From positions 1-63,135 of the IMG/VR virus record IMGVR_UViG_3300033571_005680: 63,135 nt of DNA, one strand, 5' to 3'. The number at the start of each line of letters is the position of its first letter. Position 1 is the stretch's first letter. A program made the position numbers and the translations under genes. Of this stretch, positions 1 through 63,135 are shown piece by piece. The notes beneath the pieces were generated by a model, which saw only the letters and a program-made list of their open reading frames with translations, was not told the DNA's origin and did not search any database. Source of the DNA: a virus.

Positions 1-3000
1 CTCCTGCATTAAGAAAATAAGCCGAAACATTTGATGGAGCGATTCTTACATCTAAACCAGCAATCGGGCTAGCCGTCCCAATCCCCACATTGCCGCCGGA
101 GGTGATGGTCATGCGGGGGGAGCCGCCTGCATCAAAGAATAATGCTTTACCTGTATCCCCCCCAACTACCAATCCATTGGATGTGTTGTATGCATACCCA
201 ATAAGCGAGCCGCCTGTTTGCCAAGTTATCTGACCGCCAGATGTGCCATTTACCGAAAGCGTTGAATAGCCACTTGTTGAGTTTGGCGTTGCCGTCCCTA
301 TCCCCACATTGCCGCCCATAAAGGCAGTAGTTACGCTAGATATTCCAGAGCGAGAAATTTCAATAGCATTAATACCATTTGTTGCAGAATCGTTTAAAGC
401 CCTTACCCTAAATGTCCCACTAGTGACTAGGTTTTGAATAGCCCAAAGTTTAGTATCTGTTGTATTTCCTGCTTGATTTAACCAAAAAGCATTTTGATCA
501 TTAGACTGAATAGTTGCAGCAGATAGTATACCATTAGCGGGTGCTGTTGATGTAGTTCCAACTGACAAACCGCTGTTGCTTCCCAACGTCATCGCCTGCG
601 TGAATGATATCGCATTGCCAGCTGTGCCGGATGGGGCGGTGTACCAAAGATGTTGACTCTCAAATTGTGCATATCTACTTGCAAAACTATTAGAAACATA
701 TATCCAACTTGTGCCATTAAAATATGCGTTTCTTGTATAACCATATACACTTGATGCATAGGTGCTATTTTCAAAAGCTTGACTTCCGCTTACCCACGCA
801 CTCGGATCAACACCAAGCCCAAGATTTCCGGATCCGTTTTCCCTTAGTGAACTATCTACAACAACAGTACTATTTGTCCAGCGTAAAAATCTATTCGCCG
901 TACCTGTTTGATGTTGCAGCGTTCCATTTGTTACTACAACAATACCGCTACCCAATGCGCCAACTGTTAAGTCGCTAACTGTTAGTGAAATGCTTGAAAG
1001 GTTATTACCCCGAACGAGTTGGCCATCACTGTTAGCTGTAATAAAAGCCTGACCTGTTCCTGCTAATGCAGTCAATCTAGCGTTTCCGCTTATTTGCAAA
1101 GCATTTGCTGTATCATCAACTGCGCCATTGATAAGAATACGCATGGTGTTTTTTGGTATTGCAAGTGCATTACCTAAATATGTACCGTTGTTATATGCGC
1201 CAATTCTGTAATTAGTATTAGCATCGAAACCTGTATCAAAATGCCTAACATTTGCAACGGTGAAAATAACAGTTGAAGCGTTTTGCGAAGCTGTGTTTAT
1301 TACAAGTGAAACGCCATTGTTTGCAGCTGACCCATCAAGTGTTACAAGTCGGCTTCCATCGTCACTAAGTAAGCTGTTTCCAATAGTCGATGTGCCTGTG
1401 AATTTTGCTATCGTTCCGCTTGTCCCAGTACCAGTCACAGGGTTAGTCAACGCATTCTGCTTATTGTTAAACGTAGTCCAATCGGTTGAACTAAGCAAAC
1501 CATTCTGCGAGCCACTAGCAGTAGCAATAGCAATCGTAATCGTTCCGCTGCCTGTTACAGGCGTATTGCCAATAGTCACGCCGCTTGTCGCACTAGATAA
1601 GCCCACACTTGTAACCGTACCAACCGACCATGAACGATCAGCTGATAAATCGAATGCAGTTCCGTTAATAGTAAGCGTACGAGTCGATGCAACACCGCCA
1701 AGACCTGCGAGCGTGTACGTTGGCACGTTAAGTGTACCTCCGCTATATGTAGCCGAGCCGCTGTTGCCTGTTGTTGTTAGTGTGATTGCAGCCCTAGCGC
1801 GCGCGTCGGTATAGTAAAGATTCGTTCCCTCATTTATGTGGCTAGTTGATAGTGATACCGCGCCTGTGAATCCGTTTACAGAACTCACCGCATCTGTATT
1901 GTCAACCTTATCCCACGCAGTACCGTTAAAGATAGCCCAATCACCTACGCGCCAATCGCTCTTGCCATCAAGTGTAGTAGTACCCGAAACGTCAACGATA
2001 TAGTAATGCCCCTTAGTGCCTGTACCGCTTGCAAGTGTTGGTGTGTTGGTGTTTGCATTCCATGTTCCTTGAAACATAACGCCGCCGACCATTGCGCTAA
2101 TTTGATTTTGTATCTTGCCAAACGCTTGCAAGATACTATCAGTTGATGCTATCGTGCCGCCGCCTGTTAAGTTAAGTCCAGTAAGCACCTTGCCAATCAC
2201 CGCGCTGTTGGTAAGCGTTGCAGATGCGCTACCCGGCCCCGATGCTGTCACCTCGCCTGTAAGGGCTGTAATGTAGTTGCCCGCCGCTTGATATTGCGGT
2301 ACATTAAGCGTTGCACCGACAAGCGTTGCCGCGCCTGAACTGCCCGATGTAGTAAGGGTTAATGCGTTTTGTTTGTTATTAAACGTAGTCCAATCGCTCG
2401 AAGATAGCAAACCAATAGTCGAGCCGCTTGCCGTAGCGATGTCAATAGTAATGTTTCCGCTGCCAGTTACAGGTGTTGAGCCGATTGTAACGCCTGTGGT
2501 GCTAGTTGTTAAACCTACTGAACGCACGCCATCTGTAATGCCGTAGCCGTTTAAGGTTGTGGGTGTGTTTGTAATCTTTGACCATGTAAGCGCGGTAATC
2601 CACGCTGGGTTTGAATATGTGCTATCTGTACGCACATCGCCAACAGTCCATGAACGATCAGCACTTAAATCAAACGCAGTTCCGTTAATAGTCAGCTGCC
2701 TTGATGTGGGTACGCCACCCAGACCAGATAGTGTATATTGAGGTACGTTAAGAGTGCTACCAACTAGTGTTGCAGCACCACTAGAACAAGATGTGGTTAA
2801 TGATAAAGCGTTCTGCTTGTTATTAAAAGTCGTCCAGTCTGTGGATGTAAGATAACCATTAGCAGAACCTGACGCTGCACCGATTAGATTGAATATATCT
2901 CTATTCTTCCAAAGATTCGTAGCCGTGTCTCGCCATAAAACATCTTTACTTCCGTAAGTTCCAATAAGTACATCGTGAAGCTCTTCAAGCTCAAACCCGT

Positions 3001-3643
3001 TAACAACATGAACAAAGATCTCTCCATTGTTTTGGTTGGCTCTGGTAACAACACCAAGATAAACTAAGTGTGCTGGAGCAACTGGCTTATTCGCCAGACC
3101 AAACAGAAGGTTACCATTGGTACCCAACCAAACAGGATCACCAGCCTGAGCTGTAGATGTATTTATTCCTGTAAGCTTACCTTCTGTAATAACAAAACCC
3201 TGTCCATTGTTTGACAGGTTCTGCGACAGAAGTCCAAGAGTCTTTGATGATGTAGCATCAGAAGTATTAGAAGCCTTACTAACCACAACATTCGTACCAT
3301 CAGCACCACTGATGTAAACCGCCTGACCCTTATTAATACTCTCGCCAGCTTTTACATTTTGTCTTATGTCTGTGGTGAAGTTATCAATCCATTCAGTATT
3401 ATAGTTAGTTCCGTCTACCTTAGCAAGTATCTGACCTGCAGATCCACCAACAGGAACTGCAGCAGCAGCGATGGCTGCATCGATATCGCTACGAAGCTCA
3501 GCGCCAGTTCTGTATTTAACTACGCCATTATCAATAACGATAAACCTGTCAGTATCTGTCGTTGCATTGGCAACAGAATTAAGTGTGGCTGTGCCATCAA
3601 CAATAAGTCCCGCCTTTGCTAGTATGTTACTTAAAAACTTCAT
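1..3643 (-). CDS. Large fibre / receptor-binding protein, N-terminal 1214 codons (continues at 63135-62843)
   Basis: This is the 5' part of a roughly 1311-residue fibre. Its ATG at 3643 lies one base after the stop of the upstream gene, and the frame is open to base 1. Base 1 is the first position of a codon completed by 63135-63134, which matches the frame of the segment ending at 62843. The protein starts MKFLSNILAKAGLIVDG. It then repeats modules containing DWTTFNNKQNAL, SGAATLVG.TLNVPQY and LTINGTAFDLSADRSW. The distal part has GNVGIGT.(S/T)P repeats, which are common in Bacteroidota tail fibres. No S74-type chaperone domain is seen. A role in host adsorption is inferred from size, repeats and position. 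Confidence 0.85.
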   Translation of the reverse strand, partial: MKFLSNILAKAGLIVDGTATLNSVANATTDTDRFIVIDNGVVKYRTGAELRSDIDAAIAAAAVPVGGSAGQILAKVDGTNYNTEWIDNFTTDIRQNVKAGESINKGQAVYISGADGTNVVVSKASNTSDATSSKTLGLLSQNLSNNGQGFVITEGKLTGINTSTAQAGDPVWLGTNGNLLFGLANKPVAPAHLVYLGVVTRANQNNGEIFVHVVNGFELEELHDVLIGTYGSKDVLWRDTATNLWKNRDIFNLIGAASGSANGYLTSTDWTTFNNKQNALSLTTSCSSGAATLVGSTLNVPQYTLSGLGGVPTSRQLTINGTAFDLSADRSWTVGDVRTDSTYSNPAWITALTWSKITNTPTTLNGYGITDGVRSVGLTTSTTGVTIGSTPVTGSGNITIDIATASGSTIGLLSSSDWTTFNNKQNALTLTTSGSSGAATLVGATLNVPQYQAAGNYITALTGEVTASGPGSASATLTNSAVIGKVLTGLNLTGGGTIASTDSILQAFGKIQNQISAMVGGVMFQGTWNANTNTPTLASGTGTKGHYYIVDVSGTTTLDGKSDWRVGDWAIFNGTAWDKVDNTDAVSSVNGFTGAVSLSTSHINEGTNLYYTDARARAAITLTTTGNSGSATYSGGTLNVPTYTLAGLGGVASTRTLTINGTAFDLSADRSWSVGTVTSVGLSSATSGVTIGNTPVTGSGTITIAIATASGSQNGLLSSTDWTTFNNKQNALTNPVTGTGTSGTIAKFTGTSTIGNSLLSDDGSRLVTLDGSAANNGVSLVINTASQNASTVIFTVANVRHFDTGFDANTNYRIGAYNNGTYLGNALAIPKNTMRILINGAVDDTANALQISGNARLTALAGTGQAFITANSDGQLVRGNNLSSISLTVSDLTVGALGSGIVVVTNGTLQHQTGTANRFLRWTNSTVVVDSSLRENGSGNLGLGVDPSAWVSGSQAFENSTYASSVYGYTRNAYFNGTSWIYVSNSFASRYAQFESQHLWYTAPSGTAGNAISFTQAMTLGSNSGLSVGTTSTAPANGILSAATIQSNDQNAFWLNQAGNTTDTKLWAIQNLVTSGTFRVRALNDSATNGINAIEISRSGISSVTTAFMGGNVGIGTATPNSTSGYSTLSVNGTSGGQITWQTGGSLIGYAYNTSNGLVVGGDTGKALFFDAGGSPRMTITSGGNVGIGTASPIAGLDVRIAPSNVSAYFLNAG

Positions 3644-3644
3644 A

Positions 3645-4838
3645 TTACTTTCTGATTATTACTCTGTATTGATTTGTAGTTGGCGCAGTTGCAAAAACAA
3701 ACTGTACCGTGTTCACCCCGTTTCTGATAGTATCAACAAATACAGTCTCACCTGTAGCAACCTCAACTACCTCAACCTCTACATCCAAAGTATTCAATGA
3801 GTGGGTGACAGTGATCGTGGTGGCAGAACCATTACCGACATTAGCCACATACTTACCGCCAGTGATCTGAGCAGCGATGTAGTTAACAAGATCGGTCTGG
3901 TTTGTGATAGTACCAGTGATGTTTCCCCACACAGCACCCGGGGCGAATATGCCCACATCGTATGGCTGGATGGGAAGGTTGGTTGGAGTGTACGCAGGGA
4001 TCTGATAGTTGTTCAGGATCCTGATAAGATCTCTGATATCCTCATAGATGCCATCAGTCTGAACGATGAGAACCCTGTCTATAATATGTTTGAATAATGC
4101 CTGAGCAAACTCGAAGTCTTCCTTCAGCTGATCCTGCTCCTGACACTCATTAGCAGCCTGATCCCACTTAACCTTAAGGTCGTGGATCTGATCTACCAAA
4201 GTCTGTGGTGTCGGTGGTGTTGCTGCGTAGGTAGTATATGTCTTAGTGAGTATATCTCTTATAGTTAACCAAGCAGATGTCTGGCTGGTGTATATAAGCG
4301 TAGCATAAAATGTTACCGTATAATTGGCGTCGAAGTAGCTGTTATTGAATCTAAGATCGATAGATGCCCCCGAGCCGGTCAGCGTTCCTGTAGGAGTGCT
4401 GACAACAGACCAAGATCTTGTAATTGTATTTGTGTATCCGCCAATAGCGTAGTTAGTGCTATCTATAATGTCAAGGTCTGGGGTGAACACGTCGAAGTCG
4501 TCAACGATGTTCAACACCTTCGGGGTGTACTGAAAATTAAACTGCCTAGTAAAAGTAGTCACCACCAGATCGGTAGTGATAACCTCGTATATAATATTGT
4601 AGTTCCCGCACTGAACGCCACCGTCAGCTGCAGGATTCATGTTGTAAGAAAAGGCGCCCCCTGAGCTGGTAATGTCAGGCGTACTAAAGCTACCAGTCCT
4701 AGTGTAACCATCTGGTGTGGTAATGATAAACCTTCCAACTGCGCCGGCGGGTAGAGTTGATGCGTCAGTTAGTATTAGTATAGGGGCGCCAGAAAGGTCG
4801 AACCTTACGTTAAACGATAAATTGTTGATAGTGGGCAT
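3645..4838 (-). CDS. Virion fibre/appendage protein, 397 aa
   Basis: The start is the ATG at 4838 (MPTINNLSFNVRF); the longer frame to 4856 lacks an ATG. The sequence is Thr/Asn-rich and beta-like. The N-terminal half resembles Ig-like appendage domains, and the C-terminal 60 residues (VTHSLNTLDVEVEVVE) are a short domain often found at the tips of phage fibres. It lies between the capsid block and the large fibre gene and is followed one base later by the fibre ATG. A structural role in head or tail fibres is inferred from position. Confidence 0.7.
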   Translation of the reverse strand: MPTINNLSFNVRFDLSGAPILILTDASTLPAGAVGRFIITTPDGYTRTGSFSTPDITSSGGAFSYNMNPAADGGVQCGNYNIIYEVITTDLVVTTFTRQFNFQYTPKVLNIVDDFDVFTPDLDIIDSTNYAIGGYTNTITRSWSVVSTPTGTLTGSGASIDLRFNNSYFDANYTVTFYATLIYTSQTSAWLTIRDILTKTYTTYAATPPTPQTLVDQIHDLKVKWDQAANECQEQDQLKEDFEFAQALFKHIIDRVLIVQTDGIYEDIRDLIRILNNYQIPAYTPTNLPIQPYDVGIFAPGAVWGNITGTITNQTDLVNYIAAQITGGKYVANVGNGSATTITVTHSLNTLDVEVEVVEVATGETVFVDTIRNGVNTVQFVFATAPTTNQYRVIIRK

Positions 4839-4892
4839 CTTCGTGCAAAATTGCAAACAAAGCCAGTCATTAGCCTAAAAAAGACACCATAG

Positions 4893-4923
4893 AAAAAACC
4901 CCCGAGCTAGATAACTCAGGGGG
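4893..4923 (-). terminator. Rho-independent terminator (minus strand)
   Basis: Read on the minus strand, CCCCCTGAG and CTCGGGGG form a stem with one bulged A and an 8-base loop, followed by TTTTTT. It sits just after the stop at 4953. The right arm of the stem is one copy of the genome-wide CCCCCGA(A/G)C motif. Confidence 0.75.
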
Positions 4924-4952
4924 TAGAACCAAACAATCCAAACTAAGAGAGA

Positions 4953-5786
4953 CTATTTTTTGGACTTTGACTGTATAGTCTGATAGACCTTTTCACCTTT
5001 TGGATTTGTCTCGCAGTACGAGATCAGTTCCTCTACATTGTCTCCACCGGTAGTCCTTGATACAACAAGGATAACCTCACCTGTGGGCCAAGAAAACTTG
5101 GATTGCTCGGCATCAAAGCTGATCACACCCTTTGTGAGGGCACGATTTATGGTAGCCTTCATTACAGCCTGCTTGTTGTTGATAAGATCTAAAAATGCCT
5201 TAGGATCCTTATCAGCCAATGTTTCTAGAGTATTTCTCAAAACGTCAACCTTCTTAGAGTCATCCTGACCAATGGCAGCGATGTAGGTGCGAACCTCTTC
5301 AGCGCTCAGGTCAGCAGCAGCGTTCAGGGCCTCACGCTTAATGTTACGTGTACGGCGCTCAACCTCTACCTTAGACTCCTCGTCAACCAGCTCAAACAAC
5401 ATTTCTTTAGTTGTGTCGCGGTTAGGGTTAGATACGTTGTAATTACATAAAGACAGGTAGGAGTGAATCTCCTGATCCTGACCACGGCCACCGGAGAGTA
5501 TCAAGTACCCACCCTGATTGCCATAAAAATAAAGATCGTGGAACGTGTGAACACCGCTGGCATTCACAGACTTAACTGCAGCAATATCTACATAATCCTG
5601 CTTTACGTCATCCCATATCTGATCGATAGGCGGGATCTGCCTTACCGAAGGAATCGCCGGTTTTGACTCATCCATCGGATTTCGTTCTGTTGTGTAAACC
5701 TTGTAGACAGCCTGCTGCCCGGGTTTTAATTTCGTTTTGTCAATAAGTTCTTTACTGACATTGTTGTAAAGTTCTGTCTTTCTCAT
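4953..5786 (-). CDS. Conserved virion-associated protein downstream of capsid, 277 aa
   Basis: It starts MRKTELYNNVSKEL. The middle has YLILSGGRGQDQEIHSYLSL. A charged, helix-rich segment follows with SAEEVRTYIAAIG and AFLDLINNKQAVMKATINRA, and it ends in KSKK. I do not recognise a named domain. It sits between the capsid gene and the first appendage gene and has its own terminator, so abundant late expression is likely. It may be a capsid-associated or head-completion protein; that is inference. Confidence 0.65.
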   Translation of the reverse strand: MRKTELYNNVSKELIDKTKLKPGQQAVYKVYTTERNPMDESKPAIPSVRQIPPIDQIWDDVKQDYVDIAAVKSVNASGVHTFHDLYFYGNQGGYLILSGGRGQDQEIHSYLSLCNYNVSNPNRDTTKEMLFELVDEESKVEVERRTRNIKREALNAAADLSAEEVRTYIAAIGQDDSKKVDVLRNTLETLADKDPKAFLDLINNKQAVMKATINRALTKGVISFDAEQSKFSWPTGEVILVVSRTTGGDNVEELISYCETNPKGEKVYQTIQSKSKK

Positions 5787-5807
5787 CTTAGTTTATTTAT
5801 TGGTTAT

Positions 5808-5839
5808 TAATAATAAGGAGGAGGATTTCTCCCCCTCCG
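5808..5839 (-). terminator. Possible terminator after capsid gene
   Basis: On the minus strand a purine-rich arm (GGAGGGGGA), a GAAA loop and a TCCTCCTCC arm form a hairpin, followed by TTATTATTAAT, directly after the capsid stop. The T-tract is interrupted, so it may be only a partial terminator that leaves some readthrough. Confidence 0.45.
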
Positions 5840-5848
5840 TTATTTTAT

Positions 5849-7165
5849 CTATTTCAACTTGAAAGTCTGAGCACCGCCCAAAAGTTCCAAACCTTGGATA
5901 GATTCGTAGTGGATTTCCAACACGCTACGCTCATTGGTAGGTACAGGAGCCAAACCACCGAGAAGGATTTCACGGTATTTGAAATCTGTGTTACCTTCCG
6001 CCATGAAGCGAACACGCATGCGGTCAACCAGCTGACCATCGTTGGTCTTGATCTTGGTAGCAGGGATACCGTAAGCAGAATCCTTAGCGTTATAACCGCC
6101 AGTGAAGTTTACGATATTCTTGTGGTCAAGGATAGGCAAATACTTCTTGTGGAAAGTACGGCCATACAACTTAACGCTGTCAATACCCAGATCCAGATTC
6201 TTACCGATGTCGAAACGAGCAGCCTGAGAAACGATAGCACCGTTACCAAGAGCATTGAAGTAGTTATCCCACAGAATATTCTGAGTGGTACCTACGAACA
6301 AGAAGTACTCTTGAGGGGTACGGTCGCGGTTCAACTGCTGAGTTAAAGCTACTAAGTCAGCTTGGTTAAGCTGTCCAGCAGTAAGCAAGCTAAGGTCTTT
6401 ACCCATGCTAGTTACATACTGATCCATACCCATAGTGGTCTGTACAGGCTTACCTTCTCCGTCAACTAACACAGGGTTAGCATCAGAGAACTGAGTAGAG
6501 CTCTTACGTCCGAAGATCATAGAGGCAGAGATGTCGCTACGGAACTTCATCAGAGACTCGTGCTGTCCTTTGTACATGAAGTAAGGCTTACCCTGAAACT
6601 CAACTTCTACCTTAGAAGCCTTCTGGATGTCAGTAACTTCAAACTTACCCTTGAAGATCTGAACTTGGTTTGCATACTTAGTTGCACCCCAACGCTTAGA
6701 AGAAGGAGAAAGTGAACCTTCACCAGAAGCATTTGAGAAGAAGCTCAGCTTGTCAGCAGTAGTAAGAGTTAAAGCAGAAGCGTCAACGCTACGGATAACT
6801 ACAGTGTTGCCAGCTCCTTTAGAAGCTACGAAACCTACTCCACCGTTAGGGAAAAGAGCAAGTTCACCAGCGTTTACATAAGCGTAAGCAGCGCTGTCAA
6901 CAGCAGCAGTGATCTGAGCAGGAGTACCAGTTACACCAGAACCAGTTACGGCAGAAGGTGTAGCGAGAACATAAAGTTCTTCGTTCACGAAGTGATGATA
7001 CTCAGGAACGCTAGTGATAACTGAACGACCAGTTAATTCCATTACATCCAAGAAGCTAGCTTCTTCGTTGGTGATGTCAAGAACCTTATTAAGGATCTCA
7101 CGCTGATCGAGAAAATTGATTGAGGAAACGTACTGTTTGTTTAAGTTTCCAATAGTACCGGGCAT
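5849..7165 (-). CDS. Major capsid protein, 438 aa
   Basis: It begins MPGTIGNLNKQYVSSINFLDQ. The gene order portal, acidic scaffold-like protein, then this protein, together with its length, fits a HK97-fold capsid protein of the crAss-like podovirus type. Visible stretches include DITNEEASFLDVMELTGR near the N-terminus and a C-terminal EIHYESIQGLELLGGAQ. The shell function is inferred from order and overall resemblance; no catalytic motif is expected. Confidence 0.85.
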   Translation of the reverse strand: MPGTIGNLNKQYVSSINFLDQREILNKVLDITNEEASFLDVMELTGRSVITSVPEYHHFVNEELYVLATPSAVTGSGVTGTPAQITAAVDSAAYAYVNAGELALFPNGGVGFVASKGAGNTVVIRSVDASALTLTTADKLSFFSNASGEGSLSPSSKRWGATKYANQVQIFKGKFEVTDIQKASKVEVEFQGKPYFMYKGQHESLMKFRSDISASMIFGRKSSTQFSDANPVLVDGEGKPVQTTMGMDQYVTSMGKDLSLLTAGQLNQADLVALTQQLNRDRTPQEYFLFVGTTQNILWDNYFNALGNGAIVSQAARFDIGKNLDLGIDSVKLYGRTFHKKYLPILDHKNIVNFTGGYNAKDSAYGIPATKIKTNDGQLVDRMRVRFMAEGNTDFKYREILLGGLAPVPTNERSVLEIHYESIQGLELLGGAQTFKLK

Positions 7166-7185
7166 AATAATTTGTTTTTAAAGAG

Positions 7186-8166
7186 TTATTTAACAACTCC
7201 CCTGTTAGCAAACGCCTGCAGAAGTCCGGACGTAAAGTCCCCCGAACCGTCAGTAGGCACATCGTTCGCAGGGGCGATTTGCGGATTTTTGATCTCCTTC
7301 GTCACCTCTGATCTACCCAGCGTCTTCCCGAAATTGATGAGCGCTCGTTCAAAAAGCTCGGGGTTCTGTGAGTAGGCCGCAGTCTTATACCAACGATCAT
7401 AGTCAAGCTGACCGTTATCGTTAGCAAACTGGGTAAAGAAAAGATCGTTATTGATGGTCATGTCCAACAACCTGTTGGCTTCAGGCAGCTCGTAATTAAA
7501 CTCGCCGTCTTGAGTCTTGATGGCAATCTTCTTGCCCTCTAAAAGACTCTTTGTGGCCTGATGGCTTTTAACTTCTTGCTCAAATTTCTGCAGCAGTTCT
7601 ATAGACTCCTGCTCATCGTTTGAGGCTACCGGTTCCGGGGCCGTAAAGTTTTTCTGCCACTCAGCATAGTTGTAGCGAAGTTTGGATGCTTCAGCCTTGA
7701 GTAACTCTCTACCAAGTTCTGAATCTTCCTCTCCCCACTCATCAGCGTCAAGTTTGTACTTATCGACAACCTGAGTTTTATACAAGCGATCAAATGCTTT
7801 CTCGCTTATGTCCGGATACTGTTCACGGAGATTACGTCTCATAATCTCTTCATCGGACAACTTTTGGAAGTCGATTGTTTTGGCCTGAAGGTATGGTGTG
7901 ACATCACCAGTCTTTTCGTAATATTCAACCAGTCCCTTGATGAAATCATCCTTGAACTGGTAATCAGGAGCAGCCTCTTGCTTCACCTCTGGCTCAACAG
8001 TTTCTTGAACTGTAGTTTCTTGAACTGGCTCAGCACTTTCAACTGGCGCAACCTCTTGGGCTGGCTCAGTAGTTTCTTGTTGTACCGGTTCTGCGGTTGG
8101 TTCTTCTGAACCTACAAGCTTGAAGTCTTCCGGCTTAGCACCTGAAAAGTCTAAATTCTCTGACAT
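7186..8166 (-). CDS. Scaffold-like protein, 326 aa
   Basis: The first 75 residues are strongly acidic and low-complexity (PVQQETTEPAQEVAPVE). Helical, coiled-coil-like segments follow, and the end is short and basic (GVVK). That composition and its place between portal and capsid are typical of scaffolding proteins that drive procapsid assembly. A structured leader lies directly upstream of its ATG at 8166 and a terminator ends the preceding portal gene, so this gene and the capsid may have their own promoter. Confidence 0.7.
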   Translation of the reverse strand: MSENLDFSGAKPEDFKLVGSEEPTAEPVQQETTEPAQEVAPVESAEPVQETTVQETVEPEVKQEAAPDYQFKDDFIKGLVEYYEKTGDVTPYLQAKTIDFQKLSDEEIMRRNLREQYPDISEKAFDRLYKTQVVDKYKLDADEWGEEDSELGRELLKAEASKLRYNYAEWQKNFTAPEPVASNDEQESIELLQKFEQEVKSHQATKSLLEGKKIAIKTQDGEFNYELPEANRLLDMTINNDLFFTQFANDNGQLDYDRWYKTAAYSQNPELFERALINFGKTLGRSEVTKEIKNPQIAPANDVPTDGSGDFTSGLLQAFANRGVVK

Positions 8167-8265
8167 AGTTTTCTATTTGGTTTGTGATCCCCCGAACGGG
8201 GTTGGTTTATAACCGGCAAAGTTTTCAATAACTATTGAAAATATTGTAAAATTTAGGGGGTGGTT
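8167..8265 (-). promoter_or_regulatory. Leader of scaffold-capsid genes with two dyads
   Basis: This short gap holds a GC hairpin (CCCC, GTTC loop, GGGG on the minus strand), which contains a copy of the CCCCCGAAC motif at 8189-8197. It also holds an AT-rich perfect 8-base dyad at about 8223-8242 (TTTTCAAT/ATTGAAAA). It separates the portal terminator from the scaffold ATG, so it is the best place for a promoter of the capsid genes. I could not match a full Bacteroidota promoter consensus. Confidence 0.4.
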
Positions 8266-8301
8266 ATTAAAGAAGGGCTGCAGCCTTATCAACTGCAACC
8301 C
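8266..8301 (-). terminator. Rho-independent terminator after portal gene
   Basis: On the minus strand GGGTTGCAG and CTGCAGCCC pair over 9 bases with one G-T, around a 9-base loop, followed by TTCTTTAA. It begins 9 bases after the portal stop at 8310. Confidence 0.65.
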
Positions 8302-8309
8302 TATCTTAA

Positions 8310-10742
8310 TTACATCATCTGATCTTCATCTTCTTCCTCTTCCATCACTTCCTCTTCTTCCATAACTGGCTCCTCTTGAGGAATCATGTTCTGAACCATT
8401 GGCTCGACCATAGGCTCCTCAACTTGCTCTTCCATGATTGGCGGAGTGTAAATCTCAGAAACCTCTATATCCTCATCAGGCTGCCCCATTCTTAACTTGG
8501 TAACAGACTTCTTACCCTTGTTCTCTTCCTTCTTGGTTTCGATCTTACCACCCTGACGGATCTGCTCAAGCTGTAACTCATAAGAGTATTTCAACTTCAT
8601 AAGCTCCATATCAAGCAGCTTCTCCTTCTCGATGAGAACAGACTTAACCTCTGCCTCAACCTGAAGCGTCTGCTGCTTAGCCTGCTCGGCAACCATCGCA
8701 GACTCCTGCTGAACTTGTGCATTCATCTGCTGCTGTCTCATAGCCTGCTCCTCAGCTTCCTTGCGGCGCTTCTTAATCTTGTACGCCAACAGCTGCTGTG
8801 CAACCTTTACATTATCAGTATTCTGAATAATGATGGCGTCCTCAATATCTAGCAGTCCACCAGCCTGACCTGCTGCAACCTGCTGCATGAGCATGGCTCT
8901 CTGTTCGTCAGTTGGTTTATCTTCTAAGAATATACCAAACTCATAAAGAGCTACATTCGGAGAAAGCTTAAAGAATTTCATTGTAGTTCCGCCAAGAGAA
9001 CGAATATATCCCTGAACAGTTCCACCCTCTGCAACATCCTGAATTCTCAAGATGATATCGTTAGATAAGGACTCAAGAAGCTTCTTCTCGCCAGACACTA
9101 TATTGTACAGAGAGTTGTTAGTTCCCTCGTATGCTAACTTGGCAACAGTTGTAAGCGCTCTAGGATCAGGAGTAGAACCGTCTGTGAATTCATTCATTCC
9201 AGTAATATCACGAAGCATCTGAATGTGATTCTGGATTAACTGCCAGTAGTTCATAGCGTCACGACCAAGGCCGTTCTCCAATTCTTCAATTGGCTTATAG
9301 TTGGTCATACGTCCCTGCTGGTCTGCCTTGCGATACACAAGAACACCACGCTGGTTGTACAGGTCAAGAACCTGCAAAGGCTTAAGTTTAGATCCGCCTT
9401 TACCCAACGGAATATCCTCCAATGCACCCATCTCAATCATGATACCCTTCGGCCTAGACTGGTTGATAACATTCTGAAGACGATACCATGCAAGCTGAAT
9501 AGCATCCGCGATCGGGATGATCTGCTCCATCATTCCGTATGCTTTCATGTCCCAGAACTCTGGTGAGAAAATATGGAATGACATCTTCGTATCCATCAGA
9601 CTTGACTTAGCTCTCTTCATGTTTGTGCAGAGACCGTAGTCGAATATGTAGTTAGTGTCAATAATCCAACGACACTTATAAACAACCTTGTAGGCTACGC
9701 GCTCGAACTTTTCTTTGCGCCTGTTTCTATCTTCATACTTGGCACGAGCATATATCTTATTACCACGCCTGTCAATGCGCTGCTCATATACCATCTCGTT
9801 GACTGAGAAGAACTCAAGGTCGAGAATGCGTAAGTTAAACTTGTCATAACCTCTGTTGTAAATTGATAGTGAAGAAGGCCACTCACGAGGGTTACCAAAC
9901 TTACCAAGAACATTCTTTGCAATATCCTGATACTCCTCCTCGGTAAACTGATCACCAGCCATTTGCTTCAAATCAGCAATGGTCATCTCGATTACCTCTC
10001 CAATATATGAAGCATCTGTGAAGTCGTTGTTCTTACACTGGTTAATAATAATGTTTCTGGGGTTTACAGTACGAACCTTTATGGCGCCATTAGAATCTAT
10101 ATATTCTTTGTAACCAGCAACACCGTAGTCAAAAAGATCAGCACGAATCTTATCACGCATCTTGTCGATAGAGTTCTGCTCAAGCACAAGCTTGATAGCC
10201 TGCTCAGCTTCTACAGCCATCTGGTGCTTAAAGGTGTAGTTCATCTGGATCTCCAGCTCCTCCATATCCTTAGCCTCTTCTGGACTAAGTTGTAATGCCG
10301 GAAGCTCAAGTAATGATGGATCCATCTTCTCGGCCTGCTCACGCATCAACAGCTTTGCCTTTGCTCTTGCGAAGTAATCCTGAGTCTCCTCAGCTGCAAT
10401 AGAATCAACTGGTGTGGCTGTGATGTTGTAGTCAACCTTAGAAAGTTTGCCAAGGGCGATCCTTCTAAACTTTGGTACGATAGGTACGATACTCCAGTCA
10501 ATGTTGAGCCACGTTTCTGTTGACTCCTGTTCAATACCCATGAGGGGCTTGTACTTATTTATCGACTGGTTACCGTGGGCATACTGCTTGTATACCTCAT
10601 ACTTGTAGCGAGCATTATAAAATATCTCGCCGGGGTTTTCATTGTTCCAGCTGCCCCAAGCTGCTTTTGCAAATTGCATGATCCAATCTTTTCCCTTTTG
10701 TCTTGGGTCGATCAGATGCGACGGAAATTGATTTGTGTTCAT
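8310..10742 (-). CDS. Portal protein, 810 aa
   Basis: It starts MNTNQFPSHLIDPRQKGKDW. The size, the position directly after the large terminase, and stretches such as FHIFSPEFWDMKAYGMMEQ and GMNEFTDGSTPDPRALTTVAK match the large portal proteins of crAss-like podoviruses. The last 120 residues are a long Gln/Lys/Glu-rich helix followed by a Glu/Met-rich acidic tail. The portal forms the dodecameric DNA channel at one capsid vertex and docks the terminase. The start lies 10 bases after the terminase stop, so the two are probably co-transcribed. Confidence 0.93.
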   Translation of the reverse strand: MNTNQFPSHLIDPRQKGKDWIMQFAKAAWGSWNNENPGEIFYNARYKYEVYKQYAHGNQSINKYKPLMGIEQESTETWLNIDWSIVPIVPKFRRIALGKLSKVDYNITATPVDSIAAEETQDYFARAKAKLLMREQAEKMDPSLLELPALQLSPEEAKDMEELEIQMNYTFKHQMAVEAEQAIKLVLEQNSIDKMRDKIRADLFDYGVAGYKEYIDSNGAIKVRTVNPRNIIINQCKNNDFTDASYIGEVIEMTIADLKQMAGDQFTEEEYQDIAKNVLGKFGNPREWPSSLSIYNRGYDKFNLRILDLEFFSVNEMVYEQRIDRRGNKIYARAKYEDRNRRKEKFERVAYKVVYKCRWIIDTNYIFDYGLCTNMKRAKSSLMDTKMSFHIFSPEFWDMKAYGMMEQIIPIADAIQLAWYRLQNVINQSRPKGIMIEMGALEDIPLGKGGSKLKPLQVLDLYNQRGVLVYRKADQQGRMTNYKPIEELENGLGRDAMNYWQLIQNHIQMLRDITGMNEFTDGSTPDPRALTTVAKLAYEGTNNSLYNIVSGEKKLLESLSNDIILRIQDVAEGGTVQGYIRSLGGTTMKFFKLSPNVALYEFGIFLEDKPTDEQRAMLMQQVAAGQAGGLLDIEDAIIIQNTDNVKVAQQLLAYKIKKRRKEAEEQAMRQQQMNAQVQQESAMVAEQAKQQTLQVEAEVKSVLIEKEKLLDMELMKLKYSYELQLEQIRQGGKIETKKEENKGKKSVTKLRMGQPDEDIEVSEIYTPPIMEEQVEEPMVEPMVQNMIPQEEPVMEEEEVMEEEEDEDQMM

Positions 10743-10751
10743 CTCGAACTT

Positions 10752-12752
10752 TTAAATTTTTCTAGGTCTAAAATAATCTGTCACCTCTCTCACTTCGGTT
10801 CGTTCTTTCTTTGTTGCCACCGCCTTTGATGCCATCAAACAATAGCTTGCCGCCATCGCGATGTCAAACTTGGTAGTATTGTTTAGGTCAAACTCCAGCC
10901 AATCTTTAATTAGATCTTTGAAGTAGACTCTGTCTATGTAATTATTCACGTACTCCTCAGTCAGCTCAGCCCCATACTGGTGGCTTCTTGTTGTGGCAGC
11001 TATCCCGGGCATAGCCCTGTCAGGTAACCACATCAGGAAGTTCCCGTATCCCCTCTCCTCGAAGTATCCTTGCAGACCGATCTTGTTGTTTTCGTACAGG
11101 ATCTGACATCCGTAGTACACAGCCATCTTGATCATGTCCTCGTAGAATATGCTCACTATGTCTGGCCGGTATACATACTTACACACAAAGGCGTTGTCGT
11201 ATATATCCCCCGAACTCACAGGGTTGTGCTTCTGAAGAACTATACCAGCGCCGTTAGACCTTCTGTTGTCCTGAGTTACAGAGTGATCAATCGGGTCAAC
11301 ACCAGCACAGAATGCCATCGTGTTGTTAGGATAGAAGTGCTCACCACGTCGATAAATCTTATTAGAATGAGACTCATCTTTGAATAGCTTTGCAACTTCC
11401 CACCTGCCATCTTTACTAGGCTCCCATATAACTCTTGTGTCCCTCTCACCATTCTCCCAAACAAAGTTTCCTCTGGTGGTTACGTTATCCTTCCAGCTCA
11501 ACCTATCAAGCCTTTCGTTAAGCTTCATGGAATCATAGAGACACTTGTCGCCATCAATTCTAAAAGCCTCTTCAATAGTGAAAGGATTCTTTCTTATGAT
11601 AGAACTAAGCTGACGTGGGTCATGAGCAAAACCTTTTCTCATGTTGAGGTAGTAGCTCATACCCCTCTCGCTGTCTTCGTTTCCATACTCATCGAAGAAC
11701 GTAGACTCGTGTGCGCCAAAGAACAACCTGTACAAACCAGACGTTGTCCTACCGTTAGGGTCACGCTTATTCTGATCAGAGTTAACCCATATGTCTTTCG
11801 GCCCTTGACCTGTAACATCTAGGTCTTCGATGGTGGAAGTAACAAATGCTTTACCAACCCATCTTCCATCCTGATCCATACAGTATCGAACTACGTTCCA
11901 TGTGTCCCACACATTTGATCTTTGTGGCTTACCAAATTCATCAAGCGTGTAAGCGTAAAGAGCATTACCATCGTAGTGGAAAGACTCAGACGAACCGAAG
12001 TTGATTGTACTTCTAAGCTCATCTCCCTTCAACATCTCTTCAGCATTCTTACCCTTTACTGTAGGCTTAAAGAATCTTATCTCTTTTTTAGGGCGCAAAC
12101 CTTGAGACGTGTCGTATACCGGCTTGAAAAAATGAGGCAGGTTTACGAAGTAGTTAACAACCTTATTGAAAAGAACTTTTGCGTCTTCGTCAGTCTTACT
12201 CTGCATACCGCCTATCTTATCTAGACCAAGGCTAACCCTGTCTAACAACCAAGCAGCTGAGATGTAAGACTTACCACCGCGTCGTCTGGAGACATATACA
12301 AGTCCACCAGCTCGGGGGTCTTCCTCTACTGAACGCAAGCAGTAGAATATCTTTCTGTCAGTATTCCTGTAATCCATATAGCCTACGTTGGTAACACACC
12401 AATTCAGGTAGTACCAATGGGCGCCAGTTATGTAAACAGGAACACCGTTATTCATAAACCAGTATCCACACAACCTATACTGCCACAGTTTCTCTCTTAT
12501 CGATTCAAGCTCAGGATCAAAGTGTTCAGGATCATCCTTCTGCTTTGTAAGCTCCTTAGATCTTTTCTTATCATAGTCAATAGGCAGCTCGTATCTCTGG
12601 AACTTTTGTTCCTTCTTCTTGGTAGATGATGTGAATACGCCAACCTCAACCAGCTCGCCAGTGATACGGTCAACACCGTAACCAACCGGCGGAACCCAGC
12701 ATTCGATTCCGTTTATAACCTCAAGCGTTCCTCCATCTACCTTCTTATACAT
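10752..12752 (-). CDS. terL: Terminase large subunit, 666 aa
   Basis: This is the ATPase-nuclease motor that packages DNA into the procapsid. A Walker A variant SRRRGGKS is at about 155-162. The Walker B segment YAYTLDEF with catalytic Glu is at about 266-273. The RNase H-like nuclease begins near residue 481 with CAGVDPIDHS, where the first acidic residue is the Asp. Length and motif order are those of crAss-like terminases. The ATG overlaps the upstream stop by one base. No intein or intron is visible. Confidence 0.95.
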   Translation of the reverse strand: MYKKVDGGTLEVINGIECWVPPVGYGVDRITGELVEVGVFTSSTKKKEQKFQRYELPIDYDKKRSKELTKQKDDPEHFDPELESIREKLWQYRLCGYWFMNNGVPVYITGAHWYYLNWCVTNVGYMDYRNTDRKIFYCLRSVEEDPRAGGLVYVSRRRGGKSYISAAWLLDRVSLGLDKIGGMQSKTDEDAKVLFNKVVNYFVNLPHFFKPVYDTSQGLRPKKEIRFFKPTVKGKNAEEMLKGDELRSTINFGSSESFHYDGNALYAYTLDEFGKPQRSNVWDTWNVVRYCMDQDGRWVGKAFVTSTIEDLDVTGQGPKDIWVNSDQNKRDPNGRTTSGLYRLFFGAHESTFFDEYGNEDSERGMSYYLNMRKGFAHDPRQLSSIIRKNPFTIEEAFRIDGDKCLYDSMKLNERLDRLSWKDNVTTRGNFVWENGERDTRVIWEPSKDGRWEVAKLFKDESHSNKIYRRGEHFYPNNTMAFCAGVDPIDHSVTQDNRRSNGAGIVLQKHNPVSSGDIYDNAFVCKYVYRPDIVSIFYEDMIKMAVYYGCQILYENNKIGLQGYFEERGYGNFLMWLPDRAMPGIAATTRSHQYGAELTEEYVNNYIDRVYFKDLIKDWLEFDLNNTTKFDIAMAASYCLMASKAVATKKERTEVREVTDYFRPRKI

Positions 12753-13363
12753 TACCTCACAGCTTTTGACTCAGGGCTCAACCTCTTCTTAATCATGATC
12801 GCCATCTCAAGATCTTGGTCTCCTCCCGTTAGTTCAGAATAATATCTATCTAGTCTTTTGTGTATATCATCCATCGCCTCAAGAAGTTTAGTCTTGATAG
12901 TGATGGCACTAAGCGCATCCTTATCTGCCTCTCCACCTACCTCTGCCATGATCCTCCTCTGGTACTCGTAGAAGCTCTGCTCGTTTGTTACTATCATCGT
13001 CCACAGCCTACTATTCTGGTAGGTCATGTAGGTTGAGATAGACTCGAGGAGTTCCTCAAATGGAACCACCTTTTGGCCTTCCTCTGTTGTTACAGTCTCT
13101 GTTAGCGTTTTAAGATTCTCTATTTTAGAGATGTCTTTATCTGCGTCATAGCCTGCAATAACAGCGGCAAACTCTTTTCTCTTGTTTACATCTGGGTAGT
13201 ACTTCCTGAGTGGACTGTTCTGATCATACATAAGCAGAACGTACCTAATCATCTTGTCATCCCTATCGCCAATAATCTGACTTAGCTTTGGGTACTCAGT
13301 AAGCAGCTTCCTCTTTATCAGAGGATTGAATTCCATCTGTAAGTAGTCTTTCTCTGGTATCAT
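12752..13363 (-). CDS. Candidate terminase small subunit / terminase-linked protein, 203 aa
   Basis: I chose the ATG at 13363 (MIPEKDYLQMEFNPLIKRKL) because it overlaps the upstream stop as ATGA; an upstream TTG at 13414 would overlap that gene by 55 bases. The protein is largely helical, with LLTEYPKLSQIIG and a C-terminal lysine-rich segment MAIMIKKRLSPESK. It has no catalytic motif. Its place immediately before terL and its size make a DNA-recognition subunit likely, but that is inference from order only. Confidence 0.6.
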   Translation of the reverse strand: MIPEKDYLQMEFNPLIKRKLLTEYPKLSQIIGDRDDKMIRYVLLMYDQNSPLRKYYPDVNKRKEFAAVIAGYDADKDISKIENLKTLTETVTTEEGQKVVPFEELLESISTYMTYQNSRLWTMIVTNEQSFYEYQRRIMAEVGGEADKDALSAITIKTKLLEAMDDIHKRLDRYYSELTGGDQDLEMAIMIKKRLSPESKAVR

Positions 13364-13983
13364 GCCCAACTCTTTTTCCACCAGTGTATCCCATACGTCT
13401 GGTCTGTTATACAATCTTCGCTATATCCCTCATTCCAGTTGAACGGATAGAATGCCCTCTTCGGCATTAGCCACAGCCCGTCAACATTTATGGTGTTGTT
13501 CATATCTTCCACGGTAAGGTCTCTACCTAAAAGTCCTTTTACATAGTCAGTGTGAGACCAAACTCCACAACCAACCTCTGTAGGAACAATGTATCCCTTC
13601 CTACCTTCTATTACATCAAAGAATCCATTCAACATGTTCTTGTGATGCTCGCTACCTTTGTGACCTCCTGTTACTGCTGCGTTCACGAATACAGGCTCTC
13701 CTTCCATACATATGAAAGCCTCATAATCATAGAACACATCTATTGGTTTGATCAGCTCAACATCACAGTCTAGATATATTCCCCCGAACTCTATCACTGC
13801 CCATATCCTCAAGAAGTCAGAAAGTATTGACCACTTCTTATTATCTCTGTAACCAATTAGAGAAGGATACTGATCATACGGAAGCATAGTAGAGTCCCAC
13901 TTTTTAATTGGGGCACAGCCATACTTCTCCCAGCTTTCCAGATAAGAGTAACCAAGATCACCTTCCTTGAAATAGTGTATCAT
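13360..13983 (-). CDS. Glycosyltransferase, GT32-like (DXD), 207 aa
   Basis: The motif SDFLRIWAVIEFGGIYLDCD is the hallmark of sugar-binding-region glycosyltransferases of the OCH1/TcdA type, with the DCD metal-binding triad near residue 73. It starts MIHYFKEGDLGYSYLESWEK. It would transfer a sugar from a nucleotide-sugar donor; the acceptor cannot be read from sequence. It is the third of three glycosyltransferases in a row and its stop overlaps the next start as ATGA. Confidence 0.85.
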   Translation of the reverse strand: MIHYFKEGDLGYSYLESWEKYGCAPIKKWDSTMLPYDQYPSLIGYRDNKKWSILSDFLRIWAVIEFGGIYLDCDVELIKPIDVFYDYEAFICMEGEPVFVNAAVTGGHKGSEHHKNMLNGFFDVIEGRKGYIVPTEVGCGVWSHTDYVKGLLGRDLTVEDMNNTINVDGLWLMPKRAFYPFNWNEGYSEDCITDQTYGIHWWKKSWA

Positions 13984-14513
13984 GGCTTAACTTTATAAAT
14001 AACCTTGTCAATGAACTCTACCTCTTTAGTCTCGGATAGGGCCTTATAAAACTCATAGTCTCCGCCATACTTAAACTTCCAATCAGGCAAACCTCCGGGC
14101 TTATACACTCCGCATGGTGTGCCAATGTTAGTGTACTCTATGGCGTGGTGTCTTGGTATCCGCTGTTCTCCGTGTAACATCTGGAACACATACAGCTTAT
14201 CTTCTGTACAATGTTCCCTGATCGTGAACACAGCATCCTCAACAAATACATCGTCATCATCGCCATTTATCAGATAGTCCCCGGGTAGAACATTCTGCCA
14301 GAAAGTTCTGGATCCGTGCCCCCAGTGGCCCATCGGGCTGGCGTTCTTTATTTCTATGACAGTGGCAGCGGTGTTGTAACTAACGGCATTCCTTGGGCAA
14401 TCCCATATTACCGTTAAGAAATCCTGATCAGTAAGCTGTGGAGCTATACTGTCTATCATTCTCTGAAGCGACAACCTCCCAACCGTTGCTATCACCACGT
14501 TTAACCTCTTCAT
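13980..14513 (-). CDS. Glycosyltransferase, GT-A fold (GT2-like), 177 aa
   Basis: It starts MKRLNVVIATVGRLSLQRMI, the usual beginning of family 2 enzymes. An acidic run NGDDDDVF lies near residue 93, where the metal-binding motif is expected. It is short for the family, which suggests a single catalytic domain. It overlaps the upstream glycosyltransferase by 86 bases and the downstream one as ATGA, so all three are probably translated together. Confidence 0.75.
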   Translation of the reverse strand: MKRLNVVIATVGRLSLQRMIDSIAPQLTDQDFLTVIWDCPRNAVSYNTAATVIEIKNASPMGHWGHGSRTFWQNVLPGDYLINGDDDDVFVEDAVFTIREHCTEDKLYVFQMLHGEQRIPRHHAIEYTNIGTPCGVYKPGGLPDWKFKYGGDYEFYKALSETKEVEFIDKVIYKVKP

Positions 14514-15474
14514 ATATCTCTTTTCTTAGTTTGGCGTAATCTTTAAGATTGTAGTTCTCTTTGCAGAACTTATAGTTATCCTCACCCCTCTTCTTTCTAT
14601 AATCCTCATCAGTAACAAGCTTTGTTACCACATTAATAAATTCTTTCTCTCCTGAGAAATAATCAACATCCATTCCCAGATAGGGATCACATTTAGCGAC
14701 CACAACAGGCATCTTCATAGATCCGTACTCAACCGCCTTAAGGTTACTCTTCAGACTGTTAAACTTTGTTTCCTTACTCGGAAGAATTCCGATTTCGCCA
14801 ACATAATTTAACATGTACGTCTCAGCATCTGACCAAGGAGTAGTCGTGTGTGGTATCAAACCGCCAGCCGTAAGGTTGTCAATCAACCTTGTAAACAGCG
14901 GGCTCTCATGGTATCCAGCTATAACTATCTCTATCGGCAGGTGTGCCAGCTTCTTCATAGCGCCAGCAATCGTTGACGTATTAGAGTAATTCATTACAGT
15001 ACTAGCATACAGCAACCTAACCCTGTCTGCAGGCTTTGACGGCCTGTAAACAAACTGCCCCTCCCCGAAAGGAAGGGCGTTTGGCAGAACATAGCAGTTT
15101 GGATTTAGTTTGGTTGTCTCATGCATCAGCCGTTCATTCGTACAAATGACAGCGTCAGCGTTCGCTATATGGTGCCTGATCTGCAAGGCTATATTTGACC
15201 TAGTCCAGAACTCGTACTTCGGGTGATCCTTTGGTACTTCCCACCAGTCGTCGTTATCTACAATAATCTTAAACCCGTACTTATCTCTCATGGAACTCAG
15301 GAACGCCGGAGCCATCACACTATGCCTGCTGTAATGCAGGATATCACACCACTCCAGATCATCCTCGTTAATGTTTCTAACAACCTTAACCTCGGCGTCT
15401 AATGTCTGGTTCGGTGTGTACACCCTATGATAGCTAGAGGCGTCTAGGTTTTTCACATAAGAAAGTACACGCAT
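14428..15474 (-). CDS. Glycosyltransferase, GT-B fold (GT4-like), 348 aa
   Basis: The ATG at 15474 (MRVLSYVKNLDASSYHRVY) is preferred to a TTG at 15483. The first half has DNDDWWEVPKD and AVICTNERL. The second half has RLLYASTVMNYSNT and the donor-site segment NLKAVEYGSMKMPVV, consistent with a two-domain GT-B enzyme. The last 35 residues overlap the start of the next glycosyltransferase in another frame. It may modify the virion or the host surface; which one is not visible. Confidence 0.75.
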   Translation of the reverse strand: MRVLSYVKNLDASSYHRVYTPNQTLDAEVKVVRNINEDDLEWCDILHYSRHSVMAPAFLSSMRDKYGFKIIVDNDDWWEVPKDHPKYEFWTRSNIALQIRHHIANADAVICTNERLMHETTKLNPNCYVLPNALPFGEGQFVYRPSKPADRVRLLYASTVMNYSNTSTIAGAMKKLAHLPIEIVIAGYHESPLFTRLIDNLTAGGLIPHTTTPWSDAETYMLNYVGEIGILPSKETKFNSLKSNLKAVEYGSMKMPVVVAKCDPYLGMDVDYFSGEKEFINVVTKLVTDEDYRKKRGEDNYKFCKENYNLKDYAKLRKEIYEEVKRGDSNGWEVVASENDRQYSSTAY

Positions 15475-15528
15475 TAATTGCAAAATTATTGGGGGTGGAG
15501 TTCGGGGGCTTAAAAAAGACGGGGTGAA

Positions 15529-15759
15529 TTAAGACTCCATCAGTGTGGCAAAATCGTCTATGTTCATGTCTATATCATGCTCCTCACCAGACTTGGTACG
15601 TATGTGGGTAGTCCCCCTTGTTCCAGCTTCGCCGGTATCCATGGTGTAGGATATCTCGGTCTCGTGGAATGACTCAATCTGGAACGGGTTGATATACAGG
15701 TCACAGAAGTAAACCCTGCCGTTTTCAACAAAGTACGAATCGATCTTAATGTATCTCAT
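15529..15759 (-). CDS. Small conserved phage protein, 76 aa
   Basis: It starts MRYIKIDSYFVENGRVYFCD. It has a beta-rich body with INPFQIESFHETE and ends DIDMNIDDFATLMES. I do not assign a function. The ATG overlaps the stop of the SPFH gene, so expression is coupled to it. Confidence 0.6.
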   Translation of the reverse strand: MRYIKIDSYFVENGRVYFCDLYINPFQIESFHETEISYTMDTGEAGTRGTTHIRTKSGEEHDIDMNIDDFATLMES

Positions 15760-16277
15760 GCTTTAAATATTGTAAATACTCTTGTGGTGGTGAAGTCGGA
15801 TCGGTACACCCTTCTTACTGATATACCCATATCCTCCATAGGTCTCTTAAGGGCAGACTTAACGTCTGTAAGCTTAGACTTACCGCTTATCTCTTCCCAT
15901 GTGTAGTCCGCCAATATATCTGACACCACACCTCTAGATATGTCATGTGCGTTAGATAGGGCGTCATTAACATCAATCAGGAACTTTCTAACGTCCTGAA
16001 TCTGGTACTCAACAGCTACACCGATAACCACAGTCTTCTGGTCTCTTGTTGTGATGTTGATCTCATGGATGTGAAAAGTATCGATAGATGTCATCGTTGT
16101 GTGAGCCTCATCAATTAGCGGCCACTTCCAGTTGATACCCTTGTCTAATGTCTTATGATATTTACCCAATCTAAAAACTACACCGCCCTCATAATCACGA
16201 ACAATTACAAAAGGGAAGACATGGTTGCTGAGCTTCTCAACGATCCAGTCGATTAGTTTAATTACGCTCTCGAACAT
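15756..16277 (-). CDS. SPFH/band-7 (prohibitin-like) domain protein, 173 aa
   Basis: A short amphipathic or membrane-proximal N-terminus (SVIKLIDWIVEKLSNHVF) is followed by VFRLGKYHKTLDKGINWKWP. Then come DQKTVVIGVAVEYQIQDVRK and RGVVSDILADYTWEEI, the classic SPFH pattern. Cellular SPFH proteins form membrane-attached rings or cages and regulate proteases. This one lacks the long C-terminal coiled coil of full-length members. It lies among lysis and nuclease genes in the late operon; its role in infection is unknown. Confidence 0.8.
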   Translation of the reverse strand: MFESVIKLIDWIVEKLSNHVFPFVIVRDYEGGVVFRLGKYHKTLDKGINWKWPLIDEAHTTMTSIDTFHIHEINITTRDQKTVVIGVAVEYQIQDVRKFLIDVNDALSNAHDISRGVVSDILADYTWEEISGKSKLTDVKSALKRPMEDMGISVRRVYRSDFTTTRVFTIFKA

Positions 16278-16651
16278 TTTAGTGCCTCCCAGTTGTTTTT
16301 ATATTTTAAATGATTCTTACCGTTAAACGATATATTGGATTTCTCCTCGTTAGGGAATATATACCAACAGTTCTCAGGTAAAACATATACAGCGAAGTAG
16401 TCAATCTCAGACTTCTTATAAACCGTACTGTTACCCTTTATCAACATCGCCCTGTAAGAACCGTTTCCAACTCTCTTTTTCGTAACACACTTTATCTGAA
16501 CCTTTGTAAAATTCCCGTTATACTCAACCACTCTATCGTAAACCGTACCGGGGTGAATCGGCCTGTTGACCACGAGGCCAACAAGAACTGAGTTCGCATC
16601 AAATAGAAACTCAGCATAGTCTCCGATTCTATTGTTAAGGTTAGTATTCAA
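16262..16651 (-). CDS. PD-(D/E)XK endonuclease-like protein, 129 aa
   Basis: The layout matches the small PD-(D/E)XK family related to intron-associated endonucleases: an N-terminal RIGDYAEFLFDA helix, a core strand ending KVQIKCVTKK with the Gln-Lys pair, and a late IDYFAVYVLPENCWYIFP segment. Binding or cutting of DNA is inferred from the fold. No in-frame ATG precedes the domain, so the start is probably the TTG at 16651. Confidence 0.65.
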   Translation of the reverse strand: MNTNLNNRIGDYAEFLFDANSVLVGLVVNRPIHPGTVYDRVVEYNGNFTKVQIKCVTKKRVGNGSYRAMLIKGNSTVYKKSEIDYFAVYVLPENCWYIFPNEEKSNISFNGKNHLKYKNNWEALKCSRA

Positions 16652-17138
16652 TACAGTGTGCCTTTTCTATTGGAAGGAATGCGTTAACTCTCTTGGCCGT
16701 TCCTCCGTTGCAGGTGGCCTGAGTGACGGTAGCTCTTGAATCGTATTCTAGAATTACCTCGCCATTGTTATCCGTTACCTTCCAGATCAGTATTACGTTT
16801 TCTTTTAATAGGTTTACAATCACAAAGAATGGTACGCTGGTTATAAAGCTCAGACTCTTACCGTGGTGGATCTTCTCCTCGGTGATCAGGTATCCGCCAT
16901 TTCTACTTAAGTAACTTCTTGTAAGCGGAACAGAGCCTGCCATCTCTCTTGACTTAATCTCTGCCACTCCTGTTATCGTCGGAACACCATCTATGTCTCT
17001 AGCTATAATCACATCAGACTTTGAATCTTTGGCGGACATTGATATGATCTTATATCCGAGATCCTCAAGGATCTTCTGAGTATTTAGCTGGTGACCGATG
17101 AACACCTTACCTCTCTCTGTTTCGCAGTCCAATCTCAC
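16641..17138 (-). CDS. Probable PD-(D/E)XK nuclease-like protein, 165 aa
   Basis: The core SDVIIARD, then VAEIKSR, gives the D...ExK arrangement of restriction-like nucleases (about residues 42-64). The remainder is beta-rich, with FFVIVNLLKENVILIWKV. It starts with GTG at 17138, overlapping the previous stop as GTGA. It forms an adjacent pair with the 16262-16651 protein, so a joint role in DNA processing is possible. Catalysis is inferred. Confidence 0.6.
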   Translation of the reverse strand: MRLDCETERGKVFIGHQLNTQKILEDLGYKIISMSAKDSKSDVIIARDIDGVPTITGVAEIKSREMAGSVPLTRSYLSRNGGYLITEEKIHHGKSLSFITSVPFFVIVNLLKENVILIWKVTDNNGEVILEYDSRATVTQATCNGGTAKRVNAFLPIEKAHCIEY

Positions 17139-17569
17139 TTAGAAGCTTGTTCAGTATTTCCTCCGTCTCCTTTATTTCCTTTTCTATTTCTTCCCAGCTT
17201 TTTCTTTGTACTCTGTACGGTATCTGTATCGACAGCTGTATCAGAAACAGATTGATCGTTATTCCCTTCGACCAGATCGTCCACTCGTGCGTCCGTGTCG
17301 TTAGGCAGTTGATTCTTGTGGCTATCATTGCGTTGTTTTTGTAGTTTAAGAATCATATCTAGATAGTGAAGAACACCTTTAATACCTAGACGCTCGTATG
17401 CCTTTCGGATCCTACGTTCGTGGTTGATCTCGTGTACAACTATGTTCGGGTATCTAACCATATCTCCCTCCTCATTATAGTCCTCATAGAAACCAGACAC
17501 AGTCTGTTCGTATACTGGCGGAAGACGTTCAGATATCTCTCTGATGTATTTAGCTGTTTTCTTTTTCAT
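17135..17569 (-). CDS. Conserved hypothetical late protein, 144 aa
   Basis: The first 85 residues are helical (YIREISERLPPVYEQTV, ERRIRKAYERLGIKGVL). The last 60 are low-complexity Asp/Asn/Lys-rich and probably disordered. No catalytic motif is visible. It overlaps both neighbours by a few bases and belongs to the leading block of the late operon. Confidence 0.55.
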   Translation of the reverse strand: MKKKTAKYIREISERLPPVYEQTVSGFYEDYNEEGDMVRYPNIVVHEINHERRIRKAYERLGIKGVLHYLDMILKLQKQRNDSHKNQLPNDTDARVDDLVEGNNDQSVSDTAVDTDTVQSTKKKLGRNRKGNKGDGGNTEQASK

Positions 17570-18119
17570 GTATTAAAAGAATGTTGAAGTTGTACATTAC
17601 GTATACTATCTCACCTTCGATCTCGTTCTCGAACATACCAACCTCCTCGAAAGTGACGTATGCGCCATTAGGAATTTCTGGGTCATTGGATGCGAACACG
17701 TATCCTCTGTTTACCTTAATAGTTTTGTGTGAGTCTGGTATGATGATGAACTCACTCTCTTTCTCATCTTCTTCTTTTTTGATTAAGATGTGCTGACCAA
17801 GTGGAATAACTTTACCATCTCTGGCAACGGCAATAGCACTGAACATGTCAACCATCCAGTACTCCTTACCATCGTGCTCGATCATGTTGGAGTCATCCAT
17901 CAAAACGGTGTACGTCATGTAAAGCCTGTCTCCAGCTTTAATGTCATAAGCGAGACCGTCATTAGGAAGTCTGATAGGAGCTGACTGTACTATACCATAA
18001 GGGAACACGTTCCACTCAGGACTATATGTCGTATCCTTCCAAAGCTTTCCGCCATTGAAGTCTACCTCATCTTGGTATCGCTTTTCTACTTTTACGATTA
18101 CTTTCGTAGGTGAAATCAT
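17550..18119 (-). CDS. GroES-fold co-chaperonin-like protein, 189 aa
   Basis: The sequence reads as two GroES-like beta-barrel halves. The first has KVIVKVEKRYQDEV, GIVQSAP and DIKAGDRLYMTYT. The second has IPLGQHILIKKEEDE, IIIPDS, GYVFASNDPEIPNGAYVTF and VYVMYNFNILLIHE. Phage co-chaperonins such as T4 gp31 replace or assist GroES during capsid folding. The fold is inferred from pattern, and the acidic loop EEDEKESE is where a mobile loop would lie. It is placed early in the late operon, before the structural genes. Confidence 0.6.
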   Translation of the reverse strand: MISPTKVIVKVEKRYQDEVDFNGGKLWKDTTYSPEWNVFPYGIVQSAPIRLPNDGLAYDIKAGDRLYMTYTVLMDDSNMIEHDGKEYWMVDMFSAIAVARDGKVIPLGQHILIKKEEDEKESEFIIIPDSHKTIKVNRGYVFASNDPEIPNGAYVTFEEVGMFENEIEGEIVYVMYNFNILLIHEKENS

Positions 18120-18178
18120 AACTCTAAAATAGAGAGTCGCCTTGTACTAGCAAGTGGTGAGTTATACACTAATTGTGA

Positions 18179-18814
18179 CTATCCTAAGAACTGTCTAGAC
18201 ATCCAGCCGGTATTTCCGTTTACAGAAACAAATGCCCATTCGCCTTGCTCTTGGATAATTCTTACTTTAGTGTTCGCTGGAATTATAGATCTCGAAGTAA
18301 AGTTTTTACCGGGGCCTTCGCGTAGATTTAATCTGGCGAGTGTGCGAAGCTCTTTTCCGGTTTTAGGTAGAGATATTGTAGAAAGCCATTCACGAACAGA
18401 GAACGATGGACAGGCCTTGATCCATTCGTTTGGTTCGATAACGCCGTTTCTATTTTTGTCTGGCGAGAAGTCTCTGTGTCCTAGTATGATTGCGCCGGGG
18501 AATTGGTTTGTTAGTTCTCTGATAAGAGTCTCCATAGCAGCGAGCTGCTCGGGGGTTCTATTGTCAACCGGCTTACCAGACTTATCTACCCCACCTATGT
18601 AGGAGATATGAATAGAGTTAGCATTATGTCCGGCTACTCCATTTGTAGGGGTGGCGTAATCTGACAGGTTATGTACGATACCTTTGGCATCTATAATGCG
18701 GTGGTATCCGGGTCGCTTCCATCCTATGGATCGCCAGTAATTCCTAATAGTGTCAATGGTCTGCGTCTGCGGACTAGCAGTGCAGTGGACTACGATGTGG
18801 GTTATCTTTCTCAT
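18179..18814 (-). CDS. Endolysin: N-acetylmuramoyl-L-alanine amidase with SH3b domain, 211 aa
   Basis: An amidase_2 domain occupies about residues 3-145: HIVVHCTASP with the zinc His near 10, GYHRIID, and ILGHRDFSPD followed by KACPSF, giving the second zinc His and the Cys position. An SH3b cell-wall-binding domain follows at about 150-211 (ARLNLREGPGKNFT, GEWAFVSVNGNTGW). It cleaves the amide bond between muramic acid and L-Ala of peptidoglycan at lysis. No signal peptide is seen, so it depends on a holin. The ATG overlaps the HNH gene stop as ATGA. Confidence 0.95.
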   Translation of the reverse strand: MRKITHIVVHCTASPQTQTIDTIRNYWRSIGWKRPGYHRIIDAKGIVHNLSDYATPTNGVAGHNANSIHISYIGGVDKSGKPVDNRTPEQLAAMETLIRELTNQFPGAIILGHRDFSPDKNRNGVIEPNEWIKACPSFSVREWLSTISLPKTGKELRTLARLNLREGPGKNFTSRSIIPANTKVRIIQEQGEWAFVSVNGNTGWMSRQFLG

Positions 18815-19074
18815 GAGTTCTTGCGTCTCTCGATGAACTCAGAGTGTTTGGATTCTAAAAAATAACGGTGTTGTTTTTTGTCGCCATACTCTAAATGACA
18901 AGACCTGCACACCGCCATCAGATTTTCGATCTTGTCTTTAGCTTTGCTGCCGCCCATACCACGACAATCAATATGGTGAATGTCCACAGCACGGGAGCCA
19001 CAGACCTCGCAAGAAACAAAATCATCAGCAACATAGCCGAAAAAATCAAGGTAGATTTTGACATGCTTTTTCAA
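18811..19074 (-). CDS. HNH endonuclease domain protein (start uncertain), 87 aa from TTG
   Basis: A full HNH zinc fold is visible: CEVC (22-25), HHID (33-36), ENL with the Asn near 51, and CRSCH (56-60). No in-frame ATG exists. Homologous-looking sequence (GRPDLLLHQLYLELKK) continues upstream in the same frame to an in-frame stop near 19131. An ATG at 19132 is out of frame by one base, so the N-terminus may be frameshifted or start at TTG/CTG. As first gene of the late operon it could be a packaging-associated HNH nuclease, which often accompany terminases, or a free-standing mobile one. Confidence 0.75.
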   Translation of the reverse strand: MKKHVKIYLDFFGYVADDFVSCEVCGSRAVDIHHIDCRGMGGSKAKDKIENLMAVCRSCHLEYGDKKQHRYFLESKHSEFIERRKNS

Positions 19075-19480
19075 TTCCAGATAAAGTTGATGGAGAAGAA
19101 GATCAGGCCGACCTGAATTAGTTTTGCTTCATGGTAGCATTCACACAGGTCACAATACTTTTCTAGTGTCATAGAAAAGATTCCCAAACTAAACTCTTGT
19201 GGTAGTATATCGATTCCTATATCGAGTCTACCTATACTGATTATATACATAGGCTAGTATTTAGATCCAACCAAGAGAATCGAGAGCATGGTTAGCCCAT
19301 CGATTCTGCTTTCGTTTACAAAGGCTGAGCACCTGAGTCCCCCCTTCGAACGTCCCCAACTGAACACCGAGTCGCTGGGTTTGAGAGCTACTTTAAGATG
19401 GATCGGCCCACCTGCAGACATACCCTTCCTCTCTTTGCATCTGGGTTGCGCCATCGTCTGCTGCCCACTCTTGCGCTGAT
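19075..19480. promoter_or_regulatory. Divergent control region between late (leftward) and early (rightward) arms
   Basis: No gene is supported here. It holds two TATATCGA direct repeats 12 bases apart (19206-19213, 19218-19225) and an imperfect CCTAT...ATAGG dyad (19231-19253). A perfect 8-base inverted repeat AGAATCGA/TCGATTCT with a 16-base loop lies at 19276-19307. These are the expected sort of sites for regulator binding at a divergent early/late promoter pair. I could not fix promoter positions with confidence. Confidence 0.5.
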
Positions 19481-19499
19481 TGCAGTTCGCAAACTGCAA
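19480..19499. promoter_or_regulatory. Inverted repeat, operator-like
   Basis: TTGCAGTT and AACTGCAA are perfect 8-base arms separated by CGCA. It sits in the early leader upstream of a copy of the CCCCCGAGC motif (19503-19511) and of a TATCTTTG box at 19620-19627, which matches the Bacteroidota -7 consensus TAnnTTTG. It could be an operator or an RNA hairpin. Confidence 0.45.
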
Positions 19500-19643
19500 A
19501 CACCCCCGAGCCGTAGTATTCCCGAAAGGGGTGAAATGCAAAACTATCAAAACTCTTGTATATAGATCCGAGTTAATCACAAACTGTGGATAACACAATA
19601 AAATAGAGTTTTCTCGTTTTATCTTTGGAGAGTAGTGTGTTAC

Positions 19644-19673
19644 CCGCTGCCGTTTCTACGGCGGTGGTTTTTT
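19644..19673 (+). terminator. Rho-independent terminator in the early leader
   Basis: A 10-base stem CCGCTGCCGT/ACGGCGGTGG, including two G-T pairs, with a TTCT loop, is followed directly by TTTTTT. The T-run ends exactly where the tRNA-like element begins (19674). It would end transcripts from the 19.3-19.6 kb leader, so the early genes beyond need readthrough, antitermination or processing. Confidence 0.75.
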
Positions 19674-19790
19674 AGTCAGGTGGCGAAATTGGCAGACGCA
19701 GGGTTTAGTGTTGCTGATGTAGATAGGCAACTTGTCACGCAGCGAGATAGCGTACCCTTTCTATTGTAGGTTCGACCCCTACCCTGACTG
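19674..19790 (+). tRNA. tRNA-like element with oversized anticodon region
   Basis: The acceptor stem AGTCAGG/CCTGACT is a perfect 7 bp. It is followed by TG, a GCG/CGC D-stem around AAATTGGCAGA, and a perfect T-arm GTAGG-TTCGACC-CCTAC, with discriminator G19790. The region between D- and T-arms is 66 bases. AGGGT (19700-19704) can pair with ACCCT (19754-19758), leaving a 49-base loop that holds a GTTGC/GCAAC hairpin. No standard anticodon loop is evident. It may be a tRNA with an insertion or a tRNA mimic. The next ATG is two bases after the end. Confidence 0.55.
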
Positions 19791-19791
19791 C

Positions 19792-20010
19792 ATGAAGTAT
19801 TACGTTTACGAAGGAGGTGTCGACCATAAGGGTCGCCAAACATTTGAGCTTGACTTTGCTTTCTCAGACAGAGAGCAGGCAGTGGAGAGGTGCGAGGATA
19901 TCGCCAAAAGGATTCAGCTCGGGGGATATGTAGAAGCCATCGGCTACAGAGAACACCTATGGGTAGACAAAGAAGACAGAGTAACACTATCTAAACTAAT
20001 AGAAGTATGA
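19792..20010 (+). CDS. Small early protein, 72 aa
   Basis: The ATG at 19792 (MKYYVYEGGVDHKGRQTFEL) was chosen because anything earlier lies inside the tRNA-like element. The protein is compact and mixed alpha/beta, with FSDREQAVERCEDIAKRIQ. No function is assigned. The stop overlaps the next ATG as ATGA. A GCTCGGGGG copy of the repeated motif lies in its coding sequence at 19917-19925, on the opposite orientation to most. Confidence 0.65.
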   Translation: MKYYVYEGGVDHKGRQTFELDFAFSDREQAVERCEDIAKRIQLGGYVEAIGYREHLWVDKEDRVTLSKLIEV

Positions 20011-20222
20011 CACAGTTTAACCTTAAGGAAGCCCTAGAGGGCAAGCCAGTAGTAACCAGAGAAGGTAAAGAAGTAAAAATCGCCGGCTACTCAGAATCGG
20101 CTGAAGAAAACTACCGCATCGCCGGTTGGGTGGATGGATGTGTAAAGGGGTGGTACGAAGACGGCGGATACCTAAGAGGGTTTGAAAGTAACCTAGACCT
20201 GTTCATAAACCAAAGACCATGA
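20007..20222 (+). CDS. Small conserved phage protein, 71 aa
   Basis: It starts MTQFNLKEALEGKPVVTREG and continues VKIAGYSE and GWYEDGGYLRG. The layout MxxFxLexxLxGxPVVTRxGxxV is a recurrent small protein of Bacteroidota phages whose function is not known. Four-base overlaps with both neighbours indicate a translationally coupled operon. Confidence 0.65.
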   Translation: MTQFNLKEALEGKPVVTREGKEVKIAGYSESAEENYRIAGWVDGCVKGWYEDGGYLRGFESNLDLFINQRP

Positions 20223-20401
20223 AGGAAAAGATAGACAAACTGTCCGCCCAGATAGACAAGCTGGTAAAGCGGAAGGAAGAGGCAGACGCCAAGAGCGATA
20301 AACTCAGGAGGGAGATAAGCAAACTCATGGCCGAGTATGAGCGCCTGTCAGAGATCATGTTCACCGGCAGGGTGTTCAGGAGTGAGACCCAAGAGATTTA
20401 G
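20219..20401 (+). CDS. Coiled-coil small protein, 60 aa
   Basis: It is almost entirely heptad-like: KIDKLSAQIDKLVKRKEEA, then KLRREISKLMAEYERL. It is probably an oligomerising adaptor. The start overlaps the previous stop as ATGA. Confidence 0.55.
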   Translation: MKEKIDKLSAQIDKLVKRKEEADAKSDKLRREISKLMAEYERLSEIMFTGRVFRSETQEI

Positions 20402-20430
20402 AGGCTGATAGGGGGCCTGTAATAAAAACG

Positions 20431-20733
20431 ATGGCAAAGTCGCCAAAGAATAAAGAGGCCAAGGACGGGGCTGAGAATGCTCCTAATGCAAAAACTCGAG
20501 ACTTTTACCTTAACACACACATAAAGAAAAAGTGTGGGGTTTGTGAGGTCGGAGGGGTGGGGTTATGCATATATACACTGGGGTCGGCTGCCATTTGCGA
20601 AACGCGAAACGCGAATCGGGTGGGTGCAATTTTACCCTTTCTGAAATCGATTTTTGGGTTTCGATATAAGGGTCGGTTATATCGGACATATACCAAACCC
20701 AATACCACACTACATTCCATAACATATGGGTAA
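20431..20733 (+). CDS. Doubtful small protein, 100 aa
   Basis: A polar N-terminus (MAKSPKNKEAKDGAENAPN) leads into Cys-containing and hydrophobic segments with no recognisable pattern. An 8-base perfect inverted repeat (20662-20684) and a tandem GCGAAAC repeat (20598-20616) lie inside it. The stretch may therefore be regulatory DNA with a chance open frame. Confidence 0.35.
   Translation: MAKSPKNKEAKDGAENAPNAKTRDFYLNTHIKKKCGVCEVGGVGLCIYTLGSAAICETRNANRVGAILPFLKSIFGFRYKGRLYRTYTKPNTTLHSITYG
20662..20684. promoter_or_regulatory. Inverted repeat CGATATAA/TTATATCG
   Basis: Perfect 8-base arms flank a 7-base spacer (GGGTCGG). It may be a protein-binding dyad or an RNA hairpin. It lies in the poorly supported 20.4-20.9 kb stretch, just upstream of the winged-helix-like gene at 20898. 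Confidence 0.4.
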
Positions 20734-20911
20734 GAAAGTAATTCATCCCCACCACATTTGTGGAGGAAAAGATAAAGCGAATTGTACTATGAAAACCAAA
20801 GAGAGAAAGCGGAATGGAGGGCGAAATGTGGGCGCGTTTGTGTGCGTGACAAACCCCAATAACCCCTCCTCCTCCCCTCTCACCCCTCAACCCAATTATG
20901 CTGATCGATAA
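20726..20911 (+). CDS. Very doubtful small protein, 61 aa
   Basis: It starts MGKKVIHPHHICGGKDKAN, is basic and His/Cys-containing, and then becomes low-complexity (NPSSSPLTPQP). It overlaps the next gene by 14 bases. Composition is not convincing; it may be leader sequence. Confidence 0.25.
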   Translation: MGKKVIHPHHICGGKDKANCTMKTKERKRNGGRNVGAFVCVTNPNNPSSSPLTPQPNYADR

Positions 20912-21221
20912 ACATTTCCTTTTAATTGATGGCGCGATACGGAAAGTGTCGAAGCGTTTCGCTGTTCCCTCCCTTACCCGCTCCCATCTCTTTTGCCTTT
21001 ACATTGTCAAGCGGTCACACCTCCCTCCCTCCTCTGCATTCCTCCTACGCAAGTCCAAGGAGTACCACTACGATGCAGCAGAAAACACGATCTACAAAGC
21101 ACTACGCGAACTAGTCCAATATGAACTACTCTCCCTTGTCGATGGCAAGTTTTCTATTACTCCCCTAGGTAGGGAATACGTTAACGCGTTGCGACGATAC
21201 TTGCTTAACAAACGTCTTTAG
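20898..21221 (+). CDS. Winged-helix-like DNA-binding protein, 107 aa
   Basis: The C-terminal half has AENTIYKALRELVQYELLSL followed by VDGKFSITPLGREYVNALRR. This helix-helix-wing pattern resembles PadR/MarR-type winged helices. The N-terminal half is basic. A regulatory role in early expression is inferred. It is the last gene before the non-coding RNA region. Confidence 0.5.
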   Translation: MLIDKHFLLIDGAIRKVSKRFAVPSLTRSHLFCLYIVKRSHLPPSSAFLLRKSKEYHYDAAENTIYKALRELVQYELLSLVDGKFSITPLGREYVNALRRYLLNKRL

Positions 21222-21724
21222 CTGCTCTCCTCTATACGGCATTTTTATGCCCCCGAACTGCCCTCCTTTGGGCATTAACAAAACTTTAACATTTCGCTAC
21301 ACTCTTACTCTCCCAAGCATTTGAGCTGCTAAATCTGTTTAGCACTGGTACTTTTTCAAAAATAAATTTGGAATTCGGTTATGCGTTGCCGTATGTTTGC
21401 AAAGTCAAACGGAAACGGGTAACCGAAAAATTTGACAAAGTTCTTTTCATCGCTGCTGCACACCCGACCTAATTAAGTCGCTTAGTCCCTGCGGTATGGT
21501 TACGATACGAGCATGAAGAATGCCAAGTAACTCGAGGTTGACCCCCTCGGCGCATAATATCAGTCCCTGTGTGGTATCACTAGACTACGCTTGTAAGATG
21601 TGCGCCAAACCTCGGTAGTTCCGAGTTAGGGTGTTGGGGTTGCCAAACCGAAAGGAGTAACCTACTGCCGAGATCCCATTGAGGTCGATTTATCACCTCT
21701 TTGCCCTCTAAGTGCATAAGTAAA
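21222..21724 (+). ncRNA. Structured non-coding RNA candidate upstream of hammerhead ribozyme
   Basis: About 500 bases have no convincing gene and many local pairings. These include TGCTAAA/TTTAGCA (21326-21343 region) and TTCGGTTA/TAACCGAA enclosing GTTTG/CAAAC and CCGT/ACGG (21375-21427). GGCGCA/TGCGCC spans 21549-21605, and CTCGG/CCGAG and GAGGT/ACCTC lie further on. It ends at a hammerhead ribozyme whose cleavage would define its 3' end. Large ornate RNAs are known in phages near tRNAs, but I cannot match a family. A CCCCCGAAC copy lies at 21250-21258. Confidence 0.5.
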
Positions 21725-21779
21725 AAGCGTCTGCGGATATGCTGTCCGCACTGATGAGCCACGGCATGGCGAAACGCTT
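21725..21779 (+). ncRNA. Hammerhead ribozyme, type III
   Basis: All core positions are present in order. Stem III is AAGCGT (21725-21730)/ACGCTT (21774-21779). C21731 is the cleavage-site base, giving a GUC triplet. Stem I is TGCGGA (21732-21737)/TCCGCA (21745-21750) with loop TATGCTG. The core CTGATGA is at 21751-21757. Stem II is GCC (21758-21760)/GGC (21768-21770) with loop ACGGCAT. GAA is at 21771-21773, followed by A15.1. Cleavage is predicted after C21731 and would release the upstream RNA with a 2',3'-cyclic phosphate. The next gene then starts 61 bases into the downstream fragment. Confidence 0.9.
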
Positions 21780-21791
21780 AAACTAACAAAA

Positions 21792-21974
21792 ATGATTAAG
21801 GTAAAGTATGAAAATTCTTGGTACGGATATCAAGGTCGGGACGGCTTTGCATTGTATGTAGATGGCAAAAAAATGCATATAGGTTTATTCGTGTCAGTAT
21901 CTGCATTGAGGGATTATTGGAGGGCATATATGCCAATGTTGTCAGCGGGAATGATACCACATCAGTATCAGTAA
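21792..21974 (+). CDS. Small early protein, 60 aa
   Basis: It starts MIKVKYENSWYGYQGRDGFA and continues YVDGKKMHIGLFVSVSALRD. It has a beta-rich N-terminus and a helical C-terminus; function unknown. Its ATG is 12 bases after the hammerhead, so its mRNA would carry a 5'-hydroxyl end and the ribozyme remnant. A tRNA-like minihelix begins 8 bases after its stop. Confidence 0.6.
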   Translation: MIKVKYENSWYGYQGRDGFALYVDGKKMHIGLFVSVSALRDYWRAYMPMLSAGMIPHQYQ

Positions 21975-21981
21975 CTGCCCC

Positions 21982-22025
21982 GAACTGCGATGGTCTTAAC
22001 ATTGGTTCGAGTCCAATGGCAGTTC
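21982..22025 (+). ncRNA. tRNA-like minihelix 1 (acceptor + T-arm)
   Basis: The 7-bp acceptor-like stem is GAACTGC (21982-21988)/GCAGTTC (22019-22025). Flush with its 3' strand is a 6-bp hairpin CATTGG/CCAATG with loop TTCGAGT, which fits the T-loop consensus TTCRANN. The D- and anticodon arms are replaced by 11 unpaired bases (GATGGTCTTAA). No T-run follows, so it is not a terminator. It lies between two early genes and could be an RNase P/Z processing signal. Confidence 0.7.
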
Positions 22026-22040
22026 CTTAAACACACACAC

Positions 22041-22145
22041 ATGAAAAAAGTGATCCTCTTTTTCGCCCTCGTGATATGCGTTAACGCTATCGGTTGGCAC
22101 TATTCAGCACACAAACAATGTATACATCTAAACACACACAAATGA
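22041..22145 (+). CDS. Small membrane protein, 34 aa
   Basis: MKKVILFFALVICVNAIGW is a short basic end plus a single hydrophobic segment, followed by a polar tail rich in His. Insertion in the inner membrane is likely. The stop overlaps the next ATG as ATGA, which supports it being translated. Confidence 0.55.
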   Translation: MKKVILFFALVICVNAIGWHYSAHKQCIHLNTHK

Positions 22146-22333
22146 GAGTACGCAAACCTTTGGCAGTAGTTAGCTGCCGTCCCGAACAAAAGCCCATCAT
22201 CAGGCAGAGAGCATTCAGCACCCATGCTCGCATTAAATACCTAGTTCAGCAGCTAGGTCTTGACCCCCTCCAGTATCAGAGAGAAGCAAAGCTAAGATGC
22301 CTATTCCGTGAACTACAAACCCAAAGCATATGA
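22142..22333 (+). CDS. Basic small protein, 63 aa
   Basis: I chose the ATG at 22142 (MRVRKPLAVVSCRPEQKP) because it overlaps the upstream stop; an earlier non-ATG start would overlap that whole gene. The protein is Arg/Gln-rich with a helical C-terminus (ARIKYLVQQLGLDPLQYQRE). It may bind nucleic acid. The stop overlaps the next ATG. Confidence 0.55.
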   Translation: MRVRKPLAVVSCRPEQKPIIRQRAFSTHARIKYLVQQLGLDPLQYQREAKLRCLFRELQTQSI

Positions 22334-22404
22334 AACAGCTAATTCAGTTACTTATTGCCCTAGTGGTAGCTATGTACCTTATCGGCTTATTGCAGTCCAT
22401 TTAA
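22330..22404 (+). CDS. Very small membrane peptide, 24 aa
   Basis: MKQLIQLLIALVVAMYLIG is one transmembrane helix with few polar residues. It is coupled to the upstream gene by an ATGA overlap. Minihelix 2 begins right after its stop. Confidence 0.5.
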   Translation: MKQLIQLLIALVVAMYLIGLLQSI

Positions 22405-22410
22405 GCCCCC

Positions 22411-22458
22411 GAACTGCCCCCATTCTGATGGCATCTCGTTCGTGACGAGAGGCAGTTC
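22411..22458 (+). ncRNA. tRNA-like minihelix 2 (three-way junction form)
   Basis: The outer 8-bp stem is GAACTGCC (22411-22418)/GGCAGTTC (22451-22458). A small hairpin CCAT-TCTG-ATGG (22420-22431) comes first. Then a T-arm-like hairpin TCTCG-TTCGTGA-CGAGA (22434-22450) lies flush against the acceptor 3' strand. A CCCCCGAAC motif (22406-22414) runs into the stem. The last 32 bases are almost identical to those of minihelix 3. Confidence 0.65.
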
Positions 22459-22479
22459 CTCATCAAAAACTCACACACT

Positions 22480-22674
22480 ATGACTATTTACGATGCGTGT
22501 TCTATCGTGGAGGGATTCTGCGGATATGAACCTACTGAAGAAGAGCAACTCCAAGCGTGGTCTTACCTGATTAAATCAGGCGATGCATGGAAATTGCAAG
22601 GATGGTATGGCAGAAACGCCTCCTACTTAATTGATGCGGGATATATTTCTAAATCAGGCGAAGTTTTAAACTAA
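22480..22674 (+). CDS. Small conserved phage protein, 64 aa
   Basis: It starts MTIYDACSIVEGFCGYEPTE and has EEQLQAWSYLIKSGDAWKLQ and WYGRNASYLIDAGYI. This is a widespread small helical protein of phages (the pattern EEEQxQAWxxLIxxGxxWxLQGWYGR) without known function. It starts after minihelix 2 with the A/C-rich leader common to this operon. Confidence 0.7.
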   Translation: MTIYDACSIVEGFCGYEPTEEEQLQAWSYLIKSGDAWKLQGWYGRNASYLIDAGYISKSGEVLN

Positions 22675-22688
22675 AAAACTCAAACATT

Positions 22689-22883
22689 ATGAACTATTCA
22701 TTCTACCTATTCAGCAAGTTATTTGACGTTTATCACACCACCGAAGCCCCATACGATGAACTATTTGAGGAGGTAAAAGCAATGTACAAAGATTGGCTAG
22801 TATGGGATGTTGACAATGGTAAAAATATAGGCGAATACGAGTCTATGTGCGAATATCTCGCTACGACTGCCCCCGAAATTTAA
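22689..22883 (+). CDS. Small early protein, 64 aa
   Basis: It starts MNYSFYLFSKLFDVYHTTEA and is acidic and aromatic-rich, ending YESMCEYLATTAPEI. No domain is recognised. It is spaced 14 bases after the previous stop in the same operon. Confidence 0.6.
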   Translation: MNYSFYLFSKLFDVYHTTEAPYDELFEEVKAMYKDWLVWDVDNGKNIGEYESMCEYLATTAPEI

Positions 22884-22901
22884 TAACTCAAAAACTCACA
22901 T

Positions 22902-23063
22902 ATGTCATACCAATTTATCGCCCACTTTGATGGCAGAGAAATATCAAAGGAATTCGACAGCATCGAGCAATGCCTTCGTGAAGCAGAAAATATGCAGCTA
23001 CTGGGCTGCGAATATGTCGAGGTGCTGATTAACAATGAAACTTATTGTGAATACGAAAACTAA
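22902..23063 (+). CDS. Small early protein, 53 aa
   Basis: It starts MSYQFIAHFDGREISKEF, then IEQCLREAENMQLLGCEYVE. The beta-alpha-beta pattern resembles the two paralogous proteins at 23264 and 23487 (sensor-like small folds), but identity is low. No function is assigned. Confidence 0.6.
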   Translation: MSYQFIAHFDGREISKEFDSIEQCLREAENMQLLGCEYVEVLINNETYCEYEN

Positions 23064-23069
23064 AATACC

Positions 23070-23252
23070 ATGAAAATGTACCATCACGTAATCGAAGAGG
23101 GTCACTACGGCAATGTTGGAACTCATGGCTACTACGATAAAATCGAAGATGCCAAAAAAAGAGTAGCGGAATTGCAAGATATGTTCCCAAAGATGTTCTT
23201 CTATGTCTACTCATCGCCAAGCAAAAGTGAACCCGAATTTATCACCATCTAA
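23070..23252 (+). CDS. Small early protein, 60 aa
   Basis: It starts MKMYHHVIEEGHYGNVGTHG and continues YDKIEDAKKRVAELQDMFPK. It has a mixed fold with His-rich N-terminus; function unknown. A second ATG two codons on is an alternative start. Confidence 0.6.
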   Translation: MKMYHHVIEEGHYGNVGTHGYYDKIEDAKKRVAELQDMFPKMFFYVYSSPSKSEPEFITI

Positions 23253-23263
23253 ACTCAAACACT

Positions 23264-23416
23264 ATGGTAAAAGTATATTTTGAAACGGGAAGCTATGCAG
23301 AACTAGTAGCGACATTCGACAGCGAAGAAACCTACGATGCCTGCTTTAGCGCACTGGAAGCACTAGCAAAAAAGAACGGATTTGAATTTGTCACTGAAAG
23401 CGTAGAGGACTTATAG
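23264..23416 (+). CDS. Small paralogous protein A, 50 aa
   Basis: MVKVYFETGSYAELVATFDS aligns along its length with the protein at 23487 (MIEVYFETKGYAELVAVF). Both end in a GFE.VTESV segment. The pair looks like a local gene duplication. Minihelix 3 starts 6 bases after the stop. Confidence 0.65.
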   Translation: MVKVYFETGSYAELVATFDSEETYDACFSALEALAKKNGFEFVTESVEDL

Positions 23417-23422
23417 TCCCCC

Positions 23423-23468
23423 GAACTGCCCCATACCGATGGCATCTCGTTCGTGACGAGAGCAGTTC
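23423..23468 (+). ncRNA. tRNA-like minihelix 3 (three-way junction form)
   Basis: The outer stem is GAACTGC (23423-23429)/GCAGTTC (23462-23468). The inner hairpin is CCAT-ACCG-ATGG (23431-23442). The T-arm-like hairpin is TCTCG-TTCGTGA-CGAGA (23445-23461). Compared with minihelix 2 the 4-base loop changes (ACCG for TCTG) while the CCAT/ATGG stem is kept, which suggests the fold is maintained. Confidence 0.65.
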
Positions 23469-23486
23469 CACACTAAAACAAACACT

Positions 23487-23636
23487 ATGATTGAAGTCTA
23501 TTTTGAAACCAAAGGCTACGCAGAATTAGTAGCAGTATTCTACAATGAAGATGCCTACATGTCTGCTCTCCCATCGCTACAAGAACAATGCTTGAAGATG
23601 GGTTTTGAAAATGTAACTGAATCAGTAAACCAATAA
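23487..23636 (+). CDS. Small paralogous protein B, 49 aa
   Basis: It is the duplicate of the 23264-23416 product: MIEVYFETKGYAELVAVF, then ENVTESVNQ at the end. The two differ in the middle helix. Function unknown. Confidence 0.65.
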   Translation: MIEVYFETKGYAELVAVFYNEDAYMSALPSLQEQCLKMGFENVTESVNQ

Positions 23637-23647
23637 AACCACACACG

Positions 23648-23872
23648 ATGCTTACAATTTCACAACAACGAGAAATCGACAACGCAAGAGCAGTTCTAAA
23701 AAGTTACGGCTATTATGTTGAAAACCTTTGGCACATTGAAGATGTGTTTCCAAAGCATGATTGCACCGATGATGAGGCATACGATATCCTTGATGAAGCT
23801 ATGCAAAATGACGCTACATATGAGCAGATATGGATGTCTATTGATTACGCAATTGATAAAGTAAAAAAATAA
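23648..23872 (+). CDS. Small conserved phage protein, 74 aa
   Basis: It has LKSYGYYVENLWHIEDVF, then CTDDEAYDILDEAM and TYEQIWMSIDYAID. This is a recurrent small acidic helical protein of Bacteroidota phages and mobile elements (the VENLWHIDDV signature). The role is unknown, perhaps interaction with a host protein. Confidence 0.7.
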   Translation: MLTISQQREIDNARAVLKSYGYYVENLWHIEDVFPKHDCTDDEAYDILDEAMQNDATYEQIWMSIDYAIDKVKK

Positions 23873-23883
23873 AACTCACACAC

Positions 23884-24090
23884 ATGAACCAACTATTTTC
23901 AATAAGCGGATATTGGAAAGATGACAAGTCCGAATTCTCCGACTACATCGTTTCTTCCAGTGATGACATAGGCGAAGATGATGACATCTTTTTCTATGGA
24001 CTATCCGAAAGTGAACTATCCGAAGCGGTAACGCTGGGAGAAAACACCGCACACGAATTTGTTATCACCCATTACGAACCGATAAACTAA
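23884..24090 (+). CDS. Small acidic conserved protein, 68 aa
   Basis: It starts MNQLFSISGYWKDDKSEF, with an acidic middle (SSSDDIGEDDDIFFYG) and then LGENTAHEFVITHYE. The FYGLSE...GENTAHEFVIT pattern recurs in Bacteroidota phage small proteins. Strong acidity would suit DNA mimicry, but that is speculation. Confidence 0.65.
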   Translation: MNQLFSISGYWKDDKSEFSDYIVSSSDDIGEDDDIFFYGLSESELSEAVTLGENTAHEFVITHYEPIN

Positions 24091-24096
24091 ACCACC

Positions 24097-24393
24097 ATGA
24101 CACTACTACAAAAAATCGAATCAGTAAGACAAGAAGCCATCGAAAAGATAAAGCGAAACGGAAGCCAAGTTCTATACGATGAAGCGAAGCATGACCTATA
24201 TGACCTGCCACATCATCACGATACGGACAAGTACGGAAACTACAATCAGTTCGCTATCGTCTCTTACTTTGTAGACGGCGATGACATTGTCTTTAAGGGT
24301 AAGGATGTAGAGGAGGTTTTTGAGGAGAGAGATTTCCATGTAGCAGAACTAGACACCGACTCTCTTGCATATATAGCAGACGAGTGGATATAA
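24097..24393 (+). CDS. Small early protein, 98 aa
   Basis: It starts MTLLQKIESVRQEAIEKIK, then a His/Asp-rich middle (DLPHHHDTDKYG), and ends in an acidic tail (LDTDSLAYIADEWI). No domain is recognised. Minihelix 4 follows 6 bases after its stop. Confidence 0.6.
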   Translation: MTLLQKIESVRQEAIEKIKRNGSQVLYDEAKHDLYDLPHHHDTDKYGNYNQFAIVSYFVDGDDIVFKGKDVEEVFEERDFHVAELDTDSLAYIADEWI

Positions 24394-24399
24394 TCCCCC

Positions 24400-24442
24400 G
24401 AACTGCGATGGTCTTACAAAGGTTCGACTCCTTTGGCAGTTC
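24400..24442 (+). ncRNA. tRNA-like minihelix 4 (acceptor + T-arm)
   Basis: GAACTGC (24400-24406)/GCAGTTC (24436-24442) enclose ten unpaired bases (GATGGTCTTA) and a 6-bp T-arm CAAAGG-TTCGACT-CCTTTG flush with the acceptor strand. It shares its first 17 bases with minihelix 1. The T-stem sequences differ at several paired positions yet stay fully paired, which is compensatory change. Confidence 0.7.
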
Positions 24443-24461
24443 CTCACTAAAACAAACAACA

Positions 24462-24626
24462 ATGGCATACAACATTAATTACCTCACCGCAGATGGTGAA
24501 ATCATTGACGAAACTCAAGTTGATGAACTAAATGACGAGTTGATCTGGGATTTATTCAGAGAGTTTGGTCATACCAAATCAGAAGGTATTTACTACGAGG
24601 TTGAAGAAGTTGAAGAGGATGAATAA
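24462..24626 (+). CDS. Small acidic protein, 54 aa
   Basis: The ATG at 24462 (MAYNINYLTADGEIIDETQV) follows minihelix 4. It has ELIWDLFREFGHTK and ends in an acidic EVEEVEEDE tail. Function unknown. Confidence 0.6.
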   Translation: MAYNINYLTADGEIIDETQVDELNDELIWDLFREFGHTKSEGIYYEVEEVEEDE

Positions 24627-24665
24627 CCCCCGAACCAATTTAATAACCAATAAAAACTAGAAAAA

Positions 24666-24842
24666 ATGCACCCACTACTTGAAGCAAAACTGAAAAATAA
24701 AGAACTTATTGATGCAGTTATTGACCAAATCCTGAAGGATGTAAACGATGGAGATACAACTGCCGTTTGGGTTCTATTATCCAACATGCCATATGACGAA
24801 TTACTCCAATTCCTTCCCGAAGAAGAGTGGAGTAAATATTAA
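24666..24842 (+). CDS. Small conserved phage protein, 58 aa
   Basis: MHPLLEAKLKNKELIDAVID continues KDVNDGDTTAVWVLLSNMP and ends FLPEEEW. This small helical protein recurs in phages (ID.ILxDVxxGDTTAxxxLLxxxP). The function is unknown. CCCCCGAAC motif copies flank the gene on both sides (24627 and 24846). Confidence 0.7.
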   Translation: MHPLLEAKLKNKELIDAVIDQILKDVNDGDTTAVWVLLSNMPYDELLQFLPEEEWSKY

Positions 24843-24882
24843 ACACCCCCGAACCAATCCCAAACGATAAAAACTCAAAGCC

Positions 24883-25152
24883 ATGTATACCTACTACCGC
24901 AAGTCAGACCAAGTGACCATCCCCGACAACTCCTCATCCAAATGTGATTGCGGAGAATCATCGGCACTAAACATTGACTACGAAACAAAAGTTATCACGT
25001 GTGATGCTTGCTACAGCGAAGCACCAATGCATCAGCAGTGGAACGATGCAGATATTGTATCTCAATTCGGCGCAAAGGTAGCATCCAACACCTATGATTT
25101 TTGGAATGAAACATATTTTATAAATCCTAACCAATCATTGACCCATCTATGA
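24883..25152 (+). CDS. Small zinc-finger-like protein, 89 aa
   Basis: CDCG (residues 22-25 region) and CDACY about 20 residues later give four cysteines suited to one zinc ribbon. The rest is polar and aromatic. It may bind nucleic acid or protein. The stop overlaps the next ATG as ATGA. Confidence 0.6.
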   Translation: MYTYYRKSDQVTIPDNSSSKCDCGESSALNIDYETKVITCDACYSEAPMHQQWNDADIVSQFGAKVASNTYDFWNETYFINPNQSLTHL

Positions 25153-25406
25153 AGATAACAGCTACCGCACCATCAGCCCTATATCTTGGCTGCCTACGAA
25201 TGTTCGGGATGCCTTTTGAAAAGCAAACCGATGGCACGTTCACCGCTGAAAAATGTTTCGCATCTGAAAGGGATGCAAAGGACTACCTAAGACAGCGAGC
25301 AAAGCACTACAGCATGGGAGAAGATTATTTGGAAGAATCATTCGAAGATATTGAAAGCTACGGATGCTTGCGCCTTGACCATGTGACCGCATACATCGAA
25401 AAATAA
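25149..25406 (+). CDS. Small early protein, 85 aa
   Basis: It starts MKITATAPSALYLGCLRMF and continues ASERDAKDYLRQRAKHY and LRLDHVTAYIEK. The compact alpha/beta pattern resembles small phage proteins of unknown role. It is coupled to the upstream gene. Confidence 0.6.
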   Translation: MKITATAPSALYLGCLRMFGMPFEKQTDGTFTAEKCFASERDAKDYLRQRAKHYSMGEDYLEESFEDIESYGCLRLDHVTAYIEK

Positions 25407-25425
25407 CACACTAAACCAACACACT

Positions 25426-25791
25426 ATGAACATCAGAAAATTTATTGCACTTGCAATGTCAAATGGAGGAGGCAGCTACTGCCTATTCACTGGCGAATGT
25501 AACCCGAAGGAAGGTTACATGGTCAGCTTAAAAGGTCACGAAAATAGCGTGAATGAACTGAATTTCGAGAGTGTTCAAGAGTACTTCTCTCGCAATGCTC
25601 ACCTCTTAACTATGCCCGATCATTACTTCGGTTTGTGGAAGAATGGTGACGAGTGGGTGATGGATGTGTCGGTAAACGAGACCGACCTACACAAAGCAAT
25701 TGAACTTGGCGATAACAACGATCAGAAAGCATTGTGGGATTGCGCCAATAGTGAGGAGGTATGGATTCAGAAAATAAAAAATGTAGGATAA
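25426..25791 (+). CDS. Early protein, 121 aa
   Basis: It starts MNIRKFIALAMSNGGGSYC, then GYMVSLKGHENSVNELNFES and HLLTMPDHYFGLWKNGDEW, with an acidic C-terminal helix. No recognisable domain. It begins with the A/C-rich leader shared by this operon. Confidence 0.6.
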   Translation: MNIRKFIALAMSNGGGSYCLFTGECNPKEGYMVSLKGHENSVNELNFESVQEYFSRNAHLLTMPDHYFGLWKNGDEWVMDVSVNETDLHKAIELGDNNDQKALWDCANSEEVWIQKIKNVG

Positions 25792-25792
25792 G

Positions 25793-25873
25793 ATGCAAAA
25801 GTATACTGACGATATAAACCGATTTATAGTACTAACATTTATCGCAGCCATCATCATGGCGCTGATAATTTAA
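25793..25873 (+). CDS. Very small membrane peptide, 26 aa
   Basis: A polar start (MQKYTDDINRF) is followed by a single hydrophobic helix IVLTFIAAIIMALII. The ATG is two bases after the upstream stop. Translation is plausible but the size makes it uncertain. Confidence 0.45.
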   Translation: MQKYTDDINRFIVLTFIAAIIMALII

Positions 25874-25883
25874 ACCCCAAACC

Positions 25884-26168
25884 ATGATTAAAGCAGTAAT
25901 CACCCTGATGGATAACTCGGATAGGTTATCAATCATCTTTCAGCAAAACCATGTCACCCGACATATCGAGTTCAACAAGCGAACTGAAGGTGTGACATCA
26001 AACCAACAATCAGACAAGCAGCTTGCCTACCTACTGGCATCGATGGTGTGCGACAAGTACCACATCAAAGCCAATGGTCAGCTAGTGGACGTAAAGTATA
26101 GCTTGGATGTTGCAGAGGAAGAGAAGAAACGTCTAGAGCAAATGGGATCAAGTGTTGTGATAGTTTAG
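25884..26168 (+). CDS. Small early protein, 94 aa
   Basis: It starts MIKAVITLMDNSDRLSIIFQ. A beta-rich body carries SDKQLAYLLASMVCDKYH, and a charged helix follows near the C-terminus. Function unknown. The second full-length tRNA-like element begins 10 bases after its stop. Confidence 0.6.
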   Translation: MIKAVITLMDNSDRLSIIFQQNHVTRHIEFNKRTEGVTSNQQSDKQLAYLLASMVCDKYHIKANGQLVDVKYSLDVAEEEKKRLEQMGSSVVIV

Positions 26169-26178
26169 GTGTATGGTA

Positions 26179-26256
26179 AGTCAGGTGGCGTAATTGGTAA
26201 CGCCCTAGCCCTACTCTAAAGGGTAGAAGATACAGGTTCGAATCCTGTCCTGACTA
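26179..26256 (+). tRNA. tRNA-like gene, possible tRNA-Arg(UCU), anomalous anticodon arm
   Basis: The acceptor AGTCAGG/CCTGACT (7 bp), the D-stem GCG/CGC around TAATTGGTAA, and the T-arm ACAGG-TTCGAAT-CCTGT are all perfect. The anticodon hairpin CCCT-ACTCTAA-AGGG has a 7-base loop that would place TCT as anticodon. Base 33 would be C instead of U, and three extra pairs (CTA/TAG) with a bulged G lengthen the stem. The acceptor sequence is identical to that of the element at 19674. It may be functional, decayed, or a processing signal. Confidence 0.55.
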
Positions 26257-26271
26257 CTAAATTAAAACCCA

Positions 26272-26493
26272 ATGAGAACAAAGTTTACAATGATTATGAA
26301 CAAGGAGCCAGTCGATATCTATGTCGAAGGCTATGCAGATGGCGAAGAGTACGAACTGGAAAAACTGATCGCCAAATTTGGTCACAAGGAAGTGCTTCGC
26401 ATACAAGATAAGGTAGAGCATGGACTGCTCGCCAATACCGAGTTGAGCGAAGCTATTTTATCACAATCAATCAAAACCCTATGCACGAAATGA
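26272..26493 (+). CDS. Small early protein, 73 aa
   Basis: It starts MRTKFTMIMNKEPVDIYVEG and continues EYELEKLIAKFGHKEVLRI. It has a beta start followed by helices; no named domain. It lies 15 bases after the tRNA-like element and overlaps the next gene by 13 bases. Confidence 0.55.
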   Translation: MRTKFTMIMNKEPVDIYVEGYADGEEYELEKLIAKFGHKEVLRIQDKVEHGLLANTELSEAILSQSIKTLCTK

Positions 26494-26708
26494 ACAAGAT
26501 TATGAAGCTAGTCAGGGAGGGTGTCTCCTTCTCATGGAGATTCGACTACCCTAAAGCCCCCGAACTGGGAGATTTACGAGGAACATTCTACACCAACGAG
26601 GTGGAGAAGATATCATTCCTCACACAAAAATTCGCTGAACAAGCACTCTACAACGATAATAGGGTAACCTATATGGTTGAGGGCGAACTCGTAAAAATAT
26701 ACTGGTAA
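26481..26708 (+). CDS. Small early protein, 75 aa
   Basis: It has MKLVREGVSFSWRFDYPKAP and KISFLTQKFAEQALYNDNRV. A start three codons later (ATG at 26490) is equally possible. Function unknown. A CCCCCGAAC copy lies inside the frame at 26557-26565, where it encodes APEL. Confidence 0.55.
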   Translation: MHEMNKIMKLVREGVSFSWRFDYPKAPELGDLRGTFYTNEVEKISFLTQKFAEQALYNDNRVTYMVEGELVKIYW

Positions 26709-26899
26709 TGACCTTTAATGAATGGATGGCGCACATACACCGAGAACTCGGCTACCCCGAACATAAAATCAGAATCTATGAACAAGCAAGCAAAAGTAAA
26801 GTACTTATTCAGGCAAATCAACAACGGACTATCCCAGTTAGAAACCCTTCCAAGAGCAGACCGAGTAGCAACCATCGAAGGGTTGAAGCAGATCAATGA
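26708..26899 (+). CDS. Possible small protein overlapping the next gene, 63 aa
   Basis: MTFNEWMAHIHRELGYPEHK looks like a natural protein start. After about 25 residues the frame becomes Ser/Arg/Pro-rich and overlaps the 26778 gene by 122 bases. The N-terminal part may be real and its tail a by-product of the overlap. Confidence 0.4.
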   Translation: MTFNEWMAHIHRELGYPEHKIRIYEQASKSKVLIQANQQRTIPVRNPSKSRPSSNHRRVEADQ

Positions 26900-26975
26900 G
26901 GAACTATGTGATTATGTTGTTGAACTTGTAAAACGAAACGAAAATGAACAAAGAACAATTCGAGAAGCTAATTAA
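26778..26975 (+). CDS. Small helical protein, 65 aa
   Basis: The ATG at 26778 (MNKQAKVKYLFRQINNGLSQ) starts a coherent helical protein with VATIEGLKQINEELCDYVVE and a charged end. It overlaps the frame above and the next gene by 32 bases. Confidence 0.55.
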   Translation: MNKQAKVKYLFRQINNGLSQLETLPRADRVATIEGLKQINEELCDYVVELVKRNENEQRTIREAN

Positions 26976-27285
26976 TGAAACCCATGACGTGACCGGCATT
27001 GACGTACTGAAGACCAAATCTCGCAGGGTTGAGGTGGTGGATGCAAAGGTTGCTGTGGTTAACATCATGCGTAAATTCTATGGGACTTCCATGCAGCTTA
27101 CCGCAGATATGCTGAGGTACACACACCACACAACGATCCTCCACCACGAGAAGGATCACTCAACAAGGTATCGGTTCCGCCCCCAGTATGCGGATGTGTA
27201 CGATGAGCTGTGCAAGCGATGCGTATCTAGGAACACCGCCATTAATGTTGGCGAACTTATTAAAATCATGAAAGAAATTGTATGA
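26944..27285 (+). CDS. DnaA domain IV-like DNA-binding protein, 113 aa
   Basis: The central segment KTKSRRVEVVDAKVAVVNIM, then YGTSMQLTADMLRYTHHTTI and LHHEKDH, follows the helix-turn-helix and basic-loop plan of the DnaA C-terminal DNA-binding domain (R/K-rich helix, A+xxxxxxM, then a T-T-[IV]-LHH signature). The AAA+ part is absent. It may bind phage DnaA-box-like sites or interfere with host initiation. The stop overlaps the next ATG. Confidence 0.6.
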   Translation: MNKEQFEKLINETHDVTGIDVLKTKSRRVEVVDAKVAVVNIMRKFYGTSMQLTADMLRYTHHTTILHHEKDHSTRYRFRPQYADVYDELCKRCVSRNTAINVGELIKIMKEIV

Positions 27286-27497
27286 AAGAAATTATGAACG
27301 CCCAAGAGGCAGCCGAATTCCTCGGCTATAAACTATCTTACTTGTATAAGCTGGTGTCGGAAGGTTCAATACCTTACCTTAAACCACGAGGCAAACTTTA
27401 CTTTGAGAAGGACTCACTGGTAGGTTGGATAAAGTCAGGGTATAGCATTACAAATGCAGATCAAAAGTCAGTATATAACCTTACGGAAAAGAAGTAA
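27282..27497 (+). CDS. Excisionase-like HTH_17 protein, 71 aa
   Basis: NAQEAAEFLGYKLSYLYKLV, then GSIPYLKPRGKLYFEKDSLV, is the MerR-like winged helix of phage and transposon excisionases. It lies directly before the integrase and its control region, as xis genes usually do. It probably bends attachment-site DNA and controls the direction of recombination. The start is the ATG at 27282 or 27294. Confidence 0.8.
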   Translation: MKEIMNAQEAAEFLGYKLSYLYKLVSEGSIPYLKPRGKLYFEKDSLVGWIKSGYSITNADQKSVYNLTEKK

Positions 27498-27498
27498 A

Positions 27499-27521
27499 TT
27501 TTGTTACTCTATTGTACCTCG
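27499..27521 (+). repeat. Direct repeat copy 1 (integrase region)
   Basis: TTTTGTTACTCTATTGTACC followed by TCG; it matches copy 2 at 21 of 23 positions, differing only in a TA/AT swap in the middle. The repeats are spaced 204 bases apart. Confidence 0.8.
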
Positions 27522-27702
27522 TTCCATTTTTCCCACCATAATGTATTGATATTCATATCAGAACTGCGGTGGTTTTATTCCTGTTCTGGGCACGAGGTAG
27601 GTTGTATAACAAGTTCTTTCTCAGCGTATTGCCATTGTAAATCAACGAGTTATTTGACTTGGTTGGATTTTCGTTTTCTTTATTTTACCTTAGTGTACAA
27701 TA

Positions 27703-27725
27703 TTTTGTTACTCATTTGTACCTCG
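27703..27725 (+). repeat. Direct repeat copy 2 (integrase region)
   Basis: TTTTGTTACTCATTTGTACC followed by TCG, ending 3 bases before the integrase ATG at 27729. Its position over the start suggests that a protein bound here would also repress the integrase. Confidence 0.8.
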
Positions 27726-27728
27726 ACT

Positions 27729-28757
27729 ATGGTTACGCTAAGAAAAAGAAAGAACAAAGATGGCAGCACATCGCTGCGATTAGACATTTACTACGATGGT
27801 ATTCGTAGAGTAGAGACATTAAAGCTGAAGCTCATTGTCCCCCGAACTGCCCAAGATCGGGAGTACAACCGAAGAGCGCTTCGTGATGCCCAGTCCATCG
27901 CCATGCAACGAGCAAGGGAGATCGAGTCTGGGCATTACAATTTGTCCTCCAACCCAGTGGTTGCAGACTGGATGCAAAGCTACATCGATTCCTACACAAA
28001 GAAGGATAAGAGGAACATGCAGGGCGCACTCAATAAGTTCATCGAGTGCAATGGTCGGATCACATTCAACTCCCTCAACCCAGCAGCAATCGATAAGTAC
28101 ATCGATCACCTTGAGTCCAACCAAGCAGGTGAAGGAGCGAAGTCCTACTTCTGCAGGTTCAACAAGATGGTCAAGCATGCATACAAGCTCGGCATCATCA
28201 GGGTAAACCCCATCCTTCTGACTGACAAGAGGGTCAGAGGCAGGGCTTCCAAGAGGGACATCCTTACACTTGATGAGGTTCGTAAACTTAAGAGCACTCC
28301 CCTATCAAACGATCATGTAAGACGTGCAGCACTTCTAAGCTGTGTTACTGGTCTTGCTTGGGTCGATGTTATGGAGCTGAAGTGGGAACACATCAGAGAT
28401 GGAAGGATAGTAAAGGTTCGGGAGAAGCTTACAGCAGACAACGTAGAGGTTATTGTTCCATTAAACGATACCGCTATAGAACTACTCGGTGCTAGGGGTG
28501 AAGGCTATGTATTTGATCTCCCTTCAGCCAATGGCGCCAATAAATTACTAAAGGGTTGGGTTAAACGTGCCGGCATAGATAAGAGGATCACGTGGCACAA
28601 TCTGAGACATTCATTCGGAACCAACCTTATCTACAATGGGGTCGACCTTCTCACCACATCCAAGCTGCTTGGTCATCAGACTACCAAGCACACCATGAGG
28701 TATGTAGACGCAGCAGAAGACATGAAATCAAACGCAGTAAAAAAGATAGAACTATGA
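27729..28757 (+). CDS. Tyrosine recombinase 1, Arg I replaced by Ala, 342 aa
   Basis: The ATG at 27729 (MVTLRKRKNKDGSTSLRLDI) is preferred; upstream in-frame sequence is the repeat region. An arm-binding N-terminus and a SAM-like core-binding domain (about 75-165) precede the catalytic domain. Lys233, HNLRHS (His290, Arg293), LGHQ (His316) and Tyr325 are present. The box I motif reads TGLAWVDV, so the usual catalytic Arg is Ala210. CTnDOT integrase also lacks Arg I, so activity remains possible. The stop overlaps the next ATG. Confidence 0.9.
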   Translation: MVTLRKRKNKDGSTSLRLDIYYDGIRRVETLKLKLIVPRTAQDREYNRRALRDAQSIAMQRAREIESGHYNLSSNPVVADWMQSYIDSYTKKDKRNMQGALNKFIECNGRITFNSLNPAAIDKYIDHLESNQAGEGAKSYFCRFNKMVKHAYKLGIIRVNPILLTDKRVRGRASKRDILTLDEVRKLKSTPLSNDHVRRAALLSCVTGLAWVDVMELKWEHIRDGRIVKVREKLTADNVEVIVPLNDTAIELLGARGEGYVFDLPSANGANKLLKGWVKRAGIDKRITWHNLRHSFGTNLIYNGVDLLTTSKLLGHQTTKHTMRYVDAAEDMKSNAVKKIEL

Positions 28758-28870
28758 AGCATGTAATATTATTCTTCGCACTGGTAGTGCCAGTCACACT
28801 TATGATCGCATCATCGATCATCATTTTATTTCAAATAGGACTCTCTAAAATCAAGAAATTATGGTCATAA
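28754..28870 (+). CDS. Small membrane protein between the integrases, 38 aa
   Basis: MKHVILFFALVVPVTLMIAS plus SIIILFQIG form one or two hydrophobic segments with a basic tail (KIKKLW). ATGA coupling to integrase 1 and a 10-base overlap with integrase 2 suggest it is translated. Its first residues resemble the membrane peptide at 22041 (MKKVILFFALV). Confidence 0.5.
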   Translation: MKHVILFFALVVPVTLMIASSIIILFQIGLSKIKKLWS

Positions 28871-29991
28871 TCAAGCAATCTGGCTACTATTACGCTAAAG
28901 TAAAGATAGATGGCAGAGAGAAGCGATACTCTCTTGGTGTTAAGCACATCTCCGCAGAAGGTAAGGAGCTCGCCAAGAAAATATACTCCGATACTGGAAG
29001 TATTGACGAGGTTCGTAAGGCTTTGCAGTCACAGACAGAAGACCTTGCCAGCCTAGCCATGAGGTTTGTCGAGAACATGCCCAACAAGAAGGGTAAACCA
29101 TATTCCCCAGCCAGCATCAGGACGTATCTAAACGTAGCCAAACATCTTGCATCGTTCGCTGACGAGTACAAGCCCATAGACCTTAATGACTACAATCTTG
29201 AAGGCGAGTACGAGATCAAGAGGCGCAAGGCAGACCAGTTTACTGCATACTTCTATGCGTTCGATGATTGGATGACAGATCGTGGTCTTGAGATCACATC
29301 TCGTGAGCCCATCATGAGCGTTGTCAGTGTGTTTGTGCGCCACTGGGCAGAGCATTACTTCCTCAACCTGCCAAAGGTTCCCAAGCTTGAGAAGGTGGAG
29401 AAGCCAGTCATTGTTCTCGACCCCAGCTTCTACCAGAAGTTCATGGCGGATGATCTATACTACAAACTAGACTCAAACATGAAGGTAGTTTGGGAGGTAG
29501 CAGCAACGATCCTAGCATCTACTATGAGGATCAGCGACGTGATGTCTATGAAACCTTCAGACTTAATACAAGGCGATCAGATGATGTTCAGCAAGGTCAC
29601 TTCTAAGACTGGTGAAGCGTGTGAGCTTCCAGTACCTGATCGACTGGCGAATATCTACAAAGACAACCTAAAGAACGGCAGCGTATTCTCAGGAGAGCTG
29701 AATAGGTCTTACATATACGACAACCTCAGAGTCCTTTTCGCCATGTATGAAGAGCTTCATGTGGACTACTCGGTGCTGGGTGTGACTAAGCCAATGTACG
29801 AGTGGGTAACACCACACATGCTTCGCAAGACAGCGATCACTTCCTACCTATACTTTGGTGTGAGCGAGATGCACGTCAAGCATGCGTCATCGCACAGCAA
29901 GGACAGCAAAGCATTCAGAAGGTACACCAAGGTTATAGAGACAAGGTTCAAGTCAGACTTTCTTGGAGTTCACCAGCGAATGGGAATCTAG
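28861..29991 (+). CDS. Tyrosine recombinase 2, full catalytic set, 376 aa
   Basis: An arm-type N-terminus (IIKQSGYYYAKVKIDGRE) and a core-binding domain (about 60-165) precede the catalytic domain. STMRISDVMSM carries Arg223, SKTGE carries Lys249, HMLRKT carries His319 and Arg322, His345 and RRY carries Tyr355. All catalytic residues are therefore present, unlike integrase 1. It converges with the repressor gene and overlaps its 3' end by 39 bases. It could be the main integrase or act with integrase 1. Confidence 0.9.
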   Translation: MVIIKQSGYYYAKVKIDGREKRYSLGVKHISAEGKELAKKIYSDTGSIDEVRKALQSQTEDLASLAMRFVENMPNKKGKPYSPASIRTYLNVAKHLASFADEYKPIDLNDYNLEGEYEIKRRKADQFTAYFYAFDDWMTDRGLEITSREPIMSVVSVFVRHWAEHYFLNLPKVPKLEKVEKPVIVLDPSFYQKFMADDLYYKLDSNMKVVWEVAATILASTMRISDVMSMKPSDLIQGDQMMFSKVTSKTGEACELPVPDRLANIYKDNLKNGSVFSGELNRSYIYDNLRVLFAMYEELHVDYSVLGVTKPMYEWVTPHMLRKTAITSYLYFGVSEMHVKHASSHSKDSKAFRRYTKVIETRFKSDFLGVHQRMGI

Positions 29992-30285
29992 CAGTCTGTC
30001 TACCATCTTCTTTAACCTGTCAAGCTCTTCCTTTAGAGCTTTGTTTTCAGATGCTATCTGAGACTTGCTTACGTCTGCACTAACGCCGTCTATTATGTAG
30101 TCGTATGGTATGCCTAGCTTGTGTTTTATCCTCCTAAGAACCTCGAAATTTGGGGTATAAGCGCCATTCTCAATAGCACCTATACTTCCGGCAGTTAGTC
30201 CAACAATTTTAGCCATGTCTTTTTGTGTCAGCCTAGCGTTGAGGCGAATCTCTCGCATTCTCTCCGCTATGTCTAGATATTTCAT
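29953..30285 (-). CDS. XRE-family repressor, 110 aa
   Basis: The ATG at 30285 (MKYLDIAERMREIRLNARL) matches the usual start of the family; ATGs at 30300 and 30312 are alternatives. The HTH is LTQKDMAKIVGLTAGSIGAI, then ENGAYTPNFEVLRRI (about 16-50). The C-terminus is a short coiled coil (NKALKEELDRLKKMVDRLL) that would dimerise it. It is transcribed against the replication genes across dyads at 30325-30355, the arrangement of a lysogeny repressor. No peptidase domain is present. Confidence 0.85.
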   Translation of the reverse strand: MKYLDIAERMREIRLNARLTQKDMAKIVGLTAGSIGAIENGAYTPNFEVLRRIKHKLGIPYDYIIDGVSADVSKSQIASENKALKEELDRLKKMVDRLLDSHSLVNSKKV

Positions 30286-30324
30286 GCTGCTAATGTGCAT
30301 AATTCCGAGCATAACTCCAAGCTT

Positions 30325-30355
30325 TAGATTAAATAAATCTATTATAGTTTATAGA
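30325..30355. promoter_or_regulatory. Operator-like dyads between repressor and early genes
   Basis: TAGATT-AAATA-AATCTA (30325-30341) and the overlapping TCTAT...ATAGA (30338-30355) lie in the AT-rich gap between the divergent repressor and 30369 genes. They are the natural binding sites for the XRE protein. Confidence 0.55.
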
Positions 30356-30368
30356 TCTTTGTAATAGA

Positions 30369-30614
30369 GTGACAAAGTACGACTATAAGAACAATCAATT
30401 GGTAGCCCAAGGCGATGTATATCAACTAGATGAATATCGCAAATGGTTACTATCTAATCATCAAAACCTGTGTGCCGGTCACTTCGTTCGTGCCATCCAC
30501 ACCTCCGAGGGTACACGATTCACCTTCGACTGGCAGTCGATCTTCCATCTGGCTGAGGTATACAACTTTTTAAACGATTTTATAAATGAAAGAACTAATC
30601 AACAAACTAAGTAA
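30369..30614 (+). CDS. Small early protein, 81 aa
   Basis: It starts with GTG at 30369 (TKYDYKNNQLVAQGDVYQLD). It has WLLSNHQNLCAGHFVRAIHT and RFTFDWQSIFHLAEVYNFLN. The function is not known. It is the first gene of the replication arm after the repressor and overlaps the annealing-protein gene by 29 bases. Confidence 0.6.
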   Translation: MTKYDYKNNQLVAQGDVYQLDEYRKWLLSNHQNLCAGHFVRAIHTSEGTRFTFDWQSIFHLAEVYNFLNDFINERTNQQTK

Positions 30615-31260
30615 GCCTGTGTCCTATCAGTGGAGGGTTCAGAGCAGAAGCAAAGACAAGTCGAAAGCAATATGCACAGCATACATCGACGCAAGAGACG
30701 TAATGAAAGTACTTGACGAGCACTGCGAGTGGGAAGTACAATACAAAGAGCTGGCTGGTTTCCTGTTTGCCGGTATCGGTATCAAGCTAGATGGTCAGGT
30801 AATGTGGAGATGGGACTGCGGTCAGCGGATCGAAGACAACCCACAGGATCAGATGTACGAACAGGCAGGTAAGTCTGCAGCGTCTGATGCATTCAAACGT
30901 GCAGCGGTTATGTGGGGTGTGGGACGATTCCTGTACGATATGGAAACCGTTACACTTCCGTGCGACCAGTATGGTAATCCAGTAGACAGTTCTGGTAAGC
31001 GTATCTGGGACTTAACAAGGCACATCAATTCTCTCAGCGGATCAGTCAAAGCTTCTGAATCTGTTTCTGTTACCAATGAATCCAAGCCACAGCTTGATCA
31101 AGCTAAGTACGACAGCATGGTTAAGTTTATTACTGATGGTAAGTGGAAGCAGGTTGAGGCATCACTCAGCAAGTATGCACTCTCTGAATCACAGAAGAAA
31201 GTTCTCACGCAATTGATCGCCTCATCTAAGTCAGAGGCACTTAAGAAATCCGTAAAATAA
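30586..31260 (+). CDS. Rad52/Rad22-type single-strand annealing protein, 224 aa
   Basis: It has KPVSYQWRVQSRSKDKSKAI, then AYIDARDVMKVLDE and the diagnostic QAGKSAASDAFKRAAVMWGV, GRFLYDM. This fold promotes annealing of complementary single strands. A C-terminal tail (about 160-224) is polar and Ser/Lys-rich. It pairs with the YqaJ exonuclease 20 bases downstream as a two-component recombination system. Confidence 0.85.
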   Translation: MKELINKLSKPVSYQWRVQSRSKDKSKAICTAYIDARDVMKVLDEHCEWEVQYKELAGFLFAGIGIKLDGQVMWRWDCGQRIEDNPQDQMYEQAGKSAASDAFKRAAVMWGVGRFLYDMETVTLPCDQYGNPVDSSGKRIWDLTRHINSLSGSVKASESVSVTNESKPQLDQAKYDSMVKFITDGKWKQVEASLSKYALSESQKKVLTQLIASSKSEALKKSVK

Positions 31261-31279
31261 AAACATCCAAATCTGTAAA

Positions 31280-32266
31280 ATGAAGGGATTAAAACTAACG
31301 CCCACAGCCAAGCTAAGCGAGGCTGAATGGCAAACTCTGCGCCAGTCTTTTGTAGACCGAGGTATGGTAGGCGGATCAGATGCCGGTACACTGCTCGGAC
31401 TCAACAAATATAAAAGCCCAATCAATCTTTACTACCAGTCAATTGGTATCAACAGCCTACCAAGTAAGATGAATGGCGCCATGCTTCACGGTAAGCAGCT
31501 GGAAGACTACGTTGCTTCTTGCTGGCAGTACTATGATGGAACCGAGGACGGATGGGTGGCAAACACACTCGCCGACAATAAGATTAAAAAGTATAAGAAA
31601 TACAAGTACATCGTAGAGAATCCGAAGTATCCTACCCTGTTTGCAAACATTGATGGCATCATCACTAAGCACCCAGACAGAAAGGGTAAGGGCATTCTTG
31701 AGGTGAAGACTATCTCTGGATACTCTGCAGACTCATACGAGGCTGGTCTTCCCCCGAGCTACCTCCTTCAGGTGCAGCACTACATGCTCGTTACTGGGCT
31801 TAAGTATGGCGAAATAGTATACCTAAAAGATGGACGCGACCTAGGTGTTGTACCCATCGAGGCAGACAGAGATATTCAGGATATGATACTTGGCGCAGCT
31901 GAGGAGTTCAACAGCAGGGTTATGGCAGCTAAGTCTGTACTCTCTGGATTGTTTGATGAAAACGAAAGGCTTCAAGCTGCATCAGAGTTCGAGCCAGATG
32001 CTGACAACAGCATGGCGTTTAATGAATTCATTTCAGAAAAGCACAAGGCTCGGGAGAACGAGGTTTCCATTGATGGAACAGACGAGCACGAGCAGTGGGC
32101 CTACACATATGTTGAGCTATCCGCCAAGCTTAAAGAGGTTGAGTCAGAGAAACAGCTCTACCAGAACAGACTCAAGCAGGCTATGGAAAAGGAAGGTGCA
32201 ACAAACATGAACCTTCCGAACGGGAAGATCTCATGGAGAAAACAATTCAACGTAAGACTAAAATAA
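31280..32266 (+). CDS. YqaJ-type exonuclease, 328 aa
   Basis: It has VGGSDAGTLLGLNKYKSPIN (30-49), HGKQLED (70-76), Asp125 in FANIDGII, Glu141-Val-Lys143 in ILEVKT, and LLQVQHYMLV (162-171). These are the motifs of lambda-exonuclease-like YqaJ enzymes. It degrades 5' strands to give 3' tails for the annealing protein. The C-terminal third is a charged helical region. A CCCCCGAGC copy lies in the coding sequence at 31751-31759. Confidence 0.9.
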   Translation: MKGLKLTPTAKLSEAEWQTLRQSFVDRGMVGGSDAGTLLGLNKYKSPINLYYQSIGINSLPSKMNGAMLHGKQLEDYVASCWQYYDGTEDGWVANTLADNKIKKYKKYKYIVENPKYPTLFANIDGIITKHPDRKGKGILEVKTISGYSADSYEAGLPPSYLLQVQHYMLVTGLKYGEIVYLKDGRDLGVVPIEADRDIQDMILGAAEEFNSRVMAAKSVLSGLFDENERLQAASEFEPDADNSMAFNEFISEKHKARENEVSIDGTDEHEQWAYTYVELSAKLKEVESEKQLYQNRLKQAMEKEGATNMNLPNGKISWRKQFNVRLK

Positions 32267-32272
32267 ATACTA

Positions 32273-32662
32273 ATGATCAAGCTTAACGAATTAGAAAAGG
32301 CAATGAAGGGTCAATTCATATGGGACAGATCAGGATTAAAACCAATGCAGGTTCTTGAAGAGTATGAAGGAAACAAAGAACTGGCTAGAACAATATTCGT
32401 AGGTCTTGCAGACATGTATGGATTCGATGGACTAGACGTGATGGAATATGTAGACTGTGGATATGATTCTTACAGACACAAGCTGTCACAGTTTAGAGAG
32501 ATGTATAAAGCTGGTTTAGACAGAGATGACAAAGGAGAACTTAAAAACTACGATGATGGAGTGACAAAGTTCTACACTAAGGTTAGACTCTGCCTGTCAG
32601 CAATCAAGTTCCAGACTGGAAGAAATGCATTTCTAAACATTGAAAACTACATAATCATATGA
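32273..32662 (+). CDS. Replication-linked protein, possible second DnaA-IV-like, 129 aa
   Basis: It has ELARTIFVGLADMYGFDGLD, then YVDCGYDSYRHKLSQFREMY, resembling the helical plan of a DnaA-type DNA-binding domain (R-helix, then a short signature, then a long helix). It is less clear than the protein at 26944. Between recombination and initiator genes it is probably a DNA-binding accessory factor. It overlaps the next start by 4 bases. Confidence 0.5.
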   Translation: MIKLNELEKAMKGQFIWDRSGLKPMQVLEEYEGNKELARTIFVGLADMYGFDGLDVMEYVDCGYDSYRHKLSQFREMYKAGLDRDDKGELKNYDDGVTKFYTKVRLCLSAIKFQTGRNAFLNIENYIII

Positions 32663-33234
32663 CGCTAATATTCGACAGTAACATTGCAAAGAAGCTCAGC
32701 CTAAACCCTACCCAGTATCTGGTGGCACAGGCTTGTGCAAACTATGCGCCAATGATGAAGTCGACCAGCGCCATACATCAAGAGCTTAACATGGCGTCGT
32801 CTTACTGCAGCACAGCTGTCAGGCATCTGGTAGATGTCGGACTCCTTGAGGCTGCTGCAAACGGATCATACTACCCAACACCAAAGTGGTACATCGCCCA
32901 TGATGGTGATGATGTTGAGGTGGTGTCATCCAAAGATAAAGAGGCAGCTCAGGTGATTGAATACTTCAACGATATCAATGGCACCAAGTACCAAATACCA
33001 GCCAATGTGGATCTAGTTTCTAGGCTGATGAAGACTAACCCTAAGCTTACTATAGACCACTTCAAGAGTGTCATAGTACACAAGCACAGAACGTGGGGAA
33101 CGGACGAGAAGATGGCGCAATACAACCGACCATCAACACTATTCTCTTCTAAGTTCATGCGCTACCTAGACGAGGCTAACCACTACTGGATGACAGAGAG
33201 TAAAAGATCAACAATAAACTGGCTATCACAATGA
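32659..33234 (+). CDS. Replication initiator-like protein (wHTH + conserved phage C-terminal domain), 191 aa
   Basis: An N-terminal winged helix (STSAIHQELNMASSYCSTAV, then LVDVGLLEAA) is followed by a C-terminal domain with VIEYFNDINGTKYQIPANVD. Next come DHFKSVIVHKHRTWGTDEKM and RPSTLFSSKFMRYLDEA. That C-terminal domain is the known conserved phage replication-protein tail. It probably binds the origin and recruits the primase-helicase encoded next, whose ATG overlaps its stop. Confidence 0.8.
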   Translation: MTLIFDSNIAKKLSLNPTQYLVAQACANYAPMMKSTSAIHQELNMASSYCSTAVRHLVDVGLLEAAANGSYYPTPKWYIAHDGDDVEVVSSKDKEAAQVIEYFNDINGTKYQIPANVDLVSRLMKTNPKLTIDHFKSVIVHKHRTWGTDEKMAQYNRPSTLFSSKFMRYLDEANHYWMTESKRSTINWLSQ

Positions 33235-34964
33235 CACACTACGACAGACTAACACAGCTAGGCATAGAGTGCCGCAACACCTCCGGAAACCAGAAGGTGG
33301 TGTGCCCATTCTGTTCCTCCAGCAGGAAGAACAAGAGGGACAGGTCTCTCTCTGTTGATGTTGTGAATGGCTTATATAACTGCCATCACTGTTCAGCATC
33401 TGGGAGTGTTGCTGTTTACGAACCTAAGAAGGAGTACATAAAGCCAGCCCCCGAGCTGCGTCAGCTTAGTGAGTCTGTCATCAAATGGTTTGAATCAAGA
33501 GGCATCACATCCTACACACTGCAGAGGTACAAGATTACAGAGGGGGTAGACTACATGCCACAGGTTAATGGAGAGGTTAAGACTATTCATTTTAACTATT
33601 TCTATAATGAAGAACTTATCAACATTAAGTACCGAGATCGTGATAAGAATTTTAAGCTGGTCAGCGGCGCTGCTCTATTACCTTATGGTATTGACGTGGC
33701 TCTCGATAATTCTACCGATGTGCTGGTTATATGTGAAGGTGAGATCGATGTTCTCTCGCTTTACGAAGCTGGTATAAAGAACGCAGTATCTGTACCTAAT
33801 GGCGCCAGCAAGGGTAGCCAGAAGCTAGAATGGCTGGAAGAATTCTACCATGTGTTTGAAGGCAAGAAGATTGTCATCGCCACAGACATGGATGAGGCTG
33901 GCATATCTCTACGCAATGAGCTTGCAAGAAGACTAGGCAAGGATCGATGCAAGATTATGGAGATGCCACACAAGGACGCCAACGAGACGCTACTTAATGA
34001 TGGCAAGGATGCGCTAGTAGAGTGTTACAATAACGCCAAACCATTCCCCATTGAAGGTATAGACGACGCATCATCTGTTTACTCAGACCTGATTAATCTA
34101 TACGAGCATGGTGTACCAAAGGGATACAGCTCTGGTTGGGATATGGACACAGACTGGATTGTTCAGCTCGGTCAGGTTAACCTAATCACAGGCATACCCG
34201 GGCATGGTAAATCAACATGGCTTAAGAACCTAGTCTACAGACTTGCTGAGAGACACGGACTGAAGTCATTCATCTACTCAGCTGAGGAGGCGAACACTGC
34301 ATTTGCTATCTCTGATCTTCTTCAGATAGCTACCGGCAAAACATTCTTTGAATCTCCAAAGAGGATCGCCAAGTATGATATAGATAAGTGGATGCCATTC
34401 ATGCAGGATCACTTCAAGTTCTACCGCATGGCTGATAACGACATGACTATCGACTCAATCATTGAGAAGGGTAAGCAGATGGTTAAGCAGTTTGGTGTGA
34501 ACATCATGGTGATCGACAACATGAGCACGGTTGAGAAGTCTATGTCCAAAGAGTCAGACACTAGACACCACCAGATTAAGAACATGCTGAATGATGTAGC
34601 ATCATTTGCTAGAACATACGACGTGGCAGTGTTCCTTGTGGCCCACCCAAAGAAGATGCAGGAGATGAAGGCTGGCATCTACAGGGTTCCCAATGGCTAC
34701 GATGTTGGTGACAGCTCACACTGGTACAACCTAGCAGACAATGGACTCACTGTGTACAGAAACTTCCAGACTGGTCAGTCAGAAATACACAGGTGGAAGG
34801 TAAGGTTCAAACACTCTGGTAAGGTTGGCACTTCATACTTCAAGTTCAAGGTAGACACTGGAGTATTCGAGTCAACAGAGAAAGTAAACGATGGATCAGA
34901 CACTTCAAAATTTGTAGGACAATCATATGAAAAAGAATTCACCGCCCTCCCAAGTCCTTTTTAA
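33231..34964 (+). CDS. Primase-helicase (T7 gp4-like), 577 aa
   Basis: The zinc finger is CPFC (25-28) and CHHC (51-54). The Toprim domain has CEGEID (168-173) and ATDMDEAG (217-224). The DnaB-type helicase has Walker A GIPGHGKST (321-329), then YSAEEAN and NIMVIDNMS as Walker B. It lays primers and unwinds DNA at the fork. The C-terminal tail ends TALPSPF and overlaps the next gene by 38 bases. No phage DNA polymerase is found in the window, so the host replicase is probably used. Confidence 0.95.
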   Translation: MTHYDRLTQLGIECRNTSGNQKVVCPFCSSSRKNKRDRSLSVDVVNGLYNCHHCSASGSVAVYEPKKEYIKPAPELRQLSESVIKWFESRGITSYTLQRYKITEGVDYMPQVNGEVKTIHFNYFYNEELINIKYRDRDKNFKLVSGAALLPYGIDVALDNSTDVLVICEGEIDVLSLYEAGIKNAVSVPNGASKGSQKLEWLEEFYHVFEGKKIVIATDMDEAGISLRNELARRLGKDRCKIMEMPHKDANETLLNDGKDALVECYNNAKPFPIEGIDDASSVYSDLINLYEHGVPKGYSSGWDMDTDWIVQLGQVNLITGIPGHGKSTWLKNLVYRLAERHGLKSFIYSAEEANTAFAISDLLQIATGKTFFESPKRIAKYDIDKWMPFMQDHFKFYRMADNDMTIDSIIEKGKQMVKQFGVNIMVIDNMSTVEKSMSKESDTRHHQIKNMLNDVASFARTYDVAVFLVAHPKKMQEMKAGIYRVPNGYDVGDSSHWYNLADNGLTVYRNFQTGQSEIHRWKVRFKHSGKVGTSYFKFKVDTGVFESTEKVNDGSDTSKFVGQSYEKEFTALPSPF

Positions 34965-35271
34965 GGAGAACTGGAAGGCAACAAGATCAGGAGGCAAGCT
35001 CCTAGAGTGGGTTCCTGACAGGTCGGGGGAAGACATACTTGTCCCTGCAAAGCTTGATGAGATAACACCCGGCAGGTTATTATACATGAGGGGTGTATGG
35101 AAGCCAAGGGAGTTTTACCCAACACGCTTTCACCATTCGATGAGTTGGAATTCAGTAAAGGAATTATATAAAACAGGAAGGATATGGCGCTTAACGCAAG
35201 AAACAAAGGACACGCTTACGAGCTATGGGTACGAGACTTCTTTCGCAGACTCGGATGGACAAGATCAGTAA
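34927..35271 (+). CDS. Conserved small protein, 114 aa
   Basis: It starts MKKNSPPSQVLFKENWKATR and has GKLLEWVPDRSGEDILVPA and GVWKPREFYPTRFHHSMSWN. No domain is recognised. It overlaps the upstream gene by 38 bases and the downstream nuclease gene by 88 bases in another frame, which is unusually tight packing. Confidence 0.5.
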   Translation: MKKNSPPSQVLFKENWKATRSGGKLLEWVPDRSGEDILVPAKLDEITPGRLLYMRGVWKPREFYPTRFHHSMSWNSVKELYKTGRIWRLTQETKDTLTSYGYETSFADSDGQDQ

Positions 35272-35525
35272 GCTCAAGATCTGAATCAAAGAACAAGGAC
35301 GATCAAGGTATCGACCTGTGCTTTACAGATCCTTTTAATATCCAGTGCAAAGCTGTAGAAAAACTCGGCAGCCTTCACGATGTATTAAACTCCATGCCTA
35401 ACGATGAAAACTACAACATCGTATTCCACAAGCGCAACCGCAAGGGAACAATAGTCGCCATGAAACTTGAAGACTTTGAAGAGCTGCTTGAAATGCTTAT
35501 CAAAAACCAAATCATAAACCCATGA
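35184..35525 (+). CDS. PD-(D/E)XK nuclease / Holliday junction resolvase-like, 113 aa
   Basis: It has NKGHAYELWVRDFFRRLGWT, then KDDQGIDLCFTDPFNIQCKA. The E...GxD...QxK pattern is that of archaeal-type Holliday junction resolvases and related phage nucleases. It would resolve branched DNA made during recombination-dependent replication. The start MALNARNKG is fixed by the conserved KG..YE segment. Confidence 0.7.
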   Translation: MALNARNKGHAYELWVRDFFRRLGWTRSVSSRSESKNKDDQGIDLCFTDPFNIQCKAVEKLGSLHDVLNSMPNDENYNIVFHKRNRKGTIVAMKLEDFEELLEMLIKNQIINP

Positions 35526-35665
35526 ATCTCTCAATCGAAACAGGGAAGATCGATGTATTCTTCGTGACTCCCATCATCTCACTCATCCATTACCCGGGCG
35601 AGAAGCTCGAGCTTGGTGCGTATCTATTCAATTATTTTTTAACCATAAATCTCAAGTATGAGTAA
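35522..35665 (+). CDS. Small conserved-looking protein, 47 aa
   Basis: It starts MNLSIETGKIDVFFVTPIIS, then LIHYPGEKLELGAYLFNYFL. It is hydrophobic with an amphipathic C-terminus, possibly membrane-associated. It overlaps both neighbours by 4-8 bases, typical of real genes here. Confidence 0.5.
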   Translation: MNLSIETGKIDVFFVTPIISLIHYPGEKLELGAYLFNYFLTINLKYE

Positions 35666-35921
35666 CCAGCAATCCGCCGGAGCGGCGTGGAAGAAGACCG
35701 TTCAAACATCTAACGGCCCAGTAGAAATCCTGTCAATCACCATTGGCGACAAGCGCTACAGCGCATGGCCCAACTCCTTCAAGAAGGAAGGTGAGAAGAC
35801 CCCAGACTATCGTCTTAGAGAGGATAACTACGAACCAAAGGTAAGTCCTGAAGTAGCAAGAGAGGCTGCTATCAACAATCAAAGGTTGAAGCAAATCCAA
35901 AGCGAAGACTTACCATTCTAA
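35658..35921 (+). CDS. Small conserved phage protein, 87 aa
   Basis: It starts MSNQQSAGAAWKKTVQTSNG and has VEILSITIGDKRYSAWPN and KTPDYRLREDNY. It has a small beta domain with conserved Trp and Tyr, of a type often placed beside replication genes; perhaps single-strand DNA related. Function not established. Confidence 0.6.
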   Translation: MSNQQSAGAAWKKTVQTSNGPVEILSITIGDKRYSAWPNSFKKEGEKTPDYRLREDNYEPKVSPEVAREAAINNQRLKQIQSEDLPF

Positions 35922-35961
35922 ACCAAGGGGGAGGGAAACCTCCCCTCTTTAAAAACCTTTT

Positions 35962-36255
35962 ATGCTAGTACTAACATCACACGAAACAAACGAAGACGCA
36001 ATACACATTGACTACCACATTGAAGAGAACGAAGGAATCATGTCACTTGTATACTCATCCGCATTCAAGTGTCCCGGTGACGAAGCTGCACTGCTTGATG
36101 ATAACGGCGACTGCATTAAGATAACTGTAGGCGATTGTGAGATCACTCTTGACTACGACGAGGCAGAGCAGGTTCTTGCACTTATGCTTGCATCATACAC
36201 CAAGGCTGGGCAGAAGATGAAAATATTAAAAACTGAAAACATAGTAAGCATATGA
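35962..36255 (+). CDS. Small protein, 97 aa
   Basis: It starts MLVLTSHETNEDAIHIDYHI and is an acidic beta-rich protein, with CEITLDYDEAEQVLALMLAS. No family recognised. It follows an interrupted hairpin (GGGGGAGGG/CCTCCCC) in the 40-base gap and overlaps the kinase ATG. Confidence 0.55.
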   Translation: MLVLTSHETNEDAIHIDYHIEENEGIMSLVYSSAFKCPGDEAALLDDNGDCIKITVGDCEITLDYDEAEQVLALMLASYTKAGQKMKILKTENIVSI

Positions 36256-36803
36256 TTTGGGCACTGAGTGGATACGCAGCAACGGGTAAAGATACAGTAG
36301 CATCTATTGTGCAGAGTATCATACCTGACTTTCAAAATAAAAAGTTCGCCGACAAACTAAAACAGATTGCCTCTGTAATGACTGGACTACCAGCAATACA
36401 CTTTGAGGATCGCGATCTAAAAGAGTCACAGCTGGATGAGATGTGGGGGATGACAGCTCGGGAGTTCTTGCAGAAGCTTGGCACTGACGCCATCAGAACA
36501 CACCTCCACCCTAACGCATGGGTGAATGCTTTGATGTCTGAATACAGGCCGCCAAAGATGTCTGAATACAACCCATCCAAGTGGATCATCACAGACGTAA
36601 GGTTCCCTAATGAGGCGCAAGCTATCAAGGAAAGAGGTGGTGTGGTTGTGAGAGTTAACCGCCCGGGATTTGGCCCAGTAAACGGACACAAGAGTGAGAC
36701 CGCCATGGACGATTGGGAACATGACTACATTATAGATAATGATGGAGACATATACAAGCTAAGACAAAAAGTAGAAAACTTTCTTTTATGGTTGAAGAAC
36801 TAA
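36252..36803 (+). CDS. Deoxynucleoside monophosphate kinase, 183 aa
   Basis: It starts MIWALSGYAATGKDTVASIV, a P-loop GYAATGKDT. It then has QLDEMWGMTAREFLQKLGTD and WIITDVRFPNEAQAIKERGG, and ends HKSETAMDDWEHDYIIDND. This is the pattern of T4 gp1-like dNMP kinases, which phosphorylate dNMPs for phage DNA synthesis. Broad kinases of this sort often accompany modified bases, but no modification enzyme is seen here. Confidence 0.85.
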   Translation: MIWALSGYAATGKDTVASIVQSIIPDFQNKKFADKLKQIASVMTGLPAIHFEDRDLKESQLDEMWGMTAREFLQKLGTDAIRTHLHPNAWVNALMSEYRPPKMSEYNPSKWIITDVRFPNEAQAIKERGGVVVRVNRPGFGPVNGHKSETAMDDWEHDYIIDNDGDIYKLRQKVENFLLWLKN

Positions 36804-36931
36804 AGCAGATGTACGTATCCCTCTCCCGAGCCGTCGAGGAAGGCAACGAACTAAAGATAGGAATCGTAATCGGTCAGGTGTTATCTAAACTAAACGAACT
36901 AATCAATGAAGCTCACAGGCAGCCAGAGTGA
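36788..36931 (+). CDS. Small helical protein, 47 aa
   Basis: MVEELKQMYVSLSRAVEEGN is followed by IGIVIGQVLSKLNELINEA. It overlaps the kinase by 16 bases and the next gene by 26. Probably a real small gene, but function unknown. Confidence 0.45.
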   Translation: MVEELKQMYVSLSRAVEEGNELKIGIVIGQVLSKLNELINEAHRQPE

Positions 36932-37199
36932 ATCGATGGAGCTACTATACTCCTCAGTGAATAACGCAATCATGTATGCAGAGGATCTGTCTATGGATGT
37001 AAGGATAAAGCCTGCCATGATCCAGTTCCTAAATAAGCTAAGGTGGATAAAGACCAACATCGACATAAGGATACCGGCAGACAGGAGGAAGGAAGCAGAG
37101 TCTAGGGACACCCTGTTCTATGACGAGCTTCTCAGGATGGCTACGCTTCTTAATCAAGAACAGAAGGATAAGCTAGAAGAATTTTTAAAAACAATATAA
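36906..37199 (+). CDS. Small helical protein, 97 aa
   Basis: It starts MKLTGSQSESMELLYSSVNN and is mostly helical and charged (RKEAESRDTLFYDELLRMAT). Not recognised. Confidence 0.55.
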   Translation: MKLTGSQSESMELLYSSVNNAIMYAEDLSMDVRIKPAMIQFLNKLRWIKTNIDIRIPADRRKEAESRDTLFYDELLRMATLLNQEQKDKLEEFLKTI

Positions 37200-37201
37200 C
37201 C

Positions 37202-37402
37202 ATGCCAGACATTACAATGTGTAGCGGAAAGGATTGCCCCTACAAAGAAAACTGTTACAGGTTCACAGCTAAACCCTGCGAATACCAATCTTACTTTTCT
37301 ACCCCGCCAATTAAGGATGGGAAGTGTGACTACTTCTGGGGAGAGAATGCTGAGTCTATTTGGAATAACTTAAAAGATATCACCAATGAAGGCGACGATT
37401 GA
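37202..37402 (+). CDS. Small Cys-rich conserved phage protein, 66 aa
   Basis: It has CSGKDCPYKENCYRFTAKPC, then YQSYFSTPPIKDGKCDYF. The spacing C.x4.C.x5.C, then C and C, with the CYRFTA...QSYF signature, recurs in phages of Bacteroidota. It probably binds a metal or cluster; role unknown. Confidence 0.7.
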   Translation: MPDITMCSGKDCPYKENCYRFTAKPCEYQSYFSTPPIKDGKCDYFWGENAESIWNNLKDITNEGDD

Positions 37403-37610
37403 GTTCAACCTGCCAGAGGAAGAGACAGAACACAGGCGAATGCTTAAGGCTGTCGACCTTGTGATCGCCATCAACCAGATGGATCTCTTTCTTAGGAATA
37501 AGATCAAGTACAACGAGCTTAGCGATGACGCGTCAAACGCTTTCAGGTCAGCTCGGGAGGAGCTTCACAGCATACTTAACGATTACAACATAAACCTTGA
37601 AGAGCTATGA
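37386..37610 (+). CDS. Small helical protein, 74 aa
   Basis: It starts MKATIEFNLPEEETEHRRML and has KAVDLVIAINQMDLFLRNKI and EELHSILNDYNINLEEL. The pattern MxxxxFxLPEExxExxxAxxxx is a recurrent small phage protein. Function unknown. Confidence 0.6.
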   Translation: MKATIEFNLPEEETEHRRMLKAVDLVIAINQMDLFLRNKIKYNELSDDASNAFRSAREELHSILNDYNINLEEL

Positions 37611-37798
37611 ATAAGCTAGTACAACGCAGATACAAATGCAAGTGCGGCCACGAGCTGAAGGATTACGTGTGGGACAGCGATGTCCACAGCAAGACATTCC
37701 AATGCCCAGACTGTGGTGATACGCTAGGATTTAATAACATAAAGGTGGAGAAGGTGGGCAAATCAGCAGCCATCAGAACGCCAACTAAAAACAGATAG
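37607..37798 (+). CDS. Zinc-ribbon protein, 63 aa
   Basis: CKCGH (10-14) and CPDCG (36-40 region) form a zinc ribbon. The C-terminus is basic (KSAAIRTPTKNR). Nucleic-acid or protein binding is inferred. Confidence 0.6.
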   Translation: MNKLVQRRYKCKCGHELKDYVWDSDVHSKTFQCPDCGDTLGFNNIKVEKVGKSAAIRTPTKNR

Positions 37799-37799
37799 T

Positions 37800-38084
37800 A
37801 TGGAAAATAAAAGATGTCCAAACGTGTCACATGTTGTCATGTGCGACTGCAAAGATGAGTGTGCCACCCTTAAGTCATTCATAATTTCAATGACACCAAA
37901 AGAAAAAGCAGAAGAGTTGGTAACTAAATTCCAGCAAAGCAGAGATGCAGAAGATTATAATGATGTTAGGGATATTCATGCCGCAATAAGATGTGCATTA
38001 ATAGCAGTAGATGAGATACTAAGATATGTAGACCGAGACATTCGGTTCTGGTTAGAAGTAAAAGATGAAATAGAAAAACTATAG
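37800..38084 (+). CDS. Small conserved phage protein, 94 aa
   Basis: A Cys-containing N-terminus (RCPNVSHVVMCDCKDEC) is followed by TPKEKAEELVTKFQ and AIRCALIAVDEILRYVDR, ending VKDEIEKL. The second part is a widespread helical motif of Bacteroidota phages. Function unknown. Base composition turns AT-rich from here to about 39.15 kb. Confidence 0.6.
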   Translation: MENKRCPNVSHVVMCDCKDECATLKSFIISMTPKEKAEELVTKFQQSRDAEDYNDVRDIHAAIRCALIAVDEILRYVDRDIRFWLEVKDEIEKL

Positions 38085-38240
38085 CAGTAAGATAATGTGC
38101 AATAAACTGCACATTAAGCAGTGTTTTTGTCCCTTATGACGGATGTTATACATATAAGTGCTATAGACTGCACTATGATTAGGTTTAAAAACGAACCAAA
38201 ATTTATACTCACAGTATCATTATAAACAAAAAAACAAACT
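38085..38240 (+). promoter_or_regulatory. Hairpin and leader before the paralogous gene cluster
   Basis: The perfect 8-bp hairpin AATGTGCA/TGCACATT (38094-38115) is followed by AAGCAGTGTTTTTG, a weak terminator. A second dyad GTGC...GCAC lies at about 38158-38176. The rest is AT-rich and probably carries a promoter for the next four genes. I see no gene in it. Confidence 0.45.
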
Positions 38241-38468
38241 ATGAAACAAACAGCAGTAGAATGGTTGATTAATAGAATTGCAGAAAAGGAATTACGAACA
38301 GAAATAGAATGGAAAGAAATATTTGAACAAGCCAAAGCAATGGAGAAAGAGCAGATTGAGAATGCTTATTGGGATGGAGGTCAAGATGTACCTACTACAG
38401 AAAAAATATGTGAACAATACTACGCCCAAACCTATAACCAAAACCAACCCTCACCCCCTAAACCTTAG
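38241..38468 (+). CDS. Paralogous small protein 1 of 3, 75 aa
   Basis: It starts MKQTAVEWLINRIAEKELRT, then EIFEQAKAMEKEQIENAYWD and EQYYAQTYN. This is a well-known recurrent small protein of Bacteroidota phages (TAVEWL...AKxMEKEQI..A...YY..T). Function unknown. It is one of three copies within 900 bases. Confidence 0.75.
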   Translation: MKQTAVEWLINRIAEKELRTEIEWKEIFEQAKAMEKEQIENAYWDGGQDVPTTEKICEQYYAQTYNQNQPSPPKP

Positions 38469-38471
38469 TAT

Positions 38472-38690
38472 ATGATACAGACAGCAGTAGAATACATAAT
38501 AGATAAAGTCAAGTCAACAGAATGGCAAGATATGTTTATATGGCATAAAGAAGAAGTATTTGAACAAGCTAAAAAATTAGAAAAGGAGCAGATAATGAAT
38601 GCTTATAATGATGGAAGAATATGTATAAAGCCATTAGATGTAATGGTTGAAGAAGAATACTACAACCAAACCTATAACCAAAACAAATAA
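38472..38690 (+). CDS. Paralogous small protein 2 of 3, 72 aa
   Basis: It starts MIQTAVEYIIDKVKSTEWQD and has EVFEQAKKLEKEQIMNAYND and EEYYNQTYNQ. It shares the family signature with its neighbours but has a different insert. Confidence 0.75.
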   Translation: MIQTAVEYIIDKVKSTEWQDMFIWHKEEVFEQAKKLEKEQIMNAYNDGRICIKPLDVMVEEEYYNQTYNQNK

Positions 38691-38693
38691 CCT

Positions 38694-38930
38694 ATGAACA
38701 AAGAAACAAAATGGACACTTGAATCAATTAAGATTGAATTAATTAGATGGGGTGATGATGTTGGAAAATATAAGGGTACAATAGTTTTTAGAAACGAAGA
38801 TGCAGACCAATTTACTTTTCAATTGAACCCTACTTTAGCTAACGCTTATTTAGAGTTAATTAAAGACACAGTTTTGTTGTCAGCTAATCAGTTAGTAGAA
38901 AAATTAAAACAATCATTAGAAAACAAATAA
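38694..38930 (+). CDS. Small early protein, 78 aa
   Basis: It starts MNKETKWTLESIKIELIRWG and continues GTIVFRNEDADQFTFQLNP, ending in an amphipathic helix (LSANQLVEKLKQSL). It lies inside the paralogous cluster but is not a member of that family. Confidence 0.6.
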   Translation: MNKETKWTLESIKIELIRWGDDVGKYKGTIVFRNEDADQFTFQLNPTLANAYLELIKDTVLLSANQLVEKLKQSLENK

Positions 38931-38933
38931 CCT

Positions 38934-39161
38934 ATGAAACAAACGGCAGTAGAATGGTTGATTAAGGAAATTAAAAACTTTGATAGTGGTCGTAGCGAAT
39001 ACTATAGTAAAGTAGCAATCTATAATCACGCTTATAGAATGGAGAAAGAGCAGATATTTGATGCATGGGATAGCGCATTAATAAACACCCACATTGCAAG
39101 CAACTCTATTGGTGTGCCTTACGATAAAGAGAAATACTACAACGAAACATATAACAAATGA
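38934..39161 (+). CDS. Paralogous small protein 3 of 3, 75 aa
   Basis: It starts MKQTAVEWLIKEIKNFDSGR and has RMEKEQIFDAWDSA and EKYYNETYNK. It is the third copy of the TAVEWL family. The first 18 bases of coding sequence are nearly identical to those of copy 1. The stop overlaps the next ATG. Confidence 0.75.
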   Translation: MKQTAVEWLIKEIKNFDSGRSEYYSKVAIYNHAYRMEKEQIFDAWDSALINTHIASNSIGVPYDKEKYYNETYNK

Positions 39162-39805
39162 TCACCAACGAGCAGAATGTTTTAAACGCCAACATCCCCA
39201 ACCTTAAACTAAAGGTTCGTAGGAGCTGGCTTACCAAGAAAGAAGAAGATCGAAACACCTATGACACTTGCTACGCATTCGCTATTCAAAGCATCGCCGG
39301 CAAGATACTTACGTTTCACATCATGACAGACTACGGCATGCTTAGAAGTAGAGTGCCAATATCTGAACTGTTCTACACCCCTACAGATAAAGATATACCT
39401 AGCGATTTCAAGCAGCTGTGGGACTGCTTTAGTGAGAACGCCAGTGTTATAGAATACTCATACTTGGCGGAGAAAAGGTGCAAGGTTATACTAAAAGATA
39501 AGTCAATGGTGTGGGCAACCTACCTGTTCACTGTGGACTGGTTCAATAACCCATACTCTGACGAGCCGACAGACTACAAGTGTGGTCACATTCTCGTGGC
39601 AGACGATGGCTACCTACTCTGCCAGCCTAACAACAGGATATTCTGGAAGGACTCCAACTTTGTCACCAACGAATTCCCTGTAGAACCAAAAGAGTTTAAG
39701 GTCGACACAGAGCTCCAGTCTGTGGAGGCAGAGAGCGACAGGTGGGTAAGCTCGAACGGGAACTCATTCTACTATGACATCAACGAGCTACCCAGCACCC
39801 CCTAA
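39158..39805 (+). CDS. Conserved hypothetical early protein, 215 aa
   Basis: It has LKLKVRRSWLTKKEEDRNTY, then HIMTDYGMLRSRVPISELFY, AEKRCKVILKDKSMVWATYL and DDGYLLCQPNNRIFWKDSNF. It is beta-rich with many aromatic residues and no catalytic motif I can name. It is the last gene of the rightward arm, before tandem terminators. Confidence 0.6.
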   Translation: MITNEQNVLNANIPNLKLKVRRSWLTKKEEDRNTYDTCYAFAIQSIAGKILTFHIMTDYGMLRSRVPISELFYTPTDKDIPSDFKQLWDCFSENASVIEYSYLAEKRCKVILKDKSMVWATYLFTVDWFNNPYSDEPTDYKCGHILVADDGYLLCQPNNRIFWKDSNFVTNEFPVEPKEFKVDTELQSVEAESDRWVSSNGNSFYYDINELPSTP

Positions 39806-39906
39806 ATTTAGCCACTTTCTAAATACGGGTTTGGAACTTTGCATCATCTATCCGATTACACAGTGCAGGTGAAGTCGGGTTTGATGTTGGTCAAGTCCAA
39901 TCTCTT

Positions 39907-39938
39907 ACCCCCTTTGCTGCACTCTTAGGGGGTTTTTT
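39907..39938 (+). terminator. Rho-independent terminator 1, end of rightward arm
   Basis: ACCCCCT and AGGGGGT pair perfectly around a 13-base loop, followed by a run of Ts. It ends transcription of the early arm. Confidence 0.85.
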
Positions 39939-39941
39939 ACG

Positions 39942-39971
39942 CCCTCGGTCGGATAGATCGGGGGTTTTTTT
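39942..39971 (+). terminator. Rho-independent terminator 2, end of rightward arm
   Basis: CCCTCGGTC/GATCGGGGG pair over 9 bases with two G-T pairs and a GGATA loop, followed by seven Ts. It is a back-up immediately after terminator 1. Confidence 0.85.
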
Positions 39972-40315
39972 ATTACCGGTCTTAACAGCGTTTCAATCCG
40001 GGGGTTGCTCAATATCAACCCGAATGAAAGTTTACTGTCATTCATGCTTAACTGTGAGGAATTTGACAGCCCAAGTGGGTACGGATAGTGGGGAGATTGG
40101 GTTGGTTTCGCCTTGCAGGAGATGATAGTCGTGTAACAAAATGTTCCAGCTCTGTCTTAGAAGGTGACAACTGGAGACTTGAAAGGCTCGTAATACAGCT
40201 ACACGACCCCTTGGATATGGGGATGCATGGAATGGCTCTGATCCTGTGAATTGATTTTTAAAGCAGGGGAGTATCTTTCAAGGATATAGACCTTCCCATG
40301 CCCACCCATTAAATC

Positions 40316-40624
40316 CTACTTAATCCTCCATACCCTAACCGCGTCAGTGCCAGTCCTCCTAACCGTAAACTTTGCAGCCTTGTTGTTCTTCTTTACGTAG
40401 GCGGTACATGCTGAACTCATCCTAGACACAACCCTTCTTATGTCTGCCTTACCGACCTTAACCTCAAAGGACTCACCGGCAAGCATGTCCTTGAATGGGT
40501 ATCGGATGCTGGGCCCGAGAGACCTGTAAACGCTGGTGATGGGCACGTTCTTTTGGATGATGAATACTTCTCCAACTTCTGTTCTAACTGATCTTTGTTC
40601 TGGCTTCTTTAAAACTTTTGTCAT
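40316..40624 (-). CDS. Small conserved phage protein, 102 aa
   Basis: It has YPFKDMLAGESFEVKVGKAD, then RRVVSRMSSACTAYVKKNNK and FTVRRTGTDAVRVWRIK. The PF..M..GeSF...S...A...Y.........RVWRIK pattern is a widespread small phage protein of unknown function. It is the last gene of the leftward arm. Its start is divergent from the HxlR-type regulator, so it may also have its own promoter. Confidence 0.7.
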   Translation of the reverse strand: MTKVLKKPEQRSVRTEVGEVFIIQKNVPITSVYRSLGPSIRYPFKDMLAGESFEVKVGKADIRRVVSRMSSACTAYVKKNNKAAKFTVRRTGTDAVRVWRIK

Positions 40625-40659
40625 AAAAATTTCTTTGCAATTTATCTAAGCGCCTCCAA

Positions 40660-40702
40660 GTAACCTATACGTAACCAAAAATCCAGTTACCTGTATGTAA
40701 CT
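40660..40702. promoter_or_regulatory. Paired operator-like sites of the HxlR-type regulator
   Basis: Two 17-base sites match at 13 positions: GTAACCTATACGTAACC (40660-40676) and GTTACCTGTATGTAACT (40686-40702), centred 26 bases apart. The second is a dyad GTTAC-n6-GTAAC. They lie between the divergent 40316-40624 and 40755 genes, as expected for autoregulation. Confidence 0.65.
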
Positions 40703-40754
40703 ACTTTATCATTAAAATAGATTTTTTGATAACTATTTTGTATAGCTTGTATGG

Positions 40755-41072
40755 GTGCCGATAATAGACAACATAGCGATCAACTACAAGACAAGGAAGA
40801 TCGGGGGCAAGTGGAAGCCTGCGATAATGTATGTCCTATATAACAGGCCAGAAAGATTCAATAGAATCAAGATGCTGATACCGGGGATCAGCGCTAAGAT
40901 GTTGACATCAACGATAAAGGAGATGGAGAAGAATGAATTAGTAACAAAGAGTGGAGACAGGTATGCGTTAACAGAACCAGCAACAAGAATTACCGCACTA
41001 CTTTATCAGATACAGGAGATTGTTGACACCTTGCCGATCTTGATCTGTACAGGAGTACTGCTAGGAGAATAG
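40755..41072 (+). CDS. HxlR-type winged-helix regulator, 105 aa
   Basis: It has IGGKWKPAIMYVLYNRPERF, then LIPGISAKMLTSTIKEMEKN and ALTEPATRITALLYQIQEIV. These are the KW..., RF..., GIS.KMLT..I.EME, LT signatures of HxlR regulators. The usual variable wing is shortened. The start is GTG at 40755 after the dyads. It is the only plus-strand gene in this part of the late arm and it converges with the small membrane gene at 41187. Confidence 0.75.
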   Translation: MPIIDNIAINYKTRKIGGKWKPAIMYVLYNRPERFNRIKMLIPGISAKMLTSTIKEMEKNELVTKSGDRYALTEPATRITALLYQIQEIVDTLPILICTGVLLGE

Positions 41073-41187
41073 TAATAGATGGGTGAACAAACACAAACAG
41101 GATGACATTGATCTCCTCGTAGCTAAGCCCAGTTATACTAGCCAGCCAGTACAAGAAGTCCATGCATGCGTTGAAGATATCAACCAT
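40990..41187 (-). CDS. Small membrane protein, 65 aa
   Basis: It starts MVDIFNACMDFLYWLASITG and continues SYEEINVILFVFVHPSITIL, ending with Arg/Ser-rich residues. It has one or two transmembrane helices. The layout NxCxDFLxWLAxxxGxxYEEINVxxFVxxHP recurs in Bacteroidota phages near lysis or late-end genes. It overlaps the convergent regulator by 83 bases. It may be a holin accessory; not established. Confidence 0.6.
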   Translation of the reverse strand: MVDIFNACMDFLYWLASITGLSYEEINVILFVFVHPSITILLAVLLYRSRSARCQQSPVSDKVVR

Positions 41188-41197
41188 GCTGCAATAT

Positions 41198-41226
41198 AAA
41201 AAAGCCTGAGAAAATCTCCCAGACTC
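41198..41226 (-). terminator. Terminator after the 41227 gene (minus strand)
   Basis: On the minus strand AGTCTGGGAGA and TCTCAGGCT form a stem with a bulge, followed by TTTTTTA. It lies directly after the stop of the basic protein at 41227. Confidence 0.6.
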
Positions 41227-41610
41227 TTACCTATATTTTGACGTTTTTTTAGCTATTTTATCGGGCTGTTTAACAAACTGTTCACCCTTTCTGTTGCCTT
41301 CCGCCTTAGCTCTATTTGTAGATGCCTTCTCTGCAGCGGTTAAACTCTTCCAAGCCTTCTCTGGTAGGTATCTTTTCTTGCCCTTAGACGGCTTACCATC
41401 CGATGTAGTCCACTTCTGCTTAGTCCACTTGGCTAGGCTATTGCTGGGCGACTTAGAGCCCTTATACTTGCCTCCTCGTTTCTTATAGATAGCGACAGCC
41501 AGCTGAGCCTTACGTGCTGACCACTCACCGGGATCGCCTCCCTTGCTGCCAGCCTTTACCTTGGCGACAACAGACTTCCACAGAGATGGGTTTGACTTCT
41601 TAGATGTCAT
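41227..41610 (-). CDS. Basic conserved protein, DUF5872-like, 127 aa
   Basis: It has PSLWKSVVAKVKAGSKGGDP, then EWSARKAQLAVAIYKKRGGK, WTKQKWTTSDGK and KKRYLPEKAWKSLTAAEKA. These are the repeated WSARKAQLA and RYLP.KAWK.LT signatures of the DUF5872 family seen in phages and giant viruses. It is strongly basic, so it may be a packaged DNA-binding protein. It is preceded by another basic gene with ATGA overlap. Confidence 0.75.
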   Translation of the reverse strand: MTSKKSNPSLWKSVVAKVKAGSKGGDPGEWSARKAQLAVAIYKKRGGKYKGSKSPSNSLAKWTKQKWTTSDGKPSKGKKRYLPEKAWKSLTAAEKASTNRAKAEGNRKGEQFVKQPDKIAKKTSKYR

Positions 41611-41726
41611 CTCCCCTGCCCCCTGTATTTAGATACTGGTTTAGACTTTGGGCCTCTCCTCTTGGATGCCTTACCCTTTCTTCTTTTACCGAAGGTTAGC
41701 TTAATACTTTCTACTCCCTTTCTCAT
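41607..41726 (-). CDS. Very basic small protein, 39 aa
   Basis: It starts MRKGVESIKLTFGKRRKG; over one third of residues are Lys/Arg. ATGA overlaps at both ends with 41227-41610 and 41723-42484 show that it is part of the operon. Probably DNA- or RNA-binding. Confidence 0.55.
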   Translation of the reverse strand: MRKGVESIKLTFGKRRKGKASKRRGPKSKPVSKYRGQGR

Positions 41727-42484
41727 TTTATTTTCTTTCCTGTTTTCTTATCAAAATAAATCCTGCCGTATATCTCTGGGCCCTGTGCTCCTGTGACGTC
41801 ATCCTTCTTATCCATACCAAAGAACTTAGCCAGTGAGCTTTCAACAGCTGATCCTCCAGCGAATGGGTTGATGTCCCACTTGTCGTAGTATGACACATAG
41901 AACCCTTTGTCGTCCTCACCTACTGAGAACTTAGCATCACCGAGTGGTTGCTGAGACATGATTGCAGAACCTTTCTTTCTGTCTACTCCGGTAGGTGCGC
42001 CCCCGAGCTGGCCACCTTCTGCAAGCGTTGCGAACTTTTCCCTAAACTCATTAATGTCCTTGGCCTTTATCTCGCCAACAGGGAACGATTCTTCAATCTT
42101 TGGGACTGTGTAGTACTTTGCGTTGGGATCCTTGCTCTGGCTAGGCTTGAATGGCGACTCTTTTATTGTGCCAAACTTCTGACCTTTACCAAGATACATT
42201 CCCCACAGGTCTAGCTTTTCCTTTTCAAATCCTGCCGGCGCCATCTCCATCATCTTCCTGTCTACCTCCTGCTCGTCCTTTACAACGGCGCTCCAAACCC
42301 TCTGCATTGGGCCAACCTTCTTATCCTGTCCCGGGATCTGAGCATCATACCCGTATGGGTATATGTTTCGATACAGCCTGTCGGCCACACCCTCTTTTAC
42401 TTTCTTACCAAGCGTTGCAAGTCCAGACAATAATCTGCCTCCTGCTGTTACTGGTACTGGATCACCTCCGTAAAACTCTGCCAT
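41723..42484 (-). CDS. Conserved late protein, 253 aa
   Basis: The ATG at 42484 (MAEFYGGDPVPVTAGGRLLS) is chosen; the frame upstream lacks an ATG. It has YPYGYDAQIPGQDK near the N-terminus. It ends with FYVSYYDKWDINPFAG and EIYGRIYFDKKTGKKIK, a short C-terminal domain also found at the ends of other phage virion proteins. It follows the giant polyvalent protein and may be co-injected. Function unknown. Confidence 0.6.
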   Translation of the reverse strand: MAEFYGGDPVPVTAGGRLLSGLATLGKKVKEGVADRLYRNIYPYGYDAQIPGQDKKVGPMQRVWSAVVKDEQEVDRKMMEMAPAGFEKEKLDLWGMYLGKGQKFGTIKESPFKPSQSKDPNAKYYTVPKIEESFPVGEIKAKDINEFREKFATLAEGGQLGGAPTGVDRKKGSAIMSQQPLGDAKFSVGEDDKGFYVSYYDKWDINPFAGGSAVESSLAKFFGMDKKDDVTGAQGPEIYGRIYFDKKTGKKIK

Positions 42485-42485
42485 A

Positions 42486-45400
42486 CTATTCAAAATAAAG
42501 TGAAAATGTTGCTTGTTTATTTGCTGCTTCTTTGATCTTCTTTACAGCTGCCTTAACCATCTCATCATCCTCGTTCTTGTAGTCGCCCATAAATTCATAC
42601 AGGAGATTCTTCATGGTCTGCCCATACACCTTGCGGAACTGGTAGTACTGCTCGTCGGTTGCTGGTGTTTCAGACATATCATCAAGGTTAACAATGTTGG
42701 GTCGCTTAGGAACTCCTACGAATATTCCTCTTGAGTGTAAGAACTCTACCATCTCGTCCTTCTTTTCTTCGGGAATTGTGTAGGCAGGAACTAATCTTTC
42801 AGAAGTGGTAGGCGAAACAGGATCTCCGAACACATCAATGATCGGATTGAGTCCGTCGTTAAGCACTGGGATATCTCTGTATAAGATCGCAGCACCTTTG
42901 GCCTCCTTCATAGGATCGCCTTGGTATTCGTCTACAAACTTTAAAGCCTGCTGTGTGAAGTTTGAAAGCGTAACAGACTTAGCCTGCTGTGCTGCCCACT
43001 TGCTAACACCCTCTCCAACATTCTCAGCCTTTCCAGTCTGCTCTGGGCGGAACACGTCTATGAACTCAGCCAGTCCTTTCATTAAAGAAGACTCATACAT
43101 AGAGGCCATCATACCGTAACCAAACAAGGTTGTTCTGTCCCAGAATCCATCCTCTGAATCTCCGTATTTAACACCGTCCCTGTATGCACCTATACCAGCT
43201 AGGATACCACGGATTGGCCAGTCAGCGTAGTTGATCTTTGTGCCATCCTTCAATGTAATAGTGAAAGGTCTCCAACCCTCCTTCTGCAGTTCGTAGTTTT
43301 TCTGGATGTTTCCAGTACCGTTGGCGGTAATCTCAAACATATCATCCTCCTCGTCTCCAACAAGGCTGGCCAGAACCCCTACGGCAGCAAGCCCCATAGT
43401 GGCCTTTATAGCCAAATCTCCGCGCTCTTCATTGGTCAGCTTAGTACCACCACCAAACGGGTTTCTTTTGCCCGTAATGGCCTTGTAATAGCCTGCAGGA
43501 GAGTAGTTCAACATCTGCTCCGTAAGGTTGGCGACAATCCTAGTAAACGGTATCCAAACCTTGAGCAACCTTGCCTCCTGCTGGGCACGAACGATCATAT
43601 TATAAATAGGTCTAATAAATCCTTCCGGCTCGTAGTTTAATGTAACCCTCTTACCGAAATCCTCAGACGCCTGCTCGATCTGTTCAGGTCTTGATTCCTC
43701 TACCAGTTCAATAACACGGCGCTTAAACGTAAGCGTTCCCGGCTTGAACCCTTCAGCAGCTGCATCCTTCTTAGCCTGACCGATAACCTGCTTGGTATTC
43801 CCTAGGATCTCGTTAGCCCTCTTGTAGTTATTCTTTGTAGGCTGGTTCTTGCCCTCCTGAACAGCCTGTGCCCAAGCCATCATGTTGGCATACGCCTCTT
43901 GGTTGATGGATGAGAACATAGCATCGGCAGCTGACAGACCACGACCTACAAATCTTAAAGCTCTTGGTGAAAGCTCTATAAACGCAGGAAAGTCTAACAC
44001 CTTGCCGACTCTTCCTCCCCCGAGCTGGCCAACTTTGGTTCGGCCCCAGCTGAAGTATTCCAGAATGTTATTTCCAAAATACTTATCAAGATCCTGCTCT
44101 TTAACACCAGTCCTTATAATGTCAGCGCCAACTACAGAACCTTTAGCAAATCCACTTACAGCACCTTTGGCTGCATAGATGAAAGGCATCAGACTTTTGT
44201 TCTTGAGCGACTCACGTGTAGCAACTACCGGAATCTCAAAGAAGGTATTGAACAAGTTGGCGAATAAGTTCTTAGACTGGGTAGTAATACCAGACAGAAT
44301 CTTGGCATACCATATGGCCTCAAGAACTTCAAAACCGTTTACTGGTGATATGCTATTAAGATAAGAGCTCAGCTTGATTATCGCCATATTCTTAGGCAAT
44401 CCAAACTTAGCGTTACCAACCTCAGTAAGCAGGTCTCTGATCTTGTCTTCCTGATCTTTTGTAACTTCTACACCTTTCTCTTTAAGCTGATTAAGAACTT
44501 TGTTCAGATAGAACTGCGTTGCATTTGGATCATCCTTGAAAGCGATGAATGCCTGAACCGCTTGACCAAGACTTGTAGCCTTCTTGGCGAACGTATTGTA
44601 TATAGCAGCTTGCTTATCGGCAAGTCTCTTAGCTAGATCCGTATTCCCATCCTGACGAGCTTGCTCAATCATTGGGGTTAACTTCTTAGCCGTGATAGCA
44701 GCCATGAACACAAGAGACGCGTCAGGTATGCTAGGCTCGCTAACAACGTAGTCAGCAACCTCTTCCACACTCTTACCCTTCATGAACTCATTTACAGCCT
44801 CTTCAGTCTGTTTGTTAGTCTGCTGGAAGTAAGTCTTAGCTTCATCATCAATACGTGCTGCTGTCTCGCTTGGCAGGGTGTCAAACCTTCTTGCCAAACC
44901 TCTATCCATTTCACGACCTTCGCCTTCAACATCAAGCCTTGCTTCCTCAAGCTCCATTCCTGTTGGCGCTTGTGGTGCAGCCATAATTGCATCTATCTCA
45001 GCATCAGAAAGGTTTAATGAGTTCTTAATCGCCTGACGTATTACATCATCGCTCACCCCATCTGATCTCTTTCTTTCAACAAACGCACGGACACGGTTGT
45101 CTCTGTCTCCCATTGAGAACTGTGGCTCCTCATCAACCCTACCCTGAACCTTCTTCTTCTTACTGTTAGGAACAACATCCTTGTACTTAGGATTTACTAC
45201 TGTGTCGTTTATTCTAGCACCGGGCTTAGAGTAAAACTCCGGCTTATGTTTAACAGTAGTCTCAGCCCTCATCATGCCACCATTCCACTTGGCGACCACC
45301 ATATCAAAACCATACTTGGCTGCAATCTTGGCGATCCAACCTACCTGCTGGTTAGGCCCAAAGCCACCGAACGGATACTCCTTCAAGAACGCCTCTCTTG

Positions 45401-48400
45401 CCTCATCGTAGAGGTTTAGAGGATCTTTCTGGAATGGGTATACCTTGTGCTTAGGTACGGCAACAACGTGCCCAAAATCGCCTGTAAATGATTCCTTGCT
45501 TGGGGTGGTGTAGTAGTAAGAAACATTGGGCTTTTGCATTGCCTCCTCTCTTGAGGTCTGCCTGCTGGCTCCATGCTTCCTTGGATCGATGCCAGACTTT
45601 GTGAGATCTTTTGTAGAGAAGTGGAAGAACAGATAATTACCCTTACCATCCTCAGTCATCTTCCTATCCCATCCGTAGTCAGCCAGAAGATCCTTGCCTT
45701 TTTTAGGAGACTTATCATTCTTTCTGGCTTGGATTCTTGGCGAACCATAAGTTCTTGCACCTTTAGGTACAGCACCAGCTTCAGAGTCAGCCTTCCTTCT
45801 GCCAACATTATAGAACGACTGCGCCTTGCTGATACCCTTCTCCCTCACATCAGCGAAGATGTCGTTTGCGCCAACATAATTCTCACCATACCCAATCTGA
45901 TCACCCTTGATAACAAACGGGTAAGACTCGTGAGATAGGTCGCTAGGCAACAGCTCAATGCTGTAGCCACCGTTCTTCATTTCAGGCGTTGGGTTGGTGC
46001 TATATCTTTCAAACAGAGCAGGGTCTGTAGTATAAATTATCTTATCAGTAAAAGGCTTTACATACTTAACAACGTCTCCAGTGGTAGCGTTCTTAAAGTG
46101 GTCATCAGATACAGACTCTGACAACTCCTGCAATGTTGGAATGCCAAGATTGTAATGCAAAAGCTTGTGCGAATCTCTGGTAGATGCAGTGATCTTTGTT
46201 GGTTTATCCTGAAGCATATACTCATGGAGCATACCCCTAGATGAGAATGACGACGGAGCCATAACCTTCTGGTATATGTCGGATATTGTCTTTGCATCTT
46301 TGGCGTCATCTATCATAGACTGGATTGCATTAATCTCAGCCTCATTCTTCCTTGTCTTCTGAAGAGCAACAAGAGATTCTTTAAAAATCTTTACAACCCT
46401 CCTCTCCTTTGCAGGTGTGTTAGCAGAAATCTCAAACATTCCTCCCGGGCCCCACAGCAACTCCATGGTTGTTACGTTACCCAAGTGCGCCGTCAAAGGG
46501 TTCTGCATTGCTACACCCATAATGGCGTCTGGGAACATCTCAGCCCTCTTCATAACTTGAATGGCCTGACCGGGACTTGTGAATGCTAAGATTATATTGT
46601 TATCCTGCATCTTGTTTATGCTGGAATAACCAAATCCTCCCATCCCCTCTCTGGTAACAGACTGTCCAGTTAATCTATTCTTAAGATCAATCTGCCCAAC
46701 CTTTGTGTTGTCGTAGAATATAACCCTAGAGATTCTGTAGTTTGATATTTCTTCAATGCTCTTCAGCATTTCACTTCTCAACCATCCTTCAACTTCAGGC
46801 CCTGCATTTTCACCAGCTCTAGCCTGAATACTTAAGTCAACATCAACACCTATTCCAGACTCTAAATTCTCTGAAGCATCGTCATACTGGCCAATAGTGT
46901 TTTCAATTCTTGTTACATTTTCAGCGCCAACAATTCCTTCAACGCTTCTTCCAGACTTTAAAGCCTCAGACACTTCAGCAGCAAGCTTTCTGAATGCGCC
47001 AAGATCAGTGTCATTAAGTACTTGATCAAAACCTAACAGCTTGGCTACATTATTTACAAAGTCAATAAGCGTTTGTCTAAATCCTACTGGGAGACTGGCG
47101 AGATCAATAGTACCGTCAGCAACCATAGAGGTAGCCTCAACAAGCGTCTCATCATCTATCGACTCTTGAGTGTCGTAGTTTTCTTCAGCCCACTTAAGCG
47201 CTGATGGAGAAGCTTGCTTAGCACCACGCACCGCCCTGTCATACAGGTCACGGTTTGTGTTACGAATAATATTCATAACAGGGTGAGAGGCTTCGTGCCA
47301 TATAACCCTGCCTGCATTGATACCAGACCTTAATCTTGCATTATTAAGAATTATCCTCCCATCCTCAGCAACAAACACACCATCAGTACCTCTCTGACCA
47401 CCCATAGATTCAACCATGTTGTCATACTCTACTGGGTCTTCAATTACTTCAATAGTAACGCCAGTCTCAGCAAGAGCACTGCCGGCATTTGCAATCATTG
47501 TATCTATAGTAGAGATACCTAGCTCATCTAATAGATCTTTTGTTACAGCATCAACATCTGTCTGCTGCTGACCAAATACATTTGGCACACGATTATTTTC
47601 AAGAGCATTTGCAATCTCTCTAAACTGCTCGTCAGTAAATGACATCGGATTAGTACCGTCAGCACCAGTCTTTACATTCTCGAAAGTGTCAAGATCAAAC
47701 AAGGATTCCTGACCTGCAGCCCTTCCAAACTCAAGAGCAGCTGCTCTGTTTGCGCTTGGAACAACTATGTTAAGATCGATAGATGCACGGTTGCTGTTAG
47801 GGAACTTGTATATTCCAACCTTGAAGTTGTTTCCAGAAATCTTACCACGATTATCTTCTACAAACTTAGATACCATTTCAGGAGTGATCTCCTCAATGGT
47901 TGTATTCATAGATGCAGCAGGAACAACCAGTCCACCTCCAGTGTACTGAGTTCCGTCTATGTTCATGGTGCTTCCAGTCTCAACCTCCGGCGCAGCAGTC
48001 TTAACTTCATTTACAAATGGAGCAGCGTTCTGCGCTATTACAGCTGGCTGAATCTCTATATTAGAGAGTTGTGGAGCTGAAAGTGCAGCTAGTTCTGCAT
48101 CATACTTTGAGTTAATAAACTGTTCTACAGTCTGATTGCTTCCTACGGCATAAGTTTCTTTAAGTCCTTCTTCATCGTAGTTGCCTAGCTCCTCCTGCCT
48201 TCTTCTTTCGATGTCGGCTTTCTTCTCTTCTACTGCCCTTTGGCTGCCGATATTGCTATCGCTAACATTTGTTGGCGTGATCTGGGCTTGCCCTTGTTGC
48301 CCCGCTCCTTGCCCGACTTCTTGTTGTCCTTGTACAGCTCCCGCAGGTTGGCTGATATTGCTTTCTGTTCGTCCTTCTTGGACTTGGCTTTCATTAGTGG

Positions 48401-51224
48401 CATCTGTTGTATCTTTTACGGTTAGTCCATTGGTATAAGCGCCATCAATATCGAAGGCATTACCTAAATTATTTTTACGCTCGTTAATCTGTGTGTTTAC
48501 AGCGTCATCACCAACAACATTAATCTTGTCGGCAGCCTTAATCATTTCTTCCTGATTGTTCTGAGGCAGAGCGTTAAACTCCCGAACCGTCATGTAAGAC
48601 GAAAGGTTCGTTCCGCCGGGGTAGGTGAACTTCATGTAAGGAGAAGTACCACCAGTAATACCTTTAATATCAGACTCAACATCTGACAGCTGTGTTTGTA
48701 ACAGAGATTTAACGGATGGATCTGTTTCCTTTTCGGCCTGTTGTTTTAAGGATGAATGCTTGTCTGAAAGTGCGCTAAGAAGAACAACTCTGTCCTGATC
48801 AACACCAAGGTTTTGCATCTTCTGGTTAGACTCGGCGATCTTAGGTATTTCTAGTTTAATTTTATCTAGACCAGCCTTATCAATTACGCCAAGCTCAAAG
48901 TATTTTTCAGCAACAGAAACAGCTGTGTTTACATCGCTTACCTGAATGATCTGATTAATCGCCTGTATAGCTGGAGATGGTACATTTCTCTGTAGTGAGT
49001 TAAACGCCTTACCTGCAACAGACACAGTCCCTGACATACCCAAAGTTCCGGCAGCTGTTTCAAGACCTATGTTTGGGTTGTCAGCTATAAACTTAGCCAT
49101 CGTTAAGTTTGGATCTTTAATCTTAGCTGCGGTATACTCTTGCCTGTATGAAAGAGGTATTTCCTCTATGTTCTCAAGAATCAGCCCCTTACCAAATCCT
49201 TTTAATCCTGCGCCCTGAAAAGTTTTAAAAGCTCCGAAAGACCCAACAAAATACAGAGGCAGGTTCTTCATGTTCTCAGAGAAAGCCAATTCAGCATCCT
49301 GTCTTGCTTGATCTACTGTCTTACCTGAAGCAATAGACTCCTCAAACTGCTGCCCTTTTTGAACCTGACTTTCAACTGCAGCAGAAGTAAGACCTCCTAA
49401 AACAGTAGCGGCAACAGGCCCAGCACCAACGGCAGATAGTGCAATCGTTGGAATCATTTGAAGCGATGAACCTCCTAGCGTCTGACCGGTTATTTGAGAG
49501 AACTTTACGATAGGATTATTCCATCCATACTGAGCAGTTCTGTTTCTCTCTGCATCCTCAGCAAAAGAAGCCAACCACCTTGTGAATCTGTTAGACGTCC
49601 CATCTGTCATGAACGAATTACCTATATTAGAGAGTGTGTTATAAAAACCAGAAGCGGCAGACTTAGCAAAAACATTAGACGCCAAAGATCCTGTAGGGTT
49701 GAACATGATATCTCTAGCCTTAGCCATAGCGTTCCTTGATGTAAAGAAATTACTCTTTGCCTCAGCTATTGCCTCTTCATACTTCTTCCTTATATCAGCA
49801 GGAAGAGATTGAAGCATTTTGTTTTCGTCAAACGTAACCTTCTTAACCTCATCCTCAATTCTGGCGAACCTTCTTTTAAGGGATATGTTTATATCACGGA
49901 CTGAATTCTTATACGCCTGATCTATTGTAGCTAAAGTCTTTTGATATTTAGCCTTCTCAGCGTTGAATAACTCAACGGCTTTCTCTCTTGTAATCTGTCC
50001 AGATTCTATTTGCTTATTTAAAGCATCTGTAAATGATTGAAACCTAGAAGTATTTTCTGAAGCTTTATTCTGTGCGTCTTCTAAGAATCTATTCGACTCG
50101 GACTCCTTCTCTTTTTTAAATAACTCAAAGTTATTTATGATAGGTGCCTGCTGAGACTTCATAAAATCTGTGGCAAGCTGCTGTACATTTATTCCTCGCT
50201 TCTCCAATGCCTTATCCCTAAGTTCAGCATAAAAATCACCGTCCTTCTTTTCAATAGCTTTCTCCGTTAGCAACCTAGTCAGGTGATCTCTTACAAAACT
50301 TCCACCGCCATACTGGCTAACTATAGACCCAGCCCACTCCTGTGCTTTTTCAACAGAGAACACACCGTTAACGAAGAAGTCGTCAAGCTTCTGCTTAGAC
50401 TTACCTTCAATGATATTATCAACAGGGCGAGATATCTCAACCTTGAAATTAGTAAGCGCTTCGTCTTTCTTCCTCTTAGCCTTTTCGTATTCTACCGCAG
50501 AGTTAGTTAGATTGCCGGTTGTTATACCGAACCTAGAAGCGAATCCAGCTTGATCTCTAGCGCTTTCAAAAGCCTTTCTACGATCTCTCTCCTCCTGCAT
50601 TATTGTCTCAAGAGTGTTGTATGTAAAAGGCTGCTTGGCTGGAGTAGGCTGTGGCGTAGTTGGTTGCGCTGGCTGTGGCGCTGGCTGTGTACCGCCAATA
50701 GCTTGACGTGTAGCTTGCACCTGACCAGCAAGATTTAATTGCTGAGCTGGTGGCGCCGGGATAGGTGCCTGTTGTGCAGGCTTCTGAGCTGTCTGCTGTG
50801 TGGGTTTCTGTGCAGGTTTCTGTGTAGGCTTCGGGGTAGTCTGCCCTAAATTACTTCTTGTCTGCGCTATCTGCTGATCCAATCCAGAGACTGGCTGAGA
50901 TGGCGCCGCAGGAATGCCAACGGATTGAGAAGGAGATTGTGAAGGAGTTTGGGAAGCGCCAGCGTCTTTTTTTTTTAGACCTAGCATGTCTTTAAACTCG
51001 CCTATCGGCCTCTTGAAATCAGAAAACTTATTAGAAAGTAGTTCGTGTACTTTAGTGTAATACTCAGGTTCTGAATCTAGTTTGGTATAGAACTCCTGCT
51101 CTGTTCTCTTAAAATCAGAAAACTTGCTTGACAACAAATCATAAACCTTCTTTCGGTAAGGAGGTTCTGGCTGCTGCCCTACAGGCTGTTGTTGTCCTTC
51201 TGGTTGAACTTGCTCTTCGATCAT
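42486..51224 (-). CDS. Giant polyvalent virion protein (metalloprotease-like and ART-like domains), 2912 aa
   Basis: The N-terminus has two copies of a short repeat (KVYDLLSSKFSDFKRTE, KVHELLSNKFSDFKRPI) and a long Pro/Gln linker (about 85-200). Helical regions with hydrophobic segments follow near 560-680. A zinc-metalloprotease-like IWHEASH lies at about 1308-1314. An ADP-ribosyltransferase-like module with LFFHFS lies near 1866-1871, then SYYYTT and a late glutamate. A C-terminal polyvalent-associated region runs from about 2200 to the end. Such proteins are packaged and ejected into the host. Activities are inferred from motifs. Confidence 0.85.
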   Translation of the reverse strand: MIEEQVQPEGQQQPVGQQPEPPYRKKVYDLLSSKFSDFKRTEQEFYTKLDSEPEYYTKVHELLSNKFSDFKRPIGEFKDMLGLKKKDAGASQTPSQSPSQSVGIPAAPSQPVSGLDQQIAQTRSNLGQTTPKPTQKPAQKPTQQTAQKPAQQAPIPAPPAQQLNLAGQVQATRQAIGGTQPAPQPAQPTTPQPTPAKQPFTYNTLETIMQEERDRRKAFESARDQAGFASRFGITTGNLTNSAVEYEKAKRKKDEALTNFKVEISRPVDNIIEGKSKQKLDDFFVNGVFSVEKAQEWAGSIVSQYGGGSFVRDHLTRLLTEKAIEKKDGDFYAELRDKALEKRGINVQQLATDFMKSQQAPIINNFELFKKEKESESNRFLEDAQNKASENTSRFQSFTDALNKQIESGQITREKAVELFNAEKAKYQKTLATIDQAYKNSVRDINISLKRRFARIEDEVKKVTFDENKMLQSLPADIRKKYEEAIAEAKSNFFTSRNAMAKARDIMFNPTGSLASNVFAKSAASGFYNTLSNIGNSFMTDGTSNRFTRWLASFAEDAERNRTAQYGWNNPIVKFSQITGQTLGGSSLQMIPTIALSAVGAGPVAATVLGGLTSAAVESQVQKGQQFEESIASGKTVDQARQDAELAFSENMKNLPLYFVGSFGAFKTFQGAGLKGFGKGLILENIEEIPLSYRQEYTAAKIKDPNLTMAKFIADNPNIGLETAAGTLGMSGTVSVAGKAFNSLQRNVPSPAIQAINQIIQVSDVNTAVSVAEKYFELGVIDKAGLDKIKLEIPKIAESNQKMQNLGVDQDRVVLLSALSDKHSSLKQQAEKETDPSVKSLLQTQLSDVESDIKGITGGTSPYMKFTYPGGTNLSSYMTVREFNALPQNNQEEMIKAADKINVVGDDAVNTQINERKNNLGNAFDIDGAYTNGLTVKDTTDATNESQVQEGRTESNISQPAGAVQGQQEVGQGAGQQGQAQITPTNVSDSNIGSQRAVEEKKADIERRRQEELGNYDEEGLKETYAVGSNQTVEQFINSKYDAELAALSAPQLSNIEIQPAVIAQNAAPFVNEVKTAAPEVETGSTMNIDGTQYTGGGLVVPAASMNTTIEEITPEMVSKFVEDNRGKISGNNFKVGIYKFPNSNRASIDLNIVVPSANRAAALEFGRAAGQESLFDLDTFENVKTGADGTNPMSFTDEQFREIANALENNRVPNVFGQQQTDVDAVTKDLLDELGISTIDTMIANAGSALAETGVTIEVIEDPVEYDNMVESMGGQRGTDGVFVAEDGRIILNNARLRSGINAGRVIWHEASHPVMNIIRNTNRDLYDRAVRGAKQASPSALKWAEENYDTQESIDDETLVEATSMVADGTIDLASLPVGFRQTLIDFVNNVAKLLGFDQVLNDTDLGAFRKLAAEVSEALKSGRSVEGIVGAENVTRIENTIGQYDDASENLESGIGVDVDLSIQARAGENAGPEVEGWLRSEMLKSIEEISNYRISRVIFYDNTKVGQIDLKNRLTGQSVTREGMGGFGYSSINKMQDNNIILAFTSPGQAIQVMKRAEMFPDAIMGVAMQNPLTAHLGNVTTMELLWGPGGMFEISANTPAKERRVVKIFKESLVALQKTRKNEAEINAIQSMIDDAKDAKTISDIYQKVMAPSSFSSRGMLHEYMLQDKPTKITASTRDSHKLLHYNLGIPTLQELSESVSDDHFKNATTGDVVKYVKPFTDKIIYTTDPALFERYSTNPTPEMKNGGYSIELLPSDLSHESYPFVIKGDQIGYGENYVGANDIFADVREKGISKAQSFYNVGRRKADSEAGAVPKGARTYGSPRIQARKNDKSPKKGKDLLADYGWDRKMTEDGKGNYLFFHFSTKDLTKSGIDPRKHGASRQTSREEAMQKPNVSYYYTTPSKESFTGDFGHVVAVPKHKVYPFQKDPLNLYDEAREAFLKEYPFGGFGPNQQVGWIAKIAAKYGFDMVVAKWNGGMMRAETTVKHKPEFYSKPGARINDTVVNPKYKDVVPNSKKKKVQGRVDEEPQFSMGDRDNRVRAFVERKRSDGVSDDVIRQAIKNSLNLSDAEIDAIMAAPQAPTGMELEEARLDVEGEGREMDRGLARRFDTLPSETAARIDDEAKTYFQQTNKQTEEAVNEFMKGKSVEEVADYVVSEPSIPDASLVFMAAITAKKLTPMIEQARQDGNTDLAKRLADKQAAIYNTFAKKATSLGQAVQAFIAFKDDPNATQFYLNKVLNQLKEKGVEVTKDQEDKIRDLLTEVGNAKFGLPKNMAIIKLSSYLNSISPVNGFEVLEAIWYAKILSGITTQSKNLFANLFNTFFEIPVVATRESLKNKSLMPFIYAAKGAVSGFAKGSVVGADIIRTGVKEQDLDKYFGNNILEYFSWGRTKVGQLGGGRVGKVLDFPAFIELSPRALRFVGRGLSAADAMFSSINQEAYANMMAWAQAVQEGKNQPTKNNYKRANEILGNTKQVIGQAKKDAAAEGFKPGTLTFKRRVIELVEESRPEQIEQASEDFGKRVTLNYEPEGFIRPIYNMIVRAQQEARLLKVWIPFTRIVANLTEQMLNYSPAGYYKAITGKRNPFGGGTKLTNEERGDLAIKATMGLAAVGVLASLVGDEEDDMFEITANGTGNIQKNYELQKEGWRPFTITLKDGTKINYADWPIRGILAGIGAYRDGVKYGDSEDGFWDRTTLFGYGMMASMYESSLMKGLAEFIDVFRPEQTGKAENVGEGVSKWAAQQAKSVTLSNFTQQALKFVDEYQGDPMKEAKGAAILYRDIPVLNDGLNPIIDVFGDPVSPTTSERLVPAYTIPEEKKDEMVEFLHSRGIFVGVPKRPNIVNLDDMSETPATDEQYYQFRKVYGQTMKNLLYEFMGDYKNEDDEMVKAAVKKIKEAANKQATFSLYFE

Positions 51225-51233
51225 AATCTATTT

Positions 51234-52847
51234 TTATAAGTCACGGGCTCCAGTTGTTTTATTTTCTCCTTCAACAATAACCTGTTGTGCCTTCTGGCCA
51301 AGAGGCTTGTTCATAAACATGTCTACAGTTCTTCTATCTATTGTACCTATATTCTCTGTTTCAACCTTGCCTGTCTGAGCATTTGTTGTGCGAGAGACAA
51401 TTGACATTGTTCCGCTTTGATTAGGAACAAGCTCAATATCATTTGCAGAATACTTCATTCCAAGTCTAGAACGCTTACCATAGTTGTTGGCGAATTCAAC
51501 GAAAGGCTCAACCTCTGCGCCGAAAGCGACATCTTTAAGCTTAGATGCTCGACCTCCAGTTCTACCAAAAACAGCATCAAATGCGTTGATGGTAGATTCC
51601 TGTCTGCTAGGCATATTGTTGATGATAATCTTCGGACTATCCTTTACATCGCCTCTTTCAGGGAATTGAACAGACTTCAAACTTCCGTCTGGATTGTATC
51701 TTCCAGTATCACTTAATGCTTTAGTAGCTGCAATACGAACAAATGCATCAATGTTTGATGGGAGATATTTATTAACGAATCCCGGGAAAGCTCCCTCTAA
51801 TTCAACAGACTCTCTCGCTCCTGCTCCAACAGCCTGTTCACGGGCGAACTGAATAATTTGTTCGTCACTAAACTTGGGTTCACCTTTCTTCTTTTTAGAT
51901 TCTATTTCCTTTAGTCTATCAAATATTACCTGAGTATTATGGTCTACAATCATACCGTCAGCCTTAACATTAAGCATGTTTGGCAATGACTTGTCAGAAC
52001 TAGCTATAAGAGAGTTAAAAACATTGTCTCCAATCACATTGTAAGGTGTGCCATCTGGTTTATTAAAACCAGCAAAAGGAACAACTCTAATACCGGGAAC
52101 CCGGTATGGCAGATTAAGTTCACTATCTGTCTTTTCAAATATATCTAACTCAAATGGCATCACCTCTGCTTTAACACCAAGTGATAAAGTTCTCTTGCCG
52201 GTTGGATCTGTCTTTCTGGATTCCGCGAATGGATTTGTTTTAATACCGCCAATAGTTCTTGATATTGAATTAGTAAGTGCAGGAAGATCTGCGTATCTAG
52301 ATGGGTTATTTCTAAACTCACCTAAAATTAATTCCTGAATATTTGGAAGGTTATTCCAGTTTACATCCTCAATAACAGTCCCATCTGGATTCTGTATTTG
52401 TCTGTATAAATATTTATTTGCAAGGGCTGTGATGTTCTCATCTGAAACGCCCGGATACAATTCCTTGATTCTGGTTCTAGCAGACTCTACATTAGTTTTG
52501 TAATTCTTTAAAGCTCCAATTTGTTGAGCTATAGTAACACCCAACAATGGCACTTCTGTTTGTGCAGTACCATCACTAAGAGATTTGTATACTCTATCTA
52601 CTGCTTGCTGTGCAAGTCTGTTTGATACCGCTGGAATTATTACATCTATTTCTGAATACTTCTGTATATTTTGTGCAGCATCTCCGAACAACCTCGCGTT
52701 GTCCTCATTCTGCTTCAACTTAGCTTGGCGCATAGCTTCTTCCTGCTTGCGCTTTGTTTCTATCTGAGTAGAAAGCGCTGCAATAAACCTAGGCATCGCC
52801 TCGTCTCTATACAGTTCTATAGGAGCTACATTAACTACTTGAGCCAT
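51234..52847 (-). CDS. Internal virion / ejection protein candidate, 537 aa
   Basis: It starts MAQVVNVAPIELYRDEAMPR. A helical N-terminus rich in Gln/Glu/Lys leads to a longer mixed region with FVRIAATKALSDTGRYNPDG and PSRQESTINAFDAVFGRTGG. No enzyme motif is visible. It is located between a T7 gp14-like small protein and the giant polyvalent protein, as in the ejection-protein cassettes of podoviruses. Confidence 0.65.
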   Translation of the reverse strand: MAQVVNVAPIELYRDEAMPRFIAALSTQIETKRKQEEAMRQAKLKQNEDNARLFGDAAQNIQKYSEIDVIIPAVSNRLAQQAVDRVYKSLSDGTAQTEVPLLGVTIAQQIGALKNYKTNVESARTRIKELYPGVSDENITALANKYLYRQIQNPDGTVIEDVNWNNLPNIQELILGEFRNNPSRYADLPALTNSISRTIGGIKTNPFAESRKTDPTGKRTLSLGVKAEVMPFELDIFEKTDSELNLPYRVPGIRVVPFAGFNKPDGTPYNVIGDNVFNSLIASSDKSLPNMLNVKADGMIVDHNTQVIFDRLKEIESKKKKGEPKFSDEQIIQFAREQAVGAGARESVELEGAFPGFVNKYLPSNIDAFVRIAATKALSDTGRYNPDGSLKSVQFPERGDVKDSPKIIINNMPSRQESTINAFDAVFGRTGGRASKLKDVAFGAEVEPFVEFANNYGKRSRLGMKYSANDIELVPNQSGTMSIVSRTTNAQTGKVETENIGTIDRRTVDMFMNKPLGQKAQQVIVEGENKTTGARDL

Positions 52848-52849
52848 TA

Positions 52850-53380
52850 TTACTTTTTAAATGGATTGAAATCAAATCCAGCCTTAGTTCCGATAGCAGT
52901 ACCCATATTTGTGATAGAAGAACCAACACTGCCCCATGCGTCTGATGTGAGCTTAGCGGCTGCGCTTGTTAAACCTGCCCTTGACTGGATGTTAGCCATA
53001 CGCTGGTCGAACACTGTAGATAAAGCATTGAGATACTGACCCATTCTCTGGTCACGTAAAGCTTCATCCCCCATCTGTGCTTCTAACATACCACGCTCCT
53101 GCTGGCCAGTCATTCCACCGAGCATGCTCAGGATCTGAGACTGATCACCAACTTGGCGAGCTTGATACATTGTATTTGCAGCAGCAGTCTGCTGACGACG
53201 TTGTGCAGCAGCAGCCAAAGGGTTGGCATTGATCCTAGACTGGGTGGCCCCAATCATTTCGGTTTGAGCACCGGGAACCTCTTTGGCCATTCCTCTTAAT
53301 TCCTTGGCCTGCTTGCCTGCCTTTATAGCACCAACAATGTTAGCTGCTGTGCCTATACCTGCGAGAACTAATGGTAACAT
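52850..53380 (-). CDS. Internal virion protein (T7 gp14-like type), 176 aa
   Basis: The hydrophobic N-terminus LPLVLAGIGTAANIVGAIKA is followed by Ala/Gln-rich helices (PLAAAAQRRQQTAAANTMYQ) and a Gly/Ala-rich end. Small proteins with this design are ejected by podoviruses and insert in the host envelope. The similarity is by composition and position, not by alignment. Confidence 0.6.
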   Translation of the reverse strand: MLPLVLAGIGTAANIVGAIKAGKQAKELRGMAKEVPGAQTEMIGATQSRINANPLAAAAQRRQQTAAANTMYQARQVGDQSQILSMLGGMTGQQERGMLEAQMGDEALRDQRMGQYLNALSTVFDQRMANIQSRAGLTSAAAKLTSDAWGSVGSSITNMGTAIGTKAGFDFNPFKK

Positions 53381-53386
53381 TTATAG

Positions 53387-53409
53387 GGTAGTTTATCTGC
53401 AAAACTACC
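53387..53409. promoter_or_regulatory. Perfect hairpin upstream of the ejection-protein genes
   Basis: GGTAGTTT-ATCTGCA-AAACTACC is an 8-base perfect dyad that starts 7 bases before the ATG at 53380 on the minus strand. It could block or protect the start region. A GC stem (CACCCC/GGGGTG) follows at 53424-53447 and may terminate upstream transcripts. Confidence 0.45.
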
Positions 53410-53470
53410 ATGCAGACAAAGGAACACCCCGTATTTTAGGGGGTGGTTTTTGAGACCAGAATAGTATAGA

Positions 53471-54226
53471 TTAAGAGTCGTGGCCCCTGCTAGGGTTGAA
53501 TACCACACTGAAAAACTTCACCACTTTAGCCACTGTAGGGTTGGTGAATATGATATGGAAAAGACCAATCTCTCCCCTGATCCTGTCACCCTTCAAAAGG
53601 CGCTGTTCGGGGGTACCAGTGGTATTAGGCGATAACCTATCCATATAGATCGGAGAATAGTTAACGCCCTCCTTAACCTCAAAGTCTGCAGACCTAAGAT
53701 CTGAACTCTGTACGTTAGGAACCTCTGTACGGATGTGGGCGATCTCTGGCTTGTCACCTTCTACGCCTATAGAATTGTAGGTCTTTATCTCACTGCCAGC
53801 ATCACTGTGAGCGATAGTAATAGAAGAGTCATAAGCCTGACCGTAGAACGTATTCCTTGTGGATGAATTGTGAATATACAGCATACCGTTTCTGAACGTA
53901 ACCAGCCTGTTCCCAACCATGGTTATCCACTCAGGGCGGAAGCTGTACTGGCTAGTCCACCTGTCAACAGAAGGCTGGAAGCACCACGTGCCACCATTAC
54001 CATCATACGCATCGTAGTAGTTTCTCATTACCTCTGTAACAGTAATAGATCCAGTAGTTGGAGAAGCAGACTCTAGTATTAACGTAGTTACACTGTTGGC
54101 GATAAAGTAGTTATTCGCCCCCGAACCCAAAACTTTTATGTTGCAGTAGTATGCGTCAACACCTGCTGGGCCTGTAACTTTATACAGCCTGTCTGGTAAT
54201 ACTGATATGGTTATTGATCCTGTCAT
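53471..54226 (-). CDS. Tail nozzle protein, C-terminal part as a separate gene, 251 aa
   Basis: The ATG at 54226 overlaps the stop of the 1272-residue gene by one base (TAATG). It has YDGNGGTWCFQPSVDRWTSQ, then SFRPEWITMVGNRLVTFRNG, RTEVPNVQSSDLRSADFEVK and KGDRIRGEIGLFHI. These are the usual C-terminal end of crAss-like tail nozzle (tubular B-like) proteins. Here this end is encoded separately from the N-terminal body, so the nozzle is probably assembled from two polypeptides. Confidence 0.8.
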   Translation of the reverse strand: MTGSITISVLPDRLYKVTGPAGVDAYYCNIKVLGSGANNYFIANSVTTLILESASPTTGSITVTEVMRNYYDAYDGNGGTWCFQPSVDRWTSQYSFRPEWITMVGNRLVTFRNGMLYIHNSSTRNTFYGQAYDSSITIAHSDAGSEIKTYNSIGVEGDKPEIAHIRTEVPNVQSSDLRSADFEVKEGVNYSPIYMDRLSPNTTGTPEQRLLKGDRIRGEIGLFHIIFTNPTVAKVVKFFSVVFNPSRGHDS

Positions 54227-57200
54227 TAGCACTGTACATTTGAAAGTCCTGTGATTACCCCAGTTACAGGATCGATATCCCAAGTAACTCCGTTAACCAC
54301 AATATATGTGTATGTTGTCAGAGGAATACCCTCGTAGTTGTTCTGAGGTCTTGGAGGTATGGTGTACATCTGAGCTCCAACGCTGACACCGTTAGGCCCA
54401 GCATTAGACCAAACAAAGCTTGTGTTCTGTGATGCATTCTGGCATGCCTGTAGCTGGCTTGTACCAAAGCCTACGTTATCATCATACCTGTAGTATTCTT
54501 CAGTATTCTCACCAACAGATCCGCTGGCGTAAACAACGTCACTTCCGCCACCACCAGAAACTTGAATCTCTTCTAAGTTGTAGTTCCCATCAGCAAGGCC
54601 AGCCTCAAGACGAACCCATACAGTGTTGTTCGCCAACGATCCGTTAGCTGTGTAAGGAAGCGTAAGAGCAGAAGAGCTAAATCCAGTAGTGCTAGACGTT
54701 ACTGAAATCTCATAGCTAGCAGGAGGAGTGATTGTAATATTACCGGTAGCTGGAGAAAGTCCAGATGCAGATATTGTAAACGATTGTGCGACAGACGGCC
54801 CGTCACCAGTGTCATAATTAAAACCAGACAGAGCCTCCGGTACAGCAATAAGGAACGGAGTGAGAGACTGTGTTACAGTACCGCTTACCGCTACGTTAGT
54901 TGTAACACCAGAGCCGACAACAGTTATATTAGATCCTGTGAAAGTACCTTGAGTCTGACCAGCCTTTAGTCTTACCCTGATAGTACCAGTTGCTGAAACT
55001 CCAGTGTAGTTAACAGTTATTGATGTAGAATAAGATATACCATCAAGTGAAATCTCAAAGTTATTTGGAGCTGTTATTACAATGCTACCATTTAAGTTTA
55101 GATTACTTCCAGTGTAGGTAAACGTCTGGAATGCAGAAGGCCCGAGACCTTGCTCATATGTAAAACCGGTAAGGCTTGCAGGGTTTACAGATATAGATGG
55201 CGCCACAATGCTAAAGTTAACACTCGTACTATTCAGCTCCATGTCTGCAATGATCTCGTTCTGAGGATTGAGATACATTCTTGGTGATGATATGACCAAC
55301 TCCTCGTGGTACGGATCTGCACCACCTAATATTCTAAAGCTTACCACATCATTAATATTATTGAAAGATGTTTGACCAGCCTTGAACTTAAGAACGTCTT
55401 GACCAATCTTTCTGAAATACTTAAACATCTTATAGTCAGAGATGGCGAATAAACCATTCACATCGTACCTTACCCATGAGCCCTTGTTTGCATCGAAGAA
55501 TATAACAGTACCCTTCCATTCAAACGCGCTCTCTGGATTGATAGTTCCAAACGATCCTCTAAGTATACTTACATTACCTAAAACTCCAGTCGTGCTGGCG
55601 AGGAATGAGTTGCCGTTATTGTCAAATATCTGTGCCTCTCCAACGTATACAGCTGCAGTCTCCTGCTCGCCAATAAGAAGCATTACCGTACCCTCGTTCT
55701 GAACCTTAGATGTGAGTATAGCCCTCTGTATTGACTTCATCTCAAGAGGCATATTCTTCTGATCAATAGAACTAAAGGTAGAGAGACCGTTAAGCTCAGT
55801 ACCCTGAACAAACTGGCCAGACCAAAGAATGGTAACAGGCTTTAATATCTCTCCAGATGTAGGAACAATGTTAGGTCTTCCAATATCTGTATTCCAGTTT
55901 GACCACTTATCATCAAGAGGAGACATTACTTCAGAGAAGTAAGAACCGGCTGGCTCTGACCTTCCCTTTAGTGTAACATCACCACGGAAGGTACCATTCA
56001 AGGTAGAGTAATTTCTCGTATTGCTTCCCGGGTTGTTAATCTGATATGTCTCGCCAACCTCGTAGAATATGTCAAACTCAGAAGAAGTAAACGGTATGAT
56101 AACTTCGTACAACGCATTGAGAGATGTAGTATCTCCAAGGTCTACAAAGTCTGTAATAATAAAGTTTGAGAATGTGTCTCTGATGTTTAAGGTCAACATT
56201 CCCGTTCCGGAAGATGGCCAAATTCTAATCTGGCTTCCGGGCACAAAAGTGTACCCCATCTTATACTTAAACATCTGACTGATATCAATCGCCAAACCAA
56301 AGACACCTGCAGGTATAGGATTATTAACAGGCGTATTATAAGCGCCAGTATTATCCTTTGTAATATATTTGACACCAGCAACTCCAGTTCTTAGCTGAAG
56401 AAATGATGCATACCTTAGACTCTTTGTTCTAACAACAGAGTAGTGTGTGGCCCAAGTAGGTATCTCTGAAATATTCTGAGCTAACGACCAGTTGATGCTT
56501 GAAGTGTATATTGTACTTGCGTCTGAATAAACACGATCACCTGTAACAATTCTTGCAGAATCCTTAGTTACAACACCAGAGTTTCTTCCAGCCTCATCAA
56601 AGAATACAACACCAGCCCTGTACGAAGAAGAACTCTTAAACACGCTCAATCCCTCCGGCCCGTTTGATAGGATGCCAGTGATTGTGGCGTTCACGTTCAT
56701 AGGCGTGATGGATGTAACAATAACAGGGCCAGCAAACTGAGCATCTAAGAAAGCCTCAACCTGAGCGTTTGTTGATCCTGCAAAAACAAGAGCGTTAGTA
56801 GTATGATTATATGTTGTTGGCAGAGGAGTGTTTACTGGCGTTGTTGGATTATAATAACCATTCTGAAAGCCAGCTGCGTTGCTCAAGTAAAGCATGTATC
56901 TAACACGTGCAATACCTACAGCAATAAAGTTAACCCTAAACCAGCTACCAACAAGAACGGTGTCAAGCGTGGTAGTAGTCGAACCAAGACTTAAAGAAGT
57001 ACTATTTGGCGAATCATATCCATCCTTATTGTTCGCCAGAAATAATCTGTTTTTAGCAACGGATAAGGTCTGGCTGGTTCGGGGGACAGCATCAAAAGGC
57101 TTAACAGCACTAGCATCATCTACAGCGGCAAAGGCTGCATCATTATAAAAATCATAACTTAACTGAGTAGTCCCTGCGTTGTGCTCTACAAATCCACTCT

Positions 57201-58044
57201 TAAATGTGTGTATTACGAAATAGCTTCCGCCAGTTAAATACTTAACTATCAATTCAACCCTGATAACATCCTGCTCAATCTTTTGAGCATAAGGTATGTT
57301 TACAATAACCCTGTTAGCAGACTGATAGTTTACAGTTCTTGAAAGTGGCGACAATGTGCTTACCTCTTTATCTCTGTAGACAAATCGATAAGCAAACTGG
57401 AAAGCTTCTTCTCTTATAAAGTTGTTTCCATAACCACTATCATTGCTAGGCGTTACAGAAAGCGGAGCCCAAGGCTGGTTCCTGATCAGGTTGATCACAG
57501 AGCTTGCCATATGTGTGGTTCCGGTTCCCCCCGAGCTGTTCCTGTTTAGAATATAAGGAGGTACAGTGGTAGAGTAAGAAGGTTGGTTTAGTTTAATACC
57601 AGCCTCAACATTAATTCTTCTCTGCGGATTAACCCCATCTGTCCAATACAGAAGGTTTTCAAACATATCCACAGAGTGAATCAGACTGTCAAAGCTAAGA
57701 CCGCCAACCACCTGAGAGCTTAGTAAAACTATGTATACAGTATCGTTATCTGCATCATAGCAGTAAACTCCATGATTACCATTAGAGTTTTTATTAAAGA
57801 AGAAAACCCGACGGTTCGGGGTGTCTTCAAATGCGCCAATAGTTGTATTCTGTCCTGCAGGTAAAGTAAAGGCACCTGCATTATTCTTGATAACATTACC
57901 CTCAATGTTAGAATGCTGACCAACCTTGCCATTCTCTGTGGTGGCAAATCGCATGTTTAATGCATGCAGATATTCTTTCGCATCCAAGAAAGGATAGGAA
58001 TCATCTTGGTTGATCCCGAGGACAAGTATCTTCTTACTCTTCAT
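54226..58044 (-). CDS. Tail nozzle / tubular B-like protein with Ig-like insert, 1272 aa
   Basis: It starts MKSKKILVLGINQDDSYPFL. It continues through the beta-rich nozzle body with RRVFFFNKNSNGNHGVYCY and SGEILKPVTILWSGQFVQGT. After about residue 950 come two Ig-like repeats (NGSIVITAPNNFEISLDG; TGNITITPPASYEISVTS). Each has a VRLKAG/VRLEAG end, of a kind found in Bacteroidota surface adhesins. A short Cys-containing terminal domain with YYRYDDNVGFGTSQLQACQN follows. The gene stops before the conserved nozzle C-terminus, which is encoded next. Confidence 0.8.
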   Translation of the reverse strand: MKSKKILVLGINQDDSYPFLDAKEYLHALNMRFATTENGKVGQHSNIEGNVIKNNAGAFTLPAGQNTTIGAFEDTPNRRVFFFNKNSNGNHGVYCYDADNDTVYIVLLSSQVVGGLSFDSLIHSVDMFENLLYWTDGVNPQRRINVEAGIKLNQPSYSTTVPPYILNRNSSGGTGTTHMASSVINLIRNQPWAPLSVTPSNDSGYGNNFIREEAFQFAYRFVYRDKEVSTLSPLSRTVNYQSANRVIVNIPYAQKIEQDVIRVELIVKYLTGGSYFVIHTFKSGFVEHNAGTTQLSYDFYNDAAFAAVDDASAVKPFDAVPRTSQTLSVAKNRLFLANNKDGYDSPNSTSLSLGSTTTTLDTVLVGSWFRVNFIAVGIARVRYMLYLSNAAGFQNGYYNPTTPVNTPLPTTYNHTTNALVFAGSTNAQVEAFLDAQFAGPVIVTSITPMNVNATITGILSNGPEGLSVFKSSSSYRAGVVFFDEAGRNSGVVTKDSARIVTGDRVYSDASTIYTSSINWSLAQNISEIPTWATHYSVVRTKSLRYASFLQLRTGVAGVKYITKDNTGAYNTPVNNPIPAGVFGLAIDISQMFKYKMGYTFVPGSQIRIWPSSGTGMLTLNIRDTFSNFIITDFVDLGDTTSLNALYEVIIPFTSSEFDIFYEVGETYQINNPGSNTRNYSTLNGTFRGDVTLKGRSEPAGSYFSEVMSPLDDKWSNWNTDIGRPNIVPTSGEILKPVTILWSGQFVQGTELNGLSTFSSIDQKNMPLEMKSIQRAILTSKVQNEGTVMLLIGEQETAAVYVGEAQIFDNNGNSFLASTTGVLGNVSILRGSFGTINPESAFEWKGTVIFFDANKGSWVRYDVNGLFAISDYKMFKYFRKIGQDVLKFKAGQTSFNNINDVVSFRILGGADPYHEELVISSPRMYLNPQNEIIADMELNSTSVNFSIVAPSISVNPASLTGFTYEQGLGPSAFQTFTYTGSNLNLNGSIVITAPNNFEISLDGISYSTSITVNYTGVSATGTIRVRLKAGQTQGTFTGSNITVVGSGVTTNVAVSGTVTQSLTPFLIAVPEALSGFNYDTGDGPSVAQSFTISASGLSPATGNITITPPASYEISVTSSTTGFSSSALTLPYTANGSLANNTVWVRLEAGLADGNYNLEEIQVSGGGGSDVVYASGSVGENTEEYYRYDDNVGFGTSQLQACQNASQNTSFVWSNAGPNGVSVGAQMYTIPPRPQNNYEGIPLTTYTYIVVNGVTWDIDPVTGVITGLSNVQC

Positions 58045-58802
58045 TAGTTTCTAATTACTGGGCCATAACTGCGAGCCATTGATCTTACAATGGTGGTATA
58101 GTCCATATCATTCATTCTACCCTTGAGAAGACGGAGCTGATTGTAAAACTGATCTTCAGCGATTCTTCTTTCAGACAGATTGTATTGTCTAGCGTGTTCC
58201 TTCATCTTCCAGAATATGTAAGCCTTGATAGCATCAATAGCATACGGATGGATAGAGTTGCTTGCGTCAGTCGTAAGACCGTCAGAGATGTAGTCAAGAA
58301 CAATCTCCTGACCATCAAAAGCTGTATCAAGCTGTATCTCATTTCTCTCACGAAGGAGCTTGTATGAGTTACGGAAGGCAGGGAAGTTGTTGAAGATTCT
58401 CCCCATATGTTCGCCCTTATCATTAACATAGTTCGACAGCCAGAAACCTTCATAATCATTTGGCAATAAACCACTCTCTGATTCAGGATCCGGATATGCG
58501 ACCTTATTGCCCTGATCATCAAAATCATTAAGGCGATTCAAAGAATCTTTAGGGCCCCATTCAACCACATACTGACCTGTCTCTGTTCCAAGTCTAACTA
58601 TGTCTACAAAGTCGCAAGGAAGTATCACAGCCTTATAGCTGTTTACAGGAAGGCGCACACTCTTAATCGACTGAAGGATGTCGAAGTTTAACATGCGTAA
58701 TGCATCAATCCCATACTGAAGGAATTGAAGATAAAAGTGAAGAGGGTAACCTCTGTCAGCCAGTGCAGATCTTACAATATTATCAAGAGTATACAGCTTC
58801 AT
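58044..58802 (-). CDS. Head-tail connector / ring protein, 252 aa
   Basis: It starts MKLYTLDNIVRSALADRGYP, then LPCDFVDIVRLGTETGQYVV and NNFPAFRNSYKLLRERNE, with a helical end. It matches in layout the tail-stabilisation or ring proteins of crAss-like podoviruses. Overlap with neighbours by 1 base at each end indicates tight coupling. Confidence 0.75.
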   Translation of the reverse strand: MKLYTLDNIVRSALADRGYPLHFYLQFLQYGIDALRMLNFDILQSIKSVRLPVNSYKAVILPCDFVDIVRLGTETGQYVVEWGPKDSLNRLNDFDDQGNKVAYPDPESESGLLPNDYEGFWLSNYVNDKGEHMGRIFNNFPAFRNSYKLLRERNEIQLDTAFDGQEIVLDYISDGLTTDASNSIHPYAIDAIKAYIFWKMKEHARQYNLSERRIAEDQFYNQLRLLKGRMNDMDYTTIVRSMARSYGPVIRN

Positions 58803-59422
58803 TAGTTGTTAATATTTTGCGCTCTGTCCGCAGGAGGAACCTGAGCAAGTATGTTATACACCTGAGTTACGATGTCAGCCTCCATATCTTGAGGGATCGG
58901 GAGAATATCATAGTCAGACAGCTGAGACATATCTACACCAACCAGTCTGATGAACACGTTATTAACTCCAAGACCGGGAAGGTTCTTTGTGAATATCACA
59001 TCACTGCCAACCACCTCGTATCCAATCAAACCAGACAGGTCTCCTAAGAGCGACTGTGGCTTTATAATTCCATACATACCAGAAGGGATGGGAATAAATG
59101 GTTCATCGATGGCGTCAGTCTTAGATATGTGAAACACACCAATATTCCTTGGCAAGCTTATCGGGATGCTCGGGAGCTTAGCCCTGCTGCGTGTAGTCTT
59201 GTATGTTGTCACAGGCACGTTGTCGTATGTGAACATCATCAAGTTGTTAGGTATAGTGTCACCCTCTGGAACATTCACAGCAAAGTGGTCAGCCTTCAAC
59301 ATCTTGTTGGCAACCTGCTCAACCAGCAGACGAATATCGTTAGGGTGTACCCTTCCAGATATTACTGGATTGCCAGCAATAAGCCTATTGATCTGCTCAC
59401 TAATACGGGCCCTTGTAGTCAT
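58802..59422 (-). CDS. Head-tail connector protein, 206 aa
   Basis: It starts MTTRARISEQINRLIAGNPV, then EQVANKMLKADHFAVNVPEG and PSGMYGIIKPQSLLGDLSGL, ending in a helix. It has the layout of a crAss-like connector-ring protein. The GIY-YIG gene is inserted directly upstream of it. Confidence 0.75.
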   Translation of the reverse strand: MTTRARISEQINRLIAGNPVISGRVHPNDIRLLVEQVANKMLKADHFAVNVPEGDTIPNNLMMFTYDNVPVTTYKTTRSRAKLPSIPISLPRNIGVFHISKTDAIDEPFIPIPSGMYGIIKPQSLLGDLSGLIGYEVVGSDVIFTKNLPGLGVNNVFIRLVGVDMSQLSDYDILPIPQDMEADIVTQVYNILAQVPPADRAQNINN

Positions 59423-60246
59423 TTTACTATAACTTTAAATCTTTTAAATTCCAGAGACCCTCTCTTTAGCTTAGAGTAAAGACTCTCTTTCTTTATACCA
59501 TAATATATCGCTGCGTCTACAATTGCTTTAAACTCTATTATCTCTAAAGTCTCTTTATCTAAAACAGTAATACTCTTTTTAACAACAGCGTGTCTTGCAA
59601 TTTTAGAAAAGTCATAAGATATAAAACCGGAATTATCAATCAGATCGCCCATGTATTTACTAAAAACATAAACACCCTTAATAGGTTTAAACGAGTCTAT
59701 TCTTCTGGATACATAAGAGCTGTGTGATTTATATTCTATAGCAAAGCTAGTCATTGTATAGTAGTGTCCAGCGTATTTTCCACTAAGATCATAAACATAC
59801 ACATCTCTTCTAACATGACTATCTATACCGATCCTGATACTTTTCTTTCCATACTCAGAAATCCTTCTAACCATTTCATCGTATGTGCCATTTTTCTTAG
59901 CTGTAGCAATCTGCCTATTTATTGCATCTCTAGATTTATCTAGACCGCAAACACCTCCAGAATTAAGGTTACATAAAGATCCCTCTCCCTTATCCTTTCT
60001 GCCATATAGGCTTATCATTTCAATCTCTTTATCCTCTATCCTTTTTCTATCATCAGTCTCAAACAATATCTCTACATCATAAGGCGTAACACTAACTATG
60101 TTTCTCCAGTACCTATTTCTGTTTGCTTGAGAGTATGCTCTTCCATAGTATCCAACATGATTAGTAGCGTTACTCCTAGCAGTGCCTATACCGATATAGA
60201 AAGGCTCGTTCTTATCTAACCTAATATGTCGATATAGGAAATACAT
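59419..60246 (-). CDS. GIY-YIG homing endonuclease with NUMOD-like repeats, 275 aa
   Basis: It starts MYFLYRHIRLDKNEPFYIGI, the LYR...FYIG form of the GIY-YIG motif. It continues GYYGRAYSQANRNRYW with the conserved Arg, EDKEIEMISLYGR with the catalytic Glu, and LCNLNSGG. C-terminal NUMOD-like DNA-binding repeats (VYVYDLSGKYAGHYYTMTSF; ITVLDKETLEIIEFKAIVDA) follow. It is free-standing, AT-rich, and sits between two connector genes that are normally adjacent. Mobility by homing is known for the family. Confidence 0.88.
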   Translation of the reverse strand: MYFLYRHIRLDKNEPFYIGIGTARSNATNHVGYYGRAYSQANRNRYWRNIVSVTPYDVEILFETDDRKRIEDKEIEMISLYGRKDKGEGSLCNLNSGGVCGLDKSRDAINRQIATAKKNGTYDEMVRRISEYGKKSIRIGIDSHVRRDVYVYDLSGKYAGHYYTMTSFAIEYKSHSSYVSRRIDSFKPIKGVYVFSKYMGDLIDNSGFISYDFSKIARHAVVKKSITVLDKETLEIIEFKAIVDAAIYYGIKKESLYSKLKRGSLEFKRFKVIVK

Positions 60247-60965
60247 TATACTCCTTCCTTATCTTTAGCGTCAGCATACTGAACTACGTCAGCAGATGAC
60301 AGGTTAATACCAATGTATTGTAATGCAATCACGATCACGTTCATGATATCGCTTTGCTTCCACTCCAGCTGCTGTGAACCAGTAGGCTGGGTAGATGGAT
60401 CATACTGTGTCGGGTTGTATGTAATCACACGACCTGACTGAGTGTATCCAAACCTTGGTCTTGCAGGGCGACGCAGATAGTAAACACCGCCAGTAGCAGC
60501 AGACTCTGGGAAGAGCTGGATCCTGTTCTGCTTATTCATAATAGCAATAGGATCATCCTGACTTACAGGTATTACCTGACTCTCAAGGCGCTCAATCAGC
60601 TCATCCTCTGGTATAACCTGAACGGCTGAGTATACATTCCTCTGCAGGGTGTTGTTGTACACCGTAGTGTACACACTCAGAAGGTGCATAAAGTTTGATG
60701 GTAGCGTGACAACTCCAGAAGGAGTATCGCCATTAACAAAAGTGTAACGCTCCTTAAATGCAGACAAGCTATCATGAACACGCTGGTTCTGCTGGTAGCT
60801 CTGTGGCTGTGCTACTGCTGGCACTTTAGGATTGTTAAAGTATTGGTTAAACAACACCATCTGGGCAGAGTCCAGCATCATGTCTATATCCTCGTGAGTA
60901 GTAAAACCTTGCTGCTCCTTGTCGAGGATGAACAGAACGATGTTATGTATATCTTGAATATTCAT
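60246..60965 (-). CDS. Head-tail connector / structural protein, 239 aa
   Basis: It starts MNIQDIHNIVLFILDKEQQG, then TFVNGDTPSGVVTLPSNFMH and IQLFPESAATGGVYYLRRPA. This is a recognisable crAss-like virion protein encoded upstream of the connector rings. The stop overlaps the start of the inserted GIY-YIG gene by one base. Confidence 0.78.
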   Translation of the reverse strand: MNIQDIHNIVLFILDKEQQGFTTHEDIDMMLDSAQMVLFNQYFNNPKVPAVAQPQSYQQNQRVHDSLSAFKERYTFVNGDTPSGVVTLPSNFMHLLSVYTTVYNNTLQRNVYSAVQVIPEDELIERLESQVIPVSQDDPIAIMNKQNRIQLFPESAATGGVYYLRRPARPRFGYTQSGRVITYNPTQYDPSTQPTGSQQLEWKQSDIMNVIVIALQYIGINLSSADVVQYADAKDKEGV

Positions 60966-61246
60966 TTCTTAAATCTTTCAGTAGGGATGTTCACAGATTT
61001 CCCAATTTGACTACCTTCCCTCCAGTTCTTGTCGTTGATATACGCAACTGGGCTCTTGTTGCCAGCGTGTCTTGCGAAGTAGCTCTTCACCTGACCCTCG
61101 GTCTTTCCACCCTTCTTGCCCCACTTGCCACGGTGCTTTGCCTCACCACCACGTAGGGTCATATCCCTACCGGTGATTGGGTTCTTGCCTTTCGCAACCC
61201 ATGCTGTTCGGCCATCCTTAGATGCCATTACCTTGAAAAGGGCCAT
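60962..61246 (-). CDS. Small basic conserved late protein, 94 aa
   Basis: It has GRTAWVAKGKNPITGRDMTL, then RGGEAKHRGKWGKKGGKTEG and KSYFARHAGNKSPVAYINDK. It is Gly/Lys-rich and typical of a small virion or DNA-binding protein found next to connector genes in crAss-like phages. Overlaps the spanin gene by 19 bases. Confidence 0.65.
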   Translation of the reverse strand: MALFKVMASKDGRTAWVAKGKNPITGRDMTLRGGEAKHRGKWGKKGGKTEGQVKSYFARHAGNKSPVAYINDKNWREGSQIGKSVNIPTERFKK

Positions 61247-61758
61247 ATCATTCTTATTAAGGGTTTTCTAAATATTATCAGACCGGCGATTAAGAACACC
61301 AGCCACAGCTTAAACTTCTCCCATCTTAGGTCACCCTTAAGAGACTTGATCTCAACGTCCTTTTCTTTAATAGTTAAAGACTTCTTGTTGATCACACTGT
61401 CTCTGCCCTTTATATCAGACCTTAAGATGTTTTCCAATGACTTGTCTCGGATGTTGTTTGTTACTGTTCTTATGATTGTTTTTTCTTTACAGTTATGTGA
61501 GTACGTTAATACCCCCGAGCTGACAGATATTCGAGCGCCATTGATAGTGCTATCGAAATCTGCACAAGGAACCTTAATCTGTTTCTCTATAATAGAGTCC
61601 TTATAAACAATAGAATCTTTGCTAATAGTGATAGTATCATTTGCACACGCTCCCGAACGTATGACGGCATCCTTCACCTGATCAAACTTCTTTGGGTCTT
61701 TTAAGACCTGCTTGACAGGGTTGCAGGAAAACAGCAGTATGATTAACAGGTACCTCAC
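61228..61758 (-). CDS. Unimolecular spanin candidate, 176 aa
   Basis: The N-terminal lipoprotein signal MRYLLIILLFSC has the lipobox Cys at 12. A long polar periplasmic region, ending in a coiled coil (VEIKSLKGDLRWEKF), leads to a C-terminal transmembrane helix LWLVFLIAGLIIF. One protein anchored in the outer membrane by lipid and in the inner membrane by a helix is the plan of a u-spanin, which fuses the membranes at lysis. It lies next to holin-like genes. Confidence 0.72.
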   Translation of the reverse strand: MRYLLIILLFSCNPVKQVLKDPKKFDQVKDAVIRSGACANDTITISKDSIVYKDSIIEKQIKVPCADFDSTINGARISVSSGVLTYSHNCKEKTIIRTVTNNIRDKSLENILRSDIKGRDSVINKKSLTIKEKDVEIKSLKGDLRWEKFKLWLVFLIAGLIIFRKPLIRMIWPFSR

Positions 61759-61949
61759 TTGTTTGCTTTTGTTATAGCGTCGTCAGGTGCGAATAGTAAT
61801 CCAACCCCGAGGCTGATACCTACCACGGCATCTACCCACGTGATGGACTCCTTAGTGAAAACACTTACCAAGGCGGCGATAATAATCGATGCCCCGATCA
61901 GAGATGTCCTCCAGCCCTTACTTACGTTTTTTAGGTAATTCAATTTCAT
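61755..61949 (-). CDS. Holin-like membrane protein, 64 aa
   Basis: The ATG at 61949 (MKLNYLKNVSKGWRTSLIG) is used; the frame upstream overlaps the next gene. Two transmembrane helices (ASIIIAALVSVF and DAVVGISLGVGLLFA) are separated by KESITW. Such proteins form the membrane lesion that triggers lysis. Overlaps the spanin start by 4 bases. Confidence 0.7.
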   Translation of the reverse strand: MKLNYLKNVSKGWRTSLIGASIIIAALVSVFTKESITWVDAVVGISLGVGLLFAPDDAITKANK

Positions 61950-62172
61950 CAGGTTTAATGGCGAACAGCTTGTCACCGAAGAGAAGGTTTTCAGTTCTTT
62001 CCATCCTGCTCTCAAGAGCTTCGAGACGGATACGTGTCTGTGCGTCGTTGTTCAGGAGGAGTTTCACATCTGAACGGATCTCCTCAATCATAGACCAAGA
62101 GATAATACCGAAAGCGGTAATGAGTCCCGGCGTTAACCACGCCCTAATCTTCGTTTCAAAACTGTTCGCCAT
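61918..62172 (-). CDS. Membrane coiled-coil protein, possible antiholin, 84 aa
   Basis: One transmembrane segment near the N-terminus (LTPGLITAFGIISWSMI) is followed by a coiled coil (RLEALESRMERTENLL) and a basic tail. Position beside the holin and spanin suggests a lysis-timing partner. It overlaps the holin by 32 bases. Confidence 0.6.
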   Translation of the reverse strand: MANSFETKIRAWLTPGLITAFGIISWSMIEEIRSDVKLLLNNDAQTRIRLEALESRMERTENLLFGDKLFAIKPDEIELPKKRK

Positions 62173-62178
62173 CTGTCA

Positions 62179-62451
62179 TTAAAATACGTTCAGCATCTGG
62201 GCTTTGGCCAGTACTGTCAGCTGATCATTCGATTTGATGAACTCCTTCAGTACAGACTCGTCGCTCTTGTCCAGATCCAGAGACTCACCAGAGTACATCT
62301 TCTGAGCCCAGTGGAACAGTTTAAGAGCGTCGCCCTTGTTAGTAAATGCCAACTGGCTTGCGAGAAGCTTGCCAATTGTTACGTTTTCTCCCTTTTCGTC
62401 TTTCACTTCCAGACCGTCTAGGCCCTTAAGTGCTACATTGAAATCTAGCAT
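62179..62451 (-). CDS. Small conserved late protein, 90 aa
   Basis: The ATG at 62451 (MLDFNVALKGLDGLEVKDEK) is chosen over a TTG at 62469. Then LFHWAQKMYSGESLDLDKSD and a helical C-terminus. The MLDFNVxLxGLDG...A..LYxGExLxLD pattern is a recurrent phage small protein found between fibre and lysis genes. Function unknown. Confidence 0.65.
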   Translation of the reverse strand: MLDFNVALKGLDGLEVKDEKGENVTIGKLLASQLAFTNKGDALKLFHWAQKMYSGESLDLDKSDESVLKEFIKSNDQLTVLAKAQMLNVF

Positions 62452-62476
62452 GGTTGGTATTTTTTGCAAATATAGG

Positions 62477-62830
62477 TTACTCGCTCTCTATATTAGAGAG
62501 ATTTACACCCACATTTACCCACGGCAGGGGCAGGCTCACCACTGGGGGATTTACCTGTAAGGCGATCTTGCTGTCAAGGGCAGCGTCGATTGCTTCGACA
62601 TCCATGCCAGCCTCGAGCCATCCACATACCTGCTCGAATGTTAGGTTCTCGTAAGGGGTAAAGTCACCTGTAGGGGCAGAGCAGGAGTAGGTGTTATAAA
62701 TGTCGGCGGAATATTCTTTGCCGTCTATAGTTTCCGTAGCCTGTCTACGCCAGTGGATAACGATTACCACGTCTGTCAATTCGCCCTCTGCGGGCTTGCA
62801 CTCCATTGCGGAGATGATCCATTGTTTCAT
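62477..62830 (-). CDS. Small conserved protein, DUF7936-like, 117 aa
   Basis: It starts MKQWIISAMECKPAEGELTD, then VIVIHWRRQATETIDGKEYS and FTPYENLTFEQVCGWLEAGM, ending LPLPWVN. It is a common small protein next to fibre genes in Bacteroidota phages. Perhaps a fibre accessory; not established. It starts 12 bases after the fibre stop. Confidence 0.7.
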   Translation of the reverse strand: MKQWIISAMECKPAEGELTDVVIVIHWRRQATETIDGKEYSADIYNTYSCSAPTGDFTPYENLTFEQVCGWLEAGMDVEAIDAALDSKIALQVNPPVVSLPLPWVNVGVNLSNIESE

Positions 62831-62842
62831 ATTATATTTGTT

Positions 62843-63135
62843 TTATACTGCTGCTGCTGGAATTAGATATGTTGATCCATTGACCTCTACTGTTATTAAA
62901 ATTGTTGTGCTTGTAGTACCAGCGGATGCATTACCTAATTTCCAAGGTACTGCCGAACCACCTGATATGCCACCGGTTTGGATGGTACCATTGACATGGA
63001 GTGTGGCACTCGGACTCGTCGTCCCTATCCCCACATTGCCGCCGCTTGTTATCAGCATGCGTGTATTCCATGTTATGTTATTTCCACCAGTCCCAGCAAT
63101 AGCATTTTCAAAAACATGTTCGCCACCATTTTGAA
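62843..63135 (-). CDS. Large fibre protein, C-terminal 97 codons (start at 3643, across the window ends)
   Basis: This is the 3' end of the fibre gene that begins at 3643. The first in-frame ATG inside the window is at 63058, but the frame is open all the way to 63135 and joins base 1 without a shift. It holds another GNVGIGTTSPSATLHVNG repeat and ends in a hydrophobic, beta-rich tail (STYLIPAAAV). The next gene on the same strand starts at 62830, 12 bases downstream, so translation is probably sequential within the late operon. Confidence 0.85.
   Translation of the reverse strand, partial: QNGGEHVFENAIAGTGGNNITWNTRMLITSGGNVGIGTTSPSATLHVNGTIQTGGISGGSAVPWKLGNASAGTTSTTILITVEVNGSTYLIPAAAV

Follow-up and report, generated by a model that had tools for sequence, protein, structure and literature searches.

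Structured elements in the gaps of the early operon

The window, as the whole analysed stretch of 63,135 nucleotides is termed here, carries four short structured elements in its early operon, all on the (+) strand and at the sites given in the initial annotation. Each lies in a gap between genes, 6-7 nt past a stop codon and 15-21 nt ahead of an ATG. The pattern GAACTGCN{20,45}GCAGTTC has exactly these four matches in the 63-kb window and none in 100 dinucleotide shuffles. The elements and the features upstream of them are as follows.

21724-21780 (+): type III hammerhead ribozyme ahead of the first gene, core CUGAUGA...GAAA intact
21978-21981 (+): C-run leader, CCCC directly 5' of element 1, lying after the stop codon and before the acceptor
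21982-22025 (+): element 1, class 1; acceptor 21982-21988/22019-22025; mini D-hairpin GA-TGG-TC 21989-21995; T-arm 22000-22018, loop TTCGAGT; tail C-TTA
22411-22458 (+): element 2, class 2; acceptor 22411-22418/22451-22458; D-hairpin CCAT-TCTG-ATGG 22420-22431; T-stem TCTCG/CGAGA with loop TTCGTGA, 22434-22450
23423-23468 (+): element 3, class 2; acceptor 23423-23429/23462-23468; D-hairpin CCAT-ACCG-ATGG 23431-23442; T-stem and loop TTCGTGA, 23445-23461
24400-24442 (+): element 4, class 1; acceptor 24400-24406/24436-24442; mini D-hairpin GA-TGG-TC 24407-24413; T-arm 24417-24435, loop TTCGACT; tail C-TCA

The sequence bears out the stems, loops and flanks described earlier, as well as the lack of an anticodon and of a T-run 3' of the elements. 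What had been overlooked in elements 1 and 4 is the structure of the linker, where GATGGTC folds into a hairpin of 2 bp capped by a TGG triloop, and both pairs covary in relatives. The CCAT/ATGG hairpin reported for elements 2 and 3 is present but occupies the D-arm position, and these two elements belong to a distinct, covarying class with its own T-loop type, NTCGTGA.

Members of the family are 43-48 nt long. In class 1 the acceptor and T-arm form a helix of 12-13 bp closed by the 7-base loop TTCGANT, the D-arm is shrunk to the 2-bp hairpin with its TGG triloop and there is no anticodon arm; TTCGA and TGG are invariant in 39 class 1 sequences. This class has the 12-bp stack, the 7-nt T-loop (T54 T55 C56 R57 A58) and the D-loop GG of the tRNA acceptor branch. 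Class 2 has a 4-bp D-hairpin and class 3 the T-loop AGCGATA, and both keep the geometry of the tRNA acceptor branch but not the letters of the tRNA T-loop. A candidate fold for a fourth class (CGG-TAAAG-CCG and GCC-TTCGAT-GGC) occurs in several relatives. Elements 1 and 4, both training members of model R1, score 61.4 bits (E 1.8e-16) and 65.6 bits (E 8.9e-18) against it, respectively. The predicted minimum-energy fold of element 1 (-17.3 kcal/mol) is 4.6 kcal/mol better than its tRNA-like fold (-12.7 kcal/mol), which counts against the tRNA-like reading, while in elements 2-4 it is only slightly better. It is covariation that supports the tRNA-like fold, not the energy of single sequences.

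The leader of elements 2, 3 and 4 is CCCCC. Across 114 elements, about 66-74% have C at positions -5 to -1; it is absent from the others, and the C-run is therefore not essential. The trailers 3' of the elements are CTCATCAAAAC-like and A-rich, and an intrinsic terminator was rejected on these A-rich trailers and the missing T-run. The hammerhead scores 45.3 bits (E 1.2e-7) against Rfam RF00008, the gathering score of which is 48.5; its predicted cleavage site follows GUC and an ATG lies about 11 nt downstream. Homologues scoring 31-45 bits are found upstream of the element array in 10 of 23 records, and in an alignment of eight hammerheads the core is conserved while the stems vary.

Covariation and recurrence among phages

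Stem covariation is present in all three classes tested, with counts on alignments A1-A3 that are biased, their members having been chosen by a finder that required pairing: in class 1 (39 sequences) 97.4% of cells are paired, 13 of 15 pairs covary and there are 153 two-sided changes against 37 in shuffles; the class 2 D-arm is paired in 48/48 cases against 23; and the class 3 covariation score is 0.50 against 0.12. An unbiased check used patterns that fixed linker and T-loop letters only, with no stem requirement, and in other phage lineages 74 of the 85 matches form both stems, against 1.1 expected and a maximum of six in 1000 shuffles. A continuous 12- or 13-bp helix is found in 77 of 95 elements of other lineages. 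The copy at L342:831-876(-) is nearly identical to element 3 and carries a compensated T-stem change, from TCTCG/CGAGA to TCCGG/CCGGA. Loss of pairing in relatives, which would have spoken against the initial annotation, was looked for, and the stems stay paired. Covariation of the acceptor, D and T stems thus supports the proposal that the early-operon elements are acceptor/T-arm tRNA minihelices.

Strong current selection is shown by compensatory changes and by full pairing in distinct sequences that number well over 100. Real tRNA genes lie near the elements. Decay of tRNA genes left behind in gaps would be in keeping with this proximity and with the clear tRNA resemblance; it is refuted by the complete pairing and the compensatory changes throughout, and its probability is negligible. 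On the sense strand G-T pairs outnumber A-C pairs by 56 to 6, and the transcript is therefore the folding molecule. This strand bias bears on a role in DNA, either as attC-like recombination or cassette sites or as integrase targets resembling tRNA T-arms, for which the arrangement of small gene cassettes in arrays, the presence of two tyrosine recombinases in the window and the different gene neighbours in different phages could be cited. Selection on the RNA strand, the lack of a shared crossover core, the single orientation with the genes and the tRNA-specific constraints on T-loop and C74 make such a role very unlikely. Integron attC sites consist of R and L boxes with GTTRRRY; the 3' strand of the window elements is GCAGTTCCTC, GCAGTTCCAC or GCAGTTCCTT instead, and membership in attC was rejected.

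In the window and in 22 phage contigs related to it, 84 distinct copies occur, and the linker and T-loop patterns yielded 85 further copies in other lineages, comprising Mycobacterium, Gordonia-like and gut phages. One copy, at about 40565-40607 of NC_048734.1 between genes 57 and 58, belongs to Mycobacterium phage Fowlmouth, whose host is M. smegmatis. Some phages have several copies per genome and many have a single copy, while some element-bearing contigs also hold tRNA clusters. A T5-like identity of contig L445 was not supported. A model search of whole genomes from three phyla, in which 16 candidates per genome were scored and which therefore says little on prophages, gave at least 4 positives among 1189 genomes, all Actinomycetota. 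In a scan of genome contigs, internal structure was seen in none of the 120 inspected among the matches listed. The family was not detected in Rfam 15, nor was a description found in the open-licence literature searched, although it may be described elsewhere; by these two measures, the elements are a large, previously undescribed RNA family.

Putative processing of polycistronic phage messages

The distance from stop codon to element is mostly 6-8 nt, a peak also present in other lineages, and that from element to ATG mostly 18-21 nt, about 19. The same gene families are flanked by different element classes in different phages, suggesting that the role is generic, and the gene neighbours vary from phage to phage. 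Among the functions put forward in the initial annotation, processing sites fit best, and the elements are somewhat more probably than otherwise minimal tRNA mimics that act as RNase P/RNase Z punctuation of polycistronic phage mRNA. No ORF of at least 40 aa ends just upstream of about one third of the elements in other lineages, and many gaps of the same operon have no element; both observations count against punctuation.

Once transcribed, an element would fold as the acceptor/T-arm half of a tRNA, with the T-loop docked on the shrunken D-hairpin to form an elbow, and would be recognised by host enzymes that measure this half. Its 5' border, a few nt past the stop codon of the gene before it, would be cut by RNase P, and its 3' border, about 19 nt ahead of the next start codon, would be made by RNase Z or by 3' trimming. 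With the hammerhead setting its 5' end, the early transcript would be divided into short individual mRNAs whose leaders are A-rich and unstructured, a division that may uncouple the stability and translation of adjacent genes.

The geometry of the elements and their C at tRNA position 74 are compatible with a predicted RNase P substrate. This C is present in 68 of 95 elements, in 37 of 41 class 1 elements and in 145 of the 156 tRNA genes, mostly CCA-less, of the same contigs. The CCA preferred by RNase P is not encoded in most element tails, which read N73-C-T-A instead, and this counts against an RNase P substrate. RNase Z, for its part, would cut after N73 of a substrate with no encoded CCA. 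Class 2 often has C at position 73 rather than 74; given this and the non-tRNA T-loops of classes 2 and 3, the classes may not meet one enzyme equally. RNase P measures the 7+5 bp stack of acceptor and T stem (PMC4919913), its RNA is contacted by N73, C74 and C75 (PMC12710915), and synthetic acceptor-stem and T-arm hairpins (McClain et al.) are reported to be good substrates (PMC11143913). The minihelix reading is further backed by C74, the invariant T-loop core of class 1, the 12-13-bp branch, the fixed spacing and the recurrence in unrelated phages.

The same spacing places the helix just outside both the terminating ribosome and the ribosome initiating at the next ATG (the footprint being general knowledge), so that it can stay folded during translation. 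Together with the interchangeable classes, this favours uncut insulators or end protectors, in which the tRNA-like fold persists within the message, or at a 3' terminus generated by a different nuclease, blocking 3'-5' exonucleases or insulating the translation of neighbours with no cleavage by RNase P/Z. A protective hairpin has no need of a T-loop, a GG D-triloop, a fixed 12-13 bp or a conserved C74 past its helix, and this explanation is regarded as unlikely. Excised minihelices may also act in trans as decoys that titrate or mislead tRNA modification enzymes, the CCA enzyme, EF-Tu or defence toxins that attack tRNAs, with no anticodon on offer to anticodon nucleases. The precise mimicry of the acceptor branch, the several copies per genome and the contigs with tRNA clusters would suit such a role, but a cis role agrees better with the tight, fixed between-gene spacing and with the many phages that have one copy only, and acceptor sequences vary freely, so that no single synthetase is mimicked; decoys are accordingly the more doubtful of these two explanations. 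An aminoacylation identity was set aside on the same free variation within one phage.

Whether this widespread family of minimal tRNA mimics serves as portable RNase P/Z punctuation in phages of different host phyla, paired with a hammerhead in one group, is judged an even question. RNase P recognition was defined with synthetic minimal substrates, of which the elements, if cleaved, would be the counterparts found in nature; their natural variation would then be open for the study of acceptor-branch recognition, and phages would be using host tRNA-processing enzymes to cut polycistronic messages, analogous to mitochondrial tRNA punctuation but with reduced, non-translating tRNAs. Cleavage would also give a function to unannotated phage gaps and provide synthetic operons with a processing signal that is compact and portable. 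The Fowlmouth copy makes the idea testable in the laboratory now.

Comparison with known tRNA-like systems

The elements share with tRNA genes (RF00005) and mitochondrial tRNA punctuation the acceptor/T-arm geometry, the T-loop TTCGANT, the position between genes and a C74 like that of phage tRNAs, but are only 43-48 nt long, with a D-arm of 2-5 bp and no anticodon arm. RF00005 matched no element even at E up to 5, only 26179-26256 and 19674-19790 matching in the element region, and ARAGORN called a sole tRNA in the window, at 26179, with no element and no tmRNA. The tRNA-like domain of tmRNA likewise lacks an anticodon and joins the acceptor and T-arm to a reduced D-arm, whereas the elements have no tag ORF or mRNA-like domain and occur in multiple copies within operons; membership was rejected, with no Rfam tmRNA match in the window.

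The bacterial Y RNA YrlA (RF02553) also has a tRNA-like module, which lacks the anticodon but has acceptor, D and T arms. As its effector module copies these arms of tRNA and Y RNAs have been reported in mycobacteriophages (PMC8394870, PMC12282133), the elements might be YrlA-like mimics that tether the Ro60/Rsr-PNPase degradation machine. This is largely refuted, and even less likely than a role in DNA: no Rsr/TROVE gene is present in 22 records, the best RF02553 score is 13.1 bits against a gathering score of 69, and the elements are half as long (43-48 against 90-150 nt), their helix stopping at 12-13 bp with no long basal stem.

The RNase P model substrates of McClain and Altman have essentially the same minimal architecture and are reported to be cut at the canonical site (PMC11143913). 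Those substrates are synthetic, while the elements are natural, lie in predicted mRNAs, carry a D mini-hairpin and are known here from sequence. Natural non-tRNA substrates of RNase P include phage M3 RNA, phage C4 antisense RNA and polycistronic mRNAs (PMC11143913), which like the elements are phage or mRNA sequences and in which a tRNA-like shape is recognised. These are individual cases, whereas the elements form a recurrent, covarying family placed as putative gene-to-gene punctuation.

Four tRNA-like elements and their surroundings

The window, a 63-kb virus record, contains four outer stems of GAACTGC/GCAGTTC enclosing a 20-45-nt interior, and shuffled sequence yields none. All four coincide with the tRNA-like minihelices proposed in the initial annotation, where a rightward series of small ORFs begins. 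Their placement in gaps between small genes was likewise borne out, the elements lying 6-7 nt past a stop codon and 15-21 nt ahead of an ATG. Since its terminase shares ~30% identity with Flavobacterium phage terminases and also matches Cellulophaga phages, the window is distantly related to Bacteroidota phages. The features of this region are:

19674-19790 (+), tRNA-like gene
21460-21723 (+), structured non-coding stretch
21724-21780 (+), type III hammerhead ribozyme
21982-22025 (+), element 1, class 1
22411-22458 (+), element 2, class 2
23256-23335 and 23479-23558, small genes duplicated in tandem
23423-23468 (+), element 3, class 2
24400-24442 (+), element 4, class 1
26179-26256 (+), suppressor tRNA, anticodon CTA

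The hammerhead is located just ahead of both the operon's first gene and the element array. Type III hammerheads whose core is intact and whose stems vary are found upstream of arrays in the window and nine other records (10/23), so RNA processing already features in this operon. The ~260 non-coding nt upstream of it are strongly structured (MFE -74.7 kcal/mol) and have patches in common with relatives, while an Rfam search with this stretch gave no match. The duplicated genes flanking element 3 are 78% identical in DNA. The ORF ahead of this element ends in TAG, as do eight of the 51 ORFs counted within 20-40 kb, and a suppressor tRNA is present, so read-through would pass in frame through element 3. 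The tRNA-like gene (31.3 bits), missed by ARAGORN, has its anticodon arm replaced or interrupted by ~50-60 nt with the potential to fold into two hairpins. The most over-represented 9-mers in the window, CCCCCGAAC (16 copies) and CCCCCGAGC (12 copies; ~0.2 expected each), occur for example at 21251, 24628, 24847, 26558 and 27840, and also inside genes and in gaps devoid of elements.

A family of interchangeable classes

A pattern scan of IMG/VR for the outer stem and TTCG core returned many chance matches together with a clear subset sharing the elements' anatomy, and additional scans yielded further contigs. A generic element finder, run on the window and regions from 22 related records, reported 132 places; one block-shuffled control gave 11 raw hits. 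Weak or dissimilar matches were then removed by hand and five true-looking sub-threshold ones retained, leaving 114 elements (84 distinct sequences), several contigs being near-duplicates of one another.

Class 1 (39 sequences) has an acceptor of 6-7 bp with compensated variation (GAACTGC, CACCTCC, TAACTGG, GAGAGCG and CATCCCC among others), followed by a 2-bp mini-hairpin around a TGG triloop (GA-TGG-TC, AA-TGG-TT, CA-TGG-TG, TA-TGG-TA, AT-TGG-AT), 3-4 nt, and a T-stem of 6-7 bp with loop TTCGANT. TGG, TTCGA and the final G-C pair of the T-stem are invariant. Pairing is maintained in relatives, the covariation check proposed initially: two-sided changes occur at 13 of the 15 pairs (153 cells vs 37 in shuffles), and the covariation score of 0.70 (0.14 in shuffles) is lost when partners are slid by 1-3 columns. 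For element 1, thermodynamics alone prefers a fold other than the tRNA-like one. The NATGGTN and ATTGGAT segments resemble tRNA D-loops around G18 G19, and, as at the elbow of a tRNA, the GG may dock on the T-loop.

In elements 2 and 3 (class 2) the D-hairpin is 4 bp long and the 5-bp T-stem closes a TTCGTGA loop; these stems are swapped for compensated ones in relatives (D-arm 48/48 cells paired vs 23 in shuffles; T-arm 67/70 vs 44). In class 3, found in relatives (17 sequences), the acceptor spans 8 bp and the D-hairpin 3 bp, loops include AGCGATA, and two-sided changes fill 51 cells vs 16. Because different classes accompany the same upstream or downstream gene families in different phages, they appear to be functional equivalents. 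A candidate fourth type, CGG-TAAAG-CCG then GCC-TTCGAT-GGC within a GAAC/GTTC stem, occupies the same kind of gap at four loci (L013:542(-), L144:9173(-), L147:4341(-) and L149:3147(+)).

As these members had been picked for pairing, two stem-blind patterns, with only linker and T-loop letters fixed, were scanned. A complete T-stem and at least five contiguous acceptor pairs are present in 74 of the 85 distinct hits at previously unused loci, while swapping 3' halves among the hits gave a mean of 1.1 passes (maximum 6; 1000 trials); on inspection, the 11 failures are mostly one-mismatch or shifted variants. One of the contigs is Mycobacterium phage Fowlmouth (100% match), with an element between genes 57 and 58, ~7 nt past the gene 57 stop; another is similar in part to Gordonia phages. 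At gathering thresholds, Rfam found only tRNAs in 13 element-holding loci.

Geometry and probable processing

Counting near-duplicate contigs, 59/114 elements begin 6-8 nt past a stop codon, a distance at which the other lineages also peak, and 72/114 end 18-21 nt before an ATG. Judging from ribosome footprints, this spacing would put the helix just clear of terminating and initiating ribosomes. On the sense strand, G-T pairs outnumber A-C pairs (56 vs 6), suggesting that selection acts on the transcript.

In the other lineages the helix runs unbroken from the T-loop to the end of the acceptor for 12 bp in 43/95 elements and for 13 bp in 34/95. Counted from the T-loop, C74 is present in 68/95 of these and in 37/41 of the window's group, regardless of pairing at position 73; T75 (53/95) and A76 (54/95) are also favoured, with no preference as strong beyond 76 in the other lineages. 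C74 also occurs in 145/156 tRNA genes of the same contigs (window and L333-L457), so the elements follow the same C74 rule as genuine phage tRNA genes. Only 18/156 of these encode CCA, and C74 is mostly followed by A or T.

Host RNase P and RNase Z are predicted to process the transcript at the elements; on sequence grounds this is the most likely role, if by a modest lead over even chances. The main rival, that they are uncut and serve as insulators or end protectors, is rather unlikely, and action in trans as decoys is more doubtful still. The elements were also compared with Y RNAs and do not belong among them.

Neither tRNA mimicry nor the cleavage of non-tRNA substrates by RNase P is new in kind. 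The element family was not found in Rfam or in the literature searched, nor were its reduced D-hairpin, interchangeable classes and use as gene-to-gene punctuation. RNase P gauges the length of the T-arm/acceptor stack (PMC4919913), contacts N73-C74-C75 (PMC12710915) and cleaves synthetic acceptor-plus-T-arm hairpins (PMC11143913), so that in geometry and C74 the elements offer what an enzyme that reads the acceptor branch needs. These hairpins serve as model substrates of RNase P, and their minimal architecture is essentially that of the elements.
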